The notes below the pieces were generated by a model. The model worked only from the letters and a program-made list of their open reading frames with translations. It was not told the origin of the DNA and made no database searches. Of a DNA stretch of 64,000 bases, positions 1-64,000 are shown piece after piece. Each line of letters begins with the position of its first letter. Position 1 is the stretch's first letter. Position numbers and translations under genes: made by a program. Source of the DNA: Nitrososphaerota archaeon (lineage in GTDB: Archaea; Thermoproteota; Nitrososphaeria; Nitrososphaerales; JACQRY01); NCBI GenBank assembly GCA_016184315.1, contig JACPCU010000007.1, positions 1 through 64,000 of the forward strand, given 5' to 3'.

Positions 1-542
1 AGAACGTTCTTCACATAGATCTTGCCAATGTCGGTGTCCACCTCGATTTCGACGAAGCTAGCGCATTCCGTCTTCATGTCCCATCCTGGTGGTCTTGCTT
101 CGTCACCCAGCGTTGTGCCAACAATTTTGAGTGTCACGTAGGGAATGTCGGGGCAGCCGCCGCCGGAGATGTTCACAATCTTTCCGTTTCTCTTTTCATA
201 GGTTATCTTCATGTTGCCGCATCTCACCATCATGTAGTCGCCGAAGTCGACTTCTTTGACCAGTCTGCTCATCTGTAGAGGGGCAAGCTCGGGATCGGAG
301 GTCACGACTATGTCCACTGGTTTGATATCTTCTTGCGATAGAACCTTCTGCGCCTCAGGTAGCCTCGTTATGTCGACTCCAAGGGCTAGATCACAGCCTG
401 TCCTAATGTCTGGTGGTGGTGCCCCTGCCTTGACGCCAAGCTTTGCTTTTTCTAGAAGGTGGAGGCCTCTCATGGCGTCCTTGAAAATGTCAAACAGGAA
501 TAGGGCCACTTCTTTCTTCCCTGGTCTTTGCATGATGGACAT
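1..542 (-). CDS. DUF3343-like (putative Se/S carrier-like) N-terminal domain protein, truncated by window edge
   Basis: Open reverse frame from ATG at 542 (MSIMQRPGKKEVALFLFDIFKDAMRGLHLLEKAKLGVKAGAPPPDIRTGCDLALGVDI...) running off the left edge; absent from ORF track because no stop in window. Confidence 0.6.
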   Translation of the reverse strand, partial: MSIMQRPGKKEVALFLFDIFKDAMRGLHLLEKAKLGVKAGAPPPDIRTGCDLALGVDITRLPEAQKVLSQEDIKPVDIVVTSDPELAPLQMSRLVKEVDFGDYMMVRCGNMKITYEKRNGKIVNISGGGCPDIPYVTLKIVGTTLGDEARPPGWDMKTECASFVEIEVDTDIGKIYVKNV

Positions 543-710
543 GATTGGCTGCTAAGTGTTTGGACTGGCTGATTTATTTAATTGTTTTCATGTAAATGGT
601 TCATAATGTTCCCGTGACGCCTATGTCGCCATGGTTTTCACATGTATTTCTCCGTTCAGACGGCAGAAGTCTCGAGACCTTTGAAGGGCGAGCGAAGGTT
701 GTCAGTTCTT

Positions 711-1373
711 CTACGGAGATTTGGTTGCTATGGTTGCCAGTTTGATAGTGCCTTGGTTTCTCTGGAATAGGGATGGTGTTATGCTGTACACTGCTGATGG
801 TCTTCCTGGTTTGCCCCTGGTGGATTGTTCTTCTTTCACTAGCCCCACCTCCATCAGGGCTCTGAGATGGTGGCGTACTGTGACCTCCTTCAGAGATAGT
901 CTTTCAGCCAGCTCCGGGATCCTCATCGGGCGACTTGCTAATGCGTTGATGAGCTCCAATCTGGGTCCACTAGCTAACGCGCCGCATACTCGAGGTAAGG
1001 GGGATCCCATCGTAAAGCATGACAATCCTTGGAAGAATTGTCCGATCGCGATGGTTCCTGCGGGTTTACCCTCCTTGTCTACCACAAGAACTTTGCTTGT
1101 CGGGTTCTTGGAGTAGAACTCAAGCAGCTCATCCAGCTGGGCGCCTTCCTGCACGACAGGAGGCGGAGAATGCATTACATCTTTTGCTTTTACATTATCA
1201 GGGCTGAGCCCCCGTGCTACAAGTCCGACGACATCGCTCTCACGAATGATTCCTACTACTTTGCCGTTCCGAAGAACGTAGATTTCTCCAGAACGGGCTT
1301 CACTCATGGTACTAGCAGCTTCCTTTACAGATGAGTTGCTCTCAATCTGAGAGAATGTTACTTGGCGAGACAA
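711..1373 (-). CDS. CBS-domain pair + winged-HTH transcriptional regulator
   Basis: Two CBS-like motifs (GKVVGIIRESDVVGLVARG; GKPAGTIAIGQFF) followed by ArsR-like HTH (LSLKEVTVRHHLRALMEVGLVKEE). Confidence 0.8.
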   Translation of the reverse strand: MSRQVTFSQIESNSSVKEAASTMSEARSGEIYVLRNGKVVGIIRESDVVGLVARGLSPDNVKAKDVMHSPPPVVQEGAQLDELLEFYSKNPTSKVLVVDKEGKPAGTIAIGQFFQGLSCFTMGSPLPRVCGALASGPRLELINALASRPMRIPELAERLSLKEVTVRHHLRALMEVGLVKEEQSTRGKPGRPSAVYSITPSLFQRNQGTIKLATIATKSP

Positions 1374-1645
1374 TGGTCTGTTCCACCTGCGTGATAATAC
1401 TCTTCATATATATGGCAATAAGAATCCTATAAAAGACTTCCCTCTTGCGGCTCTATTCAAGAGTCGAGACCTCTCTGTATCCCTCCTCACATCGCTCTAT
1501 AGGCCAGTTCGTTACCGGCGTGCTGAATTCAACAAGGTTGTGAGATCGAGGAGCATCCTTCCTGCGAAGAGTAAACATTGATACTCCATGGAGGCTGTCA
1601 CACCGTCCTCACTAGCGTCTTGACAACACACCGGAAATTCTTATT

Positions 1646-2350
1646 ATGAACACCGCCAGAAGCAGACTTGTGAAACGCAGGATCCTCTTTTCCGGCGTAG
1701 CGCTACTGATACTAGGCGTTTTCATCGCCAATGTTGCACCCGGCATCTTCGACCGTCTTATGGAAAGCATCGGCCTGACATCACTGCAAACCCGGGTTAT
1801 CGCCAAGGAAACAAGAGTGATTCAGATAAATGGCTTGGACTACAGTTTCCTAGCGCGACCTTTGGGCGGCGGCGTAAACGTTTTCCTCAATTATACTGTT
1901 CTGAGCGGTGGAAGTGCAAGTATTGTTCTGATGAGCGAAGACTCTTTTGCAGGCTGGGTGAGCAAACGGGACGCGTCTGCCAGCTTCTTCACTCTGCCCT
2001 CTAGGAATGGTACTCTCTCGTTTCAAACGCAATCGAAAGATGTCTACTACTTTGTGGCCGTTAATGGCGATGCACGACAGGTCGTCATGGCGCTCAGTCT
2101 CCAAGTTTCGGAAGACTTGACGCTGCCCTTCATATCCGCAGAAACTGGTGGAGCGATCCTCCTAGTGGTTGGGGTCATGATCTCAGGGGTAGGAATTTGG
2201 AACGAAGAGCGTGGGTCGAAATCACGCAGGAGATTAGAGTATGAAAGACTTGTACAAGCAGCGGTCGCCCTAGGTTTGACCACTGATGGCAAGAGCCCTG
2301 CGCGTTTGAGGGAAGAAATCATGAGAGAAACAAGAGCGAAATCCAGATGA
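1646..2350 (+). CDS. hypothetical membrane protein with N- and C-terminal TM segments
   Basis: 234-aa ORF, two hydrophobic segments. Confidence 0.65.
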   Translation: MNTARSRLVKRRILFSGVALLILGVFIANVAPGIFDRLMESIGLTSLQTRVIAKETRVIQINGLDYSFLARPLGGGVNVFLNYTVLSGGSASIVLMSEDSFAGWVSKRDASASFFTLPSRNGTLSFQTQSKDVYYFVAVNGDARQVVMALSLQVSEDLTLPFISAETGGAILLVVGVMISGVGIWNEERGSKSRRRLEYERLVQAAVALGLTTDGKSPARLREEIMRETRAKSR

Positions 2351-2458
2351 AACAAGACTACTGCCAGTCTTGAGCAAGAACGATGTTTGAGTCGGTTGGT
2401 CACGCAGAATAGGAAGACGACTGATTGCTGACGGGCCTTAGGTCTCTATCATTTGTCT

Positions 2459-3574
2459 CTAGGTTGATCTCTGTTCCACTGTAACCTGTGGTTCTTGTGG
2501 TTTCTTGAAAGCTTTGCCCAGTTCTCTGGCTTGGGCCTCAAGCTCAGCTCTCAGAGGCATCGGCGCAGGCTTCGGAGGGAGGAACCTTAGTGAATAGCCC
2601 TTTATCTGCTCTAACGAGTCTAAGGTTTGATCTACCATATAACTCTCCAAGTCTTTGCAGATCTGTTGCACACAGTCTATGTCCCGGTAAAGGGCTGTGC
2701 AGAGGCCGACTGCTGAAGCGCCCAACATGAAGCATTTCACCACGTCATCGGCGCCGTGGATTCCTCCTGATGGGAGCAGGTCTTTCTTGGCGACTCTTGC
2801 CATGTCAGCCAGTATGTAATATGTCATGAACTTACAGTATTGGCCTGAAACTTTGCTATATACGGGTCTGCCGGTGTATAGGTTGACGTCAAGGGTGGGC
2901 TCGGCTGACTGCAATGCGTGTCCGTCTAAGCCCGTTGACTCTACTTTTGGTACAGCGTCTGGGTTGCTTCTGACCCACCTGTAGGCGAAGGTTTTTGGGC
3001 ATAGCGGTATGTCTACTGCGTCTCTGACTGCCTTGATGACTTCGTGTAGGCGTTCGGGGGATTGAGACCAGTATGAGCCCAGTCTTTCATAGCCCATTCC
3101 GGGGTATTGCAGGTTTCTGAAGGGTCCTGCGCTTCCACAGACAAGGTCCATGTGTATGGCTGCTGCTCCTGCCTTCTCGAACTCCCTTGCTATGGTGGCT
3201 GCTTCTTCAGGGGAACGGGCGGAGAGGCTTCCGATTATGTGGGCGTTGAGCTTGTCGGCAAGGGGTTTACATTCTTTGATGAACTTGGCCATGTTTTTGT
3301 ATCCGGGGTTCTGCAGGGCTTCTGTTCCGTCGAGGGTGCGTTTCTCATCATCGTAGACCCAGTAGCATCTTGGTTGTGGAGTCGCCTCCCATCGTCGAGG
3401 CCAGTCACCCATGGGGTCCCATGTGGTTGACTTGGTGATTACTGCAGCGAGTCCCGACTTGAGCAGTCTCTTGATGCCCCAGTCGCTGACCGAGTATCCT
3501 GCTGCTTCTGCAACGAGCGGGTTCTTTAGTTCAAGCCCTAGGAACTTGACTTTTAGAACATCCTCCGGCTCCAT
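2459..3574 (-). CDS. dihydroorotate dehydrogenase-like FMN-dependent TIM-barrel oxidoreductase
   Basis: FLGLELKNPLVAEAAG start, LLPSGGIHGADDVVKCFMLGASAVGLCTALY phosphate-binding motif. Confidence 0.75.
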   Translation of the reverse strand: MEPEDVLKVKFLGLELKNPLVAEAAGYSVSDWGIKRLLKSGLAAVITKSTTWDPMGDWPRRWEATPQPRCYWVYDDEKRTLDGTEALQNPGYKNMAKFIKECKPLADKLNAHIIGSLSARSPEEAATIAREFEKAGAAAIHMDLVCGSAGPFRNLQYPGMGYERLGSYWSQSPERLHEVIKAVRDAVDIPLCPKTFAYRWVRSNPDAVPKVESTGLDGHALQSAEPTLDVNLYTGRPVYSKVSGQYCKFMTYYILADMARVAKKDLLPSGGIHGADDVVKCFMLGASAVGLCTALYRDIDCVQQICKDLESYMVDQTLDSLEQIKGYSLRFLPPKPAPMPLRAELEAQARELGKAFKKPQEPQVTVEQRST

Positions 3575-3715
3575 GGTTTCTGCTTTTTTTGAGCCAAATT
3601 TAAAGATTATATTTCCAAATCGTATTCAGTCAAGTTGTTAGCTATGAATAGTGTTGAGTTTCTATGCAAACTCAGTGATCTAGGCTTAAATATTCCAAAG
3701 ATGGCAAACTCTTCT

Positions 3716-3895
3716 ATGTCTTATCTCGTTTGTGTGTCTTGCGGATATGAACAGGATCTGCCCGAGCACCATGGCACTACCATGGGTGTACAAAAGTCAG
3801 GTTCGGGGGAGCCTGAAAAGCTAACCTGCGCTGTTTGTGGTGACGCAATCAGTGTTCCCATGCATTGCGGTCAGCTTATGAAGCTGGTTGACTAG
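3716..3895 (+). CDS. small zinc-ribbon protein (ORF can extend up to 3635)
   Basis: CVSCGY...CAVCGD paired CxxC; TATA-like cttaaata ~25 nt upstream of ATG 3716 suggests leaderless start. Confidence 0.6.
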   Translation: MSYLVCVSCGYEQDLPEHHGTTMGVQKSGSGEPEKLTCAVCGDAISVPMHCGQLMKLVD

Positions 3896-4832
3896 TTCCC
3901 GCCGGGGCAGATTCGGGCGCAAACCCTTGGATGGCTGATCTCAGCCTCTCCAGTTGATCTGGTGCTTCGGGTAGACCTACGTATATCGTCTGATTCCCGA
4001 TGTAGAATGGAAGCCATTCGTCAAAGAATTGTGCTCCTCTTATCTTCGAAACTCTGAAGTACCGTTTAGGCCGTGACCCGGACTGGTCTATTTTCAGTTC
4101 AACGAGGGCATCGGCCATCAATTCAAGTTTCTTCTGATCTTCTTGGGATATTGCTCCAAGACCCAATGTGAAGAAAAGCGACCCTCCTCTAGCTTTAACT
4201 TTCGCACCTATGGTCAGCAAGAACTTGATGACGGCCGAGCTCTCCCTGTAAGTGAATAGTGGCGTAATCGAGTCTAAGAAGATCCGAACCTGTCGATCGG
4301 CTCCAGATGTTTCGATTATTGAAGAAAGCTGGATGTTAAGGTCGTTTAGGTCGCCGGGGGTAGTGATATGGTTCTTCTCTTCGCTTTGTACTCCGCCGAC
4401 GCAGGAGTAACAGTCCAAGAAGATCATTTGCCCTTGAGCCTCAAAACCACCCAGCTCTTTCGCGAATCTCTTCAGATTCAACTTTACCTGTGAAGGGAAC
4501 TCGTCTAGGGCTACATAGACACAGGTCATCGAGTTTCTCAGATACAGTTCTATCATCTTATAGAGCAGTGCCGATTTCCCGACACCTGATCCTCCGTAAA
4601 TCATGTATGTGCGCATCCCGGGCAACCAGCCCAGCATTCTCTCACATTTGTCACAATAGCAGAGCCCTGAGTGCAGATCACTGACCGATTGTTTTCCACA
4701 TATGGGGCATGCTGTTGCGATATTGGCTCCATCTGTGCTGGCTGTCCCTCGGGGTATCGCCATTAGGTTGTCTAGGAACTGTTCCTGCGCAGATTCTAGA
4801 TAAGTCTTCTTACACCTTAAACATCGGTTCAA
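3876..4832 (-). CDS. RecA/KaiC/RAD55-like ATPase with zinc-finger N-terminus
   Basis: CLRCKK, CPICGK...CYCDKC zinc motifs; Walker A YGGSGVGKSALLYKM; Walker B-like VRIFLDSI. Confidence 0.75.
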   Translation of the reverse strand: MNRCLRCKKTYLESAQEQFLDNLMAIPRGTASTDGANIATACPICGKQSVSDLHSGLCYCDKCERMLGWLPGMRTYMIYGGSGVGKSALLYKMIELYLRNSMTCVYVALDEFPSQVKLNLKRFAKELGGFEAQGQMIFLDCYSCVGGVQSEEKNHITTPGDLNDLNIQLSSIIETSGADRQVRIFLDSITPLFTYRESSAVIKFLLTIGAKVKARGGSLFFTLGLGAISQEDQKKLELMADALVELKIDQSGSRPKRYFRVSKIRGAQFFDEWLPFYIGNQTIYVGLPEAPDQLERLRSAIQGFAPESAPAGTSQPAS

Positions 4833-4855
4833 TCAGTCAGGAGTCCATTTCATGT

Positions 4856-6154
4856 CTATTTGTCTTTCAAAGGCAGTAAAAGCAACAATGATGCCGAAAC
4901 GAAGATTGTAGCAACTATGAAGCTCGTTGCGTAGCCAAAGACAAATGAGAACCATCCAGAGGCGTAGGCGCCGACAGAAGCGCCTATTCCCGTTATAGCG
5001 CTGTAGATGCCAAGAAACTCTCCTTGTCTCCCTTTTGGCAGTATCTTCAGTATTATCGTCGAGATCGAAGTATATGTTGCACTGAATGCCATGCCCATTA
5101 TGAGGAAGGTGACGAAGGTTGCAATAAAGAAAGGTTGGCCATGAAGAAAGAGGGCGGATACTGTAGCAGATGACGAGCCTATTATTCTCAGCGCCACGGC
5201 GTAGTGTCCCACTCTCATCTCCCTATACTTTTTCATCATTTGGGCTGCTACTGGGAAAGACAGCGTATTTACTAGGCTCAGAAAGGAATATGCCAAGAAC
5301 ACGTTTCCCTCTGAGGATTCTGCAGACAGAAGCGGTGTGTAAGACGTGAAGAAGATGCTGCCCCCTATGAAGAAGAAGGTCATGGCGACATAGAGCGTGA
5401 GCAGATCCCGACCAGTGCCAATTCTGACCGCCCTCCAGAATGTTCTGAAGTCGTGGAGCGACGGCGTTTTCAAGAAGATGGTGGGCAGTGAGAACAACCT
5501 ATGGGACAGACTCTCAGGGGATTTGGTTACAACTCTTCTTTCCAAGGTGAGAGGCGGTTCAGGAATCAACCAGAATGACAAAGCTATCGAGAAAGATGAA
5601 AGCATTACAAGATATGTGACAAAGGTTTGCAGAGGAAAATACGCAAGCCAGATTGCGGCAGGCAAAGTTCCAATCATATATCCAATCGTTGCCATAGCTG
5701 ACGACTTGGCGAAGGTTGAGCCTAGCTCAGCCTTAGAAGACGTCTCAATTACAAGCAGATTTACCGCTGGAGCAGCCGCTGCCCCTATGAACCCGTAGAT
5801 CACGTATAACAGAATCGTTGACGGTAAACTCCTAGTGAAGAAGAACATGGCTAAGAGAATTGTTCCGGAAACATAGGATAGCATGATAAGCGGTCTTCGC
5901 CTCCTGATGGTATCAGTCATCTGGCCCCACAGCAGAGAAGCAGGTATGATCGAAAGGTTGTAGAATGAAGAGGCCACTCCCACGTCCACAACAGAGCCAC
6001 CTAGTGAAAGAATGTGGAGAGGGATGAGTATGCTTAATCCTCCTGAAGCCCCACTTACAGGGAGGAGTGCCCACAACCATCTAGCCCCCGTGACTTTTTT
6101 CTCTGCCATATGTTTGCGCCCACAGAAGACTATCAGATCATCACGGTCGATCAA
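4856..6154 (-). CDS. MFS transporter
   Basis: 432 aa, about 12 hydrophobic segments, MFS-type loop WGQMTDTIRRRRPLI. Confidence 0.8.
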   Translation of the reverse strand: MIDRDDLIVFCGRKHMAEKKVTGARWLWALLPVSGASGGLSILIPLHILSLGGSVVDVGVASSFYNLSIIPASLLWGQMTDTIRRRRPLIMLSYVSGTILLAMFFFTRSLPSTILLYVIYGFIGAAAAPAVNLLVIETSSKAELGSTFAKSSAMATIGYMIGTLPAAIWLAYFPLQTFVTYLVMLSSFSIALSFWLIPEPPLTLERRVVTKSPESLSHRLFSLPTIFLKTPSLHDFRTFWRAVRIGTGRDLLTLYVAMTFFFIGGSIFFTSYTPLLSAESSEGNVFLAYSFLSLVNTLSFPVAAQMMKKYREMRVGHYAVALRIIGSSSATVSALFLHGQPFFIATFVTFLIMGMAFSATYTSISTIILKILPKGRQGEFLGIYSAITGIGASVGAYASGWFSFVFGYATSFIVATIFVSASLLLLLPLKDK

Positions 6155-6319
6155 ACACTAGGGATTTGTTAATGTGATCTTGTCTCCACTGGTGCCAACA
6201 AAGACTTCGGTTCAGACAAGAGCGGCCCCCTTTTTGACACTTGTTCAGGTGAACTTCTCCCAGTAACATAGGGAGCGCCCTGAAACGATACAAGGTTATC
6301 TGAGTCTCTGAAATCTCTC

Positions 6320-7315
6320 CTATACGAACTTATCAGCGTGATGGCAAGCCACAAAGTGGTCCTTTGCCAAAGCATCTATTAAAGGAGGTTCTTGCTTCTT
6401 GCATATCTCCGTGGCATATCTGCACCTAGGGTGGAAACGACAGCCGGAAGGTGGGTTTATGGGGCTGGGCACGTCGCCAGCTAGGATTATCCTCTCCCTC
6501 TTTGTCTTGGGATCAGGGATCGGCACAGCCGAAATGAGTGCTTGTGTGTATGGATTCAGAGGCTTGTCGAAGAGTTCCTCACTCTTAGCATATTCGAAGA
6601 TCTTCCCGAGGTACATCACCGCAACATGGTGGCTGACTTGTCTAACTGAACTCAAGTCATGCGATATGTAGAGATATGTCAACTCCTTTTCTTTCTGCAA
6701 ATCCATGATTAGATTCAATATTTGTGCTCTGATTGAAACGTCAAGGGATGAGACCGGTTCATCGGCGACTATGAGTTTTGGATCTGAAGCGAGTGCTCTA
6801 GCTATGCATATCCTCTGTCGCTGACCTCCGCTGAATTCATGAGGATATCTCTCCGCGTGGTACTCTTCAAGTCCTACCATCCTGAGTAGTTCATACACTT
6901 TTTCGTTCCATTCGCTTCTCGGGATATGCTGATGAATTACGCATGGTTCGCTGACTATGTCATAGACCGTCATCCTAGGGTCGAGCGAGCCATATGGGTT
7001 CTGAAAGATCATCTGCATACCCCTTCTGAACCTTCTGACTTTCTCGTCGTTAGTGTCATCCAGTGTTTCATGGACTTCCTTCTCGTCCACAAATGCGTGT
7101 CCAGCATCAGGTCTTTCAAGGCCTAAGAGTACCTTGGCGGTTGTAGATTTTCCGCAGCCGCTCTCACCCACCAAACCGAGGGTCTGTCCTTTAGCTATGG
7201 AGAAGCTAACGCCGTCAACAGCATGTACTGCGCCGGTCTGTTTCTTGAGGAGTATTCCGCGTTTATAGACTGGATAGTACTTGACCAGATCTTGGGCCTT
7301 GACAAATTCCTCCAC
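6320..7315 (-). CDS. oligopeptide/dipeptide ABC transporter ATP-binding protein (DppF/OppF-like)
   Basis: Walker A GESGCGKST, signature FSGGQRQRI, oligo_HPY C-term PSPINPPSGCRFHPRC. Confidence 0.92.
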   Translation of the reverse strand: MEEFVKAQDLVKYYPVYKRGILLKKQTGAVHAVDGVSFSIAKGQTLGLVGESGCGKSTTAKVLLGLERPDAGHAFVDEKEVHETLDDTNDEKVRRFRRGMQMIFQNPYGSLDPRMTVYDIVSEPCVIHQHIPRSEWNEKVYELLRMVGLEEYHAERYPHEFSGGQRQRICIARALASDPKLIVADEPVSSLDVSIRAQILNLIMDLQKEKELTYLYISHDLSSVRQVSHHVAVMYLGKIFEYAKSEELFDKPLNPYTQALISAVPIPDPKTKRERIILAGDVPSPINPPSGCRFHPRCRYATEICKKQEPPLIDALAKDHFVACHHADKFV

Positions 7316-7318
7316 GGG

Positions 7319-8308
7319 TTATGCTCCTCCAACGAGGGCAAGTTCCCGCCACCGATGACAAGCAACATAATGATTTCCATCAATCTTTTCCAGCTCGGGA
7401 ACCTTCTGACTGCATATCTCCTTAGCATAGGGACAGCGAGGATGAAACCTGCATCCAGAAGGTGGTTCGATGAGGTTCGGGATGTTGCCTTTGATTACGC
7501 CTAACTTCTTGTGTCTGTCAAGTCTAGGTACTGCTTCCAGCAGAGCTTCTGTGTATGGGTGCTTTGGCGAATAGAAGAGGTCATGGGTATTTGCGGCTTC
7601 GCAGACATTCCCCGCGTAGAGCACCACAATTCGCTGGGCCATATCGGCGACTATACCCATATCGTGGGTAATGATAACCATAGACATTCCGAGATTGTTG
7701 TGGAGGCCTCTCATCAGGTCCAAGACTTGTGCCTGAATTGTGACATCAAGGTTTGTCGTAGGCTCATCAGCAAAAAGAATCTTTGGGCTTAACGCCAATG
7801 CTCGAGCTATGCAGATTCTCTGCCTCATTCCTCCGCTGAATTCGTGAGGGTACATGTGAATTCTCTTTTCCGGTTCTGGTATGCCAACCCGTTGGAAGAG
7901 CTCAGTAGTCCTCTCTACTGCTTCTTTCTTGGGCATGCCTTCATGATACATTATGATTTCTTGCACTTGATCTCCTACGGTAAAAAGCGGGTCCAAAGAC
8001 GAGGATGGATCTTGGAAGACTATGGCAACCTTCCTACCTCTAACTCTCGCCATTTCCTTCTCGCTCTTGGCGAGTAGATCCTCCCCCTCAAGGTAGACCT
8101 TGCCAGATACGATTCTTCCAGGCCTTGGAACTAGCCTCAACACGGATAAAGCTGTAACCGTCTTCCCTGAGCCAGATTCTCCCACAAGCCCTACAATTTC
8201 GCGTTCCCCTAATTGAAAGGATATCCCGTCTACTGCCTTAACTATCCCGTTCTCAGTGTAGAAGTAAGTCTTCAATTCGTGAACATTGAGGATATGATGA
8301 TCTTCCAA
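7319..8308 (-). CDS. oligopeptide/dipeptide ABC transporter ATP-binding protein (DppD/OppD-like)
   Basis: Walker A GESGSGKT, signature FSGGMRQRI, IPNLIEPPSGCRFHPRC. Confidence 0.92.
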   Translation of the reverse strand: MEDHHILNVHELKTYFYTENGIVKAVDGISFQLGEREIVGLVGESGSGKTVTALSVLRLVPRPGRIVSGKVYLEGEDLLAKSEKEMARVRGRKVAIVFQDPSSSLDPLFTVGDQVQEIIMYHEGMPKKEAVERTTELFQRVGIPEPEKRIHMYPHEFSGGMRQRICIARALALSPKILFADEPTTNLDVTIQAQVLDLMRGLHNNLGMSMVIITHDMGIVADMAQRIVVLYAGNVCEAANTHDLFYSPKHPYTEALLEAVPRLDRHKKLGVIKGNIPNLIEPPSGCRFHPRCPYAKEICSQKVPELEKIDGNHYVACHRWRELALVGGA

Positions 8309-8386
8309 GGTAGCTCCTGTGATTGGGAATTAATTCCGAGTAATCAATTATTAACTTTATGCGTATTTGCAAAATCACGTTGCTTC

Positions 8387-9298
8387 TTACAGAACGCCAA
8401 GCTCCTGAGCTAAGCCTTCCATCCCTGAGCTTCTGGACACCACCATGAAGTTGTCAAGGATCCTGTATGAAAACCAACTGGGATAAGCCCTTCTGACAGC
8501 TTCTGCTTGGGCGACCGCGACATCGGTACTAGGGAAAGAGAGCACCGCCTTAATCATCAGTTGGCCACCAACCAGATCTAGTGAACGTAGAGTAATCTTT
8601 GCTTCAGGTACCACACTCTGAAATAAGGTCATGGAGAAACCCATCCTTGCGTTGCCGGAAAGGTGGCGGGCATACCGTATGTCCCTGCCGTCAAACAATC
8701 TATCGCCGCGAGCATCATCCGTGTCTATTACAGTCTTCAACCAAGCAAGGGCATCGCTTCCTCCTATGGCGAAAATGGCGTGTTCCGAGATAAAGACCAT
8801 ATAACCTCCGATAAGCTGAGGAGTTCTGGCGTCGATCCTATTGATTACCTTATAGATGCTTACGCCGCTATACCTTTCTTGGGGAGTACTTGGACTCACG
8901 GCCGCTGAAAGGTCATCCATGGCTTGCGATAATGGCTTCATGAGTTGAATTATGGTGGAGTCTCTTCCTGCATTAGGAAGAGTCAGAGTAGAAATGTATT
9001 GCATCTCTCTGGGAAGAATAGACACATTCGCTCCAACAATGTTGATAAGAGGTTTACTTGGGAGTAGGTCCTCGGATTGCTCCAAAACTGCAGTGTAATT
9101 AAGGAAGATAAGATGCTCTGTCTTTGAAGGAACGAAATCCATCCATCTCTCTTGTTTGAAGTCGATTTTCTCTGGTAGATGCTCAATCTTCGGCTGCCCT
9201 GCTGACCATACCAAAGCGAGCAACATTACGACCAGTACGCCAAAGGTAATGCCGAAAGAGAAATAGAAAATCCTTCGGCTCGTTGAAGGTCGACCCAA
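8387..9298 (-). CDS. hypothetical protein with N-terminal membrane anchor
   Basis: 303-aa ORF, single N-terminal TM. Confidence 0.65.
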   Translation of the reverse strand: MGRPSTSRRIFYFSFGITFGVLVVMLLALVWSAGQPKIEHLPEKIDFKQERWMDFVPSKTEHLIFLNYTAVLEQSEDLLPSKPLINIVGANVSILPREMQYISTLTLPNAGRDSTIIQLMKPLSQAMDDLSAAVSPSTPQERYSGVSIYKVINRIDARTPQLIGGYMVFISEHAIFAIGGSDALAWLKTVIDTDDARGDRLFDGRDIRYARHLSGNARMGFSMTLFQSVVPEAKITLRSLDLVGGQLMIKAVLSFPSTDVAVAQAEAVRRAYPSWFSYRILDNFMVVSRSSGMEGLAQELGVL

Positions 9299-9348
9299 TA
9301 TGACCTAACCTAGACCTTTCTGACACACCTCGATTTTTACTTATAAAG

Positions 9349-9711
9349 ATGCGACGCTTCTTCCCATATGTATTGCGAGGACATACTGTCTACAATGGCC
9401 TGAGAATGGTATTCTTTGCAAGTGTTGTTAACCTAATCATCGCCTTTGTTACTTCCTTTGCAAACTGGCCTTTGGTAGATACACTCGGCCTGCTCTATCT
9501 GATAGAGTGCTCCGTCCTATTCTTATTTGCAGGGCTGATTGATATGAGTACCTCCGTTTCCTTCCAAGGTTTCAGGCGTAGAATACTGAAGGATTCTACA
9601 CTTCCAAGCAGGGAAGCGATCAAGAGTGAGCGAGAAACTGCTGTTTCAATTCTGATTGCTGGCGGAATACTTCTTACAATAACTGGTCTGCTAACGCTTC
9701 CATATCTCTAA
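9349..9711 (+). CDS. hypothetical small membrane protein
   Basis: 120-aa ORF with several TM segments. Confidence 0.6.
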   Translation: MRRFFPYVLRGHTVYNGLRMVFFASVVNLIIAFVTSFANWPLVDTLGLLYLIECSVLFLFAGLIDMSTSVSFQGFRRRILKDSTLPSREAIKSERETAVSILIAGGILLTITGLLTLPYL

Positions 9712-9729
9712 AAAAGGAGGGGAAGGGGC

Positions 9730-12546
9730 TTAAGCCCCTTTTGTCTTTCTCCCTGCTCGTATTCCCGAAACGATTCCTAATGCGCCCAGTATCACAGCAA
9801 TAGCTATTGCTATGTACAGCCCTGTTGTCAGTGTGGCTACCTGAGCTTGTAGATTGGCTATTTGTGATGACAGTTGTTGCTGGGTGTTCGCTAGGTCACT
9901 CTTTGTTGGCACAGAATCTTTCAGATTCTGGAGATTGGTGGTTGTTTCCTGTTTAAGCGTATTGAGGTTCTGGGTTGTGCTATCTCTAAGACTGTTGAAG
10001 TTTTGTGTTGAAGTAGCTGAAAGCGACTCTATGTTCCTTGTCATGGAGTCTCCTAGTGCCTTCTGGGAATCAGCCAATGTCTTCAGGTTCTTGGTAGTTA
10101 CTACCGCCAACTCGTTTATGGCTTCTGATGACGTCAGTATCTTAGCGAATTCAGCGAGAGTTACCGACTTCACCTCTGAGACTGGTGAGAATGATTGAGG
10201 CAACACCAAAGGCACTGAGCCGCTTTTCAACAGGTCTCTTAGTTCACTGGCGCTTGGGGGCGTTGGATAGTTTGCGGGTGGTACGGTGAATCCGGGGAAG
10301 AAGGCTCTGTAATACACCGCACCTGGTTTAGGTGGTGTTACTGTCACTGAATAGAGACCATTGCTGTCAGTTCTTGCTGTTGCAACGTCCTTCCAGTTGG
10401 CTTTCTCAGCCTCTGTCTTAGCAATTGAATCGGTGGATTCTTGGATGATTAGGGCGAAGTTTGGTCTGGGTTCTCTAGTAATCGGGTTGGTGAAGGAGCC
10501 GCCCACAGTGACTGATGATCCGAACAGATATTGTGCGTCTAAGGTGACTGGTTTGACTTGAATTCCAGTAATATTTGGCGACAGTTCTGGCTTGATTATG
10601 ACTGGCTCAGCTGGAGGTGGAGCGATGGTTATGGGTGAGAACTGTATGGGGTTGACTGTACCCGGTTGGACCCCGTAGCCAGCTGCTGCAAGCTCACGCT
10701 TAGCCGCCGCAGGGTCGTATGGGTCGGCCTTAAGGGATGTATCCCATCGTGCCCCTGCATAAGGTCCTACGAAGGTGACTCCAGGCGTACCCAATCCGTT
10801 GAGCAACCTATCTATGATCAGCTGCCTAGGTATCAGGTAGCTTATGGCTTTCCTAACGTGCCTCGCTGCCTCCGCCGCTTGACTTGGAGTAGCCCTGCCT
10901 AGGGGTGTACCAGTTCCCGTTCCCACTATGGGGTGTCTCATGTTGAAGCCGATCTCCTGCCATCCTAGATCATCATAGACAGCGACGCTCAACCCCAGTC
11001 CCTTCAACCTGTCCATGTCTTGTTGGAAGCTGTAGTTAGGATCGAGGACATTCACTTCTTTGTTCCGGTATGCTGCTATCGCAGATTCCTTTTCCACGAT
11101 GGTTGCAACTCTGTAAGTCTCCACTGAGAATTGTCCGATGGATTCTAATCCGGTCTTGTTCCAATAGTTGGGATTCTTTTTAAGGGTGGCCACTCTCGAT
11201 GTAAAGTCGTATCCTTGGAAGTTATATGGACCAGCTCCTACGGGACCGTTGGCCGTGTAGCTTCCACTACCGCCGTACTTTGCTGTGTCCCAAGTGTAGG
11301 TGTAGCTTCCCCTCATTGTTGAGAATGGATGGGAGTTGATCTGTCCGGGAGCTATCTGCTCGAGCAGGTGTTTTGGCCAAATTCCATTGGCGCCTCCCGT
11401 ATTGCCTACTATCAGGTCTTTTGCTGCGAAATAGACATCTCTGAGAGTGATTCTGTAGGTGTATTTGTCGACTGCCTCAACAGATCCTTGCGTAGGAGTT
11501 GCTCCTTTGGCTGTGTTGTCCAGTACTGTCGTTGTTCCATTAAGGAACTTGAAGGTAACTCTGCTTCCTATTTTGTCCACATCAATGCCAAAGTTCACCG
11601 AAGCTACTTCTGGATGCATCACTAGCCAATGGGTGTACACAGCGTCATCCGCAGTGACCTCAACGCCATCATGGAACTTCAGTCCTTGTCTTAGTTTGAC
11701 AGTCCACGTCTTGCCGTCCGCAGAACTGGTAATGCTCTCTGCCAGATCCAGCTTGAAACTGAAATCTCGTGCATCGATGAATTGTGGGTTGGCTCCTATT
11801 GCACCGTAGATGTAGAGAGCGTAGAAGGAATTAGACTCTGTGGTTTGTAGCGGGTTGATGTTGTCCACATCGCCTACCTCCGCGTAGTTGAGTTCCTTAA
11901 GACCGCCCCAGTGATGGAGATCGGGGAATGTTACTGCTCTGTAGAAGTCTTTCAGGCCCCAAGGTCTAAAGTTCGGATCCATGGCAGCTACTCCAGCAAA
12001 GTAGTAGACGGGGAGGTTTGGCATATCCCTGTAGAGGACTGCTTGAAGCTGCTTTAGTACCCTGACCTGGTCGTTGAATTCCAGTGCCTTTGCATAGTCT
12101 GCCGCGAGCTTGTTGACTTCTTGGTTTTCGTACAGATAATAATTGTTTCCTACGGGCGCAAGATCTCCTGGCTCAGATGTAAACTGTCCCTTGAATTCCA
12201 CTATTGGTGATGTTTGGCCCCAGCCTATGAATCCTATGCTGAAGCTGCCTTCTTCGAAGGGTTTGCCTAACGTCTTGTTATCGGCTGGCCAAAATCTGTC
12301 TATGAGAGCGGGGAAACTAAGGTATACTAGCCGTGCATCAATACCCACTTGCTGCATACTTTGCGTTATGATTGCCGCATATTGTCTTCGAACCGGATTA
12401 GAAGTAGGCGCTGCCAACGTCACAGAAAAGACGGTTTGTTGCTGCCCTTCAACAGGCGCTGCCAAGATGTTGAAGGAACTGAAGAGCAGGAGGAAAGCAA
12501 TGATTGCCAGACTTGAACCTCTTAACATGTCTCGTATTGCACTCAT
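9730..12546 (-). CDS. ABC transporter solute-binding protein (SBP_5/cluster C), apparently circularly permuted, with C-terminal Ig-like domain, coiled coil and TM anchor
   Basis: SBP_5 C-terminal-type segment (VTLAAPTSNPVRRQYAAIITQSMQQVGIDARLVYL) precedes N-terminal-type segment (LAESITSSADGKTWTVKLRQGLKFHDGVEVTADDAVYTH ... YLIPRQLIIDRLLNGLGTPG ... YDPAAAKRELAAAGYG); C-terminal TM GLYIAIAIAVILGALGIVSGI. Confidence 0.88.
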   Translation of the reverse strand: MSAIRDMLRGSSLAIIAFLLLFSSFNILAAPVEGQQQTVFSVTLAAPTSNPVRRQYAAIITQSMQQVGIDARLVYLSFPALIDRFWPADNKTLGKPFEEGSFSIGFIGWGQTSPIVEFKGQFTSEPGDLAPVGNNYYLYENQEVNKLAADYAKALEFNDQVRVLKQLQAVLYRDMPNLPVYYFAGVAAMDPNFRPWGLKDFYRAVTFPDLHHWGGLKELNYAEVGDVDNINPLQTTESNSFYALYIYGAIGANPQFIDARDFSFKLDLAESITSSADGKTWTVKLRQGLKFHDGVEVTADDAVYTHWLVMHPEVASVNFGIDVDKIGSRVTFKFLNGTTTVLDNTAKGATPTQGSVEAVDKYTYRITLRDVYFAAKDLIVGNTGGANGIWPKHLLEQIAPGQINSHPFSTMRGSYTYTWDTAKYGGSGSYTANGPVGAGPYNFQGYDFTSRVATLKKNPNYWNKTGLESIGQFSVETYRVATIVEKESAIAAYRNKEVNVLDPNYSFQQDMDRLKGLGLSVAVYDDLGWQEIGFNMRHPIVGTGTGTPLGRATPSQAAEAARHVRKAISYLIPRQLIIDRLLNGLGTPGVTFVGPYAGARWDTSLKADPYDPAAAKRELAAAGYGVQPGTVNPIQFSPITIAPPPAEPVIIKPELSPNITGIQVKPVTLDAQYLFGSSVTVGGSFTNPITREPRPNFALIIQESTDSIAKTEAEKANWKDVATARTDSNGLYSVTVTPPKPGAVYYRAFFPGFTVPPANYPTPPSASELRDLLKSGSVPLVLPQSFSPVSEVKSVTLAEFAKILTSSEAINELAVVTTKNLKTLADSQKALGDSMTRNIESLSATSTQNFNSLRDSTTQNLNTLKQETTTNLQNLKDSVPTKSDLANTQQQLSSQIANLQAQVATLTTGLYIAIAIAVILGALGIVSGIRAGRKTKGA

Positions 12547-12636
12547 ATTCCGTCGAGTGCGTTAGGGGTGAGTTTGAATATTTAATCTTACCGTAGAGGC
12601 TATAAGATAGATTTGCGGCGATGCGATTAGAAAACC

Positions 12637-13605
12637 TTGGGTGGAATGGCTAGGTATGTTCTAAGAAGATTAATCTTCATGATCCCTGTATTCCTAGCCG
12701 TATCGAGCATAACGTATCTCATAGGAAACGCCTCTGGTGACCCGATAGTCATCCTGAAGATTGGTAACCCTAGGGTAACACCTGAGACCTTGGAAGTCAT
12801 ACGTGCCTACTATGACCTTGATAAGCCAGTATATGTTCGCTATTTCCTGTGGCTGGGAAAATTCTTCCAAGGAGACTTGGGAAGATCCTTTGCAGGAGGG
12901 AGCGTGAACGAGGTGATTGGCGCTTGGACATGGACCACGCTTAAGCTCCAAGTGACTGCAATTGTTCTGTCGGTGTTGATTGGGATCCCTATTGGGGTAT
13001 TCTCAGCAAGACGGCAATACTCGAAGGCGGACATCGGGATAACTACAGCTGCGATCTTCGGGGTGTCTATGCCCACTTTCTGGTTCGGATTGGTTTTGAT
13101 CATAGTTTTCTCAAGCAATCTCCAGTGGCTTCCTTCCGCTGGAGCAAAGGGTCTCACATATTATTGGTGGGGAGATCCCTTCTTGGATGAAATCGCGCAT
13201 ATGATTCTCCCAACAATAGTCCTTACCTATGTGAGCTTGGCTCTGATAGTTAGACTTGTAAGGGCCAATATGCTTGAAGTGATAAGGCAGGATTTTGTGC
13301 TAGCAGCCAAAGCAAGTGGATTACCAGACAGGATAACCATATACAAACACGCATTGAAGAACGCGATTAGCCCTGTGATGACCTACATAGGTATCAGTTT
13401 TGGATTAGCGTTAGGGGGAGCTCCGCTGACTGAGACTGTATTCAGTTGGCCTGGCCTAGGCTTCAAATTCGTTGAAGCTGCCTTGGAGCTCAACTTACCA
13501 GTTGTTCAGGGCATAACTGTCATCATAGCAGTCATGGTAATGTTTGCCAATCTAATCACCGACCTTGCCTACGGAGTCCTTGATCCAAGAGTGAGGATTG
13601 AGTGA
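12637..13605 (+). CDS. dipeptide/oligopeptide ABC transporter permease (DppB-like)
   Basis: BPD_transp_1 pattern, MARYVLRRLIFMIPVFLAVSSITYL start, VRLVRANMLEVIRQDFVLAAKASGLP EAA-loop. Confidence 0.92.
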   Translation: MGGMARYVLRRLIFMIPVFLAVSSITYLIGNASGDPIVILKIGNPRVTPETLEVIRAYYDLDKPVYVRYFLWLGKFFQGDLGRSFAGGSVNEVIGAWTWTTLKLQVTAIVLSVLIGIPIGVFSARRQYSKADIGITTAAIFGVSMPTFWFGLVLIIVFSSNLQWLPSAGAKGLTYYWWGDPFLDEIAHMILPTIVLTYVSLALIVRLVRANMLEVIRQDFVLAAKASGLPDRITIYKHALKNAISPVMTYIGISFGLALGGAPLTETVFSWPGLGFKFVEAALELNLPVVQGITVIIAVMVMFANLITDLAYGVLDPRVRIE

Positions 13606-14509
13606 ATCGAAGAGCACCCAATTAACCGTAGCGAAGAAGAGGAGATCGGCCAGCCAGTGGGCTGTAGCTTTGCGAAGGCTTCGTAGAAACAAAGCCGGCA
13701 TAGTGGGCCTTGCAATAGTGCTCGCCTACCTGTTCTTAGCTATGTTTGGAGGGGTCTTTGCTGCGTATCCCCCAGGTAGCTTCCAGCCTCTCTATGACCT
13801 TGAGAATAATCTTCCTCCGTCATGGAAGCATCCCTTTGGCACTACGCTGGGTGGGCAAGATGTCTTCAGTGAGGCTCTGCACAGCACTAGAAACGATATG
13901 TACGTTGCCTCGGTGGCTACAGGGATCTCTGTTCTCATAGGAGTTTCTGTCGGCGCTCTTGCCGGCTACTTTGGAAAGGGAATAGATGCAGTATTACTCG
14001 GAGTCACACAAATATTCTATGTCTTTCCTATTCTGGTTCTGATACTGCTCTTTTCGAGAATCTTCGTATTGCTTGTAGTTGCAGGTTTCGGCTTAACCAT
14101 GATCGCCATAATCCTTGGTCTATTCGGCTGGCCCACTATTGCGTACATTGTGAGAGGTGAAGTATTGAAGATCAGGGAAATGGAGTTCATCACAGCATCT
14201 AGGTCATTGGGCGCATCCTCAAGAAGAATCTTATTCCGACACATAGTGCCAAACGTCCTTCCTCCCATAATAGTAATCTCGAGCTTGCTCATCGCGACAA
14301 ACATACTTCTCGAAGTCGCTGTCTCTTTCTTGGGATTCGGTGATCCTAACGCTTCGACTTGGGGCCAACTGCTAGAGTATGGAAGGCAGAACATACCTAC
14401 TTGGTGGGTGACAATATTCAGCGGACTTATGGTCGTCTTCATAGTCCTAGGGTTTAACCTACTAGGCGATGGAATCTCTGATGCGTTGAATCCGAGGTTA
14501 AGGGAATGA
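13598..14509 (+). CDS. dipeptide/oligopeptide ABC transporter permease (DppC-like)
   Basis: VRGEVLKIREMEFITASRSLGASSRRILFRHIVPNVLPPIIV EAA-loop; overlaps DppB stop. Confidence 0.9.
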   Translation: MSESKSTQLTVAKKRRSASQWAVALRRLRRNKAGIVGLAIVLAYLFLAMFGGVFAAYPPGSFQPLYDLENNLPPSWKHPFGTTLGGQDVFSEALHSTRNDMYVASVATGISVLIGVSVGALAGYFGKGIDAVLLGVTQIFYVFPILVLILLFSRIFVLLVVAGFGLTMIAIILGLFGWPTIAYIVRGEVLKIREMEFITASRSLGASSRRILFRHIVPNVLPPIIVISSLLIATNILLEVAVSFLGFGDPNASTWGQLLEYGRQNIPTWWVTIFSGLMVVFIVLGFNLLGDGISDALNPRLRE

Positions 14510-14655
14510 GTAAAACTATGATCAATCTATGAGAATCTAGCACAGTGGTCGTTATCACCTAGATCTGTTGTATTATTACCTTGAGGATATTATCATTAGT
14601 TGTCGCAATCAGTGGCCTTTTTCAGGCTGTCATAAAGCGTGTCGTAGCCAAGTTG

Positions 14656-15552
14656 TTAGTTGATGGTCACGCAGCTGACTGAATGTATTCTAGGCAAGTT
14701 ATCTGCTATTTTCGTCCAAGAAATTCCTTCATCTATGCTTTGATACAACTGTCCTCCACTGGTTCCAATGTAGATTCCGCACGGGTCTTCTTGATCGAAG
14801 CTCATAGCTTCGCGCAACACGTTGAAGTAGGCTTTGCTCGGAAGCCCCTTTACGCTCTTGACCCATCGACCTCCGCCGTCTCGGCTTACCCACACTTGGA
14901 ACTTGCCTTTAGAGGGATACCTCGTCTCACCGTCTAGTGGGACGACATAGACTGTGTCAGCTTTGTGAGGATGTACGCCGATGGGGAATCCGAAGTCGCT
15001 GGGCAATCCTTTTCCAATGTCGCTCCACGTGTCTCCGAAGTTTTTGCTGGCGTAGATTCCGCCGTGGTTCTGCAGATACAGTGTGTCAGGCTTGGCAAGA
15101 TTATGGTCGATTTTGTGGACGCATTGACCGTACTCAGGATATTTTGTGGGGAGGAAGTCTGCTCGGATATTGTTATTCATGAAGCGCCATGTCTTGCCTG
15201 CGTCGTCGCTGCCCACTACGCCTACCGCGGAGATGGCCACTCGTATTCGACGCTTGTTTTTGGGGTGGATTACGATGGTGTGTAGGCATAAACCTCCGTT
15301 TCCCGGTTGCCATTTGCTTCGGGTTGGGTGAAAGTTTAGATCCTCGAAGCCTTTCCATGTATTGGAGTCGTCCTTGGATACAAATAGGGCAGCGGGCTCA
15401 ACACCGGCATAGAGGTTTCCTTCGCCATCAGGTTGAAGATTCCAGATGCGGCTTACGCTCAGCTTGTCCCGATTGTTCTTAGGGAAGCGGGGATGTGCCT
15501 TTGCTTTCGCCCATGTGTGACCTAGGTGGAATCCTTTAATATGTTGGTATGA
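14656..15552 (-). pseudogene. 5'-truncated BNR/WD40/sortilin-like beta-propeller protein
   Basis: Frame is open from 15552 without an obvious start and encodes GFHLGHTWAKAKAHPRFPKNN...GNLYAGVEPAALFVSKDD...W; several asp-box-like SxDxGxxW repeats; family N-terminus (about 90 aa) absent. Confidence 0.65.
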
Positions 15553-16013
15553 TCAGGTTTTGGAGACTTATGTCTGAGAAGGCTTACGAGAGGCATGCAT
15601 GGATACTCCTCTTCGCTATAGGAGTACTCATCCTGGTATCTGCGGTGCCTCATACATTGGGTGTCAACACAGACCCGGCGACGGCAGAGAGAATTGTCGG
15701 CATGACGTTAAGCGAGCTGGAAACTTCGAACCCGAGGTTTTTCGACTTGTATATTTTCTATTTTAGATTTGGAGGCTTGTCTGACTTAGGCTTCGCCTTC
15801 CTTATCACAACCATCTCTGTGACAGCGTACAGAAGGGGGGAAAAATGGGCTTGGTATGTCTTCTGGTCTCTTCCAGCGTTCTTTATGGGTTCCACAGCGA
15901 TCGTCTTAAGCATTGGATCAACCCTTTCGTTACTCCTCCCGTTAACACTGTTTGTAATCTTGAGCCTCTTGGGACTGCTCCTACCGTACAGGAAATTCTT
16001 CCCGAAGAATTAA
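15549..16013 (+). CDS. hypothetical membrane protein
   Basis: 154-aa ORF, about 4 TM segments; stop shares TTAA with convergent transposase. Confidence 0.6.
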   Translation: MIRFWRLMSEKAYERHAWILLFAIGVLILVSAVPHTLGVNTDPATAERIVGMTLSELETSNPRFFDLYIFYFRFGGLSDLGFAFLITTISVTAYRRGEKWAWYVFWSLPAFFMGSTAIVLSIGSTLSLLLPLTLFVILSLLGLLLPYRKFFPKN

Positions 16014-16672
16014 TGACCTAGGAACCTGACCAGCTCCCCGAACCGCATGTGCCTTCTTCTTGCGTAGTGCATGTCGACGAAGAGGTTGAGCCAGTTCCTG
16101 ACGTGGGCACGATCGCATTCCCTCTTCACGCAGGGGTAGTGGTCGTCGAACTCCTCGATCCGGTCCTTCAGATACTGGTTGGCCCGTTCCATCAGGCTCT
16201 TCGAATAATCCGAATGTAGCCGATGCTCCAACCCCAGCGTCCTGCAGGCCTCGGGGTACCATGTGCCTCCGTCGCTGTAGACCATGTGCCTCCCGTACTT
16301 CTTGATGAGGCTCTTCAGGAAGAGCTCCGCTACGAGGATGTTCTGGTGCCTCGACAGGTAGACGCCCAGGATGTACCGGTGCACCGGCTCCACGGCCACC
16401 CACACCCAGGCCCCAGACGGACCGACCTTCATATACGTCTCATCGACGAGGGAGGCCTGAACCCTCCTCACGTCGAATATCCGGTGGGGATCATACCGCT
16501 GCACCCACTTCCACACAGCCGTGTGAGTCCTCTTGACGAACGGGTCTAACGCGTACGACACGCCCCTAAAACTGAGACCCAGGAAGTACAGGTAGAGGCC
16601 GTACAGGACGGCCTGAGAGGGAGTCCTCTCCTTTTGGAACTGCAACATAAAGAGAGAGGACGACCCCTCCAC
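16010..16672 (-). mobile_element. IS6-like DDE transposase
   Basis: DETYMKVGPSGAWVWVAVEP, YSDGGTWYPEACRTLGLEHRLHSDYSKSLMERANQYLKDR; GC-rich codon usage differs from neighbours. Confidence 0.85.
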
Positions 16673-16966
16673 TCTATTCCTCCGATGGAAAGACGGCTAG
16701 ACAACCAGCCTAAAACCCGTTAAGTTTACACTGCCCCCTGTTGATTCAAGATGGTGAGCGGAAGGAGAAAGCCCAAACAAGAGCTTCCACTGATTTATGC
16801 TGGCTTATGATTGCCAAAACTGTTCTTGGGCTGGACGAGGCGTTGGCGGAGATCTAGAACCATTTCCTAGGATTAATAACGGTCAGTGTATAGCGTGGGA
16901 CGACACCAGCGCATCCTTCCTTGAAGTCGGAGGTGGCACCAGTATTTGATTCTCTACTGGTTCTAG

Positions 16967-17143
16967 TTAACCACTCTTACCGATATATTTGGCTGGTTCT
17001 TTCTCGAATTGCTCTTTGCAGTGTGCTGAGCAAAAGTAGTATGCTACATCCTGATGCTCAGTTTTGAAGGACGTTTTCTTCGGATCTACGCTCATTCCGC
17101 ACACCACGTCTTTCTCCTTCTTTCCGCCAAATATTCCGAACAT
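16967..17143 (-). CDS. 58-aa YHS/TRASH-domain mini-protein (below ORF-track size cutoff)
   Basis: Reverse translation MFGIFGGKKEKDVVCGMSVDPKKTSFKTEHQDVAYYFCSAHCKEQFEKEPAKYIGKSG; CGM...YYFCSAHC motif. Confidence 0.8.
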   Translation of the reverse strand: MFGIFGGKKEKDVVCGMSVDPKKTSFKTEHQDVAYYFCSAHCKEQFEKEPAKYIGKSG

Positions 17144-17219
17144 TCTTGGTCAGAACACTGCTGAGAACCCCGGCATTTTACGTTATCGGTTTACTGTTGT
17201 AAAGACCTGAGACGGTTTC

Positions 17220-19343
17220 CTAGGTTTTGGGTCTCCATCTGTTCAGCAGCATGGAATTGAACGTGACGGTTATGGATGACGCAGCCATGGCTATTGCTGC
17301 GAATATCGGGTTCAGGAGGACACCGAGAGAGGGATAAAGCACGCCTGCTGCTACAGGGATCAGCACCACATTGTAGGCGAAGGCCCAGAACAAGTTCTCC
17401 TTGATCTTCCTCACAACCTTCTTGCTCAGTTCAATGGACTTAACCACATCTGTAACGTCGTTCCTCATCAGCACTACTCCACCTGCTTCTTTCGCTATGT
17501 CTGTTCCGCTGCCTATGGCTATGCCTACGTCGGAGGATGCCAGTGCAGGAGCATCATTAACGCCATCCCCGACCATTGCAACGACTTTCCCTGCTCCTCT
17601 CAGTTCGCCGACGACCTTGGCTTTGTCTGCTGGAAGAACCTCTGCGAGCACCCTGTTTATTCCCAGTTTCCTTGCTATGGCGTTAGCTGTTCTCTGATTG
17701 TCGCCTGTCAGCATTGCTACGTCTATTCTCATGGATTGCAGTCGGTCTACTGCAGCTGTGGCATTCTCCTTGAGGGTGTCAGCAACAGCTAGGATGCCGG
17801 ATAGTTTCCCGTCGATCGCCACCAGCATAGGGGTCTTCCCATCTTCTTCCAGCGTTTTCATTGTATTTTCAGCGGTATCCACTCTTACTTTGCTTTCCTC
17901 CATGAGTCTCCTGTTTCCTATCAGGATGGATTTACCGTCGTAAGACGCCTTGATTCCCTGGCCGGGTATAGCCTCGAAACCGTTTGGCTCAGAGATGTTA
18001 AGGCCTCTTTCTTTGGCACCTTTCACAATCGCTTCACCCAGCGGATGCTCGGAGCCCCGTTCTGCGATTGCTGCAAGTCTAAGCACCTCGTTCTCCGCAA
18101 GAGTATCTAGGGTAACTACGTCGGTAAGGTTTGGTTCCCCTTTGGTGAGGGTGCCGGTCTTGTCGAAGACCACAGTAGTTATTCTGTGGGCTTTCTCCAA
18201 GTATTCGCCGTTCTTGATGAGTATCCCGTTCTGAGCACCTTTAGAGGCGCCGATCATTATCGCAGCCGGAGTGGCGATTCCTAACGCGCATGGACAAGCA
18301 ACTATGAGCACTGAGACAAGCATTATGAATGCTACTGCGAACGGTAGTCCGCCGGCAAAATACCAGAAGGAGAAGGCTCCCAATGCTATAGCTATGACGA
18401 TAGGCACGAAGTAAGAAGAGATCAGGTCTGCCATTCTCTGAATTGGTGTCTGCGAGACAATCGCGTCTTCAACCATCTTGACGATCTGGGAAAGCGTGGT
18501 GTCAGAACCTATTTTTGTGGCTCTGATCTTGAGGAGGCCGGACTTGTTGACGGTAGCACCTATCACCTCGTCGCCCGTTTTCTTATCCACAGGGATGCTT
18601 TCACCAGTGACCACTGACTGATCCACTGAGGAGTAACCGTCTATGACAACTCCGTCAACTGGAATCTTTTCACCAGGCCTTACAACTAGAACGTTGTCAA
18701 CTTGTACCTGTTCAACGGGGATCTCAACCTCAGCGCCGTCTTTGATTATCAGCGCCATCTTCGGCTGCAAGTCCAGAAGCTTCCTCACAGCTTCTGATGC
18801 TCTTCCCTTAACGATGTGCTCCATGGTTTTGCCGAGAAGTATGAAGCCTATGATCAGACCGCTCTCCGTAAAGTAGACTGCTGGTCCGCCCATGGTGGTC
18901 GTTGTGGGAAATATGTTAGGCGCGAAAGTGATCAAGGTGCTGTAAACCCAAGCCGCGCTTGTTCCGACTGCTATCAGGCTGTCCATGTTGGCCTGCTTGG
19001 CGCGGAACGCGTCAAGGGTGCCTTTATAGAACCTCCATCCGCCTATGAACTGAACAGGCGTCGCCAAGAGGAAGAGTAGAACATAGTTTGGTATTCCTAC
19101 CCACGTGAAATTGTGGCCTACTCCTAACAGGGCGGGGGCAAAATACTCAAAGAAGGCCGTTGTTGCTCCTAGTGTTATGCTGAATGCTGTGAAGATCTTC
19201 AGGCCTCTGAACTCCCTTTCAGGGGCTAGGAACTCCTTGAGGCAGTTTTCACTACAAAAGTAGTACATTGTTCCTCTTCGCTCAGCCTTGAACGGCGTCT
19301 TCGCCTCGTCCACATACATACCGCAGATGATGTCTTTCGCCAA
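17220..19343 (-). CDS. copA: heavy-metal (Cu-type) P1B-ATPase with N-terminal YHS domain
   Basis: YHS ([29 protein letters not shown]), CPC motif [37 protein letters not shown]. Confidence 0.93.
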
Positions 19344-19450
19344 TACTTGCCCTTACTCTTTCAGAGGGATGAATACGGTATAAGGATTTTGACATTGCGA
19401 TTTAAGAATGAAAAGACTCAAAAGAAAGAACTTTACATTAACAATATCCA

Positions 19451-20095
19451 ATGCCCCTGGCGCTTGACAGAATCGATATGGCTATACTCCGCCTCTTATC
19501 AGAAAACGGAAGGCTTTCTTTCCGCCAAGTAGCGAGACAGATCAGTGTCAGCACCCCCACAGTCGAAAGCAGAGTGAGGAAGATGACGGATGCAGGCATA
19601 ATAAGAAAATTCACCCTGCTCCTTGATAGCGATAAGCTCGACGGCGGTGTAGCCGCTCTGCTCAACATACGTGTAAATCTAGATAGACTGGACTCAGCTG
19701 TCTCCTCACTTTCACTGCAAGACGAGGTAAGAAGCCTCTTCGTGACGACAGGCGGCTCAAACCTCACGGTTCGCGTAACACTGCCCAACAGCAGATCTCT
19801 ACAAGAATTCCTGAGCAGCAAGATCGCCTCGCTTGAAGGAACAACACTGGTATCCAGTCAAATCGTCACCACTGTCGTCAAGGATGAACACGGAGTAGCA
19901 ATAACCGGTGAAATGGCTGTGCGACTCATATGCGACACCTGCGGAGCGGAGATCAAAGGCAAACCCCTTACACTGAACGTCGGGAACAGCAAACGCTTCT
20001 TCTGCTGCACAAGCTGCCTATCCATCTACAAAGAAAAATACAGAGCAGGCATAGAAGCAGTAGCAAGAAGGTCATCGAACAAGATCTCCCACTGA
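19451..20095 (+). CDS. Lrp/AsnC regulator with C-terminal TRASH metal-sensing domain (copper regulator-like)
   Basis: HTH LSFRQVARQISVSTPTVESRVRKM; C-term ICDTCGAEIKGKPLTLNVGNSKRFFCCTSC. Confidence 0.85.
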   Translation: MPLALDRIDMAILRLLSENGRLSFRQVARQISVSTPTVESRVRKMTDAGIIRKFTLLLDSDKLDGGVAALLNIRVNLDRLDSAVSSLSLQDEVRSLFVTTGGSNLTVRVTLPNSRSLQEFLSSKIASLEGTTLVSSQIVTTVVKDEHGVAITGEMAVRLICDTCGAEIKGKPLTLNVGNSKRFFCCTSCLSIYKEKYRAGIEAVARRSSNKISH

Positions 20096-20193
20096 AACGC
20101 AATTCCATCTGACTATTCTTTACACCTATAAGCAACCACAGATATATCCGGGAGTATCCAAAGCTTGGATAGAAGGCAGCGTGAAACTAGGGA

Positions 20194-20592
20194 ATGAGCA
20201 CCAAAACTAAGCCCGAATGGGCCTTCGCCCTCTCACTGACAGGCGGGATTCTCATGCTTTTGTCCAGCGGCGTGATGTCCCTATGGTTCATGGGAGGCGG
20301 CTTCGGTATGATGAGCGGGTTCAGCGGAATGATGGGAGGCATGATGGGCGGAATCGGAGCACCACTTGGATTCATGATGCTGCTTCCGCTCATAGGAATA
20401 GCTTCAGGAGTACTTGTGGTCACAGGAGCCATACTCCTGAACTCACGTTCATCCGAGCATACCACTTGGGGCACAATAATCCTAGTATTCTCCATCGTCA
20501 GCTTCCTAGGTATGGGAGGATTCCTCATAGGCGCCATATTAGGAATAATCGGCGGAGCCCTCTCAGTAAGCTGGACACCACCGTCGACCTGA
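20194..20592 (+). CDS. Gly/Met-rich membrane protein
   Basis: MGGGFGMMSGFSGMMGGMMGGIG between TM segments; within copper cluster. Confidence 0.65.
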   Translation: MSTKTKPEWAFALSLTGGILMLLSSGVMSLWFMGGGFGMMSGFSGMMGGMMGGIGAPLGFMMLLPLIGIASGVLVVTGAILLNSRSSEHTTWGTIILVFSIVSFLGMGGFLIGAILGIIGGALSVSWTPPST

Positions 20593-20604
20593 GTAGCATC
20601 CTCC

Positions 20605-20832
20605 ATGACAGAAACGAAGCGTCTACGCCTAAGAGTCACCGGCGTTCCCTGCGCCACATGCATAATACCTATCAGAAGAGCACTGGAGAAGGCAGACGGA
20701 GTCAAAAAGATCGGAGCAAACTACGCCGCAGACCTAATAATCGTCGAATACGACTCATCGACGACAACAGAGCAACAAATAATAAAGCTAGTCAAAAAAA
20801 CAGGGTACCGAGCAACCCCCTACCACATCTAA
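20605..20832 (+). CDS. HMA-domain metallochaperone-like protein
   Basis: VTGVPCATCIIPIRRALEKADGVKKIGANYAADLIIVEYD; CxxC in the position of the HMA GMxCxxC motif. Confidence 0.8.
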   Translation: MTETKRLRLRVTGVPCATCIIPIRRALEKADGVKKIGANYAADLIIVEYDSSTTTEQQIIKLVKKTGYRATPYHI

Positions 20833-20847
20833 ACAACCAGGAATATC

Positions 20848-21081
20848 CTAAATCTCCACTTTCTCAACCTTAATCTGCTCCAGAATACCATCCGCCTTAT
20901 CCCCACTAGTCACATAAACAGCAAGAAAACCCGGAGTCCGCAGCTTAATCTTAACCTCATCGCCACGCCTCACAACCCTACACCCCGACGCCTTCCCCGC
21001 CCAACGGAGAAACTCCTCTTCACTCTCAACCAACCTAGGCAAACACACTACCTCCCACCCACACACCGACACCACCCACAT
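20848..21081 (-). CDS. hypothetical 77-aa protein
   Basis: ORF with promoter/leader repeat upstream; no family recognised. Confidence 0.5.
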   Translation of the reverse strand: MWVVSVCGWEVVCLPRLVESEEEFLRWAGKASGCRVVRRGDEVKIKLRTPGFLAVYVTSGDKADGILEQIKVEKVEI

Positions 21082-21117
21082 TTAAAACACACCCTCAACC
21101 CCATCCCGCAGCAACCC

Positions 21118-21206
21118 GAAAACCGCCTCAAACAAAACCAAACAACAAGAAACAAACCCCAACCCTACTTAAACCCCCCCTAGGCCAACAAACAAGCACA
21201 AGCCAC
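21118..21206 (-). repeat. Copy A of ~90-bp inverted repeat (G/T-rich in the given strand)
   Basis: Reverse complement of 29331-29429 except one 10-bp indel; contains CCTAGG, TTTAAGTA, TTGGGGTTTGTTTCTTGTTGTTTGG. Confidence 0.95.
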
Positions 21207-21247
21207 GCTAGCCCACCCAACAATCCGACAGACTATCTCCCTAATTG

Positions 21248-22555
21248 TTAAGCTTCTGAGCCATCACGCCAGCCAAGCCAGCCGCAACCCTTCGACGCCA
21301 TATGCCTCCTGAACGTCGGCTTCATGAACGAATAGGTCTCCATCAACCCCTTCTCGCTCCCCATCATCTCCTGCACCAACGCGATAAAATCACCCAGAAC
21401 AGTGGCCCTAGGAAGCACAAGAAGGTCCTTACCAAAAGCATTCCGAGCAGCATTATGGCCAGCAACAGCACCAGTAACTATCGCCTCCTGAATACCAACA
21501 TTCGGCCCCGCCTTTTCTCCTCCAACAAACAGATTAGCGAAGCCAGAGACCTTCAAAGAATTCTCGCGAGGAGCCATAGACATAAACCGCACAGCGTTAC
21601 CCACACCCCCTCCAAGCGGATCCGAAAACCTCGCATGCTCAAAGCCAGGAATCTTCCTCACATCCTCCAGAGGCATGTAAACCATGCCATTAGCCTTGAA
21701 GAAACCCGGATACGCCATCTTTATCACCTTCACATGGGACGGATCATAAGGAAGGTTGGTACTGAGACCTATCTTCAACATATTCTGCACCTCCTCGGGA
21801 ACATCGACTTTCCAGCTGCCTTCCCGCCTCACCGCTTCAAGCAACTCAGGATCAATAGAGTCATCGTAGAAAGACGTTGCAGAGCTCAATGCACCGAATC
21901 CGCCCCCATGCTTAGTATCTCTAAGCTTTCTGAGCTCAGGCGCACCTGCCTTAGTAGCTATGCTGACACGGTCACCGAAACTGTTACATCGGAGCATGCA
22001 CTCAACACACCCATAACCGTAATCAACGCAGACTTGAATACCTCCAGCGCCGCCTGTAGTGTCCACAAAAGCATCTCCAGTCAACACCCTACCTTTCTCC
22101 AATTTCACTGCAAGCATCTTGCTTCCTTGATTATTCTGCGCCCTCCCCATAGCCACATCAACAGCCCTATCAGCAAAGATCAGTTCCACCCCGATGCCGC
22201 GAAGATACTTCCTGATGTATGTCTCAGCCTTCATACAGTGAAAAATATGGTTTTCACCGTGACGGTGAGCAAGCTCCTCAACGCCAGCCCACTTCATCTC
22301 AGTCCTCGGGTGAGTAAGAACCGGATGCGTTCCAATGATGTCAAAGATATAGCCTCCGCCCAATGCCTTAAGCTCCTCCACAGCAGACATACGTCCGTCG
22401 TTATAATAAATCCCTGAGTGAAGACCGACACCAAGAAGCTGATCAGTCCTCTCCACAAGAGTAACATCAGCACCAGCGTTACGGGCACATGCAGCAGCAC
22501 TAACCCCTGAAAAACCTCCACCTACAACTATGACTTTTGGCATATCGCATCGCAC
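21248..22555 (-). CDS. FAD-dependent oxidoreductase
   Basis: N-term VIVVGGGFSGVSAAACARNAGADVTLVER Rossmann FAD motif; C-term ANLFVGGEKAGPNVGIQEAIVTGAVAGHNAA. Confidence 0.8.
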   Translation of the reverse strand: MRCDMPKVIVVGGGFSGVSAAACARNAGADVTLVERTDQLLGVGLHSGIYYNDGRMSAVEELKALGGGYIFDIIGTHPVLTHPRTEMKWAGVEELAHRHGENHIFHCMKAETYIRKYLRGIGVELIFADRAVDVAMGRAQNNQGSKMLAVKLEKGRVLTGDAFVDTTGGAGGIQVCVDYGYGCVECMLRCNSFGDRVSIATKAGAPELRKLRDTKHGGGFGALSSATSFYDDSIDPELLEAVRREGSWKVDVPEEVQNMLKIGLSTNLPYDPSHVKVIKMAYPGFFKANGMVYMPLEDVRKIPGFEHARFSDPLGGGVGNAVRFMSMAPRENSLKVSGFANLFVGGEKAGPNVGIQEAIVTGAVAGHNAARNAFGKDLLVLPRATVLGDFIALVQEMMGSEKGLMETYSFMKPTFRRHMASKGCGWLGWRDGSEA

Positions 22556-22652
22556 TCCTCCTGATAATCGTATAAGGTTTATGTTCAGTTCGCAAACATA
22601 TAATCGTCAAGTCTAAAATATTTTCAGACCAACATCGATCCTGCTGAAAGAT

Positions 22653-23909
22653 CTAGATGCTGAATGCCTGACCGGGCTGAGGCGCCTCAGCCTCAAACCC
22701 GAGCCTCTCCTTGATCTCCTGAGCGAAGCTTACACAGCTCGACTCCTCGCCATGAACAGTCAGAACCTTAGGGCTGCCTCTTACCTTGCCCAACATCTCA
22801 AACAGCTCTTTCTTACCGCTATGAGAAGAGAAGTCGAATCTTCGCACAGTGGCCTTCACTTTCGTCGGCTTGCCTTTGATAATCGCCATGCCTTTTTCTA
22901 GGAGTGTTCGGCCAGGTGTCCCAGGGACCTGGAAAGACACTATGGAAATAGCGTTTTTGGGTTTTGTCGCTATGGCCTGTGTGTAGAAGATTGCTTGACC
23001 GCCCACCAACATGCCTGCCGGCGCTATGATAACACACGGAGTATCTGCAAGTCGTTTTCTCTCATTCCAGCTAGAGATAAGTTCCAAGCTCTCCACGGTC
23101 TTCCTGAAGAGAGCAGGCTCCTTAAGATATTCCTGATGTCTAAATAGGATCTCATTAGTTTCAAGAGCCATACCATCCATCGCAACAGGATACGGGAAAG
23201 AACGGCTCTTCAAGGCGCATGCAACTTCCTGAGCTCTACCAACTGAGAAAGCAGGCACGAAAAGAGTCCCTCCGTTTTCCACAGTCTCTCTAGCGAAGTC
23301 TACGAAAGCGTCTTCAGCCTCCTCTCTAGGTGGATGATCAGCCGTTGCATAGGTGCTCTCAGTGATAACCATGTCGAATTCTTCGGGCTCCACATCTGCC
23401 CCTTTCAGGAGGTTGGTGTCTGTGCCGTTTACATCTCCAGTGTAGAGAAGTCTTTTGTCGCCGTCCTCCAGCGTAATCATTGAGGAGCCCGGTATGTGAC
23501 CAGCATCTCTGAACTTAGCGGTGAACTCGCCTACCTTCACCTCGTCGCTCTGCTTTAATCTTGTAGCCTTCTTCATCATAGCCATGACATCCAAGTATTC
23601 GAAGGGCAGGTAGAACCCTGAGATCTTAACGAAGTCGCTTAGAAGAAGTCTAGTGAGATCCATAGTGACCTCGGTGGCATAAAGTTCTACTCCGTTGGAC
23701 AGGTAGAACAGAGGGACGCCTCCTGAATGATCTAGGTGAGCATGTGAAAGAAGAATAGCGTCTACGTCACGCCGCTGCACATGGATTGGGAATGAGGGTT
23801 GCCTAGTCATCAACACGCCGAAGTCCAGTAGAACGCTAGTCCGTTTGCCTTTGACAAGGAAGGCTGAACGCCCGACTTCGCGCGCCGCGCCTAGGGCGGA
23901 AATCTCCAT
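22653..23909 (-). CDS. metallo-beta-lactamase/beta-CASP RNA-processing exonuclease-like protein
   Basis: SHAHLDHSGGVPL, GHIPGSSMI, TGDVNGTDTNLL, HSGKKELFEML, VLTVHGEESSC. Confidence 0.87.
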   Translation of the reverse strand: MEISALGAAREVGRSAFLVKGKRTSVLLDFGVLMTRQPSFPIHVQRRDVDAILLSHAHLDHSGGVPLFYLSNGVELYATEVTMDLTRLLLSDFVKISGFYLPFEYLDVMAMMKKATRLKQSDEVKVGEFTAKFRDAGHIPGSSMITLEDGDKRLLYTGDVNGTDTNLLKGADVEPEEFDMVITESTYATADHPPREEAEDAFVDFARETVENGGTLFVPAFSVGRAQEVACALKSRSFPYPVAMDGMALETNEILFRHQEYLKEPALFRKTVESLELISSWNERKRLADTPCVIIAPAGMLVGGQAIFYTQAIATKPKNAISIVSFQVPGTPGRTLLEKGMAIIKGKPTKVKATVRRFDFSSHSGKKELFEMLGKVRGSPKVLTVHGEESSCVSFAQEIKERLGFEAEAPQPGQAFSI

Positions 23910-23968
23910 GACTGCACTTACGTCCTTACGGCAAACTTTTCATACTCCACTCTTTAAGGTTTCCCTAC

Positions 23969-24673
23969 ATGTCGACGATAGAAATCCTCCCTCAGGGGAC
24001 AAAGTTAGACGGTTGCAGTCTGATCACGGGCTTCCACGGCATCGGCGCAGCGGGATACTGGACTATCAAATACCTTCAAGATAAGTTGCAGATTCCAAGA
24101 GTAGCCTTCGTAAACTCTTCAATCATTCCTCCGGTAACATCGACAGCCAAAGGGAGACTTGTGTCCCCCTACGAGCTTTACCGGAAGGAAAACTTGGTCT
24201 TCTTCAAAGCAGAGATACCTCCGCAGCGAGAAGAAGAAATCAAATTCTACGGTGAACTCGCTGCTTGGATCGTCGACTCAGGAATGAAAGAAGTGGCGCT
24301 GGTAGGTGGTTTGGATATCAATCTGAAGCATGATGAATCCACCTTCAGGCTGGTTCATACATCAATCTACAAACCTACGGGAGAGCTGGAGAAAGCATTG
24401 ATCTTGGAGGATGACCATCTTATTGTCGGTCCTGTTGCGGTAATGTTAAACCAGTTCGAGATGAAGGGGTTTCCAGCCTTTGCGATACTTGCCTATGCGT
24501 CGCCTGAACGAATGGATCCTAGGGCAGTTGCAGTGTCAATAGGTGTTCTGGGAAAGCACTATGGCTTTGAGGTGGATGTGACACCACTGATAAAAGGAGC
24601 GGAGGCGATAGAGATGGAAGTTGCGAAACGGGAGAACTACGTCAAGAAGGGCGTTGAATCAATGTATGCTTAG
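23969..24673 (+). CDS. PAC2 family / proteasome assembly chaperone-like protein
   Basis: LDGCSLITGFHGIGAAGYWTIKYLQDKL; VALVGGLD; PAFAILAYASPERMDPRAV. Confidence 0.75.
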   Translation: MSTIEILPQGTKLDGCSLITGFHGIGAAGYWTIKYLQDKLQIPRVAFVNSSIIPPVTSTAKGRLVSPYELYRKENLVFFKAEIPPQREEEIKFYGELAAWIVDSGMKEVALVGGLDINLKHDESTFRLVHTSIYKPTGELEKALILEDDHLIVGPVAVMLNQFEMKGFPAFAILAYASPERMDPRAVAVSIGVLGKHYGFEVDVTPLIKGAEAIEMEVAKRENYVKKGVESMYA

Positions 24674-24676
24674 GCC

Positions 24677-26287
24677 TTAATGTCGATGTCGAGGCTCTTC
24701 CAGCGTTTTCTTCGCGGCTTCTGCAATTTGAAGCGCAGCTTCCCGAGTGCCGATACTGGAGTTTATTGTTAGGAGTGAGCCTCTTGAAATGAGTTTTCTA
24801 AGGTTTCTTACTATCGATCGTGGGGTGCGATTATTGTCTATGAGCATTATGTTCTTTGGGCGGTGTTGCTTGACAATTTGTTCGACCTGGTCAACTGTGA
24901 TCTTTGCTACTTCCTTGCTTTCGGCAAAGCCAGAGGTGTACAAGTGTTGGGAAAGTGGGTATATATCGCTGATTTCAACTGGGGCTAATCCGATGCCTGG
25001 TATCAAGAAGAAAACCTGTATTCTTCCCAAGTGTTGTCCAAGAACATTGGCCAGCTCGGAGTAGATCTCTGAGCTGAGAAAGGGTTTCTCTTCCTGATCC
25101 GGTAGAATAAGGAGTAGATCTTTTCCGTTGCGCGGTAGGATGTTAGTGATGCGTTTGCGGGTTCTTGAAAGTTCAGGTCTATGGGCGTCTAGAGCTGTGA
25201 AGAGGAAAAGAGCTCGGTTTTTGAAGACAGGCGTACCTTCTTCAAACAGTTTCTTGGCCTTGTTCAAGACTTGATATGCCTCCCACAGTTTAGGATGGCA
25301 TCGAGCTTTGATCCCAAGGTATTCCCATAGCCTTCCGTCGTGTATTGCTTGTCTTACCGCTAAGACTTCTTGGCGCAAGACGTAAAGATTGTGAAACGCC
25401 AATTGTTCTTCAGCGTCTATTCTGCTCCTAAGGTCTTCCACGCTACTCTTGTAGCAGACTGGGCAGGAACACGGGAGATACGCAAGGTTTTCAAGCCTTT
25501 CTGTTCCGTATGGCGTCATGTATCGTTTCTGCTTAGCATAGAGGGCGTATGATGCTGAGTCGAACATGTCGCACCCCAAAGATACGGCAAGGGGTATTGT
25601 CAACGGGTGTCCAGCTCCAAAGAGATGGAGCGGTTTGTTTGGGGGAAGCGCTTGTTTGACTGCGCAGATCATTTGGATTAACAGCGGAAAATCGTAGCTT
25701 TCCATGACTTCGGTGGGACTACCCAGCGCAAAAATGTTGAAGCTTAATCGCTTCATCTGGTTTGCTGAGGTCTTCAAGAGATCGAGATATTGGCCCCCTT
25801 GAATTGGCCCCATCCAAAGCAAGTCCTCTCTGTTTCTCAACTTGATGTTGGCTTTGGCTGCCCTAACGGTTTCTTCAACGGTTTTCAGAGCATAATTCTT
25901 CGTGACGTTGAGACCTGTGGGCTGATCAAGGATTGTCGCAATATCTACTCCTATGGTTTCTTGGAAGCGAGTGATCTCTTCACCGGTAACCTTAACATCG
26001 CCATATTCTAGGACTTGGTATCCTCCTGAATCAGTCATGACGATGCCGTCGAAACCTATCAGCCCATGGATTCCCTTTGCCTCAGCTTCTCTTCCAGCGT
26101 ATTTCCGGGCGAGGTACGCATTGGTCATAACCGCTGTGAAACCCAAGCCTTTGACTTGTTTGGCAGGTATCTTCTGTCTGGTGGGGTGAAGTACGGGGAG
26201 AAGGGCTGGAGTTTCGAGAACGCCGTGGCCAGTCGTCAGGTGACCGATGCGGCCGGCTAGATCTGAGGTCTTGATCTCGAAATCCAT
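24677..26287 (-). CDS. tgtA: archaeosine tRNA-guanine transglycosylase
   Basis: TGT signatures TDSGGYQVLEYG, LLWMGPIQGGQYLDLR-like, FALGSPTEVME, CSCPVC zinc site. Confidence 0.92.
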   Translation of the reverse strand: MDFEIKTSDLAGRIGHLTTGHGVLETPALLPVLHPTRQKIPAKQVKGLGFTAVMTNAYLARKYAGREAEAKGIHGLIGFDGIVMTDSGGYQVLEYGDVKVTGEEITRFQETIGVDIATILDQPTGLNVTKNYALKTVEETVRAAKANIKLRNREDLLWMGPIQGGQYLDLLKTSANQMKRLSFNIFALGSPTEVMESYDFPLLIQMICAVKQALPPNKPLHLFGAGHPLTIPLAVSLGCDMFDSASYALYAKQKRYMTPYGTERLENLAYLPCSCPVCYKSSVEDLRSRIDAEEQLAFHNLYVLRQEVLAVRQAIHDGRLWEYLGIKARCHPKLWEAYQVLNKAKKLFEEGTPVFKNRALFLFTALDAHRPELSRTRKRITNILPRNGKDLLLILPDQEEKPFLSSEIYSELANVLGQHLGRIQVFFLIPGIGLAPVEISDIYPLSQHLYTSGFAESKEVAKITVDQVEQIVKQHRPKNIMLIDNNRTPRSIVRNLRKLISRGSLLTINSSIGTREAALQIAEAAKKTLEEPRHRH

Positions 26288-26337
26288 AATGGCTTCAACA
26301 GTTGTCGTTCTGATTACCAGTGATTGAAGATATGAGG

Positions 26338-26775
26338 TTAGGTGCTCTGGGCCTTGCTCTGCTTTACGAACTCGTCGTAGATTCCTTTGGCTCGCTCAGC
26401 CGCCAAGCCGCTGCCTTCGACTACGCCTTTCTCTGTAAGCTTAATTTTGTCCATGACTATGATGGCACCTATCTCTTCTCTTACTTTTACAAGGCTTGGG
26501 AATACTCGTTCAAGCCTTTCCGCTAAAGATTTCAGCTCGAAAGGTTTCTCTATGAGTCTGACTTCCTTAATGAAGCTGCCATTTAAGACAAGTTTGAAGA
26601 CTTTGCCGTCGCCACCAGTCACGTTGTCTATGATAATGTTTAGTTTCTCGTCGATGCCTACAAGATATCCTTGATAGGTTTTGCCTTCAGAAGTTTCTAT
26701 GCCTACTCTTCTTCCAATCAATGTAGCCAATTCTTCGCCAAATTTTCTAAATACTGTGGCTGCCACTTTCTCCAC
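26338..26775 (-). CDS. Lsm/Sm-like RNA-binding protein with C-terminal extension
   Basis: LIGRRVGIETSEGKTYQGYLVGIDEKLNIIIDNVTGGDGKVFKLVLNGSFIKEVRLIE. Confidence 0.8.
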   Translation of the reverse strand: MEKVAATVFRKFGEELATLIGRRVGIETSEGKTYQGYLVGIDEKLNIIIDNVTGGDGKVFKLVLNGSFIKEVRLIEKPFELKSLAERLERVFPSLVKVREEIGAIIVMDKIKLTEKGVVEGSGLAAERAKGIYDEFVKQSKAQST

Positions 26776-26944
26776 TACCCATGTTGGCCGGAGATATTGG
26801 AGCCGTTAAAAAGCTTCCCAAATTAGCGATTTTGCCTTGCCCTTTGTCATTACTGTACACCATCTTTTGATGTTTGACTAGAGGATGCAATAATGAATGA
26901 CGACAGGAACCCTCTGAAGCCTATCTTAGGGTTTTGTTCATTTG

Positions 26945-27075
26945 TCGGGGCTTGCTTGGGTTCTATGCGCCGGTATAGAGCTGTTTCATGGGGGCTATAC
27001 AAAACTGGTAAATGGAGCATCCCCTGGTTCTGAGCAGAGGGGGCGAGCTAGCATGCAGAGCCCGAAGACAGAACC
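26945..27075 (+). ncRNA. candidate structured RNA of unknown class
   Basis: Closing helix TCGGG(g)CTTGC / GC(a)GAGCCCGA around internal hairpins GTTCTAT-gcgccggt-ATAGAGC and CCCCT-...-AGGGG in a ~400-nt non-coding gap; ACA just 3' of the closing stem. Confidence 0.25.
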
Positions 27076-27217
27076 TATCTTGGCATTTCTTAACTATTAG
27101 GATATCGTTTTTGATATGGGGCTGGTTTCCGTTAAGAAAGGTTCACCAAACGTACCATCAAGAAGAATAGGGGGATAGCTGTGAGGTCTGGCGATATTGA
27201 GGCGCGAGCATCCTACC

Positions 27218-27949
27218 ATGGTTTCTCGTTCTAGTACGTCGACTGTTTGGTTAGGGGCGGGCCTTGTTAAAGGGAAGTTCCTCAGACGTTTGAACCGGTT
27301 TGCGGTGCTATTTGAGAGCGACGGAAAGGTGTCGGAGGCGTTTATGCCTAATTCTGGAAGGCTTCTTGAGTTGTTGAAACCTGCTGCGTCTCTGATATTG
27401 AAGCGGAAGATGGAAGGAAAGTCTTCCTTCGAGCTTCTTGCTGTTAGGACTAATGGCATGGTTGTTCCTATAGGCAGTAGGTTGCCTAACAAACTATTCC
27501 ATTTAGCTGTGGTCCAACGTTTTCTTCCACCATTCGCCGCTTATACTGATGTGAAACCTGAATATCGATATGGTTCCAGCAGATTAGATTTCCTGCTCTC
27601 AAATGATACTGAACGTTGTCTCGTAGAAATGAAGTCTTGTACACTTGTGAAAGGAGGCGTAGCTTTGTTCCCAGATGCACCGACTGAACGTGGGACGAAA
27701 CATGTCTTAGAATTATTGAAAGCCAAGCAGGAGAGCTTTAGAGCCTGCGTGGTGTTCATCGTTCAGAGGAGTGACGCAGTGGTAATGAGGCCATATTGGG
27801 AGAATGATGCTAGGTTTGGTGAGGCGGTTTGGGAAGCATCCAGGAAGGGGGTTGAGATTTTCGCGTGGAAAGTCAGACCTGTAGATGAGTCTCTCAGAAT
27901 TACTATTGGAGACCAGATTCCAGTGGAGATCGGCCGCGGGATAGGCTAA
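27218..27949 (+). CDS. sfsA: SfsA family protein (ORF can extend to 27197)
   Basis: FLRRLNRFAVLFESDGKVSEAFMPNSGRLLELL; CLVEMKSCTLVKGGVALFPDAPTERGTKHVLEL. Confidence 0.88.
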   Translation: MVSRSSTSTVWLGAGLVKGKFLRRLNRFAVLFESDGKVSEAFMPNSGRLLELLKPAASLILKRKMEGKSSFELLAVRTNGMVVPIGSRLPNKLFHLAVVQRFLPPFAAYTDVKPEYRYGSSRLDFLLSNDTERCLVEMKSCTLVKGGVALFPDAPTERGTKHVLELLKAKQESFRACVVFIVQRSDAVVMRPYWENDARFGEAVWEASRKGVEIFAWKVRPVDESLRITIGDQIPVEIGRGIG

Positions 27950-27964
27950 GCGCGCCTTGGGGAC

Positions 27965-28246
27965 CTAAGTTCTCAGTCCGAAGGACTGGGCGAACTCGGA
28001 GAATTTCTCGTAGCCATCTAGGAAGTGAAGACCTTTCTGGCTGATCTTGTACCTAGACCCTCTCTCAACAATACTCTGCTCAAGTAATCCTGAACTGACA
28101 AGGTCTTTGAGAATGCGGACAAGTCTAGAGTAAGGAACATTTGCCTTCCTTAGCAGGATTGTGACTCCTATGCCGCCTTCGTTCGCCCCGAAGTCTCTGA
28201 CAGTGATCAAGACGTCGGCAATAATCTTCATCTGCGTTCTATACAT
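27965..28246 (-). CDS. winged-HTH transcriptional regulator
   Basis: GGIGVTILLRKANVPYSRLVRILKDLVSSGLLEQSIVERGSRYKISQKG. Confidence 0.75.
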   Translation of the reverse strand: MYRTQMKIIADVLITVRDFGANEGGIGVTILLRKANVPYSRLVRILKDLVSSGLLEQSIVERGSRYKISQKGLHFLDGYEKFSEFAQSFGLRT

Positions 28247-28880
28247 CGACGATCCTCCTTACATCCTGATATGCGAAGAACTTCAAGACGGGGATCAGCA
28301 GGGTTACCAGTCCAAAGACTCTCATAGCTACTGAGGTGGCGAGTAGGATGTCTCCTGGAGGGTAGAGGAAGGCAGCTATACGCATAAGTTCGCCCAGTGC
28401 GAGCATCCCTAATCCAGTGGCTATGATTACTGTAGCTCGCTTTCTGGTCCTTAGATACGCAACGACTGTCTCTAGGAGACCGTAGAACAGGAAGTAAGTT
28501 GATAACACTTTGAGGGCAGCGTCCAGCGTAAGAATGGGTATGAATGGTATGAATACAATGGGTACGGCGTGGCCGGCTCTCACGTCAACTGCGTGGGAGA
28601 AGGCTAGGAAGAAGTAGCCCATTGTTTGGAATACCGTTGCTACCACCAAAAGTATCGGAACCATCTGGATACCGGTCTGCCCAATCTGGCTGATGCCTGC
28701 CAGTCCGGATATTGAGAAACCGACGAAGAGCAAGAAGAATGCGAAGGTAAGACGCAGGAAAGTTGAGCTACCTGTTTCACGATAGCCTTTCAAAGCTATA
28801 TACCCTACTGAGAAACCGATGGAAGCCCCTACTATCTCCAGCAGACTCTCTACTATGCTTAGCATCGAGCTTTCGGGCAA
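28239..28880 (-). CDS. multi-pass membrane protein (about 7 TM)
   Basis: 213 aa, repeated hydrophobic segments; end overlaps start of HTH gene. Confidence 0.65.
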   Translation of the reverse strand: MPESSMLSIVESLLEIVGASIGFSVGYIALKGYRETGSSTFLRLTFAFFLLFVGFSISGLAGISQIGQTGIQMVPILLVVATVFQTMGYFFLAFSHAVDVRAGHAVPIVFIPFIPILTLDAALKVLSTYFLFYGLLETVVAYLRTRKRATVIIATGLGMLALGELMRIAAFLYPPGDILLATSVAMRVFGLVTLLIPVLKFFAYQDVRRIVDV

Positions 28881-28983
28881 TCCTTGTCTTGAGATACTTG
28901 TGATCTCAGAGATATAAAAATTGTCTTGTGTAAAGTTTCTTACACGTTTTTGTCTCAGAGGTTAGATAAAGTTTTTTCCATGG

Positions 28984-29250
28984 TTAACTACCTGATCTGA
29001 GAAAACTCCAGAGCATTGAGAGAAGAGAAATGATGATAAGGATTGGAGATGTCACAAACGTGAAACCATCTTTTCTGTATGCATAGAGGAGGATGGGTGG
29101 GACCTTTTCCAACTCCTCGGCAGAAGGTAGGTATTTCGCTAGCATAGGTAATAGGACTAGTAACGCTCCTGTGATTAGAATTATCCATCCAGCTATGCTG
29201 ACTGACTCAAGGGTTGAAACCATGCTGCGCTTGATGATAGTTTGACGCAT
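28984..29250 (-). CDS. hypothetical small membrane protein
   Basis: 88-aa ORF with two TM segments. Confidence 0.5.
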   Translation of the reverse strand: MRQTIIKRSMVSTLESVSIAGWIILITGALLVLLPMLAKYLPSAEELEKVPPILLYAYRKDGFTFVTSPILIIISLLSMLWSFLRSGS

Positions 29251-29330
29251 TTGATTAGCTTTCCTGAAGCGCTTATTTTTGAATAATCACTGCGCCAATG
29301 AGTCTATCTCAAAGCTTTTGTTTTTGCTGG

Positions 29331-29429
29331 GTGGCTTGTGCTTGTTTGTGTGTGTTTGTTGGCCTAGGGGGGGTTTAAGTAGGGTTGGGGTTTGTTTCTT
29401 GTTGTTTGGTTTTGTTTGAGGCGGTTTTC
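29331..29429 (+). repeat. Copy B of ~90-bp inverted repeat; TATA-like box and leader upstream of SUI1 gene
   Basis: Reverse complement matches 21118-21206; carries an extra 10 bp (tttgtgtgtg-type) near its outer part. Confidence 0.95.
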
Positions 29430-29448
29430 AGAGTATGTGTAGCGGAAT

Positions 29449-29757
29449 TTGGCGGAAATCTGTAGCCGATGTGGACTCCCCACGGATCTCTGTGTCTGTG
29501 AAGAACTCGAAAAAGACGAAACTAGGATTGTTGTCAGGCTTGAAATGAGGCGTTTCCGTAAGCCTACCACTATTATTGAAGGCTTGAACCCTAAGAGAAC
29601 TGATATTGAGAAGATGGCTCGGCAGCTAAAAAGCAAATTGGCTTGTGGAGGCACGGCGAAAGACGGTTATGTGATGCTTCAAGGTGACCATCGAGATAGC
29701 GTCAAGGAACACCTTGTATCTGCTGGATTCATAGAGTCTTCCATTGAGCTGCAATAG
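29449..29757 (+). CDS. SUI1/eIF1-family translation initiation factor (TTG start)
   Basis: MAEICSRCGLPTDLCVCEELEKDETRIVVRLEMRRFRKPTTIIEGL...LKSKLACGGTAKDGYVMLQGDH. Confidence 0.88.
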   Translation: MAEICSRCGLPTDLCVCEELEKDETRIVVRLEMRRFRKPTTIIEGLNPKRTDIEKMARQLKSKLACGGTAKDGYVMLQGDHRDSVKEHLVSAGFIESSIELQ

Positions 29758-30010
29758 GGCGCAGGGCTTGACTGACTCTTCGTCGGGTAACCCGTCTTTC
29801 CCAATTAAGATGAGGCTTAGACATGGGAAGAAGCTTTGCCCTAACTGCCTGGGGCCCTTGAAACCAGCTACATTCATCAGCGGATGGCTTGTCCCTGAGG
29901 AATATCTTTGCGAAGCATGCGGGTATGTGGGGCACGTCTCTTTAGAGGCTTCAAACAACCAAGAAGCTCCTGCAACTGGCAAAGACGATAGTAAAGGCCT
30001 AGGAGCTTGA
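29744..30010 (+). CDS. zinc-ribbon protein
   Basis: LCPNCLGPL...YLCEACGYVGHV. Confidence 0.65.
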   Translation: MSCNRAQGLTDSSSGNPSFPIKMRLRHGKKLCPNCLGPLKPATFISGWLVPEEYLCEACGYVGHVSLEASNNQEAPATGKDDSKGLGA

Positions 30011-30070
30011 GCTTGTCTGTCAACTAGTCCTATTAACCAGACCACTACTAATCGTGAAAGAATCATTCTT

Positions 30071-31138
30071 ATGGGAAGAATCGCCTTCATCTTACCGCAA
30101 CTGTTTACCGTAGTACTGATGATAGTGTCGTTTGGGCTGGGAGTTTACACAGTGTACCTAAGCCCCTTGGGCGCACCATCCATAGGGCAACCTTTAGGGG
30201 CTATTCCCATCTTTTTTCTAGGTTTAGGCCAGTCCATTAGCCTAGGCACTTCTGTAGGATTAGTCTTCGCTGTTCTGTTTGCTCTTTACGCTATCTTAGT
30301 GGGAGTAGCAATTGTGGGGCCTCGTCAAACTCTATTCAGAACGGTTAGCAGTGTTCTTAGACATGGCGTGGACAGCGCACTAGGCAACACTATGATGTTT
30401 GTTGCTTCGGTTTTTCCTGCCCTCTCGCTTATACTCATTGCCATAGAGAAGCTCCAAGACATTGCTGGAATACCTACTGGCAACCTTGTCGAGATGGACC
30501 CTATGATGACATTTGCCACCGTCAGCATAGCACCTATCACTGAAGAAATTGGCTTTCGCATGACTGTAATCGGTCTCTTGGCTTCAGCAATCCTAACAAG
30601 ACGGCCCAACCTAATGCAGACACTTAGAGTGCTCTGGCATCCTTCTAAAGCATTGGATGCTGATGGGACATCTGTTGATTCACAAAGGCGTAAGATTCTG
30701 ATAGCGATAGTTGTGTTCAGCTCGCTTACCTTTGGCTTGGCTCACGTCGCCTTTAAGACTGATTCAGGTGAAGGATGGCAGATAGGAAAGGTCACAACCA
30801 GCAGTCTGGCCGGAATAGCCCTAGGCTACACATACATCTACTACGGCATAACAGGCGCAATTCTGCTCCACTGGTCTTTCAATTACTTCATCAGCGCATA
30901 CCATTATTTCGATTGCAGTGTCATCCCAGAGGCGGGTTCATGCATAGGTTTGAACTCAGGTTTGACTGGCAGTTTCCTCGAAAACTATATCCTCGCAGCT
31001 GGAACCATCACTCTAGTGATTACTTGCACGTGGATACTCATGCGCTTCACGAGCGTCGGGCGTTCAGCAAAACTACTTCGGCAATCCAAAAAGAACTTTA
31101 GCGAACACCCCTTGTCCAATATTCTTCAGTCATACTAA
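30071..31138 (+). CDS. CPBP (CAAX/Abi-type) intramembrane metalloprotease
   Basis: ITEEIGFRMTVIG (EExxxR), FGLAHVAF, HWSFNYF. Confidence 0.82.
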   Translation: MGRIAFILPQLFTVVLMIVSFGLGVYTVYLSPLGAPSIGQPLGAIPIFFLGLGQSISLGTSVGLVFAVLFALYAILVGVAIVGPRQTLFRTVSSVLRHGVDSALGNTMMFVASVFPALSLILIAIEKLQDIAGIPTGNLVEMDPMMTFATVSIAPITEEIGFRMTVIGLLASAILTRRPNLMQTLRVLWHPSKALDADGTSVDSQRRKILIAIVVFSSLTFGLAHVAFKTDSGEGWQIGKVTTSSLAGIALGYTYIYYGITGAILLHWSFNYFISAYHYFDCSVIPEAGSCIGLNSGLTGSFLENYILAAGTITLVITCTWILMRFTSVGRSAKLLRQSKKNFSEHPLSNILQSY

Positions 31139-31142
31139 TAAT

Positions 31143-31628
31143 TCACCGCTTATAGCCTATTCTGCGTAGAAACTTATGCCTCTCTTCCCGATCACTTTCC
31201 GACTCCACTCCCTTGCTCTTCATCCCGTCTATAACACCCATTACCCCTATGCCCTGCTTTGTTTCAGCAAGCACGACTTCTACTGGGTTGGCAGTAGCGC
31301 AGTATATGCACGCGACCTCATCCAAGCCCTTGACACGGTTCAACACGTTGATGGGGTATGCGTCCTTTAGTAGAACTACGAACACATGGCCAGCGGAAAG
31401 TGTCAACGCGATTTCAATAGCCCTATTCTCGAGCTCAGAGTCGTTTCCATCATGTCTAACAAGACCAGGACCACTCGACTCGCAGAACGCCACACCAAAT
31501 CTTATGGAAGGGCTGTTGGAAGACAGGGTTTCGTAGAGATCTTCGACTGTCTTTATGAAATGGGACTGCCCCAGAATTAGGTTAACATTTTCAGGAACTT
31601 GTATCTTAGCGATTCTAAGGTTCACCAA
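31143..31628 (-). CDS. adenosine-specific kinase family protein
   Basis: FGVAFCESSGPGLVRHDGNDSELE; GVMGVIDGMKSKGVES. Confidence 0.82.
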   Translation of the reverse strand: MVNLRIAKIQVPENVNLILGQSHFIKTVEDLYETLSSNSPSIRFGVAFCESSGPGLVRHDGNDSELENRAIEIALTLSAGHVFVVLLKDAYPINVLNRVKGLDEVACIYCATANPVEVVLAETKQGIGVMGVIDGMKSKGVESESDREERHKFLRRIGYKR

Positions 31629-31780
31629 CTTTAATCAACTACTTCCCAGAAAACAGAAACTTCATGTTTATATGGTTCTCTAAACCTGATTTTCACGAAT
31701 TAGGTCAACCTCTCAGGCATACTTACCAAATCCTTAGTCGTTAGTCAAAAATTTGTAACCTAGGCCTCTTTAGCCATAAT

Positions 31781-31792
31781 GCTTATATATTA
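31781..31792 (+). promoter_or_regulatory. TATA box of TFB gene
   Basis: gcttatatatta upstream of TFB start. Confidence 0.55.
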
Positions 31793-31826
31793 CGAAAAGA
31801 GAAACTGAATCAAGAAAATAAAAGTA

Positions 31827-32783
31827 TTGCGGTGTGATGTTTCTATGTCATCTCGTAGAGACTACTCAGGATTATTCGAGTTGCAACGCAGCGTGGAACG
31901 CTGCCCTAGATGCGGAAAGGGACCCATGGTCGTGGATACAGCCTTGGGCGAACTGTTCTGCAGCACCTGTGGATATGTAGTCAGAGAAAAAATCGAGGAA
32001 GTAGGCCCAGAGTGGAGAGCTTTCTCTAAAGAAGAAAAAGACGACCGAAGCCGCACAGGCGTACCCGCATCTCTCGCTATGCATGATATGGGTCTAGCCA
32101 CGGTCATAGGGATGGAGGACAGGGACGCCTCAGGACGGTCTTTGCCTGCTTCCATGCGAGCAACCATCGAAAGGTTGCGCACTTGGGATGGTCGAAGCCA
32201 GGTCCATGAACCTGTTGACCGAAACCTCAGACAGGCCTTCAGCGAACTAGACCGACTAGCAGACAAGCTCAGTGTTCGCGACGCTGTTATAGAAAAAGCT
32301 GCATACATCTACCGTAAAGCTTTGGAGAGAGGCTTGGTAAGAGGCAGATCCATCTCCGCCTTAATAGCTGCGTCTCTATACGCGGCCTGCAGGGACACCG
32401 AGACACCCAGAACTCTGAAAGATGTTATGGCAGTCAGCAATGTCAAGAAGAAGGACATTGCTAGATGTTACCGCTTACTGCTCAGAGAATTAGATCTGCG
32501 GATGCCTGTAGTGGATCCAACAAAATGTGTTTCCCGTATTGCAAGCAAAGCGGGGCTCTCAGAGAAGACCAAGAGAAAGGCTCTTGAAATCCTGAAGAAA
32601 GCAGAGGAGACAAGGACTTCTGCGGGAAAAGACCCCATGGGCCTTGCAGCAGCAGCATTATACGTGGCCTGCGTGCTGGAAGGAGAGAACAAGACCCAGA
32701 AAGAAGTAGCTGAAGCTGCGGGCGTAACCGAGGTAACCATCCGGAACCGCTACAAGGGGCTCAAAGCCGCCCTGAAGCTATAG
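31827..32783 (+). CDS. tfb: transcription initiation factor IIB
   Basis: Zn ribbon CPRCGKG...CSTCGYV; two cyclin-like repeats (LIAASLYAACRDTETPRTLKDV; LAAAALYVACVLEGENKTQKEVAEAAGVTEVTIRNRYK). Confidence 0.95.
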   Translation: MRCDVSMSSRRDYSGLFELQRSVERCPRCGKGPMVVDTALGELFCSTCGYVVREKIEEVGPEWRAFSKEEKDDRSRTGVPASLAMHDMGLATVIGMEDRDASGRSLPASMRATIERLRTWDGRSQVHEPVDRNLRQAFSELDRLADKLSVRDAVIEKAAYIYRKALERGLVRGRSISALIAASLYAACRDTETPRTLKDVMAVSNVKKKDIARCYRLLLRELDLRMPVVDPTKCVSRIASKAGLSEKTKRKALEILKKAEETRTSAGKDPMGLAAAALYVACVLEGENKTQKEVAEAAGVTEVTIRNRYKGLKAALKL

Positions 32784-32786
32784 GGC

Positions 32787-33320
32787 CTATCTGTTTGTAT
32801 TAGATATCCGTAGACGTCTTTCTAGCAGACGCAGGGCTTCGCCGATAGCATCCAAGAAGTCGTTCAGCTTATACTTTGGAGCTGCGCCTGCCTTGCTGTA
32901 TCTGCTCAGAGACTTTTCGACAGCTGCAAGAGTGGTGAAAAGTTCAGCCTCCGTGTCCAGAAGCCTGTTAAGCCTATGTGGGTTTATTCTATATTTCCTG
33001 TCAACCAGTTCCGCGTAAACATCTTTCTTCTGCTTCAGATTGTTTGCTAGCTGATGAATGGCGGATTCAAGAGCAAGTATGTTCTCCTTGTCGGTGTCCA
33101 ACGAGGAATATTTTCTTATCGCCTCGATCTTCCCGGAAAGGTTGTCGGCGATTGCCTCTAGATTCTGTTGAACGTACGTGTCTACTTCCTTCATTTCCTG
33201 AAGTGTTGAAGAGCCTCGTCTCGCAGCTGCTTGAATCTTCAAGATCAAGTTAGGGAAAGGAGTTGTCTCTATCCGTGGTTTCTCCGTCGAACTGTCCTTG
33301 CCTCTACTGCTGCCTGTCAT
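32787..33320 (-). CDS. hypothetical coiled-coil protein
   Basis: 177-aa charged helical ORF. Confidence 0.6.
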   Translation of the reverse strand: MTGSSRGKDSSTEKPRIETTPFPNLILKIQAAARRGSSTLQEMKEVDTYVQQNLEAIADNLSGKIEAIRKYSSLDTDKENILALESAIHQLANNLKQKKDVYAELVDRKYRINPHRLNRLLDTEAELFTTLAAVEKSLSRYSKAGAAPKYKLNDFLDAIGEALRLLERRLRISNTNR

Positions 33321-33630
33321 CTGCCGCCTACTGCCAAGGACGAATTGCTTAAATGCTAATCGCGCAGCGTAGTGGCCTGCATCTTAGGCGGAACTAATAT
33401 TATCGATGTGAACCTCATGTCTAGAGTCAAGATAACGAGCAAAGGAGCATCTCTGTTTATCGCTCCGCCAAACCACCGCTGACAGATCAGGTCTCCAAGA
33501 CCCACAAGAACTCCAACTGGAATAGTTTTTAAGAGGCGGATAGAAAGGGCGCGATACTACTCAGCATGTTCCTCTGGAACGCTCCTGTCATATTCGCCGC
33601 GGATGCAACCCGCCAAGGAGGCATCTTAAC

Positions 33631-34257
33631 GTGAATGAACATGCCCGATCAGCCATAATCATTGCTGACATCAAAGGAAACCATCTCCTGCCAAGAAAGT
33701 TTGCTAACCAAGAAGAAGAATCCAATATTCTAGAGTATGTCCTCGACTCGGTTTGGACGATAGCAGACGAAATCTACGTCATCTTTGACAAGGAACCTGA
33801 TCTCCAATTAGTAGAAGACATCGCCCCATTCGGAGTCAAAATCATGGTTCAGCCAAGAAGCTCTCTGGTGTCAAGGATCGACGTTTGCTTCAAGGCCAGC
33901 AGATCCGAATACTCCCTAATAGTATCATCAAACCGCCCTTTTGTCAAACCTAACGTCGCTTTTGCTCTGTTTGAAGCAGCCCGGGGTCATGATGCAGCGG
34001 TGCCCAAGTGGAGAGATGGGCGAGTTGAGCCCTTACTGGCAGTCTACAGAAAACAGACCTTCCTAAAGATCAGCCCCCAGATCGAAGATTCCAACAGACC
34101 AGAAGAGATAGTTGACCACTTGTATGCAATACGATTTGTGCAGGTTGAAGATGAATTGAGTCAATTGGATCCTGATTTGAATTCGTTTTTCAGCGTCAAC
34201 ACCGAAGAGGATCTGCAAAAGGCTCGCGCACTGGCTGCAGTAGGCAAGCACCTATGA
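33631..34257 (+). CDS. MobA-like nucleotidyltransferase
   Basis: AIIIADIKGNHLLPRKF-type start, YSLIVSSNRPFVKPN, AAVPKWRDGRVEPLLAVYRKQ. Confidence 0.78.
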   Translation: MNEHARSAIIIADIKGNHLLPRKFANQEEESNILEYVLDSVWTIADEIYVIFDKEPDLQLVEDIAPFGVKIMVQPRSSLVSRIDVCFKASRSEYSLIVSSNRPFVKPNVAFALFEAARGHDAAVPKWRDGRVEPLLAVYRKQTFLKISPQIEDSNRPEEIVDHLYAIRFVQVEDELSQLDPDLNSFFSVNTEEDLQKARALAAVGKHL

Positions 34258-34268
34258 GATAGATTCAG

Positions 34269-35231
34269 GTGATGTTCGCCTTGTGTAAAGTAGGAGTATT
34301 CCGTGGCGAAAATCTGTTGAAGTACGCTTTCCCCGGAGGGCATCCTATGACAAGCCGAAGACTGGAACACTTCTGGCAAGTTTTGGGAGAAGACGAAGTC
34401 TACCGCGAAGGTAGGGTCGTGCTTTTGGAGCCAGTTATGGCGGGAGAAGCCCAGCTACTGGCTTTTCACACAAGAGACTACGTAGAATTCGTGAGAAAAG
34501 CCTCTGAAACAGGATCAGGGTATCTTGACTACGGGGATACACCTGCTTTCCCAGGCGTGTTTGAAGCGGCGTTACATTCTGCTGGCTCAACACTCAAAGG
34601 ACTGGACATGGTCATGAGAGGCGAGATCGATCATGTCTTCAACCCTATGGGTGGTCTCCACCACGCCCGAAGAGATAGAGGAGGAGGTTTCTGCGTCTTC
34701 AACGACGCTGCCTTGGTCATAGTCACAGCAAAGCAAAGTTACCATGTCGACAGGGTGCTTTACGTTGACATAGATGTCCATCACGGAGACGGTGTTTTCT
34801 ACGAGCTTTACGACGATCCAGCTGTCCTCATAGCTGATATCCATGAAAACGGTCGATTTCTTTACCCTGGAACGGGTTTCGAATTTGAAACTGGTGAGGG
34901 AAGAGCTAAGGGCACCAAGCTTAACATCCCCCTTTCCCCGGGTGCCGGAGACAAAGAGTTCAAAGAAGCATTTAACAGAGTGATCAAGTTTGCCGAAGAT
35001 GCCCGGCCTGATCTAATCGTTCTGCAGGCTGGCGCAGACGGGTTAAGAGGCGATCCCCTTGCTCACCTACAGTATAGCGAAGAGGCCCACAGGCACGCGG
35101 CCTCGTTTCTTCATGTTCTTTCCCATGAATCCTGCGGGGGTAGGATCGTCGCCATGGGTGGCGGCGGATATTCAATTGAGAACTGTTCGAAGGCTTGGAT
35201 GGCGGTTGTAAGAGTCTTAACTGGAATTTGA
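34269..35231 (+). CDS. histone deacetylase/AcuC-family deacetylase
   Basis: GGLHHARRDRGGGFCVFNDAAL; LYVDIDVHHGDGVFYELYDD; LQAGADGLRGDPLA; GGGGYS. Confidence 0.92.
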   Translation: MMFALCKVGVFRGENLLKYAFPGGHPMTSRRLEHFWQVLGEDEVYREGRVVLLEPVMAGEAQLLAFHTRDYVEFVRKASETGSGYLDYGDTPAFPGVFEAALHSAGSTLKGLDMVMRGEIDHVFNPMGGLHHARRDRGGGFCVFNDAALVIVTAKQSYHVDRVLYVDIDVHHGDGVFYELYDDPAVLIADIHENGRFLYPGTGFEFETGEGRAKGTKLNIPLSPGAGDKEFKEAFNRVIKFAEDARPDLIVLQAGADGLRGDPLAHLQYSEEAHRHAASFLHVLSHESCGGRIVAMGGGGYSIENCSKAWMAVVRVLTGI

Positions 35232-35404
35232 CTGCACTTATGTGGCGCATGCAACTACTTTGAACTTTTTTAGCGACTAGTTCACTTTTTTCGGCAAACA
35301 TGAGCATATTCATTCAGAAGTCTTAATATCAACGAGAAGCTATGTTAGCTCCCGAGAAGGGAAGCTAAGGTCAGCCGCATCTAGTTTAGTAGGGAGAATG
35401 TATT

Positions 35405-35605
35405 ATGAGTCTAACCCAGACTCGGCGGGCCGTAGCCATATGCAAATGGTGCGGAAGAAGACTTGGCACAGAGTACTACTATCGATGCAAGACCTGCGGA
35501 GCGACTTACTGCTATGTCCACTCCAGCAAACATGAACATGGAGATGAGACTAGGTCTTGGCTGTCCGCCGACCGCAAGAAGCCTATTCTCCGTTCCAAAG
35601 CGTGA
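35405..35605 (+). CDS. small zinc-binding protein
   Basis: CKWCGRRLG...CKTCGATYCYVHSSKH. Confidence 0.65.
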   Translation: MSLTQTRRAVAICKWCGRRLGTEYYYRCKTCGATYCYVHSSKHEHGDETRSWLSADRKKPILRSKA

Positions 35606-36379
35606 TTAGGGTCTTCGCCTAGACGTTCTCTTAGCGATAAGCGCTGCCACGGTGCCGGCTGCTACTCCGCCATCTATGTTAACTACGCTTATCCCTAGGG
35701 AACATGATTGAAGCATCGTCATCAGGGCTGCCAACCCTTTTTCACCCAACCCGTATCCGAAGGAGGTTGGTACCCCTATTACAGGAAGGTCTACTAATCC
35801 TGCTACCACGGAAGGTAGGGCACCCTCCATTCCAGCCACTACCACAATAACGTCAACATTTTCTTCCAGCATCTTCTTGAGAGCTTTGAAGACCCTATGG
35901 ACGCCTGCTACCCCCACATCATAGCTTGAGATAACTCTACACCCCATTTCACTGGCCACTACCTCCACCTCCTCCGCTACGGGAATATCCGATGTTCCAG
36001 CTGTCAGAATTCCGACGACTCCGCCATACATTGATGTATGATATCCCTTTCTTTTCACCACAACCATTCTTCCATTGGATCTGACTTCGAGCTTCGCTCT
36101 CTTCGATAATCTCCTTTGAAGAAAATTCAATTGCTCTATGCTCACCCTGCTGACCATCACCCTGCCATTAGATTCCAACAGCCTAACAACGATTTCCGAC
36201 AAGTCTTGCAGCGTCTTACCCTCCGCGAAGACAATTTCAGGGATACCCTTACGGGCCTCACGGTTCACATCAAGCTTGGCATACCGCTCAACCTCGTCAA
36301 TGGCTGAAACCCTGATAAGCTTCTCAGCCTCTTCTACCGAGATCTCTCCCCTTGCAAGCCGCTCCAAGTGGTTCCGCAC
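35606..36379 (-). CDS. larB: nickel pincer cofactor biosynthesis protein LarB
   Basis: GILTAGTSDIPVAEEVEVVASEMG, SYDVGVAGVHRVFK, VVAGMEGALPSVVAGLVDLPVIGVPTSFGYG. Confidence 0.93.
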   Translation of the reverse strand: MRNHLERLARGEISVEEAEKLIRVSAIDEVERYAKLDVNREARKGIPEIVFAEGKTLQDLSEIVVRLLESNGRVMVSRVSIEQLNFLQRRLSKRAKLEVRSNGRMVVVKRKGYHTSMYGGVVGILTAGTSDIPVAEEVEVVASEMGCRVISSYDVGVAGVHRVFKALKKMLEENVDVIVVVAGMEGALPSVVAGLVDLPVIGVPTSFGYGLGEKGLAALMTMLQSCSLGISVVNIDGGVAAGTVAALIAKRTSRRRP

Positions 36380-36508
36380 ACTCTTCTACCCGATGCTCGG
36401 ACTACAAGAATCTGTGTTAATTAAACTGGAGCATGAATCAAATGCTTCAAGTTTTAGCCTTATTTATCATAACATTCTTATGGTTGAGATCCGCATCCGA
36501 ATGCGGTT

Positions 36509-37678
36509 ATGCTCATCATCTCGCTCCTGAAAGGGGTCCCAGCTCGCACAACTCAGATCGTCACCGTCGGGGGAGTCCTCAACCGGGAGCAGATGGAGAT
36601 CGTAATGAACCCCCACGACAAGAAAACGATCGAAGCTGCAGACTACATCAAAAGGATCCGAGGTGGCAAAATCGTTCTGGTCTCGATGGGCCCTGACGCC
36701 AAATTAACCCCAATTATCAAAGGACTGTTTCACTCAGAAGTGGAAGGAATAGATGAGGCAGTCATCCTAAGCGACAGGAAAATGGCCGGTGCAGACACAT
36801 GGGCTACATCCTATACGATCGCTAAAGGCATCAAGAAGATTCTAGCTGTAAACAAGACCGCGGTAGACAGACTCATAGCTGCGCTCCGTGAAACCAAAGA
36901 ATCTTTCCAGAAAACCGCGGAAGACCTATACACTGCCAACCTCCTGCCCAACAAGATTTACTCCCCACTCCCCTCCGTCAAAGATTCCATCGTAACACAA
37001 CTCGTCCAAGGAAAACGAAGCCTAGATGAAACTGAACGCATGTTGGTGGATGAAAAGCAGAATCTCTTGCAATTTGTTATCGTCACAGGCATCAAGAGCA
37101 CTGACGGGGAAACTGGAAGCGTAGGTCCGCAGCTGGCTGAGGCCCTGTCAAACGAACTCGGAACCACAATTCCACACGTTACCTACATCCACGACTTCAT
37201 AATAAGCGGTCGAAACACGGTTTCAGCGGAGAGAAAGATCTTAGGAAAGCTAGAACGAGTGAGGATTCCCTTCCCTTGCCTCGTAACTATTGCAGACGAA
37301 TATCGATCCAGATCTGTGCCCAGTGCAGCGAAGAAAGAGGTTAGAGCCAACTCGTATGGAGGGAAGATTCTGCAGCCTCAAGTCTGGAACTGCGATCAAA
37401 TAGAGGCAGACGCTTCTAAAGTAGGATTAGCTGGGTCTCCCACTCTTGTCGGGCCAGGCTACGACATAGGAGGACCAAGAGTGAGGAAAATGGTGGGGCA
37501 AAGCATAGTCACCGTTAGAGAAGTCAAAGCCTTCAACATAAACGGCAAATCATATGGACCCTTCAAGAAAGGAGACTTGGTGGATGGGTTGGATCAGAGG
37601 GCTTTGGAACATCTTAAGCAGGGTGACGATATTGATACCTTCGACTATAAGGATCTCATTACTGATCTTTTTGGGTGA
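36509..37678 (+). CDS. electron transfer flavoprotein beta subunit (FixA/EtfB-like) with central insertion
   Basis: VMNPHDKKTIEAADYIK, VLVSMGPDAK, ILSDRKMAGADTWATSY, STDGETGSVGPQLAEAL. Confidence 0.87.
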   Translation: MLIISLLKGVPARTTQIVTVGGVLNREQMEIVMNPHDKKTIEAADYIKRIRGGKIVLVSMGPDAKLTPIIKGLFHSEVEGIDEAVILSDRKMAGADTWATSYTIAKGIKKILAVNKTAVDRLIAALRETKESFQKTAEDLYTANLLPNKIYSPLPSVKDSIVTQLVQGKRSLDETERMLVDEKQNLLQFVIVTGIKSTDGETGSVGPQLAEALSNELGTTIPHVTYIHDFIISGRNTVSAERKILGKLERVRIPFPCLVTIADEYRSRSVPSAAKKEVRANSYGGKILQPQVWNCDQIEADASKVGLAGSPTLVGPGYDIGGPRVRKMVGQSIVTVREVKAFNINGKSYGPFKKGDLVDGLDQRALEHLKQGDDIDTFDYKDLITDLFG

Positions 37679-38769
37679 TCAATATGAGTGAATCAGGGTC
37701 CCAAGACGCATGGGTCTACATGGAGCATCAGGCTGGCGAGTTTACAGGTCCCTCTCTGGAGGTCCTCGCAGCCGGTCGAAAAGTTGCCGATAAACTTGGT
37801 CAAAAACTGGTGGCAGTCCTACTGGGCACTAACATCGAAAAACTTGCGCATATCGCCATAGAATACGGGGCAGATCAAGCCATCTACGCCGATCACGCGG
37901 AGCTGAGCAACTACGGATGCCTACAATATACGAGGGTTCTACATCAAATGGCGCAGAAAAAACGTCCACATGCAATGCTCTTCGTTGCCGATGAGATAGG
38001 TAGAGACTTGGCACCTAGGCTAGCCTACCGGCTAGAAACGGGACTTGCCACAGACAATATCGAGCTCGAGGTCACCGACTACTTCTACCCTCCAACAAAG
38101 ACCACCTACAAGAATCTCATGGTTCAGATTAGGCCTGATTTCGCCACTAGGGTTGCAAGGATATACACTCCTCGAACTAGACCTCAGATCGCCACTGTTC
38201 GGCCTGGCAACTTCAAGCCCTTGCCAAAGAACCCTATGAGAAAAGGTGAAGTGATACGTTTCTCAGGATCTTTGGTTGACAGCGATTTCAAAGTGGTGGT
38301 TGAAGGAATGGAAGACCTACCAAAGAGCGGCGTAGATTTACAGGGAGCAGACTGCATAGTCAGCTTAGGTCTGGGCATACTGAAAGACGGGAAGGGTAAC
38401 CCAAGAAATCCGTTAGAAGCTTACAAGCTGGCAAATGAGCTAGCAGATACAGTGGCAGCAAAATGGGGAATGAAAGTTGAGATAGGGAGCTCAAGAGGAT
38501 TGATATACGCGGGGCTGAAGGAACTGGAAGGAATCATAACCGTAGACCGACAAGTGGGGCAGACTGGGAAGACGGTGAGCCCAGACATTTATTTCGCTCT
38601 GGGCATAAGTGGTTCGGTTCAACATAAGGTGGGTATGCAGAGATCCGCCAAGATCGTGGCCATCAACCTTAACCCCAAAGCGCCTATCTTCGAAATTGCG
38701 CATTACCCTATAGTAGGTGACCTTTACGAAGTGGTTCCCAAGATCATCGAGGAGATAAGAAGGGGCTAG
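37675..38769 (+). CDS. electron transfer flavoprotein alpha subunit (FixB/EtfA-like)
   Basis: C-term FAD motif SSRGLIYAGL..., RQVGQTGKTVSPDIYFALGISGSVQHKVGMQ, IVAINLNPKAPIFEIAHYPIVGDLYEVVP. Confidence 0.92.
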   Translation: MINMSESGSQDAWVYMEHQAGEFTGPSLEVLAAGRKVADKLGQKLVAVLLGTNIEKLAHIAIEYGADQAIYADHAELSNYGCLQYTRVLHQMAQKKRPHAMLFVADEIGRDLAPRLAYRLETGLATDNIELEVTDYFYPPTKTTYKNLMVQIRPDFATRVARIYTPRTRPQIATVRPGNFKPLPKNPMRKGEVIRFSGSLVDSDFKVVVEGMEDLPKSGVDLQGADCIVSLGLGILKDGKGNPRNPLEAYKLANELADTVAAKWGMKVEIGSSRGLIYAGLKELEGIITVDRQVGQTGKTVSPDIYFALGISGSVQHKVGMQRSAKIVAINLNPKAPIFEIAHYPIVGDLYEVVPKIIEEIRRG

Positions 38770-38771
38770 AG

Positions 38772-40457
38772 ATGGAAAAGTATGATGCGGTGATTGTAGG
38801 GGCAGGTTTGGCTGGCTGTGCTGCCGCTCTTAGCATTGCCCGCAGAGGCTTCGATGTCATCATGTTGGAGAAGGCAAGAGTTCCAGGGCACCGCAACATG
38901 ACTGGAGGCGTCATTTTTGCTGAATACATTCGCGGCTATGGGTTACAAGACCTTATCCCAGACCTCAAAGATGCGCCTCTCGAAAGACGGATCAAGAAGC
39001 ATGAAGTACATCTGCTGTCTGGATCTGACAGTGAGGGTAAGACCTATCGAATCTACAGCCTCACAAGAGGTTCTTTCCCTGTAAGGCTGGGCCTAGTATC
39101 GGATCCTTCCACTGGTCATGACTACTCGGTCCTCAGAGCTAAGTTTGACCGCTGGTTTGCTGGGAAGGCGATGGAAGCAGGAGCTATGATGGCTACGGAA
39201 TGTGCAGTTGAAGAGCTGATCAATAAAGACGACCGAATCATAGGCGTCAAAACTGTGGATGAAGAGATCTACGCAGATATGGTGATTGATGCAAGTGGAG
39301 TAACATCTCCCCTGCCTATCCAAGCGGGGTTGAGGGAGCCCTTGGGAACAGAATCGTATTATCTAGGTGCGAAGCATGTCTACCGTCTGAGCTCCGGCAC
39401 CATCGAGGAAAGATTTAAGCTGGGGGAAGGAGAAGGTGTCGCCCAGCTCTACTTGGGTCCTTTCATGAAGGGTGTCCATGGAGGCGCCTTCCTCTACACC
39501 AATCGTGAGAGCCTCTCAGTGGGAATAGTAATAGACTTGAATTCCTTCGTCAAGAAATCCGAACAAGATCTGTATCTGGGGAAGCCCCTTGACCTTATGG
39601 AGGCTTTCGAGAGACACCCGATAATCACAAACTACTTAGAAGGCGCATCCTTTGCTGAATACTCTGCTCACACTGTGCCGAAGGGATATAGTTGCATCCT
39701 GGACAGACCTTACGCTACTGGCTTTCTCGTCGCAGGAGACGCATTGGGAAGCTTCGTCAAGATAGGACCCATGCTGGACGGCATGAGGAGAGCCATTGCA
39801 TCTGGCATCATGGCCGCAGAAACCTTTGAACATGCAAAGAAAGAAGGCGACTTCTCAGCGAGAACCTTGTCTCGCTACAAGGAAGTGTTGAAACCCATAT
39901 ACGACGATGTCAGCAGATCCAGAAGAGACTCAAAGTTCTTCGAAAGCAGCTTTGCATACAGCATTGTACCTTCAATTATCTTCGGACTGGGGTTGGGAAA
40001 CAAGGTAACTGCTAATTCTTTAGCTAAAGCTGCAGACAATCGTGATGCCATAGAGAAAATCCAAGAGAGAACGGGGCTTCTAACTTACGATGAAGACAAA
40101 GAATACGTCCACATCAAAGTGAATCTCGAGGCATGCTCAAAGTCTTCATTCAAACCGTGGGTAGCAGCATGCCCATTCAATTGTTATACACTGGTGCTCC
40201 CCAAAGGTGTCTTCGCCTCTTACCGCGACTTGCTCCAGACCAATCTTCAACGGCTACGCGAGCAGTCTAGGACGAATGACGACGCTGTCAGAAGCGAAGC
40301 TGAACGCCTAACTCGCCAAGACATCGCAACTGGAACAGTCAGATTCGACCATGTGGCCTGTGTTGGCTGCGGAACCTGCGGAATCCTCGGTCCACATGAA
40401 GCGATACAGTTTGGACCTGAAAGAAAGGGTCACGGAGTCCGCTATGCCTACGGTTAG
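38772..40457 (+). CDS. FixC-like FAD dehydrogenase fused to FixX-like ferredoxin
   Basis: DAVIVGAGLAGCAAALSIARRGFDVIMLEKARVPGHRNMTGG; GFLVAGDALGSFVKIGPMLDGMRRAIASG; C-term ACPFNCY ... CVGCGTCGILGP. Confidence 0.9.
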   Translation: MEKYDAVIVGAGLAGCAAALSIARRGFDVIMLEKARVPGHRNMTGGVIFAEYIRGYGLQDLIPDLKDAPLERRIKKHEVHLLSGSDSEGKTYRIYSLTRGSFPVRLGLVSDPSTGHDYSVLRAKFDRWFAGKAMEAGAMMATECAVEELINKDDRIIGVKTVDEEIYADMVIDASGVTSPLPIQAGLREPLGTESYYLGAKHVYRLSSGTIEERFKLGEGEGVAQLYLGPFMKGVHGGAFLYTNRESLSVGIVIDLNSFVKKSEQDLYLGKPLDLMEAFERHPIITNYLEGASFAEYSAHTVPKGYSCILDRPYATGFLVAGDALGSFVKIGPMLDGMRRAIASGIMAAETFEHAKKEGDFSARTLSRYKEVLKPIYDDVSRSRRDSKFFESSFAYSIVPSIIFGLGLGNKVTANSLAKAADNRDAIEKIQERTGLLTYDEDKEYVHIKVNLEACSKSSFKPWVAACPFNCYTLVLPKGVFASYRDLLQTNLQRLREQSRTNDDAVRSEAERLTRQDIATGTVRFDHVACVGCGTCGILGPHEAIQFGPERKGHGVRYAYG

Positions 40458-40502
40458 ACAATTAGAGTCATCAAACACTACCGCCTTGGAAAAGATTTCT
40501 AG

Positions 40503-41108
40503 ATGACAAACCACAGTCTCCCACTGGTCACTCTAGCTCTCCCATTCATATTATGGCCGCTTGTGTTCTTACAGGTGTTGACGGGATTTTGGGTTGGAAT
40601 GGCCAGTGCAACCATGATCCTTCTGGCCACCACATTGGTGTTCAATAGACGGTTAAATCTGAACGCACCGCGTCGATGGCTTTTCTCCGGATTCGTGTCA
40701 GGTTTTCTGCTCTACGGCTTATTCTTTGTTGGTTACCAGTTCACAAGAAACTTAGAAACTTTCTTCGGGGGAGTATCTTCAATCTACTTGTTGAAGACAG
40801 GCATTGACACGTATCTCATCGCCTTCCTACTAATCTTCCCCATTGCTCCTGCTGAAGAAATCTACTGGCGAGGATTAATCCAGAAACATTTCATGCAGTT
40901 CTTCAGTCCTGCAATGAGCCTGATTCTGTCAACAGTAGCATATACCTTGATCCACGCATTCACTCTTAACCCTCCACTGTTAGTTACTGCCCTGATAGGT
41001 GGACTCGTCTGGGGTTATCTCTACAATGCTTCTAAGAGTCTATCGCCCGGCATAATCTCGCATGTGATCTTTGATCTGTTGGTCTTTGTTGTCGTGCCCT
41101 TTACCTAG
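40503..41108 (+). CDS. CPBP intramembrane metalloprotease
   Basis: PAEEIYWRGLIQ; YTLIHAFTL; HVIFDLLVF. Confidence 0.78.
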   Translation: MTNHSLPLVTLALPFILWPLVFLQVLTGFWVGMASATMILLATTLVFNRRLNLNAPRRWLFSGFVSGFLLYGLFFVGYQFTRNLETFFGGVSSIYLLKTGIDTYLIAFLLIFPIAPAEEIYWRGLIQKHFMQFFSPAMSLILSTVAYTLIHAFTLNPPLLVTALIGGLVWGYLYNASKSLSPGIISHVIFDLLVFVVVPFT

Positions 41109-42007
41109 GCGAAAAAGAATCCCAAAGATAAGAGGATACCAAATACAACTGAATGTATGAATGATATGCTTGTGGCTCTAGCGTAGTTAGGGATGTTTTG
41201 TTCTTTCTTTGCATATACTCCTAGCTGCCTTGCAAAAACTAGAAGTGCAGGGAATACTGCCAACGTAGTAAGAGGGAATACGCCTAATAGCGCTAGGATT
41301 GCAACGTAAAGATAGCAGGCTACTCCTATTGCCGTGCAAAGTTTCATTGCTGATCGTCTGCCTAGGAGAACAGCAATGGATCTTTTTCCTCCCTCCACGT
41401 AAGGATCGTGGAAGATTAGGTCGTGGTTGATAAGAACCGAAGCTGTAAGTAGACCCGAAGGGATTGCTGCAACTACCGGCAGTAAATCAAGCCTCAGCGT
41501 TTGGACAAAGTACGCTCCCAGGGCAGGTATAGGTCCGAAGTTTACGAATATGTCCAGTTCTCCTAGACCTAGACCTCTGTAAGCCGCCTTAATGGGGGGC
41601 GCGACGTAGAAGTATGACAGCCCTATCCCCAGAACTGCAAGGATCAGTGAAGGAATACCCGCCATAAATGCGAAGTATGAGGCAAGCAATAATGCGCCGA
41701 GATAGCAGAGAAAAGCCCAGGTCTTGGCTTTGCCTAACGTGACTAATCCTCGGGGGATGACTTTCCAGCCCGGGAAGTCTGGGGGAAACATTCGGTCGCT
41801 TATAGGGTCAATGCCATTCACGTAGTCGTAGATATCATCAACGATGTTTGCTGCTAGAAGCAGCAATGCACTGCCAATTAGAGCAAGTACCATGTAAATG
41901 GGGTTAAGGGCTTTGGCGGAATGCCATGCCACAGCTGTTCCAACTATTATGGGAACTAAGATAACTGGGAGAAACTGGGCTCTTGTGATTCTCAGAAAGG
42001 TCTTCAT
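41105..42007 (-). CDS. UbiA/MenA-family prenyltransferase
   Basis: NIVDDIYDYVNGIDPISDR (DDxxD-like) and NHDLIFHDPYVEGGKRSIAVLLG second motif. Confidence 0.87.
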   Translation of the reverse strand: MKTFLRITRAQFLPVILVPIIVGTAVAWHSAKALNPIYMVLALIGSALLLLAANIVDDIYDYVNGIDPISDRMFPPDFPGWKVIPRGLVTLGKAKTWAFLCYLGALLLASYFAFMAGIPSLILAVLGIGLSYFYVAPPIKAAYRGLGLGELDIFVNFGPIPALGAYFVQTLRLDLLPVVAAIPSGLLTASVLINHDLIFHDPYVEGGKRSIAVLLGRRSAMKLCTAIGVACYLYVAILALLGVFPLTTLAVFPALLVFARQLGVYAKKEQNIPNYARATSISFIHSVVFGILLSLGFFFA

Positions 42008-42022
42008 GTCTCGATCTCTATT

Positions 42023-43009
42023 TCAGTTGGGCGCCAGGGCTTCTACAGTTCTAGCAATGTCTCCGATGGGCATTAGGATCGGGAGTTTTATTCCTGCCAT
42101 GCAGTATTCTTCTAGTCGCCCCATGCAATGACGTGGGGTTCCTGTGAGCGTGAGCGCGTCAATAACCTCTCTCGGTATCTTGGAGCCTGCGCTTGGAACG
42201 TCTCCTTTCTTCCATGCTTCTTTCACAGGCGCCATTTTTTCTTCGTTGATGCCGTAGGGCTCCAGTCGCGAAATGGGGATCACTTCTGCGACTTGGTAGA
42301 CGAAGAAGTAGAAGTTGCGAACTGTCTTCTCTGCTTCTTCTTGGTTGTCTTGGACTGAGGTGAGCATGTATGATGCTATGTCAAAATCTGTTGTGACTGC
42401 TGGGTTGTCTTCGATCCATCTAACTTTGGTTTCTGTTTCCTTCACTGTGCTGAGGGCGGGTGAAAGTATCACTCCATCCGCCATAGCAGGGGTAGCTTGT
42501 ATGATATTCTGCGAAAGCGATGCGATGTAGATAGGAATCTTATGTTGAGGTTTGACTTCTAGGCGGAGACCGTTAACAGAGAAGAATTCTCCTGAGAAGT
42601 TGACAGTTTCTCCGTTCAAATATGATCTGAGAATGGTGGCATATTCTCTGATTCTCTTGAGGGGCTTACTCTTGGATGTGGGGAAGACCTGGAACCCTAT
42701 CTTTGGAAGCATGGGAAAACTTCCAAGACCGACTCCCAGGATCGCTCTTCCAACTGAAGACTCGGAGAGAGTTGCGAAAGAAGCCGCCGCTAGAGTAGGG
42801 TGACGAGTTACGGTATTGATGCATCCGCTTCCAGCCCTAATCTTGTTCGTAGCTGATAGTATCGATGACAGATATGTGATCGCATCCCTCTGGAATAGGC
42901 TTTCGTGCATCCAAACCGACTCGTATCCTTTTGCCTCAGCAATCTTGGCGAACTTCACTAACACCTCCACGGGGTAAACCGGGTTAAACCCCAAAGCAAT
43001 TCGACCCAT
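42023..43009 (-). CDS. F420-dependent LLM-class oxidoreductase (Mer-like)
   Basis: ESVWMHESLFQRDAITYLSSILSATNKIRAGSGCINTVTRHPTLAAASFATLSE; ILGVGLG. Confidence 0.85.
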   Translation of the reverse strand: MGRIALGFNPVYPVEVLVKFAKIAEAKGYESVWMHESLFQRDAITYLSSILSATNKIRAGSGCINTVTRHPTLAAASFATLSESSVGRAILGVGLGSFPMLPKIGFQVFPTSKSKPLKRIREYATILRSYLNGETVNFSGEFFSVNGLRLEVKPQHKIPIYIASLSQNIIQATPAMADGVILSPALSTVKETETKVRWIEDNPAVTTDFDIASYMLTSVQDNQEEAEKTVRNFYFFVYQVAEVIPISRLEPYGINEEKMAPVKEAWKKGDVPSAGSKIPREVIDALTLTGTPRHCMGRLEEYCMAGIKLPILMPIGDIARTVEALAPN

Positions 43010-43149
43010 ACCATTCGCCAGTGGTAACTGTTTTCCAAGACATAGATAAGTGTGACTCAGAAAACATAGTGTAGCATTACAGGTTTTTACCCGCAGGTTG
43101 AATGAAATTCACTTCCATCGCTTTTACATCCTTGGGTCAGTGAAACGTC

Positions 43150-43590
43150 ATGAAGCTTGCTGGCGACGTTATGAGTCACAGTCTAATGTTGAAATCTGTT
43201 CTGGCTATGGCTACCGGGACATTCTCTATCACAGTAGCAACATATGCAGCTCTTGTGTTTACAGGTAGATTCGATTATCTTGTCATCACCGCAGCTTCGA
43301 CTATGGCTACTACCCTGATCGGAGTAGGAGTGAAGCCTGACCTTCTAGGTGACAGTTATCTTCACCGGGCATGGCCTATGCCTCTATTCATAGGGACTGG
43401 CGGTATTGCTCTTGCGGGTGAAGCATTGCTACTGTCCATCGCATTCCCTCATGCTGTTGCGGCATTCTATGGGTTGGCTACCTTGGCTGGATGCTCACTA
43501 ACGCTATGGGGTAACTATCTGTCGAACTCTATCAGGATCAGAATACCCATCGAACGGAAGACACTTGCCGACAAACTCCTAACGCCCTAA
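43150..43590 (+). CDS. hypothetical membrane protein
   Basis: 146-aa ORF with multiple TM segments. Confidence 0.55.
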   Translation: MKLAGDVMSHSLMLKSVLAMATGTFSITVATYAALVFTGRFDYLVITAASTMATTLIGVGVKPDLLGDSYLHRAWPMPLFIGTGGIALAGEALLLSIAFPHAVAAFYGLATLAGCSLTLWGNYLSNSIRIRIPIERKTLADKLLTP

Positions 43591-43676
43591 GCTGTAAGAA
43601 GCCCATCGTTCAGACAATAGAGTGCACACTAGGAGCGGTCGCAACACCCTGCTCTTGGTGTAAACTAGGGTAAGGG

Positions 43677-44588
43677 CTAGATTTGTATGCTTGAAATTGC
43701 TGCTTTGATTGATTGAACGCCTTTCATGAAGTATTCTTTCTCACTGTCTTCAAGAGGCACTTCGATGATTCGCTCGATACCGTTCTTTCCCAAGACCACA
43801 GGGACACCTATGCATACATCAGACACGCCATACTGGCCGTTGAGATAGGTACAGACAGGGTAGACACACCTCTTGTCTTTCACAATGGACTCAACCATCT
43901 TTACCACTCCCTGAGCTGGAGCGTAAAACGTGGCTCCCTTCAAAGCTATAACCTCTGCAGCGATCTTCCTTGTTTTTTCGACGGCTTCCTTGGTCTTTTC
44001 TTCGCCAAGTAGCTCCTTTAACGGTATTCCATTGATTGACGTTCTGCTGGCAAGAGGGGTCATGGATTCACCGTGTTCCCCTATTACCATTCCGTTCACG
44101 GAAGAATATGAGACACCAAGTGTCTTGGCCAGCAGGTTTCTGTATCTTGATGAGTCAAGCATGCCTCCCATTCCGAATACTCTATTGGTGGGGAATCCGG
44201 TGACCTTCAAAGCTACGTAAGTCATAACGTCCATAGGATTAGTGATCATCATTACTTTCGAGTTGGGGGCGTGCTGCTTGATCTGTTCGGCAACCTGTTT
44301 GATGATTCCTGTGTTTTTGTTAAGTAGATCCATACGGGTCATGTCTGGTCTCCTTGCTAACCCAGCTACTAAAATCACGATGTCTGAGCCAGCCAAAGCT
44401 TGATAGTCGTTTGAACCGACAAGATCGACATCGGCAGCGTATTGGGTAGCCATGTGGCCTATGTCTAAGGCTTCTCCCTGAGGTAACCCTTTGACGATGT
44501 CTATCAGCGTGATGTCGTCCAATTCTTCTGCAGCCAGCTGCGAAGCGAGGGTTGAACCTACTCTTCCAGTACCAATGATGGTTATCAT
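43677..44588 (-). CDS. mdh: malate/lactate dehydrogenase family, malate dehydrogenase
   Basis: IIGTGRVGSTLASQLA, VAGLARRPDMTRMDLL, MMITNPMDVMTYVA, GMVIGEHGESMTPL. Confidence 0.9.
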   Translation of the reverse strand: MITIIGTGRVGSTLASQLAAEELDDITLIDIVKGLPQGEALDIGHMATQYAADVDLVGSNDYQALAGSDIVILVAGLARRPDMTRMDLLNKNTGIIKQVAEQIKQHAPNSKVMMITNPMDVMTYVALKVTGFPTNRVFGMGGMLDSSRYRNLLAKTLGVSYSSVNGMVIGEHGESMTPLASRTSINGIPLKELLGEEKTKEAVEKTRKIAAEVIALKGATFYAPAQGVVKMVESIVKDKRCVYPVCTYLNGQYGVSDVCIGVPVVLGKNGIERIIEVPLEDSEKEYFMKGVQSIKAAISSIQI

Positions 44589-44686
44589 AAGAATTCGATG
44601 CTGTTACCATTTACAACTATTTTATTGTTTTCCCTAACTTTTTCAGGTTCTTAAGAGGTGAACTATGGTTGCCTGCCAACCTTTAA

Positions 44687-45985
44687 TTGGATCAACTCGC
44701 AGACAACGGTTTGGTGTTATCTTTGAAAGATGAGGGCAGCGTCCTGATAATTGACTGCCAGAGTGCAGGCATATCTGGGGACATGCTTCTATCTGCCCTA
44801 GTAGATCTTGGAGCAGACGCTGAAAAGATCGTTGGCGTGCTGAACTCAGTGAAGAATTATGTAAAGGGATGTGAACACATAGATGCAGAATTCAAAGAAA
44901 CTACCAGAAAAGGCTTCAGAGCTAAGACTCTCAACGTCACCGTCAAGGAACAGCAGGGCGCTAGGTCTGCCGACGACATAAAGTCAGCAGTAGAACGATG
45001 CGTAGCAGACATTGACCTCAGCAACGCAGCTCAGAGATTCGCGAAACGAGCAGTTGACACCCTAGTCTCCGCTGAAAGTCGTCTTCACAGTCTTCCAACT
45101 GGTAAGACACATCTCCATGAGACCGGCTCTGCAGATACTGTGCTGGATATCGTAGGTGTAGCATCAGCGTTAGACCAGCTCCGTCTTCTTGACGGATACA
45201 TGTATTGTACTCCTGTTGCAGTCGGTGGAGGGTTGCGCTCATTCTCCCATGGTACTGTCGCGTTACCTGCTCCTGCGACGCTTGAGATCCTGAAAGAACA
45301 TGAGATCAAGATCGTTGGTGGCCCAGTAAAAAGCGAGCTTACCACTCCTACTGGCGCAGCTCTGCTTGCAGCACTCCCAGCTCGATGTGTAGATTACTAT
45401 CCGGAGCTCAAACTCAGGGCAACCGGATATGGCGCAGGAAGCAGGGATCTGGAACAGATTCCCAATCTCCTCCGATTAGTCCTAGGGGATGCAGAGCCAC
45501 CCCATCTAACAGACAAAGTCTTTCTCTTGGAAACCAATATCGATGATGCGTCTGGAGAAGTTTTGGGGTACACAATGCAACGACTCTATGAGGAAGGAGC
45601 GTTAGATGTTTCTATCATCCCGGTTTCAACCAAGAAGAGCCGACTTGGCTGCCTTCTGAGAGTAGTATCTGACAGGGTGCATGTGAACAAGCTTACCGAT
45701 GTGCTTATGGCGGAAGGCGGTACATTGGGCGTCAGAGTAATCCCGACGCTCAGACATGTCGCCAGCAGAGATGTGCAGACCGTTAGAGTAAAGATCGATG
45801 GTATCAAAGACGGCATCCGAATCAAGGTTTCCAGAGATAGATTCGGCAGGATCATGAAGATCAAGCCAGAGCATGACGATGTGGAGAATCTTGCTAGAAG
45901 ATCAGGTAGACCCCTTAGAGAACTCGCTCAAGAAATTACTGAAAAGGCTAGAACTCAAATCGAAGAGCCAAGCAAACGACAGTAA
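44687..45985 (+). CDS. larC: nickel pincer cofactor biosynthesis protein LarC (single ORF)
   Basis: SAGISGDMLLSALVDLGAD, LHETGSADTVLDIVGVASALDQL, ETNIDDASGEVLGYTMQRLYEEGALDVSIIPVSTKKSRLG. Confidence 0.93.
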   Translation: MDQLADNGLVLSLKDEGSVLIIDCQSAGISGDMLLSALVDLGADAEKIVGVLNSVKNYVKGCEHIDAEFKETTRKGFRAKTLNVTVKEQQGARSADDIKSAVERCVADIDLSNAAQRFAKRAVDTLVSAESRLHSLPTGKTHLHETGSADTVLDIVGVASALDQLRLLDGYMYCTPVAVGGGLRSFSHGTVALPAPATLEILKEHEIKIVGGPVKSELTTPTGAALLAALPARCVDYYPELKLRATGYGAGSRDLEQIPNLLRLVLGDAEPPHLTDKVFLLETNIDDASGEVLGYTMQRLYEEGALDVSIIPVSTKKSRLGCLLRVVSDRVHVNKLTDVLMAEGGTLGVRVIPTLRHVASRDVQTVRVKIDGIKDGIRIKVSRDRFGRIMKIKPEHDDVENLARRSGRPLRELAQEITEKARTQIEEPSKRQ

Positions 45986-46016
45986 TGCTTAAGCATGCTC
46001 TTCGCATAGGTTCATA

Positions 46017-46901
46017 ATGGAGTTGAAAGCGCTAGAGTCGCAGCAACGTGAGGTAGCAAAGAAACTGGAATCCCTGAAACAATGGTTCTCCAGTTTCAAT
46101 AGTTGTCTCGTGGCTTTTTCAGGCGGTGTCGACAGCTCCTTGGTGGCGGCCATAGCAAAGAAAGTTCTTGGCGGAAGAGCTCTAGCCGTGACAGCTGAGA
46201 CTGCCACGCTTGCACCAGATGAGTTGATCTACGCGAAGGATCTAGCCAAGATCATAGGGATTCGTCATCTTGTGGTCAAATACGACGATTTGGCGAACAA
46301 AAGACTTGTAGAAAACAGCCCGTCAAGATGTTACTTCTGCCGAGAAGATCTCTCAGTCCAGATCATGAAGATCGCGCGCGAAGAATGTATGCAGGTAACC
46401 GTTGACGGAGTCATCGCTGATGATTTGAATGGGCATCGACCGGGAGTGAAGGCTCTTGACAAGGCAGGCGTTAGGCATCCCTTGTGTGAGCTGGAAATGA
46501 CCAAGGTGGATGTTAGAATGATTGCTCGTTATCTGAACCTGCCTTCCGCTGACAAGCCTTCTAACGCATGTTTGGCTTCAAGATTTGAATATGGTCAAAA
46601 GATTACCCGTGATGCCCTTATTCGTGTTGCCCAAGCAGAACGTTTTCTTACGGATCTGACGGGGGTTAGACAGCTGCGGGTAAGGGTTCATGGAGATATC
46701 GCCAGGATAGAAGTAGGTAGAGATGAGCGGCGGCTCTTCTTCAAGGAAGAAACCATGGATCAAGTTACCTCAAAACTGAAAGATCTGGGTTTCAGATATG
46801 TAACCTTTGACATGCAAGGCTACAGAAGTGGAAGCATGGATGAAATATTAGGACAGAAGCTTATCCGAATCAACGATCCAAAATCTAGGAAGTATCGATA
46901 A
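46017..46901 (+). CDS. larE: ATP-dependent sacrificial sulfur transferase LarE
   Basis: VAFSGGVDSSLVAAIA PP-loop, SPSRCYFCREDL, NACLASRFEYG. Confidence 0.93.
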   Translation: MELKALESQQREVAKKLESLKQWFSSFNSCLVAFSGGVDSSLVAAIAKKVLGGRALAVTAETATLAPDELIYAKDLAKIIGIRHLVVKYDDLANKRLVENSPSRCYFCREDLSVQIMKIAREECMQVTVDGVIADDLNGHRPGVKALDKAGVRHPLCELEMTKVDVRMIARYLNLPSADKPSNACLASRFEYGQKITRDALIRVAQAERFLTDLTGVRQLRVRVHGDIARIEVGRDERRLFFKEETMDQVTSKLKDLGFRYVTFDMQGYRSGSMDEILGQKLIRINDPKSRKYR

Positions 46902-47066
46902 TCTGTCCATTATACCTGTGCTGACTACTGACCAGTGGCTTGACCGACTGTGCATATTGCAAGGAGCGTCAGAGTTTTACAGAGAAGTTCATCCACATCC
47001 TGAAGAGCCATCAGAACCGAAAGTCGCAACGCTGAATTACGGCGTAATCCTATTCACCAGCGACGG

Positions 47067-48272
47067 TTGGACATGGAGTCTGAAATCACTACTCTGGTCA
47101 GGAGGCTTACAAGAACTGTAAGACGCCACGAAGAGTGGAGGAGACAGGAATGCATAACATTGATCCCATCTGAGAATCTAATGAGTGGAACAGCTAGACT
47201 CCTCCTTGCATCAGACTTCGGTCACAGATACTCCGCGCCAGACCACTTCTATATGGGTTCACAATTCACGGACGAAGTCAAAAGCTTCGCAGAGGACCTT
47301 GCACGTAAAGTCTTCAAATGCAAACATGCTGATGTCAGTCCTCTCTCCGGTCACATATGCAATATGGCTACTATGCTACTATTTACGAAGAAAGGCGACC
47401 GCATGATCAGCGTATCTCCTGAACACGGAGGATACCCCGGCATATCTCACCTAGGCTTAGGGAGGATACTCGGCTTAGAGAACCTCTATTTCCCCTTCGA
47501 CAAAGATGCGGTCAACATAAAGACCGATGACGCAGCCAAACTATTATCAGCAGCCAATCACAGCCTAACAGTATTTGGGTCAAGCTTCATCCCTTTTCCC
47601 CACCCTTTGAGCGATCTGTCACCTAAAGCAAGAGGCACACTAAAGATCTATGACGGTTCACATGTATTAGGTTTAATCGCAGGAGGAAGATTCCAAGATC
47701 CTCTACGCGAAGGATGCGACTTACTAATGGGCTCCAGCCACAAAAGCTTCTTCGGACCACAGGGAGGAATAATCCTCTCCAACAATAGCGAAGTCTTTAC
47801 CAAGATAAGAGACAATATGTATCTTGGACTCGTTGACAACCTTCACTGGAACAGAATAGCAGCACTAGCCTACACGCTCATCGAAATGTTACGTTTCGGG
47901 TCAAGCTACGCAGATCAGGTGATTAGGAACACACACGCCTTAGCGAAAGGCCTTCATGACCGCGGATTGCCTGTTAGAGGAGAAAAACAAGGATTCTCTC
48001 GGTCCCATCAACTTATTCTCGGCTACGAAGATCCTCAGGAAAAGATACGAATCGCGGAAACCCTAGAAAAGGCAGGGATCATCACCGACAAAGGCATACG
48101 CATGGGCACATGTGAAGCCACCAGACGGGATATGAAAGATGCCGACATGGACAATATCGCGGACATAATCGCCGATCTGATAAATGGAAGATCAAAGCCA
48201 AAAGATGCCAAAACAAAAGTTGTTGCTTTAGCTAGGTCCCACCAATCCCTGGCATTTACTCTGGACACATAG
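47067..48272 (+). CDS. serine hydroxymethyltransferase-like PLP enzyme
   Basis: TLIPSENLMS, YDGSHVLGLIAGGRFQDPLREGCDLLMGSSHKSFFGPQGG. Confidence 0.85.
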   Translation: MDMESEITTLVRRLTRTVRRHEEWRRQECITLIPSENLMSGTARLLLASDFGHRYSAPDHFYMGSQFTDEVKSFAEDLARKVFKCKHADVSPLSGHICNMATMLLFTKKGDRMISVSPEHGGYPGISHLGLGRILGLENLYFPFDKDAVNIKTDDAAKLLSAANHSLTVFGSSFIPFPHPLSDLSPKARGTLKIYDGSHVLGLIAGGRFQDPLREGCDLLMGSSHKSFFGPQGGIILSNNSEVFTKIRDNMYLGLVDNLHWNRIAALAYTLIEMLRFGSSYADQVIRNTHALAKGLHDRGLPVRGEKQGFSRSHQLILGYEDPQEKIRIAETLEKAGIITDKGIRMGTCEATRRDMKDADMDNIADIIADLINGRSKPKDAKTKVVALARSHQSLAFTLDT

Positions 48273-48305
48273 CATAACCCACCAATAACACCCTATCTTT
48301 TACCG

Positions 48306-48323
48306 TTGACACCATGGTGTCAA
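48306..48323. promoter_or_regulatory. palindromic operator-like site 1 TTGACACCATGGTGTCAA
   Basis: Perfect 18-bp palindrome, T-rich cttttac just upstream; 28 nt before the first ATG of the USP ORF. Confidence 0.6.
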
Positions 48324-48351
48324 TGTCCAAAACATCGCAATCTAGACTGAT

Positions 48352-48846
48352 ATGTCCGGCAGATTTTTATGTATAAACACAAATGAACACATGAGCCGCC
48401 ATTTGTTCGCCAAGATACTTGTCGGTCTGGACGGATCCCCCTACTCAGACAAAGCCCTGATCTACGCGCTGGAGATTGCAAAGAGATTCAGTTCAAAAAT
48501 CACTGTGATGTACATCGTAGTAAGGCCGCTGCATCTGTATGGAGATGAAGGAGTCGTGCTGGCAGAACCCTCTGACAAGAGACTAGAAGAAGAAGGAGAG
48601 AAGATCCTCAAAAAGGCAAAAGAACAGGCCTCCAACGAGGGTGTTGAAATAGATAGCCTCATGACCTCGGGAGACCCATCGGAAGAACTCCTCAAGGCGT
48701 CGAGACAAGACTACGATTTAGTCGTGCTCGGCAGCAGAGGTCTTAGTAGAGTGAAAGCTTTCTTACTCGGAAGCGTTTCCAGCAGGGTCAGCCACTACGC
48801 CAAGTGCCCGGTGCTCATAGTGAAGCCTTGGCCTGCAGAGGAATAG
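48352..48846 (+). CDS. universal stress protein (start possibly 48391)
   Basis: KILVGLDGSPYSDKALIYALEIAKRF; LVVLGSRGLSRVKAFLLGSVSSRVSHYAKCPVLIVK. Confidence 0.9.
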   Translation: MSGRFLCINTNEHMSRHLFAKILVGLDGSPYSDKALIYALEIAKRFSSKITVMYIVVRPLHLYGDEGVVLAEPSDKRLEEEGEKILKKAKEQASNEGVEIDSLMTSGDPSEELLKASRQDYDLVVLGSRGLSRVKAFLLGSVSSRVSHYAKCPVLIVKPWPAEE

Positions 48847-48901
48847 GACGGATTCTTCGCCTTTTTTATTTTTATTTGACCGTGTCTGTTGCCTACTGTC
48901 C

Positions 48902-49618
48902 ATGAGGATCAATTTTCTTGGGACAGGAGATGCTTTCTGCAGCGAAGGCAGGGCTAACACCTCGATCCTAATTGATTCGGAATATAGGGTTCTCTTCGAT
49001 TGCGGACCACAAACAGTCTACAATCTTAGGCGCCTAAATTACAAAGTCTCAGACGTGGATTACATCTTTCTATCTCATCTCCACGGAGATCATTCGGGAG
49101 GGCTGCCATTCATAATATTGGCACTTAAATTCAGAGAACCTAGCAGAATAGCTGTCGTCGGTCCAATAAATACACCAAGCTTTATTGACAAAATCTACGG
49201 CGGTTACTACGGTATTGGCAACAGTTCAGAGGTTCTCGACTTTAGGAGCCTTCAGGATCCCTATCCTTTCGAATTCTCATTTATGGCTGCCAACCATACT
49301 GTAGAAGCATACATCTATAAGGTCAAGATGGAAAGCAAAACAATCGTCTATAGTGGAGACACATCCATTCTTGATTTGACCACTTTTGCTCACAATGCGG
49401 ACCTACTTATCCATGAAGCTTCTGAAATCGATGAAGGAAGAGCCCAACTCTACGGGCATTCAACACCGTTGCAAGCAGCCAAACTGGCGGCGGATGCAGG
49501 TGTTAAGCAATTAGCATTGGTTCATAGGCCACATCTTGACTGCACGATAGTTTCTAAGACTAGATCAATATTCCCTAACACCTTCTTTCCTAACGACTTG
49601 GATCAATTAGACATTTAG
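48902..49618 (+). CDS. metallo-beta-lactamase fold hydrolase (RNase Z-like)
   Basis: FLGTGDAFCSEGRANTSILID, FLSHLHGDHSGGLPF, YSGDTSI, GHSTPLQAAKLAADAGVKQLALVH. Confidence 0.85.
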   Translation: MRINFLGTGDAFCSEGRANTSILIDSEYRVLFDCGPQTVYNLRRLNYKVSDVDYIFLSHLHGDHSGGLPFIILALKFREPSRIAVVGPINTPSFIDKIYGGYYGIGNSSEVLDFRSLQDPYPFEFSFMAANHTVEAYIYKVKMESKTIVYSGDTSILDLTTFAHNADLLIHEASEIDEGRAQLYGHSTPLQAAKLAADAGVKQLALVHRPHLDCTIVSKTRSIFPNTFFPNDLDQLDI

Positions 49619-50008
49619 AATTCATAGGAGACTCATAAAAAACGCTAATTCTTTGTTTTTCTTCAGAATCTCTTTGGCTGACTAGATGAGTAGTATGTAA
49701 TCATATAAGTAAGAAAAATCATATCCTGTATGAGAACAAGAACAACCATAGTAGCACATGGAGACAAAGAAATAGGGTAATCAACAAGTAAATATCAAAA
49801 TCGAAGGTAGCGTTCATTCCCCGCCAAGTGTGGGAAAATATGCTCAAACTTTTCCAGATTATTGACTTACGACTCATGGTGATAACGAAATTTTTTTAAG
49901 GATTGGTGTTGCTCCCACAGAAGTGACGTTTTATGGCCATTCTCTCTGTTAGCGTAATTCCTCTACGAAAGCAAAGAACGATTTTCTGTAAAGCCACTTG
50001 AGAGATAC

Positions 50009-51232
50009 GTGAAAGAAATGGTTCAAGTCAAGATGCTTACAATGGACGACCTCCAACTGGAAGGTAAGACAGTTTTCCTTCGTGTGGACATGAATACGCC
50101 TATTCATCCAGCGACAGGCGAACTGATGGAACTCAGCAGAATAAATGAGGCAGCGATATCGATCAGAGACCTTGGAGCTTCAAAAGTAGTGGTGGCTTCA
50201 CATCAAGGTAGGGTCGGCAGATATGATTACACACCTATGGCTCAGCACGCTAAGGCGTTGTCCAGCGTTCTGAACAAAGATGTGAAGTATGTTGAAGATA
50301 TTTCTGGTCCTACTGCGAGAAGTGCGATAAAGGAACTGAACAATGGCGACGTGCTTCTACTTGACAATCTGAGGTTTCTAGCTGAAGAAACTATGGAGTT
50401 CAGCCCTGAAGACGCAAGCAAGACTGTATTCGTGCAGAGACTCTACAAGCACTTCGACGCTTGTGTGCTCGATGCTTTTCCGACTGCTCACAGAGCGCAC
50501 CCGTCAATTGTGGGCTTCTCCTATCTGCTACCTACCTGCGCTGGCCGCGTCGTTGCAAAGGAACTTAAGGCGTTGGCTAGGCTTTCCTCTGTCGAAAAGG
50601 GACCATATACCACTGTTCTAGGGGGCGCTAAGGTTTCAGATAGACTAGAAGCCATAGACACTTTGATTGAGAACAAGAGGGCAGACAAAGTTCTTCTCGG
50701 GGGGTTGCTGGCAAGTGTCTTCCTTAAGGCTGCAGGAAAGCTCAAAGGCAAGATAGGAGTAGACGGCGAAGAAAAGTATGTGAACAAAGCTAAGGGCCTT
50801 ATGCAACAGTTCCCTTCGACATTTGAGATTCCTGTTGATGTGGCTACTGCGAAAAATAGTGAGAGATTAGAAGTCAATGTTGAAGATATGGATGACAATA
50901 GCCCTGTATTCGACATAGGCTCCAAGACCATCGACCATTATTCTAGGATTATTCGCAGCTCAGGAACGGTGTTCATGAGCGGACCTCCAGGCTTATTTGA
51001 GAGACCGGGGTTCTCTATTGGTACCGAAAATCTTCTGAAGGCGATGAGCTCTTCGCTAGGCACAACTATTGTTAGTGGAGGCCATCTAACTGCTGCTCTT
51101 CAGAGATTCGGGATCAAAGATTGGATCGATCATGTCAGCACGTCTGGTGGAGCTCTCGTCTTATTCCTAGCTGGAAAGAGATTGCCTTTAATTGAGGCTC
51201 TTGAAAGATCTGCTAGGAGGCAAGGGAAATGA
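50009..51232 (+). CDS. pgk: phosphoglycerate kinase
   Basis: KTVFLRVDMNTPI, SHQGRVG, LLLDNLRF, VLGGAKVSDRLEAI, VSTSGGALVLFLAGKRLP. Confidence 0.95.
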   Translation: MKEMVQVKMLTMDDLQLEGKTVFLRVDMNTPIHPATGELMELSRINEAAISIRDLGASKVVVASHQGRVGRYDYTPMAQHAKALSSVLNKDVKYVEDISGPTARSAIKELNNGDVLLLDNLRFLAEETMEFSPEDASKTVFVQRLYKHFDACVLDAFPTAHRAHPSIVGFSYLLPTCAGRVVAKELKALARLSSVEKGPYTTVLGGAKVSDRLEAIDTLIENKRADKVLLGGLLASVFLKAAGKLKGKIGVDGEEKYVNKAKGLMQQFPSTFEIPVDVATAKNSERLEVNVEDMDDNSPVFDIGSKTIDHYSRIIRSSGTVFMSGPPGLFERPGFSIGTENLLKAMSSSLGTTIVSGGHLTAALQRFGIKDWIDHVSTSGGALVLFLAGKRLPLIEALERSARRQGK

Positions 51233-52245
51233 TTAGGGTCGCAGTTAACGGCTATGGCGTTATTGGCAGACGCGTTGCAGATGCCGTTGCTGGGCAAGAA
51301 GATATGCAAGTAGTCGGTGTCGTCAAGGCTAAGCCTGACTACAAGGCACGGCTGGCATCTGAAAAAGGTTACAAGCTCTATGCTTCTGATGAGAAGTCCC
51401 TAGATGCTTTTCGCAAGGCAAGTTACCAAGTTTCAGGCTTAGCTAAGGATCTTGTGCGAGAAGCAGATATTGTGGTTGATGCTTGCCCAGAAGATATAGG
51501 TGCTCGAAACAAAGTGATGTACGAGCAGCTGGAAAAGAAGGCTGTCTTTCAGGGAGGCGAGGAACACGATGTTGCAGGTGTTTCGTTTGTTGCTCAATGC
51601 GACTTCGACCAGGCTGCTGGAAAAAAATTCGTCAGAGTCGTCTCATGTAACACCACAGGGTTGTGCAGAATACTTTACGCGGTCGATAGAGCATATGGCA
51701 TCAAGAAGGCAAGAGTAATTCTAGCTAGGCGGGCCGCGGATCCTGAGGAGAGCAGCAAGGGACCTATCGATGCTGTTGTTCTTGACCCTGTCTCTCTCCC
51801 ATCTCACCATGGTGAAGACGTCATGACGGTTCTGCCACACATCAACGTGGTGTCGATGGCGTATAAGATCCCCACTACTCACATGCATTTGCATAGCCTT
51901 ATCGTTTCGCTGAAAGATGGTGGCGCCACCGAAGCGGGGATCATAGAGGCTTTCGACGGAACAACCAGATTGCTCATGGTCGAAGGCAAAGAGGGCTTCA
52001 AGTCCACTGCCCAAGTGATGGATTATGCTAGAGAGTTGAAACGTGGTAGAAGCGATCTCTTTGAAGTGACGGTTTGGAAAGACTCAATCAAAATAGTTGA
52101 CGACGAGCTTTACATGTTTGCCGGCGTCCACCAAGAAGCTATCGTCGTTCCTGAAAATATTGATGCGATTAGAGCCCTGTACGGTGGATACTCCGCTTCA
52201 GACTCGATTCGGATGACTAACAAGTCCTTGGGAATAGTCAAGTAG
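51229..52245 (+). CDS. gap: type II (archaeal) glyceraldehyde-3-phosphate dehydrogenase
   Basis: VAVNGYGVIGRRVADAV, VSCNTTGLCR, ARRAADPEESSKGPIDAV, THMHLHSLIV. Confidence 0.95.
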   Translation: MIRVAVNGYGVIGRRVADAVAGQEDMQVVGVVKAKPDYKARLASEKGYKLYASDEKSLDAFRKASYQVSGLAKDLVREADIVVDACPEDIGARNKVMYEQLEKKAVFQGGEEHDVAGVSFVAQCDFDQAAGKKFVRVVSCNTTGLCRILYAVDRAYGIKKARVILARRAADPEESSKGPIDAVVLDPVSLPSHHGEDVMTVLPHINVVSMAYKIPTTHMHLHSLIVSLKDGGATEAGIIEAFDGTTRLLMVEGKEGFKSTAQVMDYARELKRGRSDLFEVTVWKDSIKIVDDELYMFAGVHQEAIVVPENIDAIRALYGGYSASDSIRMTNKSLGIVK

Positions 52246-52503
52246 GCGCCAGAACAAGCCGCTCCATCATTAATGCAAATACTCTTTTGTCTGCTACCTT
52301 TCCAACTCTAATCCCGTCCTGAGTGATATTTTTCTATCTCTGATGTAACTATGATTTCGGCTGATTGCGCAACCCCCCTTGCATGCTGCTAATGCCGTCC
52401 AGTTATAGGAATCTATACACTAGGGATCTAGCGGTTTTGAAAACGCGATGATAGTCAAACATCACCAAGAACTAAATGCTTAGATGGGGTGGTTTTTCAT
52501 GTA

Positions 52504-52519
52504 AGACACCATGGTGTCT
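52504..52519. promoter_or_regulatory. palindromic operator-like site 2 AGACACCATGGTGTCT
   Basis: Perfect 16-bp palindrome; T-rich tttttc upstream; shares downstream TACGnnTAATnTA with site 3. Confidence 0.55.
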
Positions 52520-52554
52520 ACGCCTAATTTAATGGTAACTCCGCTGGACAGCTT

Positions 52555-52845
52555 TTAGATACCTGATAGTATCAGCGATAGGATGAGCAGAACCCACCCA
52601 AGTATCAAGATAGCCATTATTATCTTTCTGGCGGCTACTACAAAGGTAAGTAGGATGTATATCGTGGTTAATGTGACTAATAGGGTGATTGCTTCAGAGT
52701 AAGTTTGGGCGAGGTCTGGGCGAGTTTTGAACAAGGTTTCTTTTAGTAGGGTTTGGAGGATTGTTTTGATCTGGTCGTAGATTGTTCTTAGGAATACTAG
52801 GGCTGCCCGAAGGAGCTCATTCTCAACCTGCAGAATCAAGGACAA
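52555..52845 (-). CDS. hypothetical membrane protein
   Basis: 96-aa ORF, two C-terminal TM segments. Confidence 0.55.
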   Translation of the reverse strand: MSLILQVENELLRAALVFLRTIYDQIKTILQTLLKETLFKTRPDLAQTYSEAITLLVTLTTIYILLTFVVAARKIIMAILILGWVLLILSLILSGI

Positions 52846-53154
52846 ATGATATATTCGTTGATGCGTCTATTAAGTCTTGCAAACTAGAGTTCTGAGAACT
52901 CATCAGGGTAATGAGTTATCCTCACTGTAGGGTCTCAGGACCCCTCCTAGCAATATAAACCGTCAGTCAAGATACCATTCCGTAGCCCACATAGCTATCA
53001 GAACCCAAACTAGAGCCCTTGTGTGTTTTGGGTAGTTGCTTGGGTTCTCTGCTCAGCTCTGGCGGAGAAGGGAAGGAAGACAGAGGGAGCTTCTGTTGAC
53101 TCTTCTGGCTCCCCGCCATGAAGATATACTAGAATATAGCTTGGGTTGGTTCTG

Positions 53155-53484
53155 TCAAGTCTTCGTCGGACGAGTCGAAGCAGAGCTTCCTAAGGTCTGT
53201 TTTAGTGCAGCCTCAAATTTCTCCTTGAGCTCTTTTGCCAGCGGGTTGAAGACTTCAAATTCTATACGAGCATTCTCTTGCTTGGAGCGTTTACCACCAA
53301 CTCCTGCAACCATGAGTTTCAGCGTTCCATCCCGTTCTCCTACGTTTTGAATGCCAAGTTGAATCTTAATAGAACTAGCTAGGAAGAAGCCCTTGCCGTA
53401 GCCTTCGGTCATCGCTCCAAAAATCCCGTCTAGTATTGCAGAGACATATTCGGTTATCTCTTCACTGTCAATCGTCAGAGTCAT
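53155..53484 (-). CDS. trypco2-like domain protein, encoded inside the TIRs
   Basis: ASSIKIQLGIQNVGERDGTLKLMVAGVGGKRSKQENARIEFEVFNPL pattern; stop codon within left TIR. Confidence 0.6.
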   Translation of the reverse strand: MTLTIDSEEITEYVSAILDGIFGAMTEGYGKGFFLASSIKIQLGIQNVGERDGTLKLMVAGVGGKRSKQENARIEFEVFNPLAKELKEKFEAALKQTLGSSASTRPTKT

Positions 53485-53612
53485 GCTTTTTGTTTAGACG
53501 CATTCTGTATTAACGTTATCCACTTGTTCTCTCCCTCGATTTTGATTCCACAGGCTTCCGAAGGAGTCTTACCTTTCAAACCTTCATGCTCTCTAATGTA
53601 GTTGTGGAATAG
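53481..53612 (-). pseudogene. C-terminal remnant of IS6-like DDE transposase
   Basis: LFHNYIREHEGLKGKTPSEACGIKIEGENKWITLIQNASKQKA* in reverse frame, preceded by in-frame stop. Confidence 0.78.
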
Positions 53613-53796
53613 TTAGTAGCCTTTCAGAATTTGACCATAAGAAACCTCATAGCAAAGGTGGGCGAACCGAGTTAAACAATTCTCAGATTACCCATAAATT
53701 ATGTAACAGAGCTAAGGGAGAAAAATAATCGTCCGACGAATTTTGACAGCTCAGTTAATCCGACGAAGACTTGACAGAACCCTGTTTTAGGTGGTT

Positions 53797-54027
53797 CTAG
53801 TAGTTCTTTGGCTTGGATGCATATGATAGCAGTAACATTAGCATCATGGTGAGTATGGATGACACCATGCCTGCGGCTACTGCTCCGATCATTCGGCTTT
53901 CCGTCTGAAGGAGCATGATCGCAATGCGCGTTAGTGTGTCCTTAAGTATCGGGTACGTGAGGTAAGATGCGAACCCAAGTAGGAATCCGCCCAGCCAAAT
54001 TCCAGCAATGGCTTTGGTCCTGCCCAT
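53797..54027 (-). CDS. hypothetical small membrane protein
   Basis: 76-aa ORF with two TM segments. Confidence 0.5.
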   Translation of the reverse strand: MGRTKAIAGIWLGGFLLGFASYLTYPILKDTLTRIAIMLLQTESRMIGAVAAGMVSSILTMMLMLLLSYASKPKNY

Positions 54028-54212
54028 GGATTATCTGTTGTGTCCGTTGTGAGCTGTGATATTATCTGGAGTCAGCAAAATGGATTAACTGATTTGTCAA
54101 AAGTCTCAAATCAGGCTCTCGCTCTGACCTGCTAGTGTTATGATTAATGTGTTAACTGCCTCTCGTGTAAACCAATACACATAAATAAGAAAAGTAAGAT
54201 TGTGCTGCACTC

Positions 54213-54443
54213 ATGGTGGATGTTACTGTAGATGCTACAAAACTGTCTGAAAGAGGGCAAGTAGTCATACCCAAAGATATTCGGGATAAGATGGGGCTAG
54301 AAGTCGGAAGCAAGCTTGTCATATTTGCAACTGAGGACACCATAATCCTGCAAAAAGCGGAGGTTGTCGCTCAATCAATGAAAACCAAGGATATAGTAAG
54401 CAAGGCGTTGGATATCGTCAAGAAGCTTGGATTGATGCGCTGA
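54213..54443 (+). CDS. AbrB/SpoVT/MazE-type swapped-hairpin transcription regulator
   Basis: TKLSERGQVVIPKDIRDKMGLEVGSKLVIFATEDTIILQK. Confidence 0.88.
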   Translation: MVDVTVDATKLSERGQVVIPKDIRDKMGLEVGSKLVIFATEDTIILQKAEVVAQSMKTKDIVSKALDIVKKLGLMR

Positions 54444-54607
54444 TTCGTATCTGACATCTTCTTTGTCGCATGATGATACCCCCCATTCAAATATGAACAA
54501 GTTCCTCCTAGCGTCAGTTGAGCATAGTCCGTATTGCGCCAGTGAAAAATGGTGTGTTATGCAGTTTATTACCATCCCAAAGCCTCACGGAGTGGGGACG
54601 AATCTAA

Positions 54608-55828
54608 ATGTCATCAGACCTTTCTGATAGACGTTTCTGGCTCGCAAAAGAAGATGAGATCAAGCGGGCAGAAACTACCGACATATACTTCGTCAACACT
54701 GCTCAAGTCCTCGCAGCGAAAGGTCATGATCCTGAAGTAGTGATGGAGATCTATGCTCGCGGTGTACCCTACCCAGATCCGTGGGGAATCGTCACGGGAA
54801 TATATGAAGTCGCCAAGCTCCTTGAGGGGTTGCCCATATCAGTAAGCGCTATGGAAGAAGGAGAAGCGTTTCTTACGGCTCCAGGCTCAGCCATATACGA
54901 GCCTATCCTCCAGATAGAGGGACCTTACAAGGCCTTTGCACCATATGAGAATCCTGTCTTGGGCTTACTTTGCAGCTCTACATCTGTTTCCACCAAAGCT
55001 GCTCGCGTAAAAGCTGTTGCAGGTGATAAAACGGTCTTCAGCTTCGGCACCAGAAGGACGCATCCTGCTTTGGCTCCCCTTATTGAAAGGGCAGCCTACA
55101 TTGGTGGCTTCGAGAATGTTTCTAATGTTCTAGGTGCTAAGCTGATGGGTAAGAAGCCGGTGGGGACAATGCCCCACGCTTTGATCCAGTGCATAGGTGA
55201 ACCAGTGGAAGCTTGGAGGGCGTTTGACGAAGTTATGCCTAGAGACCTTCTTCGCATAGCCTTGGTGGACACGTTTTATGATGAAAAGACGGAGGCAATT
55301 ATGGCTTGGGAGGCTCTCGGCTCTAAGCTTGACGGCGTTAGACTTGATACGCCTAGTTCTAGGAGGGGAGACTTCAAAAAGATCGTTGAGGAGGTGAGGT
55401 GGGAGCTGAATATTCGTGGAGGTAACAAGGTGAAGATCTTTGTCTCGGGCGGTATGGATGAAAACGATGTGGCTAATCTCGCGCCTCTTGCAGATGGATT
55501 TGGCGTGGGGACTAGTGTGAGCTGGCCTCCGGTCATTGATTTCAGTGCCAAGATTGTTGAGGTTAAGGCTGGTGGCAAGACTCTGTATAGGGCCAAGAGA
55601 GGTGATATTGGTGGAATGAAATCTGTTTATAGAAATGAAAAGAAGTTTGAGGACATCCTCCTCTTGGCAAAAGACTCAGCGCCCCAAGGAGCTAAGCCTC
55701 TGCTTGCTCCTTTGATAAGCAACGGCAAGATAGTTAGGACGTTCAGGTCGATTGATGATATTAGACGCAGTGTTTTGTCAAAAGTTAAACGGCTTCGCAG
55801 TCTTGCTCCTAGGTTGGTTGCCAGGTAG
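54608..55828 (+). CDS. pncB: nicotinate phosphoribosyltransferase
   Basis: FSFGTRRTHPA, GTMPHALIQ, LVDTFYDEKTEA, GVRLDTPSSRRGDF, IFVSGGMDENDV. Confidence 0.9.
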   Translation: MSSDLSDRRFWLAKEDEIKRAETTDIYFVNTAQVLAAKGHDPEVVMEIYARGVPYPDPWGIVTGIYEVAKLLEGLPISVSAMEEGEAFLTAPGSAIYEPILQIEGPYKAFAPYENPVLGLLCSSTSVSTKAARVKAVAGDKTVFSFGTRRTHPALAPLIERAAYIGGFENVSNVLGAKLMGKKPVGTMPHALIQCIGEPVEAWRAFDEVMPRDLLRIALVDTFYDEKTEAIMAWEALGSKLDGVRLDTPSSRRGDFKKIVEEVRWELNIRGGNKVKIFVSGGMDENDVANLAPLADGFGVGTSVSWPPVIDFSAKIVEVKAGGKTLYRAKRGDIGGMKSVYRNEKKFEDILLLAKDSAPQGAKPLLAPLISNGKIVRTFRSIDDIRRSVLSKVKRLRSLAPRLVAR

Positions 55829-55890
55829 ACTAATGATGAATTTGGAGACCCTGATCATAGCTCTGTGTGCTAGAAAGGGCGCTTTTTTGC

Positions 55891-55910
55891 GTAGATACCA
55901 TGGTGTCTAC
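55891..55910. promoter_or_regulatory. palindromic operator-like site 3 GTAGATACCATGGTGTCTAC
   Basis: 20-bp palindrome with one mismatched pair, 10 bp before ATG 55920; T-tract cttttttg immediately upstream. Confidence 0.6.
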
Positions 55911-55919
55911 GATTAATCT

Positions 55920-56366
55920 ATGGCTGTCTTGGGTGTTGAAGTTCTGATGCGGGTTAAGTTTACCGAAGAAAAAATTATGTCAGCGCAAGACGCATTGGAA
56001 GTTATTTTCCCTAACCGTAAGACGCAGCTTGCTGCACACATCTTTGTTGAGTGGTTGAAGATGCAGGGAGGCTACGCTAGTAAGAACGCGGTGAGCCGAT
56101 TTGCGGACGGGTTGCAGAAGGGCGATTTCATGAGCAATAAAACACCGTTCAAATACAGCAGGCGTAACTTCTACATGACTGTGTTAAGGACTCTTGTAGA
56201 AATGGGGTTCATAAGCAGGAATGTGCCTGTCTATGTTGAGAAAAGCGGCAAGACCCTCTATGTTTATTCTAGGAATCTTTTCGATATTCCGTTGAAGCCG
56301 CCCTCGGTTGGGTTCTGGAGACTATCCTACTATGTATGCCGCAAGTGGAATGAGCTATTCAAGTAA
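55920..56366 (+). CDS. hypothetical protein, possible winged-helix
   Basis: 148-aa ORF, operator-like palindrome at its promoter. Confidence 0.6.
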   Translation: MAVLGVEVLMRVKFTEEKIMSAQDALEVIFPNRKTQLAAHIFVEWLKMQGGYASKNAVSRFADGLQKGDFMSNKTPFKYSRRNFYMTVLRTLVEMGFISRNVPVYVEKSGKTLYVYSRNLFDIPLKPPSVGFWRLSYYVCRKWNELFK

Positions 56367-56373
56367 TCTTGTA

Positions 56374-56625
56374 TCAGGATGTTGGTAGAGGTTTTCCTAA
56401 GCAGTGAACTTCGCCTCTGACTCTTCTTTGGAAGTTAGGGCAGACAAAGCACTCTAAGAAGGGTCTCTGCTTGTTCAGAACGGGGCAGTCTATGGCTTCT
56501 TTCTTCATTCTTGCCACCATTTTGGCGCTCAAGGCTCCTTTGAGCTGTTGTTGGATCTCTTTGGAGGTCTTTGCCGCCTTCTCTACCTCGAAGATCTTGA
56601 CTAGATACTTGTAGTCCTGTGACAT
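56374..56625 (-). CDS. hypothetical protein with C-terminal cysteine pair
   Basis: 83-aa ORF, CPVLNKQRPFLECFVCPNFQRR. Confidence 0.5.
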   Translation of the reverse strand: MSQDYKYLVKIFEVEKAAKTSKEIQQQLKGALSAKMVARMKKEAIDCPVLNKQRPFLECFVCPNFQRRVRGEVHCLGKPLPTS

Positions 56626-56970
56626 GTGTTGGAGACACCTGTTTATCTTAATAATAGGAGGGTGCTAAAATCTGTTGACCTTGGCGTCTGATAACTTTAT
56701 TGTTAGAATGAATTTTCAAGGGTACTATGTAAACATAGATTTGCTGCTGTGCAGCGATTAGACTCCCGTTCGCAAAAGTCGAAATCAATATTCCGAATAT
56801 CTGGTTTGAGACAAACTGTTCATCTTCAAATATGAATTTCAAGTTCCTATGTGAGATTCAGCTCAGAATGCGGCGCGGAGCTATTTTGATACGTAGCTAC
56901 GAAGGCTCAATGCTTGAATGAATGAAACATAAATGAATAGCCTAGCAGTAATGCTCAGTGGCGAAGAGTC

Positions 56971-57795
56971 ATGTATGCGATGGTTAACGGCATCAGAATA
57001 TACTACGAGATCCAGGGCAAGGGGGTGCCAATTGTTCTGATCAGTGGAACAGGGTTTCACTCGCAGGTTTGGTGTCCCTTTCAGGTGCCTTTCTTCTCTA
57101 AGCATTTCATGGTGCTGATTTCTGATCACAGGGGGACGGGCTACTCAGATAAGCCTGATCAACCCTATTCTACAAAGATTTTTGCTGAAGACATTGTAGC
57201 GTTGATGGATTATCTGAATCTGCCTGCAGCCCATGTCTTAGGTCACTCGATGGGTGGTAGAGTGGCTCAATGGATCGCGTTGGAGCACCCTGATAGGGTC
57301 AGAAGCCTAGTGTTGGCGTCAAGCGGCTCAGGCAACTACTCGAACAGATCGGATTTTGTTAGAGGCGTGTCCTACGATGTTGCTTTGGAGCTCGCTGAGA
57401 AGGGGCTTGAAAGATATTTGCGGGATCATGTTGAAAGCGAATTCTTCTTTACACCAGAATTCTCTAGGAAAGATTCTCAGCGCTACAGGGAAGCTGTTGA
57501 CATTCATTTAGTGAATATGCCTCCTCTTAAGGCGTATCTGAGGCATGTAGTAGCTCGGCAGATGCATGAAACCACCACTAGACTGGGAGAGATCAAGACG
57601 CCTACTCTAGTAATGATTGGTGAAGGTGACACACATGCTGGAGGCACTGGAAGCCACATGCAGGCCGCAAAGGTGCTAGCTGGTAGGATACGTAATGCTC
57701 AGTTCGCGGTAGTGAAAGGGGCAAACCATGGTATCTTCTGGGAGAACCCTGAAGAGGGTAACAAGATCGTATTAGCCTTCCTCAAGGTCCATTGA
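56971..57795 (+). CDS. alpha/beta hydrolase
   Basis: DHRGTGYSDKPD, VLGHSMGGRVAQWIALEHPDRV, GANHGIFWENPEE. Confidence 0.9.
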   Translation: MYAMVNGIRIYYEIQGKGVPIVLISGTGFHSQVWCPFQVPFFSKHFMVLISDHRGTGYSDKPDQPYSTKIFAEDIVALMDYLNLPAAHVLGHSMGGRVAQWIALEHPDRVRSLVLASSGSGNYSNRSDFVRGVSYDVALELAEKGLERYLRDHVESEFFFTPEFSRKDSQRYREAVDIHLVNMPPLKAYLRHVVARQMHETTTRLGEIKTPTLVMIGEGDTHAGGTGSHMQAAKVLAGRIRNAQFAVVKGANHGIFWENPEEGNKIVLAFLKVH

Positions 57796-57878
57796 GATTC
57801 CAACAATACACTACGCCTAATCAAGTAATCCACTCGGCACGCGAGAATATCCTGACTAACGCCGTCTGCTTAGTTGGC

Positions 57879-58871
57879 TTAGGTGGACACCTTCAGACTG
57901 CTCTTAACTGGCAGAATACCTGGAAGCTCCCACTCTTCCCACATTTCGTCCACCATTGATTGAACAAAGTCGGTTTCAGCATTTGTGAAGTGGGCGAATC
58001 TTCCTTGGTTCAACAGATACTCTTTGACAGGGATGCGGTTCTTTCGGGCGTCATAGTTGTAAGTCACAACTCCATTGGCAATCTCGTAGAGGGGGAAGAT
58101 CCCAGATTTGATTGCCAGCTCGCCCACTTCATGTGAGTATCGTGGATGATAGTCCCATCCTTTGGGGCAAGGATCTAGGCTATGAATAAAAGTCGGTCCT
58201 CCCGTTTCAAGGGCCTTGGTTACTTTGTTCATAAAGTCAAGTGGTGGAAATGTTGCGCAGGCGGTGGCTACATACTTGACGGTCGGATGACCTACTGCCA
58301 ACATTGCGGCGACATTCTTCTTCCACCGTTTCTGCATAACCCTGTGTTTTGTTCCCGTTGGAGTGAAAGTAGTCTGGGCGCCCCATGTTGTTAGACCTGT
58401 AGCTTGGATATCGGTGTTGGCTGCTGACTCATTGTCGTACAGTATGATCAAGAGATCATAGTCAGTTTGAAGAGCACCTGAAATTCCTGAGAGCCCCATA
58501 TCGCCGCCCCCGATGTCTCCGCAAAATGAGATCACATTGATCTTCTCATTTGTAATCTTACCCTTGCGCATCATCGCCCGCAAACCTGCAGCCATGCCGA
58601 CTGCCGAAGACCCTCCTGCGCCGAGCTGAGTATGCATCCAAGGAACCACCCAAGGAGTAGTCATGTAGCTGGTATTTGCCACATACATGCATCCTGTTGA
58701 CCCTGTAGCCACGGTTCGCGGTCCCGCGGCTTTGACGAATTGACGCATTACTAGTGCGGATTCACATCCCTGGCAGGTTCGGTGGCCTGAAGTGTAAAGC
58801 TCCTCACCAGGAACATCGTGTACTCCTTTGAACAGCTTCTTCTTGATCTGCTCTTCCGGAATGAATGACAT
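57879..58871 (-). CDS. porB: pyruvate/2-oxoacid:ferredoxin oxidoreductase beta subunit
   Basis: CQGCESALVMRQF, TPP motif GDIGGGDMGLSGISGALQTDYDLLIILYDNESAANTDIQ, TFIHSLDPCPKGW. Confidence 0.92.
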   Translation of the reverse strand: MSFIPEEQIKKKLFKGVHDVPGEELYTSGHRTCQGCESALVMRQFVKAAGPRTVATGSTGCMYVANTSYMTTPWVVPWMHTQLGAGGSSAVGMAAGLRAMMRKGKITNEKINVISFCGDIGGGDMGLSGISGALQTDYDLLIILYDNESAANTDIQATGLTTWGAQTTFTPTGTKHRVMQKRWKKNVAAMLAVGHPTVKYVATACATFPPLDFMNKVTKALETGGPTFIHSLDPCPKGWDYHPRYSHEVGELAIKSGIFPLYEIANGVVTYNYDARKNRIPVKEYLLNQGRFAHFTNAETDFVQSMVDEMWEEWELPGILPVKSSLKVST

Positions 58872-60092
58872 TTATTCTCGCACCCCCACCCATGTAACTC
58901 TTGCATCTGAAGGTTCCTTCGTTGCTCTAAGACTTTGTTCATACATCATGACAGCATCGTCAATGGAGATCTCTCTCCCTCCCAGTCCCGCTATGAAGTT
59001 CACGACCCTAGGATGCTCCTCCAAAGGATATAGACAGCTCCGCACCTCGTTGAAGACTACTCCCCCCAAATCAGGGGATCCATATGACAAATCCCTGTCA
59101 ACAACCCCAATGCCCTTGAATCTCGACAAGCAAGACCGCAGCTCCTCGGTGGGGAAAGGCCTGAACCATCGTAACCTGACGAATCCCACCTTCTTACCCT
59201 TTTCTCGCAGCCTTCTAACCGCCGATTTGGCCGGCATGGAGATGGTTCCTAAGCCCAAGAGGACTGCTTCAGCATCCTCGGTCATGTACTCTTCGAAGAA
59301 GGGTTGCTCATAGTTGGTTTTGAAAACCTCGTTGAACTCCTTGTAGGCCTGATAGATAATGCCTTTAGCTCTCTTAGTCGCTTCAAAATTCTGCCTCCGT
59401 ATCTCCATCAGCCAGTCTTCATTTACCTGTGGAGCTATGGAGATAGGGTTGTCCGGATGAAGCCTTCGACTACCCAAGTTATAGGGAGGTAAAAAACGCT
59501 TAGCCGCTTGAACAGTAGGAACCTTCACCATGTGTTGTGAGTGAGTCAGAAACGCCCCGTCAAGGGCAACAGCGCAGGGCATAGCTACCTTCGGGTCCTC
59601 GGCTACTCGATAAGCTATCAGAGTGGTGTCAAGGGCTTCCTGGGCTGTGGCAGCCCAGACCAGAAGCCAACCCAAATCCCTAACCGACAGAGCATCATTA
59701 TGCTCAACACCGAATGCCCCAGGATCGTCAAGGGCTCTGTTCCCAACCATGGCAACTACTGGAAGACGGTCGGTAGCTGTAACAACTATTGCTTCGAAAC
59801 CATACATCCATCCCGTCCCGCTGCTACCTGCGAACGCTCGTGCACCGACAGAAGCAGCGTGTTTGACGATCTCAAACTGTGAATGCTCACTATCTGCGAC
59901 GATGTATTCTGCGTCGAACTTACCGTCTGCAATAAGCTTGGAGATGTAGTCCATGACCTCGGTGTAAGGCCTTATCGGGTAAGCTGCTATCACATCCACA
60001 TCAGCAAGCCTAACTGCATGCGACACAGCTTGGCAGCCCGTCAACAGCTCTTCCTTCTCGTAGACAGATTCGAGAACTGCTTCTTTCGCCAT
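58872..60092 (-). CDS. porA: pyruvate/2-oxoacid:ferredoxin oxidoreductase alpha subunit
   Basis: DVIAAYPIRPYTEVMDYISK, SEHSQFEIVKHAASVGARAFAGSSGTGWMYGFE. Confidence 0.92.
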   Translation of the reverse strand: MAKEAVLESVYEKEELLTGCQAVSHAVRLADVDVIAAYPIRPYTEVMDYISKLIADGKFDAEYIVADSEHSQFEIVKHAASVGARAFAGSSGTGWMYGFEAIVVTATDRLPVVAMVGNRALDDPGAFGVEHNDALSVRDLGWLLVWAATAQEALDTTLIAYRVAEDPKVAMPCAVALDGAFLTHSQHMVKVPTVQAAKRFLPPYNLGSRRLHPDNPISIAPQVNEDWLMEIRRQNFEATKRAKGIIYQAYKEFNEVFKTNYEQPFFEEYMTEDAEAVLLGLGTISMPAKSAVRRLREKGKKVGFVRLRWFRPFPTEELRSCLSRFKGIGVVDRDLSYGSPDLGGVVFNEVRSCLYPLEEHPRVVNFIAGLGGREISIDDAVMMYEQSLRATKEPSDARVTWVGVRE

Positions 60093-61258
60093 TATTCTTT
60101 CACCTTTGGCGGAATCGGATTTTCAACAGTCTTCACCTCAAGACCTCTCCCAGTCACGACCTGATGTATGATCCGCTCTTGTCCCTTCTTCTCTTCAGCC
60201 CACTTAATGTAGCTCACAGGGTTTTCTTTGTAGGCCTTCCAAGGACTTGCGTCATTATCAAAGCGCAGTTCGTCCACCATGATGATGCATTCCTTGACAG
60301 GGCAGACTTCTGCGCATTTGCCACATCCTGTACAATACTCGTAGTGGACATCGTAGAGACCATCAGGCGTAGGATCAAAACACTCGTCAGGACATTCTAT
60401 CCAGCACAGTGTACATTTCACGCAGAGATCGAATCTGACCACAGGTCTCAGACTCTTGGTAGTTCCTCTCTTGAAATGCAGATTCCTCGACTGACCTCTT
60501 GGTCCAAGACTGAATCTTCTTTCGACGGCAGGCACTGCAATGCCTTCTTTAAACTCATGCCACTTGGGCAGTTCAGGGATCTGATGAGGCCAATCAATCC
60601 CTTCTTGAGGTGTTACTTCCTTGATGATGAGCGAGTTGTATGCATCTCTCACTGCTTGAACCCTGTTTGCTCCATATTTCTTTGCAACGTATTCCTCCAC
60701 TTGTTGGATGTGGATTATGTCAGGGTCTATGGCAGCTATCGCACCGAGGACTCTAACATCAGTCAAATCATCCTTGTAGACCCAAAGACCAGCAAAACTG
60801 GAGTCCCCCGGTAGAATCGCGATGTTATAGTTGAACGGCTGACGGGCGACGAATTTGAGGAGTTCTTCAGGCTTCTTCTTTGAAACCACTAGAAGAGTGC
60901 CGCCTTCCCTTACTTTTTCGTTTATCGGTCTGATTCCATGCCAGCCCCACGGTTCAACTCCTTTAACCATGGCGTCATCCAGCACGACAGAGACGTCGGC
61001 CTGACTGATGTCCATCTTAGCGCCACAAATTGCTTCCAGCTCTTCCTCTGAAACACTTGAGACGTATGCAAAATATTTGCAGGGTATGCCGTTTCGCTCC
61101 GGCGCGTCGCTGTATCGACCGTTGGAGAAACCTGTCTTCCCCCCTAAATGAGCTACGTAGACTATGTCGCCACCGATCCTCTTTGCAAGGTTCTTCTGGA
61201 ATATACCTCTGTAGTTGACCTCTATCCCCTTAATCAGAGGTTCCAAACTAGCAACCAT
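60092..61258 (-). CDS. 2-oxoacid:ferredoxin oxidoreductase gamma-delta fusion
   Basis: N-term PorG-like (RGIFQKNLAKRIGGDIVYVAHLGGKTGFSNGRYSDAPERNGIP); C-term 2x[4Fe-4S] CVKCTLCWIECPDECF, CTGCGKCAEVCPVKECI. Confidence 0.9.
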   Translation of the reverse strand: MVASLEPLIKGIEVNYRGIFQKNLAKRIGGDIVYVAHLGGKTGFSNGRYSDAPERNGIPCKYFAYVSSVSEEELEAICGAKMDISQADVSVVLDDAMVKGVEPWGWHGIRPINEKVREGGTLLVVSKKKPEELLKFVARQPFNYNIAILPGDSSFAGLWVYKDDLTDVRVLGAIAAIDPDIIHIQQVEEYVAKKYGANRVQAVRDAYNSLIIKEVTPQEGIDWPHQIPELPKWHEFKEGIAVPAVERRFSLGPRGQSRNLHFKRGTTKSLRPVVRFDLCVKCTLCWIECPDECFDPTPDGLYDVHYEYCTGCGKCAEVCPVKECIIMVDELRFDNDASPWKAYKENPVSYIKWAEEKKGQERIIHQVVTGRGLEVKTVENPIPPKVKE

Positions 61259-61369
61259 GTTTTCAATGAAGTGCCATCTTTTTAAGCCTTTCGAACCATC
61301 CCTCCTAGAGTAAGGATAAACTTCATAATATTAGAACATAGTAAAATCTATAAGCCTGAATTCCTAACT

Positions 61370-61867
61370 TTGGCAACAATGCCAAGAGTATTATCCTTAG
61401 CCAAGACCAAGTCGTCAGAACTACCGGACGAAGTGGACATCAGGATCCTGGACATCCTGAGGACTGATGGAAGAGCCACTTTAGCTAACGTGGGTAAACA
61501 GGTAGGTCTCTCGAAGCCGTCTGTGAAATATAGGGTGAATCGTCTCGCTAAGTTCGGCATCATCAAAGGTTTCTTCGCCTTGGTAGACTCACAAGCATAT
61601 GGAAGGGATCTATCGGTTATGCTTGATCTAACAGTCGAAGCGAAGCATATTGAAGAAATAGCTCAGAGGATCGCTGGGTTTGATGAGGTCACACGAACCT
61701 ATGAGTTATTTAACAGTCCTGAACTGCACGTTCATGCTCTCTTTTCCACTCAGAACGAGATGGAGAGATTCCTAAAAGAGAAACTCTACCCGGTTCCTTG
61801 GATCACAAGTATCAGAACTGGCATTATCATGAAGAGATACAAGTACGAGCCATCTCTGACTGTCTAA
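61370..61867 (+). CDS. Lrp/AsnC family transcriptional regulator
   Basis: ELPDEVDIRILDILRTDGRATLANVGKQVGLSKPSVKYRVNRLAKFGIIKGF. Confidence 0.9.
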   Translation: MATMPRVLSLAKTKSSELPDEVDIRILDILRTDGRATLANVGKQVGLSKPSVKYRVNRLAKFGIIKGFFALVDSQAYGRDLSVMLDLTVEAKHIEEIAQRIAGFDEVTRTYELFNSPELHVHALFSTQNEMERFLKEKLYPVPWITSIRTGIIMKRYKYEPSLTV

Positions 61868-61977
61868 GAAGTTGGGAATCGGTCTGACCCATCTGCCCAT
61901 GGTGAAGCGAAACCGAAGGTTTTGAGGTTGATATGGGAAAAGTTGATAAATCATAATTTTTTGCGCCTAATCCCCAG

Positions 61978-63228
61978 ATGAAATCGATAGCAGGCATATA
62001 CGAAAGTAGGCAGAAGGGCGGCCGTCGTTGGGTGTTTATTGTCGCAGCAATAGCATGTATGATGCTCGGCAGTCTATATCAGTATTCTTGGGCACTTTTT
62101 GTTTTGCCGATCAACGAGGAATTTAGATGGGGATTCCCAGCGATTCAGCTAACTTTTACGATCTACACATGGGTGGCGACGTGGGTGCAGCCTCTTGCCG
62201 GCTTGGTGGCTGACAGATACGGTCCCAGGCGTCTGAATATGATTGCTGGTGTTGTCGCAGGTATTGGTTGGATAGCATCAGCCTTCGCAGATTCGCCTTT
62301 GATGCTTTATTTCTCATATGGTCTCGGAAGCCTTGGCGTGGGCGTTTTTTACGCAACTTCTGTAAATACAGCAATTAAGTGGTTTCCGGATAGGAGGGGG
62401 TTAGCAACAGGCTTGGTAACCTTTGGCTTTGGATCCGGTGCTGCGGTGTTCAACCTTGTCATTTCGAACCTGATTCAGACAAGTGGCTATCGTACAGCCT
62501 TCTTGAATATGGGGATCGTAATGGTGATAGTTCTATCTGCAGGGGCCCTAATCCTGAACTATCCTCATGCAGACTGGAAGCCTACGAACTGGGCTGTCCC
62601 CAAGTTGTCTAACACAAAATTCAAGGAGACTCGACATCAGTTTTCCACCGTAGAGATGGTTAAGACATGGCAATGGTGGGTGCTCTACGTGTCCTTCGTA
62701 TTCGTGTCAAGTCTCGGCCTGATGATTTCAGCTCAGATGACCACTATGGGAAGAGCGTTGAATATTCCGGTGGGATTAATCACATTGGCTCTTGTAACAT
62801 TCCCGCTCGCCAACGGCTCAGGTAGGATCATCGGAGGAGCAGTTTCAGATAAGATTGGGAGAGAGAGCACGATGACCATCTACTTTGTGGCCTTCGGTAC
62901 CCTCTCATTCTTCATGGTCGTCTTCGCAGGTAACCCAATTCTCTTCGTGGTGTTGGTAACTTTGATTGGCTTAATGTGGGGCCCCATCTTCACTTTCTAT
63001 CCGGCGGTGATAGGGGATTACTATGGCCGGAAGAATTCGACCACCAATTACGGGTTGACCTATACCGCTAAGGCGTGGGGAGGGCTCTTAGCTGGTTACG
63101 TGGCGTCGTTACTGGTGTTGGTCTTTGGAGGCTATTCAATGCCGATAGTGGTTTCAGGAGTAATCAGCCTTGTGTCTGCAGCCCTGATATTCCCGAGATT
63201 CATGAAGGCTCCTAAGAACCGCATCTAG
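61978..63228 (+). CDS. MFS transporter (oxalate/formate antiporter-like)
   Basis: YQYSWALFVLPINEEFRWG, GLVADRYGPRRLNMIAG, 12 TM; SDKIGRESTMT. Confidence 0.85.
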   Translation: MKSIAGIYESRQKGGRRWVFIVAAIACMMLGSLYQYSWALFVLPINEEFRWGFPAIQLTFTIYTWVATWVQPLAGLVADRYGPRRLNMIAGVVAGIGWIASAFADSPLMLYFSYGLGSLGVGVFYATSVNTAIKWFPDRRGLATGLVTFGFGSGAAVFNLVISNLIQTSGYRTAFLNMGIVMVIVLSAGALILNYPHADWKPTNWAVPKLSNTKFKETRHQFSTVEMVKTWQWWVLYVSFVFVSSLGLMISAQMTTMGRALNIPVGLITLALVTFPLANGSGRIIGGAVSDKIGRESTMTIYFVAFGTLSFFMVVFAGNPILFVVLVTLIGLMWGPIFTFYPAVIGDYYGRKNSTTNYGLTYTAKAWGGLLAGYVASLLVLVFGGYSMPIVVSGVISLVSAALIFPRFMKAPKNRI

Positions 63229-63284
63229 CTCCAGATTCATGGAGCCAAAATCGCTATATTTTGTCCAAGCTACGCGAGTGTCCT

Positions 63285-64000
63285 ATGGCTGATTTTGATG
63301 CGATAGTTATAGGAGCGGGTCATAATGGCTTGGGACTGGCCTGCTATCTCGCGAAATCTGGACTCAAGGTTCTTGTCTGCGAAGCCCAGTCTAAGGTAGG
63401 CGGCTTCCTACACACTGAGGAAGTGATCCTAGGCTACAGGCATTCTATGCATGCGATAACTATGGGAACGTATCCGCCCATCTACCGAGACTTCGATTTG
63501 GCTCAATACGGGACAAGGCTGATCAGGCCTGAAGTGCAATTCGGCATGATCCTCGACAAAAAAGCATTGGTGGTACATAATGGGCAGCCGAAGACGACGT
63601 TCAAGTCGGTCGCTAAGTTTTCTCTCAGAGACGCAAAGAGGATGGAGCAGCTCCACAGAAGGTTTCACGCCACATGGATACGTGAGTATTACTCTCCGCC
63701 TATGCCGAGTAGAGAAAGAGGCCAAGGACTCAACTCTGAAGACAGACGCGAGTGGCAAAGGATCTGCTCCATGAGCCCCCGTGAAGTCATCGAGGAGTTT
63801 TTTGAAAGTGAGATGGTAAAGCTCTTTCTATGCGCGAGGTCTTTAGAGGAGGGTTCTGAGGGCTACTCTGCTGTTTCGCGAACAAAGGTCGATGTTTTCC
63901 GCGGTGCTGGAGACTATGTTTTCAAGATCCTTACTGACCCAGAATACTGTATTCCCGAAGGAGGCAGCAGGCGACTGGCAGAAGGTTTAGCAAGGATCGT
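63285..64000 (+). CDS. FAD-dependent phytoene desaturase-like oxidoreductase, truncated by window edge
   Basis: MADFDAIVIGAGHNGLGLACYLAKSGLKVLVCEAQSKVGGFLHTEE; PEGGSRRLAEGLARI; open to window end. Confidence 0.85.
   Translation, partial: MADFDAIVIGAGHNGLGLACYLAKSGLKVLVCEAQSKVGGFLHTEEVILGYRHSMHAITMGTYPPIYRDFDLAQYGTRLIRPEVQFGMILDKKALVVHNGQPKTTFKSVAKFSLRDAKRMEQLHRRFHATWIREYYSPPMPSRERGQGLNSEDRREWQRICSMSPREVIEEFFESEMVKLFLCARSLEEGSEGYSAVSRTKVDVFRGAGDYVFKILTDPEYCIPEGGSRRLAEGLARI

Follow-up and report, generated by a model that had tools for sequence, protein, structure and literature searches.

Circularly permuted cluster C solute-binding proteins of Thermoproteota mostly carry membrane anchors at their new termini

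Solute-binding proteins (SBPs) of ABC importers are read by their family profiles in a fixed order from N- to C-terminus. A gene on the reverse strand of a Nitrososphaerota archaeon contig (JACPCU010000007.1) raises the question of whether this order has been rearranged in an SBP_5 (cluster C) protein, and what the rearrangement achieves. We analysed a window of 64,000 nucleotides, positions 1 to 64,000 of the contig. An initial annotation had proposed that the last conserved block of the protein directly follows the signal peptide, that the N-terminal-type blocks come second and that the chain then runs into an Ig-like domain, a coiled coil and a transmembrane (TM) anchor. The frame is intact and singly open, starting with an ATG at 12546 and encoding 938 amino acids. 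Its parts follow the proposed layout: the signal peptide leads into the C-terminal third of the fold (39-213) and then its N-terminal two thirds (217-627), after which come a linker, the Ig-like domain, the coiled coil and the TM (Table 1). The Ig-like domain is conserved among homologues with the same arrangement, although a Pfam search gives it no family name; Pfam matches of the stalk to coiled-coil families were all spurious.

Table 1. Features of the permuted SBP gene and its neighbours, in window coordinates (res, residues; m, position in the canonical SBP profile).
Feature	Positions	Strand	Basis or remark
OppF-type ATPase	6320..7315	-	ABC_tran + oligo_HPY
OppD-type ATPase	7319..8308	-	ABC_tran + oligo_HPY
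Conserved partner with N-terminal TM and extracytoplasmic domain of about 270 aa	8387..9298	-	adjoins SBP in type-1 loci
C-terminal TM anchor, res 911-929	9760..9816	-	hydropathy 2.47
Coiled-coil stalk, about res 824-903	9838..10077	-	long helices, low-confidence full-length AF2 model
Ig-like beta domain, about res 675-752	10291..10524	-	AF2 strands, model 643-714, block pLDDT mostly 79-92
Flexible linker, res 635-674	10525..10644	-	AF2 pLDDT < 50
SBP_5 N-terminal two thirds, res 217-627, last residues YDPAAAKRELAAAGYG	10666..11898	-	PF00496 3-286; m39-359
Displaced SBP_5 C-terminal third, res 39-213	11908..12432	-	AppA 359-500 at res 39-194; canonical profile m368-520 at res 37-209
Signal peptide, res 1 to ~30	12457..12546	-	hydrophobic helix res 7-25; sequence
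OppB-type permease	12637..13605	+	BPD_transp_1
OppC-type permease	13598..14509	+	BPD_transp_1 + OppC_N

Several sequence comparisons recover the permuted order. Pfam SBP_bac_5 (PF00496) matches the protein with 193 bits against a curated cut-off of 32.4 (8e-57), profile positions 3-286 covering residues 265-632, and a second, weaker match is found further upstream without a change of frame, with profile positions 285-350 at window positions 12208-12432 (residues ~39-113). Alignment to Bacillus subtilis AppA (1xoc) places residues 262-310, 430-532 and 562-625 on AppA 63-111, 177-274 and 281-345, while residues 39-194 correspond to AppA 359-500, giving a permuted order within one chain. We also used a 530-position profile built from 43 canonical bacterial SBPs; against it, the unrotated sequence yields two matches, m39-359 (181 bits, residues 218-628) and m368-520 (54 bits, residues 37-209). 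When the core is rotated to begin near residue 209, they give way to a single match of 249 bits spanning m39-514. No rotation raised the score of eight canonical controls; nearly all homologues with the same arrangement respond like the window protein, the exceptions being mainly partial reads or divergent members. The conserved blocks m39-359 and m368-520 each occur once, and a profile search of these homologues for a second C-type block found none, as the initial annotation had noted for the window protein: each carries one C-block and one N-block. The colinear N to C order of SBP_bac_5 is thus broken by a C-block that precedes the N-block, and the window protein is almost certainly a circularly permuted cluster C protein.

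Where the chain was cut bears on a further proposal, that permutation rewires the hinge. The new termini lie at m357/m368, about mature residues 342-346 of DppA, for which an aligned DppA fragment served as a ruler. We take DppA domain II to span residues 261-478, which places the cut in the C-lobe, after the 'AGY' helix and before the strand that follows it, and away from the hinge. For the window protein, hinge rewiring is therefore wrong.

Structure prediction points to a single fold. AF2 was run on residues 37-790 with a deep alignment of 102 rows, comprising 30 homologues with the same arrangement and canonical N- and C-fragments, which were trimmed because an earlier deep alignment had smeared the fragment ends. 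The model has a pLDDT of 87.7 and a pTM of 0.78, with both halves mostly above 90; a confident core covering both is followed by a disordered 40-residue linker and then the beta domain. With canonical N- and C-fragments in the alignment, the predicted packing of the halves relies on the 30 homologue rows. A full-length model from 5 sequences reached a pLDDT of 39 and was left out of the fold assessment. In a Foldseek search of the PDB, the best 50 matches to the AF2 model were all cluster C proteins, with AppA first (E 1.5e-14). Target TM-scores were near 0.5, as expected where only the colinear part is alignable, because Foldseek is order-dependent and cannot score non-sequential alignments. 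The model thus supports one intact cluster C fold as opposed to two independent partial SBP domains.

Two partial SBPs might still have been joined by assembly error, frameshift or recent tandem-gene fusion, since a permuted order could in principle result where the 3' part of one SBP gene is linked to the 5' part of its neighbour. A survey of archaeal homologues makes the likelihood of this negligible. The arrangement seen in the window protein, which we call type 1, recurs in four further genomes from the same taxonomic order (G034, G011, G036 and G051), in named contigs from Bathyarchaeota, Nitrososphaeria/Thaumarchaeota and Methanomethylicota, and in 23 of 300 sampled Thermoproteota genomes, counting that of the window. 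The junction and order of the window protein are shared by 30 non-identical type-1 proteins, which come from many genomes, have 33-46% identity to it and form one clade with support of 100/100. Such conservation rules out an assembly, frameshift or tandem-gene artefact, and the window gene is one open frame with a single C-block and a single N-block. Bacterial and Thermoplasmata proteins for which these scans found both blocks have them, without exception, in N-then-C order. Together, profile rotation, alignments to PDB sequences, the single-fold model and the recurrence of the order in dozens of archaeal loci bear out the permutation and C-terminal membrane tether that the initial annotation had suspected; neither two partial domains, nor a second C-type segment, nor a joining artefact was found. 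Type-1 proteins vary in their tethers. In the shortest (L148-L152, 622-632 aa), a signal peptide and permuted core ending ...AAAGYETGVAPPGGDFLQQYG lead straight from the AGY helix into the TM helix, without Ig domain or coiled coil; longer homologues have Ig and coiled-coil stalks inserted between core and TM.

The surroundings of the gene suggest its role. Two permeases and two oligo_HPY-tailed ATPases make up the set of an Opp/Dpp importer at the window locus, and homologous type-1 loci usually read OppB-C-D-F-SBP-partner. Of 25 type-1 loci examined, 18 (L006, L007, L009, L022-L033, L035, L038 and L039) have a homologue of the partner encoded at 8387-9298 beside the permuted SBP. The partner gave no match in an NCBIfam search and no significant match in a Pfam search; its family is possibly an accessory subunit. 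Because the OppBCDF locus is complete and conserved, together with the partner, we infer that the window protein is very probably the binding subunit of the adjacent importer. An SBP-derived receptor or sensor, for example one signalling through its coiled coil, would account for the coiled coil and TM stalk and for an adjoining membrane partner of an uncharacterised family. We consider it very unlikely: the full OppBCDF set is conserved across lineages, the TM is followed by only a few basic residues and no cytoplasmic domain, and the shortest homologues lack both coiled coil and Ig domain. A sialidase/BNR-repeat-like protein is also encoded nearby, at 14656-15240 (-).

The ligand residues of DppA are R383 and D436 in precursor numbering (PMC12136057). 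The Asp at the latter site (D408 in the mature protein) binds the amino group of the peptide. Among SBPs of canonical order, it is present in 19 of 30 from Thermoproteota and 25 of 43 from bacteria; it occurs in 0 of 30 type-1 proteins, which have Gly (22), Thr (5) or Ser (3). Judged by this site, type-1 proteins are unlikely to hold a peptide amino group as DppA does, and peptide binding by the window protein is no more than putative.

The second SBP_5 of the same genome is permuted at a different point. This 902-aa protein (P0002; C9:45489-48194, equivalent to L020:7490-10198) begins, after its signal peptide, with the segment that is normally C-terminal to NPxYW, so that the late part of the fold leads into the early part. 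Its residues 407-728 align with residues 22-337, and 122-313 with 400-602, of 7fi3, presumably the Thermococcus kodakarensis protein; in Pfam terms, PF00496 142-357 comes ahead of 27-139. Like the window protein, P0002 has a putative cluster C fold, a signal peptide, an Ig-like domain, a C-terminal TM and its own downstream OppB-C-D-F genes. It differs in having a Thr-rich stalk in place of the coiled coil and in its cut, which falls in the N-lobe just past NPxYW (profile position ~222 versus ~360). A sialidase/BNR-repeat-like protein with its own coiled coil and C-terminal TM is encoded beside this operon too (L020:4962-7463).

This second arrangement, type 2, is nearly universal in the class Nitrososphaeria, where 203 of 250 genomes contain it, and genomes with archaeal AmoA have it. 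In seven sampled ammonia-oxidizer genomes (G010, G024, G033, G050, G002, G008 and G040), which belong to families with archaeal AmoA in their sampled members (5 of 7 tested), the sole PF00496 match is at the start of a type-2 gene. Elsewhere in Thermoproteota, three loci (L195-L197) encode a signal peptide, type-2 core, Ig domain and C-terminal TM, and six more (L191-L194, L198 and L199) encode an N-terminal TM, a Pro/Thr linker and a type-2 core ending at NPYYWNATLW..YGFKP. One Bathyarchaeota contig (L022) bears both a type-1 and a type-2 gene. A third arrangement, found at one Thermoproteota locus (L190:2263-4302), starts with an N-terminal TM and a CARDB-like domain that scores below the Pfam cut-off, continues with m288-516 and then m33-254, and has a free C-terminus. 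A strand resembling the hinge strand follows m33-254, and the cut falls just before VRxAL; by sequence, then, this type-3 cut adjoins the hinge, unlike that of the window protein.

These arrangements do not trace to a single permuted ancestor, which the AU test rejects for types 1, 2 and 3 (p=3e-5). Monophyly of all type-2 proteins is marginally rejected (p 0.029), so that one or two type-2 origins are both possible, and types 1 and 2a are compatible with being sisters (p 0.40). Rows of types 2b and 3 lie among canonical Thermoproteota sequences in the tree, but type-2a branches are long. Canonical-order SBP_5 regions also occur in very long frames: two of ~1400 aa with ~800-aa C-terminal extensions in Thermoplasmata/DHVE2 (L050:5740-10005 and L054:5722-9915), and one of 2064 aa in a Thermoproteota genome (G324:C28:80180-81346).

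A shared feature of the permuted proteins is the position of their anchor. Nearly all those sampled have a TM anchor at the new termini, whichever end bears it (C-terminal in type 2a, N-terminal in types 2b and 3); departures from this are truncated frames and a few tails of weak hydrophobicity. Canonical cluster C proteins (AppA 1xoc, DppA 1dpp, OppA and 7fi3) belong to the same family by sequence and predicted fold and likewise occur with OppBCDF operons, but keep the native N to C order. Nearly all sampled canonical Thermoproteota SBPs have a TM anchor at the native N-terminus, whereas in the window protein it is at the new terminus. Tethering as such hence does not require permutation.

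We propose that permutation instead moves the point from which the tether leaves. The window chain starts at the C-lobe strand after the 'AGY' helix, reaches the old C-terminus, runs directly into the old N-terminus and stops at the AGY helix. The SBP would presumably close on its ligand as usual, while the stalk of Ig domain, coiled coil and TM would exit from the C-lobe and not from the native termini; in the shortest homologues, the TM helix alone would serve as tether. A membrane-anchored binding subunit of an OppBCDF importer, with a complete cluster C fold and a relocated tether exit, is thus our probable reading of the window protein. The permutation may have arisen by tandem duplication followed by trimming, with anchor position as what selection acted on. 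Alternatively, a chance duplication and trimming was fixed in an ancestor with no effect on anchoring or docking. Type 1, being a single clade, records one permutation event, and the termini of the fold probably tolerate joining; yet several distinct cuts (types 1, 2 and 3) within one phylum, rejection of a single permuted origin and the anchor at the new terminus in nearly all sampled proteins make neutrality rather unlikely. The last of these observations favours tether relocation over chance, and we give recurrent relocation about even odds of being the cause of the permutations.

Natural permutation of an ABC-importer binding protein has apparently been described once before, in TpMglB-2 (Tp0684) of Treponema pallidum, named 'Cluster Bc' by its authors, who propose anchoring as a cause (PMC4990184). 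TpMglB-2 resembles the window protein in being naturally permuted with a suggested adaptation to anchoring; it is bacterial and of an unrelated family with the cluster B (type I) sugar-binding fold. The window protein does not have that fold, its sequence and predicted structure being those of cluster C. In the openly licensed literature searched, we found no report of a circularly permuted SBP that is archaeal or of cluster C.

Among archaeal cluster C proteins, permutation recurs, is widespread and goes together with membrane anchoring, so the idea that anchoring drives permutation can be tested. On balance, we lean towards the view that Thermoproteota repeatedly permuted these proteins with at least three cuts (in the C-lobe, in the N-lobe and next to the hinge), that each cut brought the anchor to the new termini, that selection on anchor position drives the recurrence and that ammonia oxidizers, within this family, rely solely on such a protein. 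Family profiles match the sole SBP_5 of the sampled ammonia-oxidizing archaea over only part of its length, so this protein is easily mis-annotated.
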